Of a stretch of DNA of 36,238 bases, positions 1-36,238 are shown piece after piece. Below the pieces are notes generated by a model, which saw nothing but the letters and a program-made list of their open reading frames with translations, searched no databases and was not told the origin of the DNA. This stretch comes from Nitrososphaerota archaeon (GTDB taxonomy: Archaea; Thermoproteota; Nitrososphaeria; Nitrososphaerales; UBA57), in assembly GCA_027295865.1 (NCBI GenBank), contig JAPUKB010000106.1, positions 1 to 36,238 on the forward strand, read 5' to 3'. A program made the position numbers and the translations under genes. Numbering within the stretch: position 1 is the stretch's first letter; each line of letters starts with the position of its first letter.

Positions 1-2
1 AA

Positions 3-98
3 ATGAGAGTGTTCACCAGCGGATGGAAGAAACTTATATCGACCGAGACGCTGGAAAAGATACTAGGCCTCGTGAAAGAGGCTTACAAGCAAGAATAA
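3..98 (+). CDS. rpoF: C-terminal fragment, probably RNA polymerase subunit F (Rpo4/RpoF); 5' end outside window
   Basis: Open frame ...MRVFTSGWKKLISTETLEKILGLVKEAYKQE* runs off the left edge. The LEKILxLV-type tail and position just upstream of DUF655-ksgA fit the common archaeal rpoF-DUF655-ksgA order (synteny inference). Confidence 0.5.
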   Translation: MRVFTSGWKKLISTETLEKILGLVKEAYKQE

Positions 99-270
99 CC
101 ACTCCTATCATGAGAATTTTCGATCAATAAGGTTTATAGGCGAATTCTCCTCATTTTCATTGAAGGAATTGACATGCCATCCGAATATCCAAGAATCGAT
201 AGCAGGGTTCGAACGTTTTTGGCTGTTGTCCAGTCGTAACTAACCCGACCAGCATAGTGTGATATTCAAG

Positions 271-834
271 ATGAGTACATCTCTTCTCCCCAAGAAGTAT
301 GAAGAATTTGCATTTGTCCTAGACTCGATACCGCACGGTAGGTCTATGATCATCCGAGGAAGGGAGGGTCCAATTGTGCAAGCCATTGGAGAGGACCGAC
401 TTACTCTCCTGGAGATACTCGCTCTAGCTGACTCGACCTTCGAAATCGGTGAGAGAATTGGAATCGGCAAACAAGATAGGGTGAAAGTGATGAGTGTATT
501 GGGTAAACTTTCACATGACGAGCTAACTACCGACGCAAAAGACGACCTCTCAATTGTTGTTGAAAAGCTTGTTATCGCAAATGAATCAAGATTTGTTGCG
601 TACTTCAACGAAGCTCAGCCTGTGACGCCAAGACTCCACGCACTAGAAGTTATTCCAGGGATTGGAAAAACCTTCATGATGCAAATACTCAGAGAGAGAG
701 AAAAGAAACCGTTCGATAGCCTCGATGATCTTCAGAGGAGGGTTGGTGTCAGGGAGCCGGCAAAGCTAATTACCAGACGTATACTTGAAGAAATCTCTGG
801 CGGCTCCAGGATTAGCCTATTTGTGCAGAGATAA
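271..834 (+). CDS. DUF655 family protein (putative RNA-binding, HhH-like C-terminus)
   Basis: MSTSLLPKKYEEFAFVLDSIPHGRS... with HALEVIPGIGKTFMMQILREREKKPFDSLDDLQRRVGVREP (HhH-like). Located directly upstream of the TFE-beta and ksgA genes. An ATG at 271 is preferred over the GTG at 259. Confidence 0.85.
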   Translation: MSTSLLPKKYEEFAFVLDSIPHGRSMIIRGREGPIVQAIGEDRLTLLEILALADSTFEIGERIGIGKQDRVKVMSVLGKLSHDELTTDAKDDLSIVVEKLVIANESRFVAYFNEAQPVTPRLHALEVIPGIGKTFMMQILREREKKPFDSLDDLQRRVGVREPAKLITRRILEEISGGSRISLFVQR

Positions 835-878
835 GGCTAACCCTCCGATTCATTGATAAGCCTGGACTAACCTAGTAA

Positions 879-1286
879 ATGTCGTGGGCCTTCTTGAAAC
901 ATGATATCTATTCACAACTCTTTAACTTGGTTGTGACGGCTGGGCGCCAGGGGATTTCGCAACGCGGGCTCTTGGAGTCAACCTCGCTCAAAAGTAATCA
1001 GATCTCGAAAATAGCTATTCGACTGGAAAAGAGCGGATTAATTGCACGGGAACGATCCCTGGAGGACGGCCGCTGGACCTTCCTTCTCAAGGCTGCTAAT
1101 GCCATGAACCTGGGACCATACGAATCCAATCCGTGTATGAGATGTCACCTCGAGGATCGTTGTGAGCCGGGCGGTATAGTTACTCCCGAACGGTGTGCCT
1201 TGGAAATACATGAACAGGGGCTCTCTGATTGGGTCGTACGGGAGTATAGACGAGAGAAACCCATGTTGCTCCCCCCCACATCATGA
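879..1286 (+). CDS. TFE-beta (RPC39/RPC6-like winged helix with FeS cysteine motif)
   Basis: N-terminal winged helix (GISQRGLLESTSLKSNQISKIAIRLEKSGLIARE) followed by NPCMRCHLEDRCEPGGIVTPERC, the Cys pattern of the RPC39/TFE-beta FeS domain. Confidence 0.8.
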   Translation: MSWAFLKHDIYSQLFNLVVTAGRQGISQRGLLESTSLKSNQISKIAIRLEKSGLIARERSLEDGRWTFLLKAANAMNLGPYESNPCMRCHLEDRCEPGGIVTPERCALEIHEQGLSDWVVREYRREKPMLLPPTS

Positions 1287-1363
1287 CCGACGCGATGTGA
1301 CTCCGATCATCGAATTATGCCAAATACCATTAGTTTAAATGGGTTAATGGAGGATAATTTCTG

Positions 1364-1501
1364 TTGTCTCAAGAAACAGTTGCCAGGTGTAGGAATTGCG
1401 GAGAAGAGATAATTTGGATGAGAACTAAGAGGAAGTCTATTCCCATGAACCTTTCAGGCACGCCGCACAGATGCCTGCGCCCCGCAGAATTTCGCCAGTG
1501 A
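1364..1501 (+). CDS. small Cys/His-rich (zinc-ribbon-like) protein, 45 aa, TTG start
   Basis: Translated by hand: MSQETVARCRNCGEEIIWMRTKRKSIPMNLSGTPHRCLRPAEFRQ*. CxxC...HxC metal-binding pattern, GGAGGA Shine-Dalgarno at 1349-1354, AT-rich TATA-like tagtttaaat at 1331-1340. Not in the supplied ORF track. Confidence 0.6.
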   Translation: MSQETVARCRNCGEEIIWMRTKRKSIPMNLSGTPHRCLRPAEFRQ

Positions 1502-1525
1502 CAGAACCTGCCAGAACCATGAGCC

Positions 1526-2296
1526 TTGACTGAGGTCAAGACCTCGGTATTCAGAAGACGGAGATACGGTCAGCATTTTTTGAAGGATCGCAAAATAATT
1601 CAGAGAATGATTGATCTTTCTAACGTAGGTCCTCACGATACAGTTTATGAAATAGGAACAGGAACTGGGAATCTTACGGAAAGATTATGTGCCAGGGCTC
1701 GCTTTGTAATCTCATCAGAGATTGATGCATCCCTTTTCAAGAAAGTCAGAGTGAAGCTCTCTGGACTGCGCAACTTGAAATTGGAAAATATAGATGGATT
1801 TGGAACGGACGTAAGATTTGAGTTTCTGGTCGCCAGTCTTCCCTACTCTGCGTCACGGAGGTTCATTGAGTGGCTGGCCTGCTTGACCTTCACAAGAGCT
1901 ATAGTGCTCATGCAACAAGAATTCGCAGAAAAGATTCTATCACCTCCAAAAACATCCGACTACTCTGCAGTTTCTGTGATAGCTCAAAGTTGTTTGCGTG
2001 TACGAACTGAAGAATCTGTTTCGCGCTCGGCATTTACTCCTCCTCCCCAAGTTGATTCTGTGATCTTGGCACTCGAACCACGTAATCCAGCTACGCCAGA
2101 ACTAATCCGGATGATTAACAAATTCTTTTCATTCAAGCGTAAATTAGCATCCTCAATGCTGGCGACCCTCGCACGACAGCACAATATCGATCTCAGCGTA
2201 TCCATCCATCTGATTCGTCAACAACGTGTTACTGACCTATCTCCCGATGAATTATTCGGTCTGGCAGCCACGGTGTACAACAAAATCAAGGCATAA
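1526..2296 (+). CDS. ksgA: 16S rRNA (adenine-N6)-dimethyltransferase
   Basis: YGQHFLKD, VYEIGTGTGNLTERL and SLPYSASRRFIEW methyltransferase motifs; TFTRAIVLMQQEFAEKI and FTPPPQVDS are typical of KsgA/Dim1. Confidence 0.93.
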   Translation: MTEVKTSVFRRRRYGQHFLKDRKIIQRMIDLSNVGPHDTVYEIGTGTGNLTERLCARARFVISSEIDASLFKKVRVKLSGLRNLKLENIDGFGTDVRFEFLVASLPYSASRRFIEWLACLTFTRAIVLMQQEFAEKILSPPKTSDYSAVSVIAQSCLRVRTEESVSRSAFTPPPQVDSVILALEPRNPATPELIRMINKFFSFKRKLASSMLATLARQHNIDLSVSIHLIRQQRVTDLSPDELFGLAATVYNKIKA

Positions 2297-2299
2297 CCT

Positions 2300-2842
2300 A
2301 TGCAACCATACTTCCCCGGCGAAGACACGTTCCTCCTGGCCGACATAGTGGACCGCTATCCTGCTAAGAACTCTCTCGAGATTGGAGTAGGACGAGGTCT
2401 AATTACAACATACTTGGCGAAAATGAGTGAGTACGTGGTCGGGGTAGACCTAAGCGTCGATGCCATCGAAGAGACCAGTAGAGTTCTTGCGAAGCTTCAA
2501 CTTCTCCAGAAAGTTGATCTCCTAATAGGCGATGCCGCAACATCCCTTACTCCTGAATCTTTCGACCTGGTAGTCTTCAACCCTCCATACCTACCTTCTG
2601 AAGAAACTATGGATAGGAATGTCGATGGCGGCCGGGGAGGAATCTCCGTCCCAATACGATGGTTTACAAACTCTCTCGTAGTAATCAAGAAAGCCGGAAG
2701 GGTACTGATGGTCCTTTCAACAGCCTCCAAACTTGAGGAGGCAATTGCCTTTTTTTCAAGACAGTGCAGTGTGAGAATCGTCGCAAGAAGAAGGCTCTTT
2801 TTTGAGGAACTGGTCGCAATTGAGATCACCAGGCATGGCTAG
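2300..2842 (+). CDS. HemK/PrmC-like N5-glutamine methyltransferase (archaeal Mtq2-type)
   Basis: YFPGEDTFLLAD, SLEIGVGRGLITTYLA and FNPPYLP (NPPY catalytic motif); adjacent to ksgA. Confidence 0.9.
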   Translation: MQPYFPGEDTFLLADIVDRYPAKNSLEIGVGRGLITTYLAKMSEYVVGVDLSVDAIEETSRVLAKLQLLQKVDLLIGDAATSLTPESFDLVVFNPPYLPSEETMDRNVDGGRGGISVPIRWFTNSLVVIKKAGRVLMVLSTASKLEEAIAFFSRQCSVRIVARRRLFFEELVAIEITRHG

Positions 2843-4005
2843 TCCTTCTTCAAGAGCCAAAAGGCCCGAAGAACTTTCGCCTCCTTTGCATGGCGGGGAA
2901 ACAGAGGGAATCTGACAAATTCATCGGAGACACGTAGGCCGGCCTCTCCTACCAAATTTCGGAAATTGAACGTAATAGTCTGTTGACCCGCTATCCGTAG
3001 ATATGGAGTTACTATAGAGATTGTTCCTTTTTGCCTCAGCACTCTTTGCATAGCCACAAGAGAATCCAGATAAATTTTTCTTGATTTTTCGATCATCTCA
3101 TGGCCCGATCTTTGATCTGGATACTTGGTGAGTCTCGGGATCAAGATTGGTTCGGTAGCGATACCATCAATAGATTCTTCATTTATCCCAACTAGTTTCC
3201 TAGCGTCACCCTTCTTAATCCTCCTCCCAAAGCTTTCCGAAGAGAGTCGCTTCATATTAGCAAGCCAATAGAGGTTCTCCTTCGTCCCATTAATCCTCTC
3301 TAGATTCGAGTCTACTCCAGAAACATTCATCCCCAGCGTTAATGCCTCCATGAGGATTGTCCCGGTCCCGCAAAAAGGGTCCAGAACTTTCTTCCCTGAA
3401 GGAAGCGACAAAAGGTTAACCAGGATTCGGGCAAGTCTTGGGGGCATGCTTATCGTTGATTCCTGAAATGGGCGGTCTAGATCTCTCTCTCTGAATGAAT
3501 CAGAGGGAATATTCGTTATGGTTCTTCCTTGATAATACTTGTTGCCGCCTTTTGCCAGTAATACATCGAACATGTCATTATCCAGCCTCTTGGAAGAAAC
3601 CTCAATTAACCCCTGTTCCGAAATATCTTGTTGAATTCTTCGGGCTTTCACCGCCCCTCCAGCTTTCAGCTTCTCGGCCAAAATCCCTTCCGTTTCTCTG
3701 ATAAATTCGTCCTTAATTCCTGGGATCGAATAATAGCTGACGCTCCATCGAAGTTTCGAGGGCAACCATCCAATTTCTGCGTTTGCTACGACTTCAGTTA
3801 GTCGATCGCCCTCGGTTGAGATCTCTCCGACCTTGAATATACCTCCCAAATTTAGAAACTCCTTAGTTTTGACACTAGGGATTTCAAGGATGGCGAACCT
3901 ATCTGTTGAGGTTGTGACTGTGAACTGTATGCCCCTTCCCCTCAGATATTGTTCGATCTCCAGAAAGGAGAGAGAACCATCGGAGAGTACGAAAATGAAT
4001 CTCAC
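2839..4005 (-). CDS. Trm-G10/Trm11-like tRNA guanine-N2 methyltransferase (THUMP-associated)
   Basis: DPFCGTGTILMEALTLGMNVSGVDSN motif I; N-terminal THUMP-like region; motif IV reads ATEPILIP rather than DPPYG. Confidence 0.75.
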   Translation of the reverse strand: MRFIFVLSDGSLSFLEIEQYLRGRGIQFTVTTSTDRFAILEIPSVKTKEFLNLGGIFKVGEISTEGDRLTEVVANAEIGWLPSKLRWSVSYYSIPGIKDEFIRETEGILAEKLKAGGAVKARRIQQDISEQGLIEVSSKRLDNDMFDVLLAKGGNKYYQGRTITNIPSDSFRERDLDRPFQESTISMPPRLARILVNLLSLPSGKKVLDPFCGTGTILMEALTLGMNVSGVDSNLERINGTKENLYWLANMKRLSSESFGRRIKKGDARKLVGINEESIDGIATEPILIPRLTKYPDQRSGHEMIEKSRKIYLDSLVAMQRVLRQKGTISIVTPYLRIAGQQTITFNFRNLVGEAGLRVSDEFVRFPLFPRHAKEAKVLRAFWLLKKD

Positions 4006-4072
4006 TTACTACCTCTTCCAAATAGTTGTGATGCATGTTTAATTAGTAGAGAGCTACGATTAACAAACGCCA

Positions 4073-4579
4073 ATGAAGGGCTCAAATTATCGACGGCCCA
4101 ATGGGATGCCTCTCACACACAGAGATTATGCTGGCGGAGTCCCCAATTTACGAATTGCGAGGTTCTCAACAGGTTCCGCAAGAAAAGATTATGAAGTCAG
4201 GCTCGAGATGCGCTCAAAAGAGATGGCGCAAATAAGAGATAATGCTATCGAAGCCGCTAGAGTTGCTGCCAACAAGAAGATGAACCCTATAGGTGAAGAT
4301 AACTATCGCCTCACTGTGAAACAATATCCCCACGTAATAATTAGCGAAAACAAAATGATTGCTACTGCGGGCGCGGACAGGCTGCAGGAAGGGATGAGGA
4401 GGGCGTATGGCAAACCTATCGGCCGAGCCGCACGGGTACGTCCCGAGACAGTTATCATGGTGATCGAAACTATGCAAGCTCACTTGTCTCTGGCCAAGAA
4501 AGCTTTCGCGACAGCAGGCTCAAAGATGCCAATGCCCGTCAAAGTGAATGTTGCTTTCACGACTAATTCTGGAACTTAG
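4073..4579 (+). CDS. rpl10e: 50S ribosomal protein L10e (uL16)
   Basis: MKGSNYRRPNGMPLTHRDYAGGVPNLRIARFSTG...YPHVIISENKMIATAGADRLQEGMRRAYGKPIGRAARV is diagnostic for archaeal L10e. Confidence 0.97.
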   Translation: MKGSNYRRPNGMPLTHRDYAGGVPNLRIARFSTGSARKDYEVRLEMRSKEMAQIRDNAIEAARVAANKKMNPIGEDNYRLTVKQYPHVIISENKMIATAGADRLQEGMRRAYGKPIGRAARVRPETVIMVIETMQAHLSLAKKAFATAGSKMPMPVKVNVAFTTNSGT

Positions 4580-4603
4580 GCTGATCTGAAAGCTAGCCTA
4601 ATC

Positions 4604-6826
<2,223 letters not shown>

Positions 6827-6860
6827 TTAGATTACCTCAAAAAAACAGGGAAGGGTCGAC

Positions 6861-7376
6861 CTACTCGACCCTTATAGTCTTGTCCTTCTTTGGCTTCTTT
6901 AGAGAGAACTCGAGTTCTAGGACCCCGTTTGTGAGTTTTGCAACCGGTGTTTGCGAATCTACGTCTGCTGGAAGGTCTACCTCGGCATGATAGTCCCGGG
7001 TGTCGTGCTTCGCGGTAATGCTTACCGACTTCTCGCCAGCGTTGATTTGGACGTCTTCCTTCCTCACTCCAGGCAATTCCGCAAGAATTCGGACTTTGTT
7101 TGTCTTGTCGTCACGTACTATCTCAGTGTAAGGTTCCGTTGCTTCGCCGTCTGGTAACCTTCCGCCTCGCTGTTCAGGCCTCATGTTACCGAATTCTCTC
7201 ACAATTGGCTGACCGTCCGATCCTAGCGTGACACTGTACCCATACACATACGGGCCATAGCTTCGCACATCCATCCCTCTACTTCCAGACGAGAGAGCCT
7301 CACCGATGCTCATCTCCATTTCATGGAAAATCTCATCAAAGAGCTTTCCAAAGGACCTGTTGTCATTCCATGTCAT
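6861..7376 (-). CDS. hsp20: Hsp20/alpha-crystallin small heat-shock protein
   Basis: VRILAELPGVRKEDVQINAGEKSVSITA...LTNGVLELEFSLKK: alpha-crystallin domain. 34-nt gap to cdc48, same strand. Confidence 0.93.
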   Translation of the reverse strand: MTWNDNRSFGKLFDEIFHEMEMSIGEALSSGSRGMDVRSYGPYVYGYSVTLGSDGQPIVREFGNMRPEQRGGRLPDGEATEPYTEIVRDDKTNKVRILAELPGVRKEDVQINAGEKSVSITAKHDTRDYHAEVDLPADVDSQTPVAKLTNGVLELEFSLKKPKKDKTIRVE

Positions 7377-7392
7377 TATTCATTCACTTCCT

Positions 7393-7415
7393 GTTAGTAA
7401 CATTATGTTACTAAC
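7393..7415. promoter_or_regulatory. palindromic operator GTTAGTAAC-ATTAT-GTTACTAAC in the hsp20 promoter
   Basis: Perfect 9-bp inverted repeat with 5-nt spacer, read directly. Lies between a TATA-like element (minus strand, ~7418-7430) and the hsp20 start codon (7376). Confidence 0.8.
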
Positions 7416-7417
7416 TA

Positions 7418-7430
7418 GATATATATAAAC
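7418..7430 (-). promoter_or_regulatory. TATA-like element for hsp20-cdc48
   Basis: gatatatataaac (minus strand gtttatatatatc), ~45-50 nt upstream of the hsp20 start. Confidence 0.6.
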
Positions 7431-7444
7431 GTTCCTAGATTAGA

Positions 7445-8158
7445 TTACGTCCAAAGGAGCTGAATGGAGAATCGACGCTCCAGTTCCTCGATCGTTTCCT
7501 TGATCTCCTTCTCGCGTATGTTGAGCTCTTCCGAGAGTACTTCGATGTCTGGCCTCTCGGAGGATCCAAGCATTGAATAGAGAATCCGTCTTCCTAGTCC
7601 ATCTTCCAAAGATTCCCGTATCATGGTATGAGCCTTTTGCAGTGCTTGCTGCTTCACTCTCAGTAGGGCAAACTTTTCTTCCTCCAGCTCCTTGGTCCTC
7701 TCATCTAAGTCGTGCACCAATGAATCAGTTTTCTTCAGGACCGTCGCGATCTCTTTGGCTTTTTCGACCGCCTTTAACTCGGACAGGAGTTCTCTAAAGC
7801 CTGCCGTACTAGAGGGTGAGGAGAGCGCTTCTTCTCCACTACCTGCCAAGCTTTGGATATCTATGTTGACTGCATCACCCGAAATGCCAACGCTCAAAGA
7901 CAGTGACTTGCTAAGTCTATAGTACTTGCGGTCAGGGGCCGCTAGATCGCTCTTTGCCCGAAACGAGCTGACCAGGCCAAACTCTACGAGCAGAGATAGG
8001 TGCTTCAGGACTGCTTGCTGACTTACCCCGAGCTCTCTAGAAAGCTGAATGAAATACTTTGGTTCGTTAGCCAGTATCTCCAAGATCCGTCTTCTTGTAA
8101 CATTCCCGAGTAAGTCCAGTAGGGTACCAGCTTCATCATCCATTCCTGAACATATCAA
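7445..8158 (-). CDS. ArsR-type winged-helix regulator, candidate heat-shock repressor (Phr/HSR1-like role); start may be 8143
   Basis: LLDLLGNVTRRRILEILANEPKYFIQLSRELGVSQQAVLKHLSLLVEFGLVSSF is an ArsR wHTH, followed by a coiled-coil C-terminus. Located upstream of hsp20-cdc48; TAAC-N5-GTTA operator cores flank the gene on both sides. Confidence 0.8.
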   Translation of the reverse strand: MICSGMDDEAGTLLDLLGNVTRRRILEILANEPKYFIQLSRELGVSQQAVLKHLSLLVEFGLVSSFRAKSDLAAPDRKYYRLSKSLSLSVGISGDAVNIDIQSLAGSGEEALSSPSSTAGFRELLSELKAVEKAKEIATVLKKTDSLVHDLDERTKELEEEKFALLRVKQQALQKAHTMIRESLEDGLGRRILYSMLGSSERPDIEVLSEELNIREKEIKETIEELERRFSIQLLWT

Positions 8159-8173
8159 TCTCCAATTGGAGAT
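8158..8173. promoter_or_regulatory. perfect 16-bp palindrome ATCTCCAATTGGAGAT at the regulator start region
   Basis: Read directly. Lies ~10-25 bp downstream (minus-strand sense) of the TATA-like cttataag at 8180-8187. Confidence 0.6.
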
Positions 8174-8200
8174 GATCTCTTATAAGCTTTCTCTATACTA

Positions 8201-8223
8201 GTTAGTAACTTACCGTTAGTGAG
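8201..8223. promoter_or_regulatory. second operator-like site GTTAGTAAC-TTACC-GTTAGTGAG
   Basis: Left half-site identical to the hsp20 operator (GTTAGTAAC); core TAAC-N5-GTTA preserved; overlaps the stop codon of the upstream Ncs6/TtuA-like gene. Confidence 0.6.
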
Positions 8224-9187
8224 ACTTCCCTTCTCGTGACCTCTCGACAAGATCAATCCGTTGCCAGTCAGATACGACATTCCTCATTTGACATACAGAA
8301 CAAACAACCCCAGAGGTTGGGAATCCGCACTCCGCGCACAAGTTGATCTCCCTCTGCTGGACGTTTTCGATGTTGCTCGCCACTTTGAGGACTGATCTGA
8401 GACCGATATACTTCATTCCAGGGTGGGCCCTCTCAAGTTTGTTCAGTATCTCCCTCATTTCGGATCTTATGCTTTCATTCATATGAGGGCATGTCTCAGA
8501 TTGTAACGGTAAATTGTTGGTGAATGCGTAAAACGCGATCTCCTCTTCGTATATCTCCATGAAAGGTTTGATTCGTCTGAAAGCAAAATCAGTGTTGTGT
8601 TTGATCGCTGGATCCATCCATCTAATCCTTTCCACATCACCGCTGAATAGATTCATGAGAAAAGTCTGAAGGAAATCATCGAGATTATGACCCGTCGCAA
8701 TTACATCTGCTCCAACCTTTTGTGCGCCTATCTCAAGTGCCCTCCGACGAAATGTTCCGCATACCGTGCATGAGGCGATTCTCTTTCCCTTCCTTTTTTC
8801 TAAAACGTCGTCGAGCCCGGTTCCAAATAGCTCCTTAAACGAGACAGTAATCTGCTTCACCCCCAGCCGGGAAGATAACTCAATCGCGTTCTGAATCGCC
8901 TCGTCTCGATACCCCTCAACCCCCTCATCGACCGTTACAGCGAATAATTCTGAACCGTGCGGAATAACTATCTTGCTCAGCACATGGAGGAGAGAGAGGC
9001 TATCCTTCCCGCCTGACACTCCAACGGCCATCTTAGTACCATACTCGAGCATACCGAACTTTGAGATGGTCCTCCGTGTCTTCTCTATGATTGAATGAGA
9101 ATAGCATGGGGAGCAAAGTTTGACCCCCGAATATCTTCGCCCATACACTGCCCCCTTACCACATTTACTACACGGCCTTTCGTTCAT
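8216..9187 (-). CDS. Ncs6/TtuA family tRNA 2-thiolation protein (PP-loop ATPase with zinc fingers)
   Basis: CxxC...CxxC at N-terminus, MAVGVSGGKDSLSLLHVL PP-loop, CTVCGTFRR, ATGHNLDDFLQTFLMNL, C-terminal CAECGFPTSGVVCSVC. Confidence 0.92.
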   Translation of the reverse strand: MNERPCSKCGKGAVYGRRYSGVKLCSPCYSHSIIEKTRRTISKFGMLEYGTKMAVGVSGGKDSLSLLHVLSKIVIPHGSELFAVTVDEGVEGYRDEAIQNAIELSSRLGVKQITVSFKELFGTGLDDVLEKRKGKRIASCTVCGTFRRRALEIGAQKVGADVIATGHNLDDFLQTFLMNLFSGDVERIRWMDPAIKHNTDFAFRRIKPFMEIYEEEIAFYAFTNNLPLQSETCPHMNESIRSEMREILNKLERAHPGMKYIGLRSVLKVASNIENVQQREINLCAECGFPTSGVVCSVCQMRNVVSDWQRIDLVERSREGKSH

Positions 9188-9221
9188 CCAAGTATCCTGG
9201 GCGGAGAGCGTAAATAGGTTT

Positions 9222-9863
9222 ATGGTTCAAGGTCCGAAGACCAAACTGTTGCTACCCCCCGACCCACTGCTAGATCAGAACTTGCTCCTCTTTCTACAAT
9301 CGCTTTTCACGCTATTTGCTATTTTTGATCCAATAGGCAATCTCCCAATTCTCTTCTCTTTAACTTCTGATATGGGGGAGGCCGAGAGGAAAAAGCTCGT
9401 ACGTAAGTCATCTCTTGTTTCTTACGGCATCCTCTTGACTTTTGGTTTTCTTGGCGAGCTGCTCTTCATCCTTTTAGGAATCACGATTGCGGATTTCAAA
9501 GTAATAGGAGGAATAATCCTTCTCATCTTCTCGATTGAATATGTACTAGGGAGAGGATCGTTTAGAGTTCATGAGAGAGGCCCTAATGAAGACCTAGCAG
9601 TTTTTCCATTGGCTACCCCCCTTCTTGCGGGACCTGGTAGCATAAGTTTCGTAGTTCTGATGCCGGGCTTCCTCACCAAATTCGTTGTTGTTACACTAAT
9701 CGTCGCCATATCTTGGTTCATTTTGCACTTCGGGACTGGTCTTCTCAGATTCTTTGGGCCGCAGGGATCATCTGTAGTATCAAGAATCATGGGTCTTTTG
9801 ATTGGTGCGGTTGCGATCAGATTCATTAGAGAAGGCTTAATTGAGATTCTACTAATGGTGTGA
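9222..9863 (+). CDS. MarC family integral membrane protein
   Basis: FTLFAIFDPIGNLPILFSLTSDM and PLATPLLAGPGSISFVVLMPGF are typical MarC motifs; multiple TM helices. Internal ATG at 9222 preferred because the 9120 start would overlap the divergent upstream gene. Confidence 0.85.
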   Translation: MVQGPKTKLLLPPDPLLDQNLLLFLQSLFTLFAIFDPIGNLPILFSLTSDMGEAERKKLVRKSSLVSYGILLTFGFLGELLFILLGITIADFKVIGGIILLIFSIEYVLGRGSFRVHERGPNEDLAVFPLATPLLAGPGSISFVVLMPGFLTKFVVVTLIVAISWFILHFGTGLLRFFGPQGSSVVSRIMGLLIGAVAIRFIREGLIEILLMV

Positions 9864-9900
9864 GAATCTGCGCCGTCATGTTTTCATCTCATTCGTCATC

Positions 9901-10764
9901 TTGAGCCTCCTTATCCATTCATCTTTTGGCAGACAGATCGGGAACTCAGAAGGCCAAGTCGAAGCCGATTTTGAAACAGTGGACATTAAGGTAATTGTTT
10001 ACAGGGATGGTGTTTCAGTGATAAGCCAAAACATCACCGTGATCGACATTGTTCCACAGGTAAGTGTAGGCCTACTATCGGTGGAGGCAGAGAACGTATT
10101 GGTGGGAGACGAAGTCGGCGCTCCCCTGGGATACCAGATCCGCAACCGGACAATAATAATTGACACTCTTGGTGCCACTAGTGTATTTATCACCTATCAA
10201 ACCACCCAACTGACAGATAAGGATGGACCGATCTGGAGTTTTAATCTTAGCCTCCATAATCCTGCGAGTATAATTCTTCCAGATAGATCAACGATCGTCT
10301 TTCTTAATGAGATCCCTGATTCCATTACCACTCTTCAAAACAGAACCGCCCTGTTTGTCGGAGAAGGGGATTGGCTCATAAAGTATATTCTGCCTTTACA
10401 GATCATACCAGGGCAGGGTGAAATCGATTCAGTCTCCAGATCTGAAGATCCTTTCGCATTTGTCAACAATAACCTGTTTCTCCCCGTCATTGTCGCTGCC
10501 ATTATGATTAGTGGTATTGCTATCTATATTCGCAGGTCCGGGCGGAGCCTTCGTCATGCTTCAGTGAATCTTAGACCAGAGGAAGAAGAAGTACTCAGAT
10601 TCATCAGGGAACAAGGTGGAATGGTCTTGGAGTCGGAGTTGAGGAAGAAGTTCATTCTGCCAAAGACCAGTATGTGGCGGATGGCAAAGCGACTCGAAAG
10701 AGCCGGCCTAGTCAAGATCAACAGAGTCGGCCTCCAAAATGAAATTGAACTCGTTAGGCGGTAA
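9901..10764 (+). CDS. membrane-anchored winged-helix transcription regulator (extracytoplasmic domain, one TM, cytosolic wHTH); true start possibly upstream at CTG 9868
   Basis: Extracytoplasmic beta-rich region, TM LFLPVIVAAIMISGIAIYI, then LRPEEEEVLRFIREQGGMVLESELRKKFILPKTSMWRMAKRLERAGLVKI (wHTH). Confidence 0.75.
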   Translation: MSLLIHSSFGRQIGNSEGQVEADFETVDIKVIVYRDGVSVISQNITVIDIVPQVSVGLLSVEAENVLVGDEVGAPLGYQIRNRTIIIDTLGATSVFITYQTTQLTDKDGPIWSFNLSLHNPASIILPDRSTIVFLNEIPDSITTLQNRTALFVGEGDWLIKYILPLQIIPGQGEIDSVSRSEDPFAFVNNNLFLPVIVAAIMISGIAIYIRRSGRSLRHASVNLRPEEEEVLRFIREQGGMVLESELRKKFILPKTSMWRMAKRLERAGLVKINRVGLQNEIELVRR

Positions 10765-10807
10765 GTCCCGCGAGATTTGACCACTATCTCTAATTACATG
10801 GAGACTA

Positions 10808-11182
10808 ATGCGTAGCTCATTGGGAACGAAAATTACTGGAAGGCTCGTGTTCTCCACCTATCGCACCAAGAGGGAGGCATCAAAGATTGCTCGCAAGGCT
10901 GTATCCGACAGACTTGCAGCTTGTGCTAACATCTTTCCTATATATTCAATCTATGCCTGGGAAGGGAAAATAGAGGAGGGAATCGAGGTTATGGTTCTCT
11001 ACAAAACCACCTCAACAAAACTGAGACTGTTACGACGCTATATCCGAGACTCACACGGCTATAGAGTCCCAGAAATCGTGGACCTAGAAATGAAAAGTGT
11101 CAATAGGAGTTACCTGGAGTGGCTGGTCTCCGCAACATCATCGGACTCGGGAGTACCTCAGCAACGCCACAACACCGCCTAG
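10808..11182 (+). CDS. cutA: CutA1 divalent-ion tolerance family protein
   Basis: LVFSTYRTKREASKIARKAVSDRLAACANIFPIYSIYAWEGKIEEGIEVMVLYKTTSTK...GYRVPEIVDLEM...YLEWL. Confidence 0.92.
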   Translation: MRSSLGTKITGRLVFSTYRTKREASKIARKAVSDRLAACANIFPIYSIYAWEGKIEEGIEVMVLYKTTSTKLRLLRRYIRDSHGYRVPEIVDLEMKSVNRSYLEWLVSATSSDSGVPQQRHNTA

Positions 11183-12202
11183 CGATTCTATCTGTTTGCC
11201 TGCGTCTGTGGAATTGTCCACTAAAATGGTCTTTCCCCCGAATTTCTCGACAGAGTTCAGTAGTTCAACAACTTGTTCCTCGTTTCCAGTCTCAAATATT
11301 TTGCTCGATACAAGTAGAGACTCCACCGACCCTACGGTACTTGCCTCGTTGCTCTCTTTCACAGAGAATGTTACTCTAGTATCATCCTGCGATATTCTGG
11401 CGATTGCTGTCGCCAGGAGCTCTTGAGCACTCGCGAGCGTTGTATCTTGCATAATCTGCCTCAGTTCCTTAGATCTGAGAGAGGTGAAGACGCCATCCTC
11501 CCCAGTGACATCAAGTCCATCAATTACCAAAACCTCCCGGGCAATTTCTTTGTCTGCTCCCTCTATGAAATTAGCTAAAGCTTTCTTTACTTCACCGGGG
11601 CCGACACAGACTATCTTTACACCCTTTTCGTAGATATTTTTTATCGAATTCGTAATCCTAGCAAGATACGCCTGAATGGATACATTCTTGGTTGTGTATA
11701 GTTTTCCTCCTAGGCCCGAGTTAATCGTGGGGAAGATCTTCAAGTGAGTGCCTATCACCTTCCCGATCCCAGCTTCTCTTCTGTCTAGGGCCACTATTAT
11801 GATTCTGTCTATTGGAGACGAGCTCTTCTTCAGAAGGCTCATGTGAAAGTCGGGAAATACATCCTTTCTTAGCGCAAATGTGTTTCCTAGTGAGAGTGTG
11901 AATGAGTGCCGCGAAGATTTTGTGACGAAATTCTCCGAAACATCAAGAATCTTGCCCGAGACCCTAAGGCGGTCAATGCTGCTGTCCAGCTTAACCTTCT
12001 CAACCTCTATGCTCAGCCTTACCCTAATTCTTTCCCCTTTATCCGGTCTTGCGAAGTCGTTGTTTTCCTTGATGACCCTGCTTGTATCTCCCGTAAGGAT
12101 ATCATCTGGTGAAATTATTCTCCTAAGCGTCCAAAGGTCTTCAGGACTTTCTGGTGTGATTGTGGCTAGTCCTGGCCTTCTTTGGAGCCGATGGATTCGC
12201 AT
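11138..12202 (-). CDS. pelA: Pelota / aPelota ribosome rescue protein
   Basis: N-terminal EDLWTLRRIISPDDILTGDTSRVIK; central and C-terminal FSVKESNEASTVGSVESLLVSSKIF and GKTILVDNSTDAGKQIESLGGVVALLRY. Confidence 0.9.
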   Translation of the reverse strand: MRIHRLQRRPGLATITPESPEDLWTLRRIISPDDILTGDTSRVIKENNDFARPDKGERIRVRLSIEVEKVKLDSSIDRLRVSGKILDVSENFVTKSSRHSFTLSLGNTFALRKDVFPDFHMSLLKKSSSPIDRIIIVALDRREAGIGKVIGTHLKIFPTINSGLGGKLYTTKNVSIQAYLARITNSIKNIYEKGVKIVCVGPGEVKKALANFIEGADKEIAREVLVIDGLDVTGEDGVFTSLRSKELRQIMQDTTLASAQELLATAIARISQDDTRVTFSVKESNEASTVGSVESLLVSSKIFETGNEEQVVELLNSVEKFGGKTILVDNSTDAGKQIESLGGVVALLRYSRVR

Positions 12203-12220
12203 AACTGCTTGGATAAATCC

Positions 12221-13375
12221 CTATTCCAGACCAATCTCATGGAAGGTTGCCATCACGAAGGAAGCTGGAGCCCCTTTGATCTCACCAGTTCGGTGGCCCA
12301 CGATTCCTATAACTCCAGAATTGCTTGCTGCATCGATGAGTCTCTGAGTAATTATTCCATCAAATACTACATACTTTGCATCCTTGGTCGATTCAAGGTT
12401 CTTCACCAGCTCACTAACGGGGATCCTGTTTATCTCAATAATCGATTTATCCAGAATTACTGCCTCTAGAGTTCCATCAATTTTTGGAAATATTTCTTTT
12501 GTCTTCGAATTTAGCTCATCGGGAATCTTCCTTCTAACTTCTTCTTTCCGGACCTTCTCCTCTCTCACCGGCTTGGGGTGTTCCCTTTGTCTGACTATTG
12601 CAAGTGCTTCCACAGGCGAGAGCTCCTCTACCTCCTTCCCTGCCGGCGCTCGAAGAACTCTCTCAAGCTTTACCACCTGTTGCAATTCCCGTAGAATCAG
12701 GTCACCCCCTCTGTCCCCGTCCAGAAAAGCTGATAGTTTCTTCTCCTTTCCCAGTCTAATTATCGAATCTGGGATATTTGTGCCCTCAACAGCCACGACG
12801 TTCTCGATCCCTGCCTTTAAGAGGACGATAACATCTGCACGGCCCTCAACGATAAGGACACGGTCAGAGGAGAACACTCCCGGCCCTGCGGGAAGATCCT
12901 CCTTGCCATATGTCACCAGTCGTGCTCTCCTCCCTGACTCCATTACATCCTTTAGGACATCTTCCCCTTCGCTAAGTGACTTTGACGACCATTGCTTCAT
13001 TATACTTTTGGCGCGATCTACGATGGCCTTTCTCTTCGACGCTCTTACGTCGTCAATTGAGGAAAGTTTGAAGTGAGCCTGGCATGGCCCGACCTTCTCA
13101 ACACCTTCTACAGCGGCAGCAATGAGGGAGGCGGTAGAGATGTCAGTGCTCATCGGGATGATAACATCTCCACCAGTCTTCCCGTTCCTCGAGACAAGGT
13201 TTATTTCGATCCTGCCGACTTTCCAACTCTTCTGAAGCTCGTTCAGATTCATGTCTGGCCCAAAAAGACCCTCAGTTTGTCCGAAGATCGCCCCGATCAG
13301 ATCGGCCTTGTCGACTACACCATCAATATCGAACTTCAGTATTACGTGATATTTTACTATCCCTTGGTCTGGCAA
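12221..13375 (-). CDS. dnaG: DnaG-like primase (Toprim), TTG start
   Basis: VKYHVILKFDIDGVVDKADLIGAIFGQTEGLFGPDMNLNELQKSWKVGRIEI and Toprim VLIVEGRADVIVLLKAGIENVVAVEG...AFLDGDRGGDLILREL. Confidence 0.94.
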   Translation of the reverse strand: MPDQGIVKYHVILKFDIDGVVDKADLIGAIFGQTEGLFGPDMNLNELQKSWKVGRIEINLVSRNGKTGGDVIIPMSTDISTASLIAAAVEGVEKVGPCQAHFKLSSIDDVRASKRKAIVDRAKSIMKQWSSKSLSEGEDVLKDVMESGRRARLVTYGKEDLPAGPGVFSSDRVLIVEGRADVIVLLKAGIENVVAVEGTNIPDSIIRLGKEKKLSAFLDGDRGGDLILRELQQVVKLERVLRAPAGKEVEELSPVEALAIVRQREHPKPVREEKVRKEEVRRKIPDELNSKTKEIFPKIDGTLEAVILDKSIIEINRIPVSELVKNLESTKDAKYVVFDGIITQRLIDAASNSGVIGIVGHRTGEIKGAPASFVMATFHEIGLE

Positions 13376-13490
13376 ACACTAAATCACCGGTTACAAATCC
13401 ATCAGTCAATCGTAATCACGATCATGGACAAACGTACCAAATATAAGCCTTCCAACTCTATTCGCCGAATTTTGAAGCCATGAAAGGCTG

Positions 13491-14507
13491 TTAGCCCTTG
13501 ATAATAGCCCTAAGATCGTTCAGCTTAACTTTCATCCCGAACCTGTCCTCCTGAGTCCTCATGGTTTGATACGTGTTCCACATCAACCTCGCATGCCTCA
13601 ACGTACTCAGTTCATCATTGATTTTCAATTTGATTAACCTATACACGTCATGGAAGACCTTGAATTTTTTCAGGACGCTAACCTCATACTGTGGGATAGC
13701 CTCCAGATTCTCGACCAACAATTCGGCGCAATGGAGAGAGGGTATGATGCCCTCCCCCAAGATTGGAAACACGGTTCCGATCGACTCTCCCACGCCTACC
13801 ACGTTACCCTGAGAAAAAGGCTGGCACAGGAATGGTGAGGATAGCCTGACCGGTCGCCCTATTTTCTTTTTAATGGTTCCACCATGCTCGCTGTTAAATG
13901 CATCCAGAACATCGTTATGCTTCCTGAAATAATCTCCTGCACCGACATAGGCTACATGGTCACCCAAGGGAAAATACCAAAAGTATCCACTGTTACGCGG
14001 GAATGGTTTTACGAAGAAATCGTTGTACGGGGTCATTCCATGTTCGTGATAATCTATCATGTACTCCACACATGGAACAAGCATCTGTTCCTTGATTCTT
14101 GGCAGGAGAGCTCTCTGTAGGCTGGTTGCATCTATGACCAAATCATACTTTGAGTAGGGGAAGGTCTCTCTAGAAACCCTGACTCCATAATTGGCGTTCT
14201 TCCCCTTTGTCAGGTCAAGTTCCAATTGGTGTTTGTCATAAGCGGCCAAGCCCTTGAGTGGGATTTCTAGTGTTTTCTGCGAGAGCTCGATCTGCAGCGT
14301 TCCTCCATCAAATAAAACATAACCCGAGAATTCTACACCGATTCTCGAAAAGATTGAGGAAAGTTCCACCTTCGAACTGCCCCACGCACATACCGCATCG
14401 AATTGTCCTTCTTGTTGCATCTCATAACCGACGACATCATGGTCTTTACTCAAAACATTGAGAAGGTAAGATCCTGCAACGCCTAGACCAACGATCGCGA
14501 TCTTCAT
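13491..14507 (-). CDS. geranylgeranyl reductase-like FAD-dependent oxidoreductase
   Basis: MKIAIVGLGVAGSYLLNVLSKDHDVVGYE Rossmann motif; GYFWYFPLGDHVAYVGAG and GVGESIGTVFPILGEGIIPSLHCAELL are typical of the GGR family. ATG near 14507 preferred over 14612, which overlaps the divergent malic enzyme start. Confidence 0.85.
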   Translation of the reverse strand: MKIAIVGLGVAGSYLLNVLSKDHDVVGYEMQQEGQFDAVCAWGSSKVELSSIFSRIGVEFSGYVLFDGGTLQIELSQKTLEIPLKGLAAYDKHQLELDLTKGKNANYGVRVSRETFPYSKYDLVIDATSLQRALLPRIKEQMLVPCVEYMIDYHEHGMTPYNDFFVKPFPRNSGYFWYFPLGDHVAYVGAGDYFRKHNDVLDAFNSEHGGTIKKKIGRPVRLSSPFLCQPFSQGNVVGVGESIGTVFPILGEGIIPSLHCAELLVENLEAIPQYEVSVLKKFKVFHDVYRLIKLKINDELSTLRHARLMWNTYQTMRTQEDRFGMKVKLNDLRAIIKG

Positions 14508-14598
14508 GTTGCTTTCCTTTTCTTTTAAGGCCCCTTTAAGGCATTTCCCCCTTGGCAACCTAAGATAAATATCCTGTTCTGTCCAGCCTGATCCATAC

Positions 14599-15939
14599 AT
14601 GATCGACGACAAGACTAGAGAACTAAACCTGGAGAGAGCGGAACTTCCAGGTAAGAGAGCGATGAAGCTTCACCCAATCTATAAGGGTAAAATAGAGATA
14701 GTTCCAAAGTGCCCAATTAGCTCGTTTGACGACTTCGCGGTATGGTACACGCCAGGTGTAGCAGAACCTTGTCTTGCGATAAAATCAGAACCGGATTCTG
14801 TTTTTGACTATACCAATAAGGGAAATTCAATAGCGATCATTAGCGATGGTTCAAGAGTCCTAGGCCTCGGAGACATAGGGCCTAAAGCCGGCCTTCCAGT
14901 AATGGAAGGCAAATCCTTGCTCTTCAAGTATTTGGGAGGAGTCGATGCGGTTCCGATCATGTTGGATACTAAGGACAAGGATGAGATTGTGAGGACATGC
15001 AAGATTCTGGCTCCATCGTTTGGAGGGATAAATCTTGAAGACATAGAAAGTCCTAAGTGTTTCGCGATCCTCGACGAGCTGCGGGACTCACTCGGCATTC
15101 CTGTCTGGCACGATGACCAGCAAGGGACTGCCGCTGTAGTCTTGGCAGGTCTCATAAACTCTGCTAAGATTGTTGGAAAGAAACTTTCGGACATGCGAAT
15201 AACCTTGGTCGGCAGCGGCGCAGCAAATGTAGTCTTGATAAGACTCCTCAGAATGGAGGGAGTCGATCCTCGGATGATGATTGTCGTCGATAGTAAGGGG
15301 ATAATCAACAGGAGACGGGGAGATCTTGAGTCAGATCCTGTTAAATGGCCACTGGCTCTGGATACAAATGAAGAACAAAGAGGCGGTACAATCGAAGAGT
15401 CACTAAAGGATAGTGATGCTTGTGTCGCCCTTTCGCGCTCCGGGCCGGGTGTAATCAAAACAGAATGGATAGCCCGAATGGCGGATAACGCCATCGTCTT
15501 CGCGTGTGCAAATCCAATCCCCGAGATCTGGCCCTGGGAAGCAAAGGAAGGAGGCGCCAAAATCGTTGCCACTGGAAGATCTGATCTGCCCAATCAGGCA
15601 AATAATTCCCTTGGATTTCCAGGCATTTTCAGAGGGGCCCTTGACGTTAGGGCAACAACGATTACAGACGGTATGTGCATAGCTGCTTCCCATGAGCTCG
15701 CATCGGTTGCGAGAGACGGTAATTTTAACGAGGAGAGAATCCTCCCTACAATGGAGGAAGAAGATCTTTACCCCAGAGAGTCCGTCGCGGTCGGCATTAA
15801 AGCCATCGAGGAGAAGGTAGCGACGATCCACAAGAGTCGAGAGGAGTTGTTCTCTACTGCATCCTCTGTCATCAAGAGAGCTAGAAATCTCCATAAGTCC
15901 ATGCTGTCGTCTGGCTTTATCGAACCACCTCCACCATAG
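14599..15939 (+). CDS. NAD(P)-dependent malic enzyme
   Basis: KIEIVPKCPISSFDDFAVWYTPGVAEPCLAI, VFDYTNKGNSIAIISDGSRVLGLGDIGPKAGLPVMEGK, PVWHDDQQGTAAVVLAGLINS. Confidence 0.96.
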   Translation: MIDDKTRELNLERAELPGKRAMKLHPIYKGKIEIVPKCPISSFDDFAVWYTPGVAEPCLAIKSEPDSVFDYTNKGNSIAIISDGSRVLGLGDIGPKAGLPVMEGKSLLFKYLGGVDAVPIMLDTKDKDEIVRTCKILAPSFGGINLEDIESPKCFAILDELRDSLGIPVWHDDQQGTAAVVLAGLINSAKIVGKKLSDMRITLVGSGAANVVLIRLLRMEGVDPRMMIVVDSKGIINRRRGDLESDPVKWPLALDTNEEQRGGTIEESLKDSDACVALSRSGPGVIKTEWIARMADNAIVFACANPIPEIWPWEAKEGGAKIVATGRSDLPNQANNSLGFPGIFRGALDVRATTITDGMCIAASHELASVARDGNFNEERILPTMEEEDLYPRESVAVGIKAIEEKVATIHKSREELFSTASSVIKRARNLHKSMLSSGFIEPPPP

Positions 15940-15996
15940 ATGCTAAAAGATCTCACAAGGGGGCTTAAGCGACTTTCTTCTTAAACGAGCTTCGAC

Positions 15997-16368
15997 TTGA
16001 TTGAGTACAAGGCAGCCACTGATATCCGTGAAAAAGCGATTTCCATAATCTCAAAGCTGGGGTTCGATCACATAGACCAAGAACGACTTTATTTTTTCAG
16101 GAGTTTCGGCTCGAGGTCTAGATACACTCGGGCAAGAATACATGGTATTGCCAAAGTGTGGAACGAGGTATTACATTCTGGCCCACGTTATCTTATAGAG
16201 GTTGTTTCAGAGAAATTTGATAACCTGACATCTCACGAGAAAGAGAAGATCATAATCCATGAGCTCCTGCACATCCCCCGTGGTTTCACCGGAGGGTTTG
16301 TCACTCATGGTAAAGCGGTCTCCGACAGTAGAATCGAGAATCTTCACAGAGCATTCTGCACTAAGTAG
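15997..16368 (+). CDS. putative metallopeptidase (HExxH; PF18894-like)
   Basis: HGIAKVWNEV...LTSHEKEKIIIHELLHIPRGFTGGFVTHG: HELLH zinc-peptidase motif; TTG start. Confidence 0.75.
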   Translation: MIEYKAATDIREKAISIISKLGFDHIDQERLYFFRSFGSRSRYTRARIHGIAKVWNEVLHSGPRYLIEVVSEKFDNLTSHEKEKIIIHELLHIPRGFTGGFVTHGKAVSDSRIENLHRAFCTK

Positions 16369-17389
16369 CCCGTCTCCTCAAGGCCTTTCTGCGTTTCTGC
16401 TTCACCTTTGGATCCCGTGCAAGCTCCCTTCCTAAGAGATTTAGGAATTTCTCCATCTTCTCTACCGGTATCCTAGCCCCACTCGCCCTGGTATGGCCTC
16501 CCCCCATTCCGCCGAGAGTCTTAGTTATCTTAGATACGATCTCTCCCAGTTCGAACTCGGAGTCGTATCGTTCCCTCAAAGAAATCTCAACCATCCCGCT
16601 CACACTGTTCTCTCGATATGCAAAGGCTACAGGAACGGCGAAAATCCCTAGCAAGAGGTTCGCAACTAGTCCTAATGTAACCTTTTCAGACTTGAAATAT
16701 GCAAAGTTCTTTAGCTGTACCCCCTCTTTCTCCACCAAATCTAGCATGTCTTTCATGCGAGCCGCCTGCCTAGTTGCAAGTTTAGGGACTCCCTCGATCT
16801 CATGTGGAAATTTGAGTGACTGGAATGCATTCACAATCCGGTTTGAGAATGATACTCTATTTCTCTCGTGTGACATGGCGTATGAGAGCATCGTCGACTC
16901 CAGGAGTATCAGCTGGCGGTCAGAAGACCCTATAAGCTGCTTCGCTATAGGCTGATTATCGAGATAGTCCGTGACCGCCGCATAGCAAGCTATGAATGCG
17001 GCTCGACGCGGGAGCTCGTTCCTGAAATGTTGATAGGTTAAGACCCCGGCACATTCTTCCCTAGAATGGACCAGGTGGACTCCCGCCGCCTTTATTCGCT
17101 TCGAGGTTTTCCCGTCAAGAGGATGGTGATCGATGTAAGTAACCTTCCCACCTCCTTTTACTATTCTTCGAGTTTCAAGAACAAAGTCGTCAATTATGCT
17201 TTGATTCATTCCAAGGTCGCAAACGTACAGATTGGTTTCAGAGTTAAGGCTCCTGAGGATTTCGATCAATTCGTCGTAATTGGCAAGAAATACATCGGCC
17301 CCAGTTGCCAGTTTTACAAGCGAAGCTGACGCGATTCCGTCAACATCCTGCGCATGTGCGACACATACGGTCCTGGTTTTTCCCGGCAT
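16361..17389 (-). CDS. DHH/DHHA1 family phosphoesterase (RecJ-like)
   Basis: HAQDVDGIASAS, YIDHHP (DHH motif), C-terminal GGMGGGHTRASGARIP (DHHA1). Confidence 0.9.
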   Translation of the reverse strand: MPGKTRTVCVAHAQDVDGIASASLVKLATGADVFLANYDELIEILRSLNSETNLYVCDLGMNQSIIDDFVLETRRIVKGGGKVTYIDHHPLDGKTSKRIKAAGVHLVHSREECAGVLTYQHFRNELPRRAAFIACYAAVTDYLDNQPIAKQLIGSSDRQLILLESTMLSYAMSHERNRVSFSNRIVNAFQSLKFPHEIEGVPKLATRQAARMKDMLDLVEKEGVQLKNFAYFKSEKVTLGLVANLLLGIFAVPVAFAYRENSVSGMVEISLRERYDSEFELGEIVSKITKTLGGMGGGHTRASGARIPVEKMEKFLNLLGRELARDPKVKQKRRKALRRRAT

Positions 17390-17458
17390 CTTAATCTCCC
17401 CGATCCATTTTCATTCTCTTTATTTAGGTTGATATGTGCAATGGGTCACTGACCCCAA

Positions 17459-17917
17459 ATGACTGCTACCGGCAAGATCTGCCCAAGGTGTGGCACGAAC
17501 AATGTCGAAGAGGCAGATTTCTGCATTAAGTGTGGGTTGAAAATTAGGTCTAGCGGAGAATCTCCGAATCATGAATCACTCGTTTATCTGCATATTCTCG
17601 GATCTTCATACCTTCTCTTTACAGCTCTTCTGAATAGACTAGTTCTTCCTTTGTTCTCGGCGGGTAGTGCTGGTCTGATAATCTACATTCTCCTTTACAT
17701 CATTCCCATTATTTCTGGCTTCTATGTGGCCTATGAAGTGAGTCGCAAGAGGACAAATCGAGCAGTCATTGCCATCTCTCTCTGGACGGCCGCTATGGGT
17801 GTCATTGGGACAGGCTGGCTTTTCGTTATAGGTCTGGAGCTAGGAGCTATAATTGGGCCTGCCTGGCTCATTTTTCTAGCTTCCGCGATCAAAACCACCT
17901 ACCTCATCAGGCGATAA
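17459..17917 (+). CDS. zinc-ribbon membrane protein
   Basis: CPRCGTNNVEEADFCIKCG zinc ribbon followed by about four predicted TM segments. Confidence 0.75.
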   Translation: MTATGKICPRCGTNNVEEADFCIKCGLKIRSSGESPNHESLVYLHILGSSYLLFTALLNRLVLPLFSAGSAGLIIYILLYIIPIISGFYVAYEVSRKRTNRAVIAISLWTAAMGVIGTGWLFVIGLELGAIIGPAWLIFLASAIKTTYLIRR

Positions 17918-17963
17918 GGAATGTCGGCGCAAAGAATCCTGCACACGAAGATATCGATGTACA

Positions 17964-19415
17964 ATGCCTGAAATTAGGAAGCTTTTAGACGACATAATGG
18001 CCAGAAGGAATGGTACCACTGAACCCGAGCTCTTAGGATTGATGAATGATAAGAAAAGCAAGGTTGGTGGAGGTTATCTCACCGATCAAGGAGCTCTGTT
18101 CTTAGTGGCGTCAGATCTCGGGATCACTCTTGACTATTCTAATACTCAGAAACTAGCGCTAAAAGATCTTTTTGTTGGAGCCAATGAGGTGACGGTGATC
18201 GGCCGAATCCTTTCCATTTATCCCCTCAAAGTTTATGACAAGAAAAACGGTTCCAGGGGGAAACTGAGGCGGCTCTGGCTTTTCGACGGAGAGGAACGGG
18301 CTAGGGTAACCCTATGGGATGAGAAGGCTGATCTCGTTGAGTCTGATTCATTAGAACCTGACATGGCAATAAGGATCAAGAAGGGCTCTGTTAAGGCTGG
18401 ATTGGACGGTTCGCCTGTTCTAAATGTTGGTTCAAGAGGAACCGTAGAGACCATTGATTATGTAGAAGGAGGAAACCTCTCAACCTTATCAGATGTTCGA
18501 CTAATGCCAAAGGATGTAACTCAGCTTAGAAAGGGACTTGTAATCGAATGCATTGTCAGGAGCCAGCCTAAGTACTCGGAGTTTCAAAGAAGCGACGGAA
18601 CTACTGGAAGTCTTACGCAGTTCATGATCGGCGATCCCAAAACTAACACTGAAACGAGGGTCGTGATATGGGATTACCAGGGGAAGGATCTAATGCAGAT
18701 TCCAGTGAATTCGAAGATGTCACTTCTAAATGTGAAATCCAAAATTCTCCCGCGCGGAGGCATCGAGCTCCACGGAGACTCTGGGACGAACTTCAAGGTC
18801 ATTGAGGTCGGAAGGAAAATCAATGTCGATCGGGGGAAGGAAATCAAGCTCACTGGAAAGATTCTCACTTGGGGTATGCCTCGCACTGCAAGGTCGGGTG
18901 TTCCATCAATCCAAGCGCTAATGATCAGCACCGAGTACAAACTATTCAATCTAATCTTGCTTGGAAAGGCGGCCGAACGCGCACCTTTTCTGAAGCCAGA
19001 GTCGATGATCGAACTTACTGGAAGGCAAGTTGAGGAGCTTAAAGTGATCTGTGACAATGATCTTCAGATACGAGAAGCTGGTGAATTGCCCAGCCTTGGA
19101 GATGTCAAGATCTCTAAGATAGATCAGCTTGATGACGAGACCCTTCCTGTCTTTGCAGACGTGATTGCCTTATCATCAACAAGCGTAACCGATATCACGA
19201 CAAAAGACGGAGAAAGTGTAACCCGTGCCGAAATACTAGTCGGGGATGAGACCGGGGAGATTAGAGTGACTGCCTGGCGAGAAGACATCAAGCTAATCGA
19301 AGGGATTCAGCCTGGGCAGAGACTGAAACTCAAAGGCCTTCAAGTTCGTCGTGGGGAAGATAGAGTACCAGCTTTGACCACAAAGGCATACTCCGCAGTG
19401 ATCTGGGAAAGCTAG
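17964..19415 (+). CDS. rpa: replication protein A-like ssDNA-binding protein (multiple OB folds)
   Basis: OB-fold repeats such as VTVIGRILSIYPLKVYDKKNGSRGKLRRLWLFDGEERARVTLWDEKADLV and TRAEILVGDETGEIRVTAWRED. Confidence 0.87.
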   Translation: MPEIRKLLDDIMARRNGTTEPELLGLMNDKKSKVGGGYLTDQGALFLVASDLGITLDYSNTQKLALKDLFVGANEVTVIGRILSIYPLKVYDKKNGSRGKLRRLWLFDGEERARVTLWDEKADLVESDSLEPDMAIRIKKGSVKAGLDGSPVLNVGSRGTVETIDYVEGGNLSTLSDVRLMPKDVTQLRKGLVIECIVRSQPKYSEFQRSDGTTGSLTQFMIGDPKTNTETRVVIWDYQGKDLMQIPVNSKMSLLNVKSKILPRGGIELHGDSGTNFKVIEVGRKINVDRGKEIKLTGKILTWGMPRTARSGVPSIQALMISTEYKLFNLILLGKAAERAPFLKPESMIELTGRQVEELKVICDNDLQIREAGELPSLGDVKISKIDQLDDETLPVFADVIALSSTSVTDITTKDGESVTRAEILVGDETGEIRVTAWREDIKLIEGIQPGQRLKLKGLQVRRGEDRVPALTTKAYSAVIWES

Positions 19416-22159
19416 TCTTTCCAGAATCCTCTTGTAGTGACGTAGTTCTTCTCGGCAAGATACACATTCTTGAGGAACTCGTCTTCGTCTAAGCTCTTCC
19501 TCAAGACTCTTGCAGCGGTATCTGGGCCTACTCCAAACCCTGACAGCGCCATAACCGCTCTCGGTCCGAAATTCTGGACTAACGAAGAAGTCTTCCAGGC
19601 CTTCTTGAATTGTATGTCCTCATCATTGGTTAGCTGTTTGCCTCGTCTCTTTTTGATAACGATTGGTAGTAGACCATAGTTGCTGTAAAAAGTAGTGGTG
19701 ACTAGCCTTGATTTACATAACGGGCATAAGATTGGATTCTTCAGATCCTTGGGCTTGGCTATTGACTCCCATCTTCCACAGTGCATGCAGACGAGTCGAT
19801 TCTGTGTTCCCTCAAGTCTTTCCTTCACCAAATCGAGGATGCTTCTTTCGACTGTCAAAGGGAGGGCGGCGAAGGCAGAGGAGAATTCCAGAATGGGTTT
19901 TGCCAAGGAACTGAATTCAGGTACTGCTATTTCCCGAAGTCTAATTGTTCCCCGGGAAACTGCTCTCAACACCTCTGTAGTTCCAGCTATGTCATACTTT
20001 TCATGGATCAACTCTCTCATTATCTCTCGATATAATGGGGTATTTCGGTACCTTACTTGAATCAATCTCGCTGCCCTTCTATCGTATTGAGATTCCTTAC
20101 TCACGACACCAAATTTTTTCGCCACGTACCATGTTTTCCAATTTAGCGGGTGAGTACCTACCACCGCAACAGATAGTATTTCTTCGAGATTGAGATCTTC
20201 TCTTAGAGATGCTTTTAGATCGTCGTTCCCAATTCTTCCCTGAGACGATAGCATGATTCTGTATGGATCTGACCTTGCCTCTACCATGAATCCGGTCCGA
20301 GATGAGATCAACGTTGAGAGAACTGTTGCAATCGTCTGGTTTATTCTTGATCCATAGCAACAGTGGAGGACTACTATACCCTGCCCTACTTGTCTCTCGA
20401 TAACAAGGTTGAGCTCATCCGGGATAGTACCCAAAGTGTCTAATACACTGAGCAGGCGCTTCCTTTGATGTGGGCTTATCCTATTTTCAGACCCTGCGAT
20501 TATTGCTCTTCTCAAACGTCCAACCCTAATAGCAGTCCCCTGGTCGACGGGAATAAGTTCGCCAATCCAGTAAGGTATTGTTGAAATATCTCTAAACATA
20601 GGTTCGACATGGACTACTCTTTTTTCGTCATCGATGGAAACAATCCTCCAGGAATTGCCTCTCAGCACGAAGGGTTTGCCAGGTTCTCCATACTCTCCAA
20701 CGAACATTTGATCTAACCTACCCACAATTCTTTTCTTCGTTATGTCAATGACGTCGAATTGCATCAAATCTGGAATTGTTGAGATATTCTCGTAATAGTA
20801 CTGAAAAGTTCTCATGCTACGTCTAATTGTCTCTTCGTCAAATCTTATTACGCCTTGCTTGTCGAGAAGCGTTAATGTGTCCTTGACCTCATCAATATTC
20901 AGGTCTCTAAACGGGTAAGCCTTCTTGAAAGTCTCCAGTACCTCCCCGACGTCGACGCGGCCTTGTTCTATTGTTAGTCCAGTCGCGTGATGAGCGACCA
21001 CGTCATACGGCTTCTCGTGTATCTTACTGGGCTCCAGGTCATTCTCTTTGACCCTGTCAATGAGAGCTAGGGATTCGAGCTCATCATCATCTCGATGTCC
21101 TATTATCAACCCTTTTGCAGATTCCCCAACTTGGTGTCTACTTCTTCCAACCCTTTGGATCAACTTCACTGCCTGCCTCGGAGAACCAAGCTGGACAACC
21201 ATCTGTACTGCACCTATATCTAGTCCTAATTCTAATGATGAGGTGCAGACAACGATTCCAGCTTTTCCGCCCCTCATTTTAGCCTCTGTATCTTCCCTAA
21301 TCTCCGTCGAAAGGGAACCGTGATGCACCTCGACGGGAAATTCAGGAGATTTCGCCTTTAGGATAGCACCTATTGATTCTGCTTCGACCCTTGTGTTTGT
21401 GAAAAGGAGTATTGTTTCCCCGGACTTTTGGGTATCCTTGATTACTTCCAATAATTTGGCGGCAACATCGGGTAGAGTACCCTCGATGAATTTCGAGTCG
21501 ATATCATATCCCCGTACAGAGTGATCAATTAGAATAGCAGATTCCTTTCCAGTTCCTGCCAAGAATTTTGAAGCGACCGAAGGGTCGCCCAGTGTTGCGG
21601 AAAGACCCACTCTGACAAGCTCAGACTGAATTATCGCAGAAAGCCTCTCCAAGCTTAGAGAAAGGTGAGCACCTCTCTCACTCGTCATTAATTCATGGAG
21701 CTCGTCAATGACAATCCACTCGACGGATCTAAGACCAATCTTGGACCTCTTCCCTGTGAGAAGTATTGCGAGTGTCTCAGGAGTCGTGATCAGTAAATCG
21801 GGTGGGTTCTCAGTTATTCTTCTTCTAGCAGAGACGGAAGTATCACCATGTCTTACCTCAGCGGTTAGACCCGCTGCTCGAGTAACTTCAATTACCCGCC
21901 GAAAAATATCTCGATTCAGAGCACGGAGTGGAGTGATATACAAGGCCCTTATGCCAGGTCCTCGCTTCTCCTTCGAGGCAAGCGAAACAATAATTGGAAC
22001 CAGAGCAGCCTCAGTTTTTCCCGATCCTGTGGGTGCAACTAGGAGCGAATTCCTTCTGCGTAGGATGACTGGATATGCCTTACTCTGTATTGGAGTTAGT
22101 CGTTTCCACCCAAGTTTGCTAAACCGTTCTGAGACTTGATTTTCCAGGTCTGTTATCAA
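19412..22159 (-). CDS. Lhr-like (ASH-Ski2) ATP-dependent helicase
   Basis: LLVAPTGSGKTEAALVPI, IDELHEL (DExH), LSATLGDP, CTSSLELGLDIGAVQMVVQLGSPRQAVKLIQRVGRSRHQ; C-terminal CxxC...CxxC. Confidence 0.95.
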   Translation of the reverse strand: MITDLENQVSERFSKLGWKRLTPIQSKAYPVILRRRNSLLVAPTGSGKTEAALVPIIVSLASKEKRGPGIRALYITPLRALNRDIFRRVIEVTRAAGLTAEVRHGDTSVSARRRITENPPDLLITTPETLAILLTGKRSKIGLRSVEWIVIDELHELMTSERGAHLSLSLERLSAIIQSELVRVGLSATLGDPSVASKFLAGTGKESAILIDHSVRGYDIDSKFIEGTLPDVAAKLLEVIKDTQKSGETILLFTNTRVEAESIGAILKAKSPEFPVEVHHGSLSTEIREDTEAKMRGGKAGIVVCTSSLELGLDIGAVQMVVQLGSPRQAVKLIQRVGRSRHQVGESAKGLIIGHRDDDELESLALIDRVKENDLEPSKIHEKPYDVVAHHATGLTIEQGRVDVGEVLETFKKAYPFRDLNIDEVKDTLTLLDKQGVIRFDEETIRRSMRTFQYYYENISTIPDLMQFDVIDITKKRIVGRLDQMFVGEYGEPGKPFVLRGNSWRIVSIDDEKRVVHVEPMFRDISTIPYWIGELIPVDQGTAIRVGRLRRAIIAGSENRISPHQRKRLLSVLDTLGTIPDELNLVIERQVGQGIVVLHCCYGSRINQTIATVLSTLISSRTGFMVEARSDPYRIMLSSQGRIGNDDLKASLREDLNLEEILSVAVVGTHPLNWKTWYVAKKFGVVSKESQYDRRAARLIQVRYRNTPLYREIMRELIHEKYDIAGTTEVLRAVSRGTIRLREIAVPEFSSLAKPILEFSSAFAALPLTVERSILDLVKERLEGTQNRLVCMHCGRWESIAKPKDLKNPILCPLCKSRLVTTTFYSNYGLLPIVIKKRRGKQLTNDEDIQFKKAWKTSSLVQNFGPRAVMALSGFGVGPDTAARVLRKSLDEDEFLKNVYLAEKNYVTTRGFWKD

Positions 22160-22169
22160 GGCTTAATGC

Positions 22170-22289
22170 CTAGGTCTGCCTCTCCCGTCTCTGTTCCTCG
22201 TATTCATAGACGAAGATGATCGCCAGAGTTGCCAGGAATAGTACTACAAGGAGGCCATTCAGGAAGCCAAAGTAGGCAGGGACAGTCAA
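22170..22289 (-). CDS. small single-TM protein, 39 aa, TTG start
   Basis: Translated by hand: MTVPAYFGFLNGLLVVLFLATLAIIFVYEYEEQRRERQT*. Hydrophobic core of ~20 residues then a charged tail; fills the Lhr-LeuC gap. Not in the supplied ORF track. Confidence 0.5.
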   Translation of the reverse strand: MTVPAYFGFLNGLLVVLFLATLAIIFVYEYEEQRRERQT

Positions 22290-22386
22290 TCTGATACATC
22301 ATTGTTTAGAGTTTGAAGATTTAACTTTTTCTGAACAAGCTCCCAACTCTCTCAACGCTTACATATGACTGAGCGGGAAGAAGCCT

Positions 22387-23640
22387 GTGGGCAAAACCCT
22401 TGCCGAGAAGATTGTCGGCACACACACAGAGAGACCCGTTGTGGCTGGAGAGAGTGTGATTGCCAAGGTAGACTATGCGTTTACCCATGATGCCAGCGGG
22501 CCTTTGGTAGTGAGTCAGCTGAAAGAGCTAGGGTCAGACAAAGTCTTCGATCCCAAGAGAGTAATTGTATTCATCGATCACGCTGTACCGAGTCCCAGAA
22601 GGGAAAACTCAAATGATCAGGCTCTTCTTAAGATCTGGGCCGAATCTCGGGGAGTAAATTTCCATGGGGCGGGGACAGGGATTTGTCACCAAGTGCTCGC
22701 GGAACGCTATGCTTCCCCGAATACTCTGATAGTCGGCACGGATTCTCACTCCGTTATGGCCGGAGCCCTAGCTTCGTTTGCAACAGGTATGGGCGCCACA
22801 GACGTAGCAGTCTCCATGAGTTTGGGAAAAACCTGGCTCAGAGTGCCTGAAACTCTCCGTTTCATTCTGAACGGTACACTTCCTTCTGGAGTTTATGCCA
22901 AGGATGTGATACTCTACATTATCGGCATTTTGGGTGGAGATGGTGCAACTTACAAAGCTATGGAATTTTCTGGAAGTGTAGTGGACAAGATGGAAATGCA
23001 TGAAAGACTGACTTTGTCAAACATGGTCGTAGAGGCAGGGGCCAAGGTAGGCCTGATCGCATCTGACTCGAATACTAGGAGGTATCTCGAGACTAGAGGT
23101 AGAGAGGAGACCTTTTTGGAGATTCATCCAGATAGTGATGCGCACTATGAGAATACTTTCGAAATTACTGCAACCGATCTTAGTCCCATGGTTTCCTTCC
23201 CACATAGTGTAGATAATGTCAAAAGTATGGAAGAGATTGGTGAGGTGAAGATTAACGAGGTCTTTGTTGGTAGCTGCACCAATGCAAGACTTGAGGATCT
23301 CCAGATTGTTGCCTCCATCCTAGATGGTAAGCAAATCGATTCGAATGTTCGACTTATTGTCACACCCGCTTCAGGAGAGACCTATGCTACGGCGGTCAAA
23401 GATGGAACTATCTCGACCCTTTTGGATGCGGGTGCACTTGTGACGCCATCAGGATGCGGTGCGTGTTTCGGAGCCCTGGGTGGAATACCTGCTGATAACG
23501 AGGCCATCTTCACGACAACTAATAGAAATTTCATTGGAAGAACTGGAAACCCATCCGCTTCCACCTATCTTGGTTCACCTGCGACTGCTGCGGCAACTGC
23601 ACTAAGAGGTATGATAGCTGATCCACGGGAAGTTATCTAG
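22387..23640 (+). CDS. leuC: 3-isopropylmalate dehydratase / homoaconitase family, large subunit
   Basis: FIDHAVPSP, GICHQVLAER, VGTDSHSVMAGALASFATGMGATDVA, FVGSCTNARLEDL, PSGCGACFGALGGIPADNE. Substrate not determinable from sequence alone. Confidence 0.93.
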   Translation: MGKTLAEKIVGTHTERPVVAGESVIAKVDYAFTHDASGPLVVSQLKELGSDKVFDPKRVIVFIDHAVPSPRRENSNDQALLKIWAESRGVNFHGAGTGICHQVLAERYASPNTLIVGTDSHSVMAGALASFATGMGATDVAVSMSLGKTWLRVPETLRFILNGTLPSGVYAKDVILYIIGILGGDGATYKAMEFSGSVVDKMEMHERLTLSNMVVEAGAKVGLIASDSNTRRYLETRGREETFLEIHPDSDAHYENTFEITATDLSPMVSFPHSVDNVKSMEEIGEVKINEVFVGSCTNARLEDLQIVASILDGKQIDSNVRLIVTPASGETYATAVKDGTISTLLDAGALVTPSGCGACFGALGGIPADNEAIFTTTNRNFIGRTGNPSASTYLGSPATAAATALRGMIADPREVI

Positions 23641-23641
23641 A

Positions 23642-24133
23642 ATGTCGGGGAGAGCTTGGAAATTCGGTGATGGAATAAGTACCGATAACATTGCTCCAGG
23701 TCGATACTTTCATCTTAGGTCCAACCTGCCAGAACTCTCGAAGCATTGCCTCGAGGACGCAAGAGAGGATTTTACTTCTAATGTAGCAGAAGGAGACTTT
23801 GTGGTTGCAGGGAAGAATTTTGGCCTGGGCTCTAGCAGGGAACACGCTCCTATTATCATCAAGATGAAGGGAATACGTGCTATCATTGCCAAATCTTTTG
23901 CTCGTATCTTCTTTAGGAATTGCATAAACATCGGACTTCCAGCAGTGATGTTGGATACAGACGAGATCCAGGATGGAGATCGCCTGGAAATCGATCTAAG
24001 TGGAGGAAAAGTCATTGATCATTCTACCGCCAAGAACTTGAAATTTCCCCCTCTACCTATTGAAATGACCAGCATTCTCAGAGAGGGTGGTCTGATCCCA
24101 TTTGTTAAGAAATACGGGGACCTCAGATTCTAA
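23642..24133 (+). CDS. leuD: 3-isopropylmalate dehydratase / homoaconitase family, small subunit
   Basis: WKFGDGISTDNIAPGRY, DFVVAGKNFGLGSSREHAP, ARIFFRNCINIGLP. Confidence 0.93.
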   Translation: MSGRAWKFGDGISTDNIAPGRYFHLRSNLPELSKHCLEDAREDFTSNVAEGDFVVAGKNFGLGSSREHAPIIIKMKGIRAIIAKSFARIFFRNCINIGLPAVMLDTDEIQDGDRLEIDLSGGKVIDHSTAKNLKFPPLPIEMTSILREGGLIPFVKKYGDLRF

Positions 24134-24143
24134 CCAAGGAAAT

Positions 24144-24371
24144 CTACTTCAGTTTAAGGAAGTCTTTCAACTGCGTCATCATTAGATCTCGATGCTCTTT
24201 GGTCGAAAGGTCGACTTTATATTCATTCATTAGTTTGATCTGTAGATCTTCCCACTCCTTCCAGCATTCCGCGCAGACCCCACTCATTATCCTCTTCCCA
24301 AGCTCGCCCACATATGGAATGTCTTGTGGGGGTTCTCTCTGATTTCCACACCTACCGCATTTTACAGTCAA
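24144..24371 (-). CDS. YggX-like Fe(2+)-trafficking / oxidative damage protection family protein with extra CxxC pairs
   Basis: CGRCGNQREPPQDIPYVGELGKRIMSGVCAECWKEWEDLQIKLMNEYKVDLSTKEHRDLMMTQLKDFLKL resembles the YggX consensus PPYPGELGxRIY...AWxxWxxxQTMLINEYRLN...FLExEMxxFLF; TTG start. Confidence 0.65.
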   Translation of the reverse strand: MTVKCGRCGNQREPPQDIPYVGELGKRIMSGVCAECWKEWEDLQIKLMNEYKVDLSTKEHRDLMMTQLKDFLKLK

Positions 24372-24463
24372 TCAGTTTAGAAGCGTGGCGCGCACAATTA
24401 ATCCTTTCTACGAACGTTCAAAGAGACGAATAGTTAAACGGATATCGGGATATAGTAATCCTC

Positions 24464-24943
24464 ATGGAGACAGCTAGAGATGCATTGAGGCGTGTGCTGG
24501 GTACCTATGCCACGGGTGTTTCGATAGTGATGACCAAATCAAGGGGGGCGATTCATGGCCTGACTGTTAATTCTTTTACCTCGGTATCACTAGAGCCTCC
24601 GCTGATCCTAGTTTGTATCGATAGGCTGAATGCGACATATCCGCTAATAAAAGAGAGTGGGATTTTCAGTGTAAACATTTTATCCAAGATTCAGGAATCA
24701 CTTTCGAGATTGTTTTCGGATCCAGGGAACAAGTCAAGTATGTTACAAGGTTTGGAATATAGGCAAGAGGTAACTGGTGCGCCGATCATCATGGGTGTTC
24801 TAGGCTTCCTCGATTGTAGCGTGGAAGCGACATACCCAGCTGGTGACCATGACATCTTCTTAGCCAAGGTCGAGAAATTTGGATTGGGTGAAGATGGTGA
24901 TCCTCTGCTCTATTATAGAGGAGGATATCATGGTCTTCGCTGA
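24464..24943 (+). CDS. flavin reductase-like FMN-binding protein
   Basis: METARDALRRVLGTYATGVSIVMTKSRGAIHGLTVNSFTSVSLEPPLILVCIDRLNATYPLIKESGIFSVNILS. Confidence 0.92.
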   Translation: METARDALRRVLGTYATGVSIVMTKSRGAIHGLTVNSFTSVSLEPPLILVCIDRLNATYPLIKESGIFSVNILSKIQESLSRLFSDPGNKSSMLQGLEYRQEVTGAPIIMGVLGFLDCSVEATYPAGDHDIFLAKVEKFGLGEDGDPLLYYRGGYHGLR

Positions 24944-24952
24944 ACGAAAATA

Positions 24953-25462
24953 ATGATTTCATCCAAGAAGAAGGCGCGGATTGCTGTATGCGGAAGTGAC
25001 GAGGCAATCTCCCCGAAAGTCGAGGCCGTTGCCAATCGAGTGGGAAGAAAAATAGCAGGGAATGGGGGAATATTGATCTGCGGAGGAAAGGGTGGCGTGA
25101 TGGAAGCAGCATCCAGGGGTGCCAAGGAGGCTAGCGGGGTTACGGTAGGAATACTCCCGGGTCCTGACTCGGAGGAAGCGAATCAGTACATTGACATTCC
25201 CATACCGACCTCGTTTGAGAGAGCTAGAAACTTCATAGTTGTAAGAGCAGCACAGGCAGTAATCGGGATCTCAGGAGGATGGGGTACCCTCTCGGAAATT
25301 GCGATGGCTATGAATCTCGGATTGCCAGTCATTCTAATTAGAGGTACAGGAGGAGTAGCTGACTGGCTGGCTAAGAATCCTTTGAGAATAAATCACAAGA
25401 CGTACACATTAACGGATGGGGCCGACGAGGCTGTCGAAAAGGCCATGGGTCTGATCCGATGA
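24953..25462 (+). CDS. TIGR00725/LOG-like Rossmann family protein
   Basis: IAVCGSDEAISPKVEAVANRVGRKIAGNGGILICGGKGGVMEAASRGAKEASGVTVGILPG...GGWGTLSEIAMAMNLGLPVILI. Confidence 0.85.
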   Translation: MISSKKKARIAVCGSDEAISPKVEAVANRVGRKIAGNGGILICGGKGGVMEAASRGAKEASGVTVGILPGPDSEEANQYIDIPIPTSFERARNFIVVRAAQAVIGISGGWGTLSEIAMAMNLGLPVILIRGTGGVADWLAKNPLRINHKTYTLTDGADEAVEKAMGLIR

Positions 25463-25485
25463 TAGACAGATCAGTGTAGCAGTCA

Positions 25486-25497
25486 AGATATATATTG
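25486..25497 (+). promoter_or_regulatory. TATA-like promoter element for the tubulin-like operon
   Basis: aagatatatatt ~25-30 bp upstream of the GTG at 25518, suggesting a (near-)leaderless transcript. Confidence 0.55.
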
Positions 25498-25517
25498 GAT
25501 TCAGATGATCCAAGATC

Positions 25518-26468
25518 GTGAGTTTAATTAGGGTTTACGCTAGCTCTGCTTTGGCAATCTGGCTCCTTTTCGCATTACTAACGGCGGGTTTTCTTCCTAC
25601 AGCTTTTGGTCAAGCTGCATCGCCTGCGATAATAACCGATCTCGTCGTGAGGGATCCCAATGGGAACGACGTGTCAAGTGAGCCGTTGGTCGCCGGAGGT
25701 GAATATACCGTAACATTCTCTATTGCCATTGGTGCCACCCTTGTTGATCGGATATTGTTAACCACAAACCTAGAACGTACCAGGGACGTGTTTTGGACCC
25801 TGGAAAGCAATTATGATGGCGTCGACTTAAACACCTGGACCCCAGGTTCCCCGGCCATTGACTTCGAAGCTCGGAGTGGAACCGCAGACTTCACACTGAC
25901 GGGCCGCATACCTGAGTTCATAACGGAGAAATTCTGGGACGAGAATGGAAGGACCATACACGCCATACAGCGATTTCAACTCCTGATTGTCTCGCTTGAT
26001 TCGAACAAAGAGATACTAGATCTCCGAGAGGCATCAATCACGGATCAGATAATCATCCGTTACGGTAATTTGCTACAGGAAAAGCGGACCATACTCGATA
26101 GCGTCCAGATGGACCCTCAATATGCAGCTCTCGCCCGAAGCATATTAGCTGAATCTGAGGGGTTGACGGCCGCGGGCTATTATGATGCGGCGATAACATT
26201 ACTCGAAAGTATCCCAAGCTCAGGGTTTCCTACACCGCCGGTGGTGACAAACATCTTTCTGGGATCGACTCTTGGATTGGCCGCAATTTCTGTTATCCTG
26301 GTGCTACTCTTTCTGAGGGCCAATCGAGGAAAGGGGTTCATTTCAAGACGCGTGGAAGATGAGGCTAAGAAGCTTGATTTATTACTTGTGAAAGCTACAA
26401 GAGTTGATAAAGCTCTTTCGACTGAGATTGAAACCATTAAAAGGGAATTACAGAATCTAGTTGAATAG
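25518..26468 (+). CDS. signal-peptide / single-TM protein with extracytoplasmic domain and cytosolic helical tail
   Basis: N-terminal signal AIWLLFALLTAGFLPTAFGQA; TM VTNIFLGSTLGLAAISVILVLLFLRANRG; C-terminal helix SRRVEDEAKKLDLLLVKATRVDKALSTEIETIKRELQNLVE. Confidence 0.75.
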   Translation: MSLIRVYASSALAIWLLFALLTAGFLPTAFGQAASPAIITDLVVRDPNGNDVSSEPLVAGGEYTVTFSIAIGATLVDRILLTTNLERTRDVFWTLESNYDGVDLNTWTPGSPAIDFEARSGTADFTLTGRIPEFITEKFWDENGRTIHAIQRFQLLIVSLDSNKEILDLREASITDQIIIRYGNLLQEKRTILDSVQMDPQYAALARSILAESEGLTAAGYYDAAITLLESIPSSGFPTPPVVTNIFLGSTLGLAAISVILVLLFLRANRGKGFISRRVEDEAKKLDLLLVKATRVDKALSTEIETIKRELQNLVE

Positions 26469-26482
26469 TGATCAGTGATTAG

Positions 26483-29185
26483 ATGGCAAATTATGCAAGC
26501 TCAATCCAGCTCGTGGGATTAGGAGGTACCGGCGCAAACGTTATTGAAGCGTTCGTAAGAAATCGGAAGGCCCTAATTCCCCTTTTGAAGAAAGAAGGGG
26601 TCAGAGTTTCGTTGCTTGCTCTGGACGTGGCAGATCATGACATCCGTAGTCTTGAGGCCGCCTATAAGAATCTCTCAGACCACCTTAAAGAAACTGGAAT
26701 CCCTGCGGATAAGATTAACCTTGTCGCAAAGACTGTGAAATTTCCGACACCGGAGACGATGTTCGATTTTGTTAGTAACTATCCGGAGTTCCTTGAAAGA
26801 GAAGGGGCGAAGGTTCCTGAAAATTATTCACCTTGGCTGACGTCGTCAATGGAAATACCACCACTTGCTGGAGGGGTCGGCCGAAAACGCGCTCTCTCGA
26901 AAGCTATCTACGGACTGAATTATCATCACCTTAAGCTCGTAGATAGCTATATGGATCTTTTCAAAGAACACGTATTCACTTCAACCCTTCAACCGATAAT
27001 TTTTCTGATCTACGGGTTTGGAGGAGGGACCGGGAGCGGAATAGCGCTCGATTTTACAAGACACTTGAGGAAGAAGGTTGGAAGCGGAATTCCAATAATC
27101 GGTCTAGGAATCCTCCCATGCGGAGGAGATGATCCACCTGCCAAAGGCGCTTCATGCTACGCGGCGCTAATCGAGCATGAGATGCTAATATCAAGAGAAC
27201 ATAACCTGCGTGTCACTAATGCATATTCTAAAGCCTATCAGAATCCATTTACTGCGATGCTGATGATGCCTTTGGGTCCGGCTTACAGTCGGACTGGGAG
27301 CGTGGTGGATGCACGAAAGCTCATTGATGACGCTATCGTCGATATACTTATGAAATCTTTGAGTTTCGATCTCGCGGACCTATTCAGCAACATCGGATCG
27401 AGTGTTGATCTGGGAGGTAAATGGGTCCATTTGATTTCGACCCTCAAGGTATCTTATCCAGTAGCGGAATTTATTGAGCTTACCAAGATCTACCTGGAAA
27501 AACTTGAGAGACTACGAGAGTTAAGACGGGAAAAGACGGAGATCTATGCTGGGCCGTCACGCGAGGAAGATGGAGGATTGCACAAGATACTATCCTCGTG
27601 CCTAGACGAGTTGAAGGCCGTCTACAAGAGACTCGCCATAGAACGAAATACATATGATGAGGTTAAGTTCGAATCAGATCTCAAGAATTTTATCACAGAG
27701 GGAAGGTCACTAGAGTCTGATCTTGTTATGCACTTGAAAGGCGTTGAGGAATCGGTAAAGTCTCAGGTGCAAGATCTTTCTCGGTCCGTGTTGTCGATCG
27801 GATTGGATGCGCCCGAGGGGACGGTTGAGGCAAGGATTAGGATGTTAGTTGAAGAGATTGTCGGATTAACTACTAACATTTCTCGGACATATCAGAAATT
27901 CCAGAGCCGTGTTAAAGACATTGCAGAAGACCTGCGAGGAATGGTTCCGAGCGCGCAGCAGCTGACCCCTCGTCAAGTTCAGATACTCAATGACGCCGTT
28001 GGTCTCGTTGAATTGATAGACAGGTACATAATTGGACTTAGGTTATACCTTCAGACAAATAGTCTTGCAGATAAGCTCAACAAGCAGCTAGCAAAAGCGG
28101 AAAAGACTGAGTTACACCAAGAGCTTGCAACGACAGTCCAAAGAATCCTCAATCCAGAACTTGTAATAGACTTTGCACTTCTTTCCTCCCTCCTATACCC
28201 AGTTGCTTCGGAGTTGAAGACTCTCGATTCTCGACTCAGTGATTGTAGAGTCATGAAGAGAGTCCTCACGGAAAGACTCGAGAAGCAACGGAATGAGGTA
28301 GAGTCATTGGAAATTAAGCAGAAGAGTAGGCAGCTCGAAATGGACAGGATTAGTGGTCAAGCCAGGAAGATTCGGTTTGGTTTCCTCGGTCCGAAGAAGA
28401 AATACATGGAAGGTAAGGCTAAGGAATTGGAGCACGAGATAAGAGTCCTCACAGCAGAGGGTGAGGTAGTTGTCGGCGAAAAAGAAAGATTAGAGACCAA
28501 GTTAAGCGAATATGGTCACGTTGAAAGCAAATTTGACGTAAACTCAACGTATAGAAAACTTGTCGCTGAAGCGCACAGCCTGGACGGGACATATTATGAG
28601 AAGATGAGCGCGTCCATGAAAGATAGGGGCTACTATGACAGAGTTGCGGAATTAACTGATGTCGAACAAATGAAAATCATGCAGAGGGTCCTAATGGAAG
28701 ACGAGGATTCTCTTACTGATGAAAATATCCTCAGAGAGATTGTAGACAGACGACACCTCAAGGAATATCTGGTCGGCGCCTTGGGCATTTTCAAGATCCC
28801 AGCGACACTTGGTCTAACTCCTGAATACCGAACTGATTACATTTGGTTCACCGTCGTGAGCCCGAGGGGCATTTGGGACAAAGACCTGGAATCTGAGTCA
28901 AAGGCCATACTCTCAGGCTACGTTAAACAAGACGCCTCGAAAAGTATCTACATAAGAGAAGTAGACTCTGACGATCCGTGGACAATGCGCTTCTTGATAA
29001 TTGCTGCTAAGGCCACCCCAGAGCTCCTAGAATCATACAAGGAAATGTCCATCCTTTATGGACAAACTACGCCGGGAGAGAGATTGCTTTCACACTCATT
29101 CCTCCTTGAACAGGGCGTCCATGTAACCAAGGGGGGAAAGACTACGCCAGTCATAACCCTTGAAGACACAAATCGGGCTGTCTAG
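26483..29185 (+). CDS. tubulin/FtsZ-superfamily GTPase with long coiled-coil insertion (Tubulin_2-like)
   Basis: T1 IQLVGLGGTGAN; T3-like PPLAGGVGRKRALSKAI; T4 tubulin signature YGFGGGTGSGIALDF (GGGTGSG at 27020-27040); T7-like SFDLADL (27362-27382); extensive heptad-like helices ~res 330-780; C-terminal domain resembling the FtsZ activation domain. Confidence 0.85.
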   Translation: MANYASSIQLVGLGGTGANVIEAFVRNRKALIPLLKKEGVRVSLLALDVADHDIRSLEAAYKNLSDHLKETGIPADKINLVAKTVKFPTPETMFDFVSNYPEFLEREGAKVPENYSPWLTSSMEIPPLAGGVGRKRALSKAIYGLNYHHLKLVDSYMDLFKEHVFTSTLQPIIFLIYGFGGGTGSGIALDFTRHLRKKVGSGIPIIGLGILPCGGDDPPAKGASCYAALIEHEMLISREHNLRVTNAYSKAYQNPFTAMLMMPLGPAYSRTGSVVDARKLIDDAIVDILMKSLSFDLADLFSNIGSSVDLGGKWVHLISTLKVSYPVAEFIELTKIYLEKLERLRELRREKTEIYAGPSREEDGGLHKILSSCLDELKAVYKRLAIERNTYDEVKFESDLKNFITEGRSLESDLVMHLKGVEESVKSQVQDLSRSVLSIGLDAPEGTVEARIRMLVEEIVGLTTNISRTYQKFQSRVKDIAEDLRGMVPSAQQLTPRQVQILNDAVGLVELIDRYIIGLRLYLQTNSLADKLNKQLAKAEKTELHQELATTVQRILNPELVIDFALLSSLLYPVASELKTLDSRLSDCRVMKRVLTERLEKQRNEVESLEIKQKSRQLEMDRISGQARKIRFGFLGPKKKYMEGKAKELEHEIRVLTAEGEVVVGEKERLETKLSEYGHVESKFDVNSTYRKLVAEAHSLDGTYYEKMSASMKDRGYYDRVAELTDVEQMKIMQRVLMEDEDSLTDENILREIVDRRHLKEYLVGALGIFKIPATLGLTPEYRTDYIWFTVVSPRGIWDKDLESESKAILSGYVKQDASKSIYIREVDSDDPWTMRFLIIAAKATPELLESYKEMSILYGQTTPGERLLSHSFLLEQGVHVTKGGKTTPVITLEDTNRAV

Positions 29186-29229
29186 AGCTGACTTAAACCT
29201 GTAATATAGGGCAGAGCTGTAGAGGGCTC

Positions 29230-31683
29230 TTGAGCGATCCGAAGATCATAGAACCAGATCAGACAAAGGATTCGCAGTCCGCATCTGTTATCGAGCGTTT
29301 TGGGCTACGACCATCACGCAGCATAGAGGATCCGATTGAGAGGGAACGCGAGTATCGCAAGACACTTGGACGACTCCTAATTTCGGCCCTTATTCTTCTA
29401 ACCACGACATTGCTTCTTCTGGTAATACCACTCTATCCTACTCCAGTGATTATTCTCTTTGGAATATTATCCGCACTCATTGGCTTTAGGGTTCCGATCG
29501 CCGGTTTCTTGATAGGGACGCTGGTATCTGCGCCGGCCTATGCATATCAAGCAGGTATTCCTCTCTGGTGGCTGTTCGTTTACATCTTCTTTATCGGCGC
29601 CTTCGCCGCCCGATCTGTGAGCGAGCCTCGAAATGTCATTTCCCCGCTGATGGGTCTTTTTGCAGGGGCGTTGGGTCTCACTCCATTGTACTTCGCAGCC
29701 ATCCCTCTTATGTTGATGGTTGCGCTACTCGAAGAGAGACGCAAACTGTTTGATCACCTGGGAATGGTTTTCATGTTTATCATGATATTCATCCCGTTCC
29801 ATGGCGTCGCCTTTTCCGAGAATTTGGTACTGACACTAGGCGACCAGATCAATTCAATGAGGCCTCAACAGATATACGACGCAATGAACGCTCTTCCTCT
29901 TCCACTCTTCACTCAGATCTTCTATACTCCGAATCCGTCCCTTACTTCTTTGGACATTCCAACGCTTCAAGCGACGTTCTCTTCCGCATTTGGAGCGAGT
30001 GAATTCTTCCATCCGTACTTATTCCTAATAATTGATAGGCTAATAATTCTCTACGTTCCCATCTTGTTAGCCCTATCCTTCTCCTTCATCTCAGTCGTAG
30101 ATCGCTTTTGGCCATGGTTAGTAGAACGGGGAATCGATGTTAGAAAGGTACTGAAATACTCATATGCACCTACTCTCCTAGTCGGAACATTCCTTTTTCT
30201 TGGCGCGTTACAAGCGACGAGTGGCACTCTTAGGTACTATACGAGTCTAAATCCGATCGCCACTGAAACGGCCGCCCTTTCCGGCGGCGTATCTTTTCTT
30301 GCCATAACAGTATCCGCAGTCTCGTTCGGATCGGCAATGGTCATCGGCTCGCTCAGATTGAGGAGAAGGGAAGAGGTTGCATTTCTCTCGTCAGGCCTAA
30401 TCTCGAAAGGGAGAAAATTGGCAGATAGCATTGCTTCATTTTTTACTAGTCTGAAGTTGATTGAAAGATCATCACCTGGGATCGACCTCTCTACAGAAAA
30501 TGCCTCCGCGAGTAAGTATCAGGAGCAGGTCCGAATCACTCTCGGTGGGATAGGCACTATGTCCTACAAAACCCTCCGGGAGAGAACTACTAGCCTATCG
30601 CAAATCAACGAGGAGCAAGAAAGAATTGCGTCTAGTACGTACCATCGGCTATATCAGTACCAGGTGGATAAAGTAGTGAAATATCAGAACGTCGTTTCTA
30701 CCATTACTCGGTTTGGAATTGAGCCTGGGGGCCTGCCGAACGTTAATTCAATTAGTGTCTCAGATCTTGCCGAGATGGGCCATGAGGAATCCCTCAAACG
30801 TCAAGAAGAACTGAATATCAAATTCCTCAAGGTTGCCGAGATAACAGTCGAGTTCGCAGCTAGGCTGATTGAGGCGATTAGGAAAGATTTTGACATCAAA
30901 TCAGATCCGACCGCCGTCGATGTAGCGAGAAACTTCCTTGCCGAGTCCGCCGGAGAGAGAGCCCTCGATCCGATAGTTACAAGCATCAGCTCGCTCAGTA
31001 ACCGATATCTCTCAGACAGTCATAAGATCGCCTCCAGTGTCCGAAAGCTTATACAGAGAATGCTCGAAATATACAATGCACATATTCTTCCCTTAAATGA
31101 ATCGCTAGGGAGGGAGGCCTCCGTCTCAAAGACTGCACAGGTCGCGATTGAACTCTCTAACCATGTTCATCAGCTGGAGAAACCAAAAGGGATTATCTAC
31201 CTCCCAGATATAATGCTCAAGCTTGAGTACCTCGAAATCGGGACAAGATCGATTCTTGGAGAATTATTGACCCTATTGAGAGACTTCGAGAAGCTCAACG
31301 ATTCGAGAGTATCTGAAGAATTCAACTGGGGGAAAAATACACAGCTTGTAGGTGACATAGATTCCTCCCTTCGTTTCCTTGATGACCAGGAAGCGAACGA
31401 AATAGACGAGCGGATAGATAACATAGAATACGTGATCAAGACTATAGAGGGAGCTGCGGCAACTCTCAAGAAGTACATAACCATGAATGAGTTCATCCTG
31501 AACTACCCAAATATGGAGCCTCTGATAATCTCAAAGCTCCATAAATCGGGTCATGTTAGTGCAAGGGAGCTACCAGTCCGACCCCGATATGCCTCACAAT
31601 ACCTCAAGCTATTCGCGATTAATCGCTATGGAGAGGTTGTCTTCGACAGCAAATACAGTAAGATACAGAGAAGAAAGAAGTAA
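29230..31683 (+). CDS. large polytopic membrane protein with ~430-aa cytosolic helical C-terminal domain
   Basis: About 9-10 hydrophobic segments within residues ~45-390 (e.g. LLISALILLTTTLLLLVIPLY, LLALSFSFISVVDRF, LLVGTFLFLGALQAT), then a long hydrophilic, helix-rich tail; TTG start; 44 nt downstream of the tubulin-like gene. Confidence 0.75.
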   Translation: MSDPKIIEPDQTKDSQSASVIERFGLRPSRSIEDPIEREREYRKTLGRLLISALILLTTTLLLLVIPLYPTPVIILFGILSALIGFRVPIAGFLIGTLVSAPAYAYQAGIPLWWLFVYIFFIGAFAARSVSEPRNVISPLMGLFAGALGLTPLYFAAIPLMLMVALLEERRKLFDHLGMVFMFIMIFIPFHGVAFSENLVLTLGDQINSMRPQQIYDAMNALPLPLFTQIFYTPNPSLTSLDIPTLQATFSSAFGASEFFHPYLFLIIDRLIILYVPILLALSFSFISVVDRFWPWLVERGIDVRKVLKYSYAPTLLVGTFLFLGALQATSGTLRYYTSLNPIATETAALSGGVSFLAITVSAVSFGSAMVIGSLRLRRREEVAFLSSGLISKGRKLADSIASFFTSLKLIERSSPGIDLSTENASASKYQEQVRITLGGIGTMSYKTLRERTTSLSQINEEQERIASSTYHRLYQYQVDKVVKYQNVVSTITRFGIEPGGLPNVNSISVSDLAEMGHEESLKRQEELNIKFLKVAEITVEFAARLIEAIRKDFDIKSDPTAVDVARNFLAESAGERALDPIVTSISSLSNRYLSDSHKIASSVRKLIQRMLEIYNAHILPLNESLGREASVSKTAQVAIELSNHVHQLEKPKGIIYLPDIMLKLEYLEIGTRSILGELLTLLRDFEKLNDSRVSEEFNWGKNTQLVGDIDSSLRFLDDQEANEIDERIDNIEYVIKTIEGAAATLKKYITMNEFILNYPNMEPLIISKLHKSGHVSARELPVRPRYASQYLKLFAINRYGEVVFDSKYSKIQRRKK

Positions 31684-32661
31684 TTATGCCAGGAAACTCG
31701 TTTCTCTCAGAGAATCCTGCAACGCATCCATGAGATATACGTTAAATTCGGATGCCATCTCCGCAAATCGCGCTTCGTTGCCTTCCGTTTTCAGATCCTT
31801 GAAAAGATCTTGGCTGAACTCGACCCCAAGAATAGGGATAAGCTTCTTTGCACTCGACAGAGCAGTCTGTTTCTCGCTTTCGAGTGCGTTCTCCTCAAAT
31901 GCAATACCCTCATTGACAGCAAGGGAAAAGAGGAAGAGGTAGGAGAGGGAATCCCAGTTAGGATTTTCCTGGTGGATGTAATCTTTCCATTCGCTTGCAG
32001 TAGGAGTAGTGGAGCTCAACTGATTCCCCACTCTATCAAGGAACCCGGAAATAGCTTCACCTACTTTTTCCGGCGACCTACTCTCCACCGATGTCCTTAT
32101 TAGATCTATTTCGTTGCTGAAATCGAATGAGTTCTCTTCTGAAAGACTGGCCGTTGTTCTTGAAAGCCTCTCAAATATGTCCTCTGCCCGATCCCAATCC
32201 TCAAATCCAAGGCCTCGCAACATGGACAGGGAGAGTGAAGTCAATTCCCAGACTTTTGACCCAGTGTCCAAGACGTACGAGAGGTATTTTGCTTTCGCCA
32301 TTTTCGAATCCTTCTCAGAAAGTTCGCTCTTATCTCTAATCAATTTCCTTTCACCTAGCATGGACGAAATAGTCTGGACTATCTCAATCGCATCAGTTGG
32401 ATTATTGGGAGTCACTTTGTGAGAAATAGTTTCTTTCTTCCCCTCATGAACTATCTTGACTCCGAAATCCTGAAGTTGCTCAACCGAAATGAGTGCCCGT
32501 GCATCAATTGTAACCTCTGAGATAACCTTGCTCGAGAGGATTCCTTTTTTCTTCTCAAAAATAATTCTTCGATCAGTAAGTACGAGCCGCCCCATACCCT
32601 TGCCTTCTAACTTGACTGACTCGTATTTTGAGATGATCCGCTCTGGAGTCTCGGAGCTCAC
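31684..32661 (-). CDS. PH/GRAM-like (bPH) domain protein with helical C-terminus
   Basis: PERIISKYESVKLEGKGMGRLVLTDRRIIFEKKKGILSSKVISEVTIDARALISVEQLQDFGVKIVHEGKKETISHKV matches the beta-strand pattern of GRAM/bPH domains (LTDRRIIF). Confidence 0.65.
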   Translation of the reverse strand: MSSETPERIISKYESVKLEGKGMGRLVLTDRRIIFEKKKGILSSKVISEVTIDARALISVEQLQDFGVKIVHEGKKETISHKVTPNNPTDAIEIVQTISSMLGERKLIRDKSELSEKDSKMAKAKYLSYVLDTGSKVWELTSLSLSMLRGLGFEDWDRAEDIFERLSRTTASLSEENSFDFSNEIDLIRTSVESRSPEKVGEAISGFLDRVGNQLSSTTPTASEWKDYIHQENPNWDSLSYLFLFSLAVNEGIAFEENALESEKQTALSSAKKLIPILGVEFSQDLFKDLKTEGNEARFAEMASEFNVYLMDALQDSLRETSFLA

Positions 32662-32754
32662 GACGCTTTCCTCGTCATGTTAATCTATAAGTCATATGGC
32701 TCATAGAGGTGGCTTACCGAAAACTATTATCATTGTATTCACTTAGGGACGGGG

Positions 32755-34119
32755 ATGGCGGCCGAACAGGTCCATAAGGGAGGATTCACACTTTGTCCCA
32801 GTGGGCATAAGAATGCTAGAGGGCTCGCCACGTGCGCAATATGCTCCCTGCCCCTCATTGAGTTTAAAGAGGAGTTGGCTTCGGCCGTAAAATTGATTAG
32901 ATCTCTGACCGCTGTTTTTTCCCGATCTAAGGAGGTTGTCAAATTTGGGCTCGGAGGCGCAGGATCTAAGCTCCTTCTCAATCTCGTTGCTGGTCAAGCG
33001 AATAGAGTTTCGTCGATTAATTTTCTGGCCATCGGAGCAGATGAGGGGGATGAAAAAGTCTTCAAGGACTGGTTATCCGAAGTTCATACCGAGGATGAAA
33101 CCGACAGAATTTACAGGACAGGACTTCATCGACTGAAAAGGTCAAAGGACAAGGGAGGTGGTGTCTGGAGCAGCACTTTGAAGAGTGCTACGAAAGACAA
33201 ACAACTTGATGATAAGATTAGGCGGATAGGCATCAGCGAAAGCGTTGAAGAACAGATTTCGATCTTCTTCGCTCCACTGGGGGAGAATATCACATCTGGT
33301 GTCGGGCCGCTTATCCTTGCGAAGATTAAGAACATAAACCCTGATGCATCAGGAATCGTCTTCGCCATCTTGCCCTCTGAAGAGGATACCGATCAGACCC
33401 ACTTCAATGCCTACTGTGCACTATCGCGCTTCCTAAAATCCGATGAACGCCTTGCCGACATTTTGATAGTTTCACAGGGAGACGCACTTCGAAAAATGAT
33501 TGGTATTGATAGGTCCGGGCGGAGGCTAAGTTCAGATATTCTTATCCCGCGTATCGTAGATCTCATCTTCGGACAAAATGAAGTAGACTTAGCAGAGATG
33601 GTACGACTTGCCCGATCATACAGAGTGCAAGTATTCTCTCCAGTCTACGCGTACGGAAGGAGCTACGAGATCTATGACAAGATCGGAAATATCCTCGATC
33701 ATGCGATCTCTTTCCCCCTCTCGCCTTTTGATTATGATTCAGTAGTCTTGAGCATTGCTATTGCAAGAGTGCCTGAAAAGATCGTAGACAAAGTCGGGGA
33801 GAAGCGACTTCAAGAACAGTTCAATGAATGGAATCGAAAGCGATTTCCTGTCCTCAAGGGAACGTCTTTGAAGGTTGTAAGGGTTAATGAAAACTCTGAT
33901 CGAATCGACGTACTCCTGCTTCTCGGGGGATCAAGCATATCAGATATTATCAGGCCACACAAGGATCCGTACAAGAGGTTCAGAGCCTATATCGAAAACC
34001 TTGACCTCTGGGGTGAATTTGCTCTCACCGAAGATCAATTAAAGAAAATTCAGAGCGGAATAGATACCTATGATAAGGGGATGGCAAGGCTGATACGTAA
34101 GACCGCTTCTGCTACTTAG
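32755..34119 (+). CDS. degenerate tubulin/FtsZ-superfamily protein with N-terminal zinc ribbon
   Basis: Zinc-ribbon-like CPSGHKNARGLATCAICSLPL; T1-like VVKFGLGGAGSKLLLNLV; the T4-equivalent is degenerate (FFAPLGENITSGVGPLILA); T7-like NEVDLAEMV at 33577-33603. Confidence 0.7.
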   Translation: MAAEQVHKGGFTLCPSGHKNARGLATCAICSLPLIEFKEELASAVKLIRSLTAVFSRSKEVVKFGLGGAGSKLLLNLVAGQANRVSSINFLAIGADEGDEKVFKDWLSEVHTEDETDRIYRTGLHRLKRSKDKGGGVWSSTLKSATKDKQLDDKIRRIGISESVEEQISIFFAPLGENITSGVGPLILAKIKNINPDASGIVFAILPSEEDTDQTHFNAYCALSRFLKSDERLADILIVSQGDALRKMIGIDRSGRRLSSDILIPRIVDLIFGQNEVDLAEMVRLARSYRVQVFSPVYAYGRSYEIYDKIGNILDHAISFPLSPFDYDSVVLSIAIARVPEKIVDKVGEKRLQEQFNEWNRKRFPVLKGTSLKVVRVNENSDRIDVLLLLGGSSISDIIRPHKDPYKRFRAYIENLDLWGEFALTEDQLKKIQSGIDTYDKGMARLIRKTASAT

Positions 34120-36238
34120 CCCGACGTCCCCCAACCTCCATGATTCTGGACAATCCTCCCTGAACGCCAATCGCAACTGATCCGACTATGGCTAGAACAG
34201 AAGTCGTTATCAAAGCTACGGTAGAATCAGATCTGAATAGGTTTACGCTCACAATTAGGTCTCGGTCGGATACCAGTCTGGTTAGCCGCTGGGATTCTCC
34301 TCGATATCTCACGGTAACTTCATATTCACCTGGAACTAAATTAGTGAAAGTACTCTCCTCACTTACCCTGGTGTTGTTTCCAAGTGGTCCCTGGACCACA
34401 AGATCTGCACGGCCAATTTTCTGATTGAATGGATCCCTTATGTCGACTGTAAGTTTATAGGTCTTCAGATAGATTAATAGAACCCGTTCTGACATTTCAA
34501 TCGTTCCGATTTCCTCGCTATGTTCGTAGCTCATTCGAATGACTACATCGAGGCCCATGTCGATGACTTCAGCATTGGCAATCTTGCCATCTAAGACGAC
34601 CAATATTCTATCTAAGCTGGAGTCTATCTGATTTATGAGAGACTTGGAAAACGTTATGTTTATTGTACCTATAGTCCCTTGGCGGCCGCCAAGAGTTAGA
34701 CGCAACGCGTCTATCCGCTCCTCCACTCGCTCTTCAAGAATTGTAGAGTTTGAAGAGAGATAGATTATCTGATCTGGAGAAAACTGAACTTCTTGTACTT
34801 GGGTTATGAGGAATCGGTCTGGCTCTCCCGAAGACATTGATGAGGTTATCCTGTGCTCAGCTCTGGTCTTGGTAACTAGCGATGATTCCATAGAGCTTAG
34901 GATTGGCGTCCTTGTCGAAAGCCTTAGAACGTTTAGCCGATAGTCAAGACCTAGCTGCCCCTCAACAATCAGCGATATATCGCCGTCTTCGAAACCTTCT
35001 TCAACTAAAATTAGTTGCCCGACCGGTGCAAGAGTTTTTACATCCGTGGACTGTGGATCGAATGGTGTCCAGAGGAAGGAGAAAGGTATGCCACTGGCTA
35101 CAACATCCTCTCCAGAGATAATGTTAATTTCGACGAGTCCGTCAACAAACAACAAATACCCTGTCAGTTGTTCAGTTGCCATCATTCTATAATCCTGAGT
35201 GATATCGAGGAGCTGACCATCGTAGGTGATCGCCGTGAGCACCCCGCCCCAGGCTGGTAACAGATCGTAGACGAATTTTGGGTCAGTCAGCAAAGAATCA
35301 ATGTTCTCTGGTAGAGCAGCCCCTTTCCCATCTAAAAGTCCCAACATTGGATCAACGTGGACCCAGTCTTCTAACTTTATCTCTACCCAAGAATGGGCGA
35401 GGACAAAGGGCTCATCGAGAAGAGGGGAGGAATTCATAGCACCTATTACGGGACGAGCCTCGATCTCGAGGGATCTCATTAAGCCCCCAAACAGAATTTG
35501 AAATGTCGTAGAGTCTCCCTCTATCAAGTGAGTTCCCTCGACTCCCCCCCTGGCTTCGAGTTCTGAGATCATGCGCACGACATCTCTTTGGGGAAGGATC
35601 TCTTCTGAGAGGCTACTATGGCTCAACACAAAATCCAGGATCGCTCGGGCCTGCTGCATTTTCGAGGAATTGGCACTCAGACTGTTTGCTACAAGGATCC
35701 GTTCTGCAAATTCTCTAACACTCTCATCGGGCTGCATTAGTAGATCTATATTCGGTAGGAATTTAGCGCCTATCGCCATTCCGATTGCCCGGACTCTATT
35801 CTTCTCCTCAACGGAAAAGACTCGTAATTGGACAGAGATGGTGTCAGGCCCACCCGCTGTTTCTTCTATGAACACCTCGAAAGTTACCAGGCCTTCCCTG
35901 GCATAGAGCAACTCAAAGCCCACGGTTCTAGTCTCCCCAGGCCCCAGAAAGATGATTTGCGACGTCGGGAAAACTGTAACTCCATCAGAATTCCTAGTGA
36001 GGAGCTTTATCTCTCCCGCTCGTTCTATTGTGTTTGCAACTGTCACCCACGCATAGGTCGACTCGCCCTCAAATGCCGTTTTGGATTCGGTGACTTCCAG
36101 ATCTATGATTCCTACTTTTGGCAAGAGAACAAAATGAGCAGTAATCACTAAAGGTCCATCTACAATTATGCGAACGGGATTATCCTCACTCGTATTTCCA
36201 TCAAAAATCCAAAGACTGAAAACATAATCACCTATCCT
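34112..36238 (-). CDS. transglutaminase-like membrane protein, 5' end beyond the right edge of the window
   Basis: EGDSTTFQILFGGLMRSLEIEARPVIGAM...FVLAHSWVEIKLEDWVHVDPMLG = transglutaminase core with Cys replaced by Ser. C-terminal TM (STVALITTSVLAIVGSVAIGV). The frame stays open to 36238 (…IGDYVFSLWIFDGNTSEDNPVRIIVDGPLVITAHF…), so the 36148 start in the track is internal. Confidence 0.8.
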   Translation of the reverse strand, partial: RIGDYVFSLWIFDGNTSEDNPVRIIVDGPLVITAHFVLLPKVGIIDLEVTESKTAFEGESTYAWVTVANTIERAGEIKLLTRNSDGVTVFPTSQIIFLGPGETRTVGFELLYAREGLVTFEVFIEETAGGPDTISVQLRVFSVEEKNRVRAIGMAIGAKFLPNIDLLMQPDESVREFAERILVANSLSANSSKMQQARAILDFVLSHSSLSEEILPQRDVVRMISELEARGGVEGTHLIEGDSTTFQILFGGLMRSLEIEARPVIGAMNSSPLLDEPFVLAHSWVEIKLEDWVHVDPMLGLLDGKGAALPENIDSLLTDPKFVYDLLPAWGGVLTAITYDGQLLDITQDYRMMATEQLTGYLLFVDGLVEINIISGEDVVASGIPFSFLWTPFDPQSTDVKTLAPVGQLILVEEGFEDGDISLIVEGQLGLDYRLNVLRLSTRTPILSSMESSLVTKTRAEHRITSSMSSGEPDRFLITQVQEVQFSPDQIIYLSSNSTILEERVEERIDALRLTLGGRQGTIGTINITFSKSLINQIDSSLDRILVVLDGKIANAEVIDMGLDVVIRMSYEHSEEIGTIEMSERVLLIYLKTYKLTVDIRDPFNQKIGRADLVVQGPLGNNTRVSEESTFTNLVPGEYEVTVRYRGESQRLTRLVSDRDLIVSVNLFRSDSTVALITTSVLAIVGSVAIGVQGGLSRIMEVGGRRAK

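Follow-up and report, generated by a model that had tools for sequence, protein, structure and literature searches.

The window, by which we mean the whole 36,238-nucleotide stretch analysed, is the entire contig C9 of an archaeal genome that is 84.9% complete. Its closest named relatives are Thaumarchaeota/Nitrososphaerales MAGs (UBA223, ASW8_bin1, B1T1B5, and others), with ASW8 having been grouped with heterotrophic marine Thaumarchaeota (PMC7300363). We found six adjacent open reading frames, here called A, T1, M, PH, T2, and TG, all of them present as described in the original prediction, with coordinates and strands rechecked on the DNA:

A, 25518-26468, + strand: protein with a signal segment, extracytoplasmic domain, one transmembrane segment, and predicted cytosolic coiled-coil tail
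T1, 26483-29185, + strand: tubulin/FtsZ-superfamily GTPase of the Tubulin_2 kind (Pfam, structural model, Foldseek, motifs)
M, 29230-31683, + strand: polytopic membrane protein with a helical tail
PH, 31684-32661, - strand: possible PH/GRAM-like N-terminal domain (a weak assignment) and helical C-terminal part
T2, 32755-34119, + strand: second tubulin-superfamily protein, with an N-terminal zinc ribbon (PF00091, PDB profile matches)
TG, 34112-36238, - strand: exported transglutaminase-like protein, its 5' end cut by the contig (Transglut_core, 1.7e-6)

The first three genes are separated by gaps of 14 nt (A-T1) and 44 nt (T1-M), and an A/T-rich stretch, TATATATT, is located upstream of A, both as predicted and both seen on the DNA. 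Further upstream (22387-25462) are aconitase-type dehydratase subunits, a flavin reductase, and SLOG-family genes, which also adjoin A in several members of the window's family, where the dehydratase is one gene of ~750 amino acids as opposed to two in the window.

T1, at 900 amino acids, passes the Pfam Tubulin_2 (PF13809) cut-off (2.9e-10, 40.4 bits versus 27), with a match covering only positions 2-206 of the 356 in the Pfam model, as compared with positions 1-354 and 133 bits for a classical member (L128), and it scores 16.4 bits against the NCBIfam ftsZ model TIGR00065 (cut-off 295.2). An AlphaFold model of moderate quality (15 homologues, pLDDT 79, pTM 0.66) places strands at 6-13, 42-48, 78-84, 170-178, 205-211, and 258-263, followed by helix H7 (275-292), a strand (315-324), helices from 327 to 712, and C-terminal strands at 787-793, 822-828, and 834-844. 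We read this order as a complete FtsZ/tubulin topology, including H7 and the C-terminal domain, with a predicted coiled-coil insertion of ~390 residues (~327-712) within the latter. The Foldseek matches listed for the model are to CetZ, FtsZ, tubulin, TubZ, and PhuZ (probability 1.00, E from 3.7e-5, TM-score by target of at most 0.48), with CetZ/FtsZ structures 4b45 and 3zid at the top. The proposed tubulin-like GTPase with a coiled-coil insertion thus holds up, and structure prediction, which had been put forward as a check, gave an FtsZ/tubulin topology for T1. At the motif level, T1 carries a GGGTGSG loop (180-186) and, directly after H7, a T7-like FDLAD (295-299), which we take to match the catalytic NxDxxD T7 loop of FtsZ in position and spacing; FDxxD is present in all 39 aligned T1 homologues, among which the T4 loop is invariant, as is the acidic pair of the T7-like motif. 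Two T1 variants were seen elsewhere. At one locus (L118, G876:C1:1424500-1444400), T1 appears as two ORFs in different frames (9014-10267 and 10306-11670), broken inside the coiled-coil insertion and still lying between A and M, which reflects a frameshift or else a T1 naturally made in two pieces. At another (L106, G620:C6, 9408-12290), a T1-clade protein of 960 amino acids has neighbours that include Cdc6 and an ABC transporter.

Hydropathy places a signal segment (12-30) and a transmembrane segment (246-264) in A, making it bitopic, and about ten transmembrane helices in the N-terminal half of M (residues ~35-375), followed by a helical tail of ~440 residues; T1, PH, and T2 have no transmembrane segment by the same measure. 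The description of A as signal-anchored and of M as polytopic with a long helical tail agrees with these results. The coiled-coil tail of A, ~50 residues long and predicted to be cytosolic, shows higher conservation than the ectodomain (0.36 versus 0.28), and the basic residues that follow the last transmembrane helix of M suggest that its tail, too, is cytosolic. Profile and structure searches returned no significant known family or fold for A and none for M. Candidate matches to a Wzt-like ABC domain for A (5hno, E 0.025), and to FUSC-like or MASE10 models for M, were dropped as not significant. For PH, the PH/GRAM-like assignment is weakly supported, by matches that all fall below threshold (GRAM 0.029, bPH_3 0.041, CheF-arch 0.056). 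In other Nitrososphaeria (L012, L019), a zinc-ribbon protein of ~200 amino acids lies directly upstream of A (L012, 10845-11441; L019, 7406-8041) and an exported protein of ~930-1165 amino acids adjoins M.

The second tubulin-like protein, T2, belongs to the same superfamily: PF00091 matches all 14 T2 members (best 1.3e-13), although the window's copy itself falls below the curated cut-off, which Chloroflexota and some other copies exceed. A T2 profile searched against the PDB matched Asgard tubulin B2 (2.8e-8), TubZ 4xcq (6.4e-8), and also BtubB, within 3e-8 to 6e-8. The N-terminal zinc ribbon (CPxGHxN...CxxC) is a conserved feature of T2 copies from the window's family, from other Nitrososphaeria, and from Chloroflexota, with none seen in those of families f25 and f81. 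These results agree with the earlier view of T2 as a degenerate tubulin-like protein with a zinc ribbon. The degeneracy concerns the nucleotide loop, which reads PLGENITSG in the window; Chloroflexota copies have the loop intact, those of other Nitrososphaeria nearly so, and the window's family and f25/f81 each have it in degenerate form, a pattern that suggests that it was lost twice.

Within the window's family, all six genes occur in unchanged order. Beyond it, A-T1-M, mostly with T2, is found, differently arranged, in a number of Nitrososphaeria families as well as in the further Thermoproteota families f25, f31, f81, f21, and f42. Dehalococcoidia have all five genes on a single strand as A-T1-M-PH-T2, abutting or overlapping, with PH kept between M and T2. 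A lies directly upstream of T1 at nearly all T1 loci, and the phyletic pattern of M is that of T1: among 300 Nitrososphaeria, M occurs only in genomes with T1, save for one weak match (G051). There are exceptions, in that one genome (G620) has T1 with none of A, M, PH, and T2 close by and no M detected elsewhere in the genome, a second T1 copy in G323 has no recognisable A, T2 was not detected in G232, G079, and G876, and neither T1 nor M was found in a relative that is 92% complete (G006). Overall, four to five genes are kept together in many uncultured archaea and some wall-less bacteria, and this co-conservation, on which the original prediction had staked its reading, extends far beyond chance. 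The view of the six genes as one set needs trimming in one respect, as TG, found in no family but the window's, is a family-specific accessory outside the conserved core. It does match Transglut_core, in line with the transglutaminase-like label it had been given, and runs off the contig end (relatives are ~1450-1480 amino acids); since the Cys of the Cys-His-Asp triad is Ser in all aligned family members, it is probably not an active transglutaminase. Apparent TG matches at two other loci were rejected, being Pro/Thr-rich low complexity in L125 and failing to align at the active site in L024.

Evolutionarily, the Chloroflexota T1 sequences join the window's family with support of 99/98, inside Thermoproteota diversity (the tree being rooted at midpoint, for drawing only). 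The same grouping appears in the trees of M (96) and T2 (89) and is not rejected by that of A (p 0.37). From this joint inheritance, Dehalococcoidia apparently acquired the cassette in one piece from the archaeal lineage to which the window belongs, with the direction, archaea to bacteria, deduced from the nesting of Chloroflexota T1 within Thermoproteota. Carriers are rare among the bacteria: 10 of 294 sampled Dehalococcoidia genomes have T1 (one further weak match was to classical FtsZl1), as does one of 400 genomes drawn across Chloroflexota. The contigs are bacterial, as the cassette adjoins dnaE in one (L122) and shares another with a Dehalococcoidia-type glnA (L030), and these two genes, together with the occurrence in ten separate genomes, led us to reject cross-domain bin contamination. 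In CP070819 (bin1158; L040, L131; G315:C1), the cassette lies in three places, near 647, 809, and 979 kb, as fragments with overlapping ends inside T1; these are probably assembly joins, and we dropped this record as a finished bacterial genome with the cassette.

PBP transpeptidase and MurA are both missing from all ten Chloroflexota with T1, as compared with classmates, in which PBP transpeptidase is present in 11 of 20 and MurA in 9 of 20 (one-sided Fisher tests, 0.003 and 0.012, respectively, with kinship among genomes ignored). An earlier study inferred a single loss of peptidoglycan in Dehalococcoidia (PMC10284905), and SAR202 members have S-layers instead (PMC11994032). Given this probable single ancestral loss, which the association may reflect, and the uncorrected kinship, the link between T1 and wall-lessness is suggestive only.

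Taken together, we hold it to be fairly probable that A, T1, and M, usually with T2 and in some lineages with PH, constitute one membrane-attached cytoskeletal apparatus. Mechanistically, T1 would bind GTP at its GGGTGSG loop and polymerise head to tail, each active site being completed, in the manner of FtsZ and tubulin, by the FDxxD T7 loop of the neighbouring subunit, and the T1 coiled-coil insertion would project from the filament to bundle filaments or to reach partners. A, through its conserved tail, and M, through its helical tail, would tie the polymer to the membrane, with A also reaching the outside of the cell. T2 may serve as a partner subunit (a cap, nucleator, or copolymer) whose nucleotide loop was lost in some lineages, and PH may be an adaptor for a lipid or a subunit. 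The job of such an apparatus would likely be to do mechanical work on, or to organise, the membrane and envelope of peptidoglycan-less cells, as opposed to routine division. A fuller and more tentative scenario, possible though doubtful, is that of a widespread and so far undescribed two-tubulin membrane skeleton native to Thermoproteota that was passed as a five-gene unit to peptidoglycan-less bacteria and does mechanical envelope work in wall-less cells.

How far this differs from known systems depends most on FtsZl1, for which Makarova and Koonin (2010) could not identify T6-H7, and left filament formation open (PMC2875224). T1 shares with FtsZl1 an N-terminal FtsZ-like GTPase domain, a GGGTG(S/T)G loop, a long coiled coil and helical parts, and membrane-protein neighbours, and most FtsZl1 operon partners were described as lineage-specific and often membrane proteins (PMC2875224), so that the module could simply be the FtsZl1 operon, doing what FtsZl1 does. 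We regard this as unlikely. A vWA-domain gene is found in the majority of FtsZl1 operons (PMC2875224), as it is beside a classical FtsZl1 that we used as a positive control (G402), whereas VWA_2 had no match near T1 in the 21 carrier genomes searched, in keeping with the absence noted originally; nor do the genes that recur in the conserved set include a P-loop GTPase, Ser/Thr kinase, or OmpA. With a clade profile, T1 members score about 640-1656 bits, in contrast to 28 for an f42-type protein and 17 for a classical one. T1 also differs in its identifiable H7 and T7, which the 2010 study could not find in FtsZl1, in the insertion of its coiled coil into the C-terminal domain, and in its second tubulin-like gene, T2, and fixed partners, A and M, which are conserved across two domains of life instead of being lineage-specific. 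By sequence, then, T1 appears to be a branch of its own within the Tubulin_2/FtsZl1 kind, equipped with separate membrane partners and set apart by the missing vWA gene and the large score gap; its score over the Tubulin_2 cut-off and its FtsZl1 architecture keep it from being a wholly new kind. Of the different membrane-coupling solution that had been proposed, the membrane partners, A and M, and the lack of vWA are borne out, while the GTPase itself sits in a known superfamily. Two proteins initially drawn into the T1 clade by an iterated profile (L128, L129) belong to a different family by a clean profile. The second (G680:C1, 7552-10707) is a 1051-residue Tubulin_2 protein (5.6e-17, domain from residue 203) that shares with T1 this domain and, in the form FDLDD, the FDxxD motif after the GTP loop, but has a 200-residue N-terminal extension and PKD and MG2-like neighbours, with none of A, M, and T2 found next to it, and resembles the Sulfolobales-type FtsZl1 SSO1376 as described in PMC2875224.

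Other relatives are more distant. CetZ and FtsZ, despite being the best structural matches of the T1 model, differ in lacking its 900-residue length with the ~390-residue insertion and its dedicated membrane operon, and T1 falls short of the TIGR00065 cut-off. TubZ/PhuZ and the Asgard and Prosthecobacter tubulins resemble T2 by its profile matches (4xcq, tubulin B2) but differ in that the partners of T1 and T2 are membrane proteins, the cassette lies among chromosomal housekeeping genes, e.g., flavin reductase in the window and dnaE in L122, and T2 has a zinc ribbon. A role in plasmid partition was considered and judged unlikely. A tubulin-superfamily GTPase with membrane anchors could also be the cell-division apparatus of the carrier lineages, the more so as murein-less hosts need an unusual divisome, but we consider this very improbable: other genes of the FtsZ family are retained in the hosts, FtsZ and CdvABC are both present in heterotrophic marine Thaumarchaeota (PMC7300363), and the distribution is patchy, to the point of T1 and M being missing from G006. 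Further FtsZ/CetZ-like proteins are encoded on other contigs of the genome, C107 (L020, G000:C107:4000-23000, at 8712-9875) and C51, independent of the module. Rather improbable, too, is that T1 and T2 are filament-free, GTP-switched scaffolds of a membrane transport or signalling complex with M as its transporter or channel. M is indeed large and polytopic with a fold without known match, the T2 nucleotide loop is lost in several lineages, and transport or signalling was suggested for FtsZl1 by a reviewer of the 2010 paper (PMC2875224), but T1 keeps invariant both its T4 loop and the acidic pair of its T7-like motif, which together make up an interface functional only between subunits.

We thus return to the membrane-attached apparatus as our preferred reading. 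A search of the open-access literature returned no description of the A-T1-M-T2 set, and the module looks like a membrane-attached skeleton so far undescribed in the open-access papers searched. As the T1 branch has H7, T7, and partners conserved across two domains, the filament question is directly testable here with a defined gene set. A putative cytoskeletal operon has apparently crossed from archaea to bacteria that lack a peptidoglycan wall and, if the fuller scenario given above is true, this would be a membrane-cortex system of prokaryotes that has passed from one domain of life to another.
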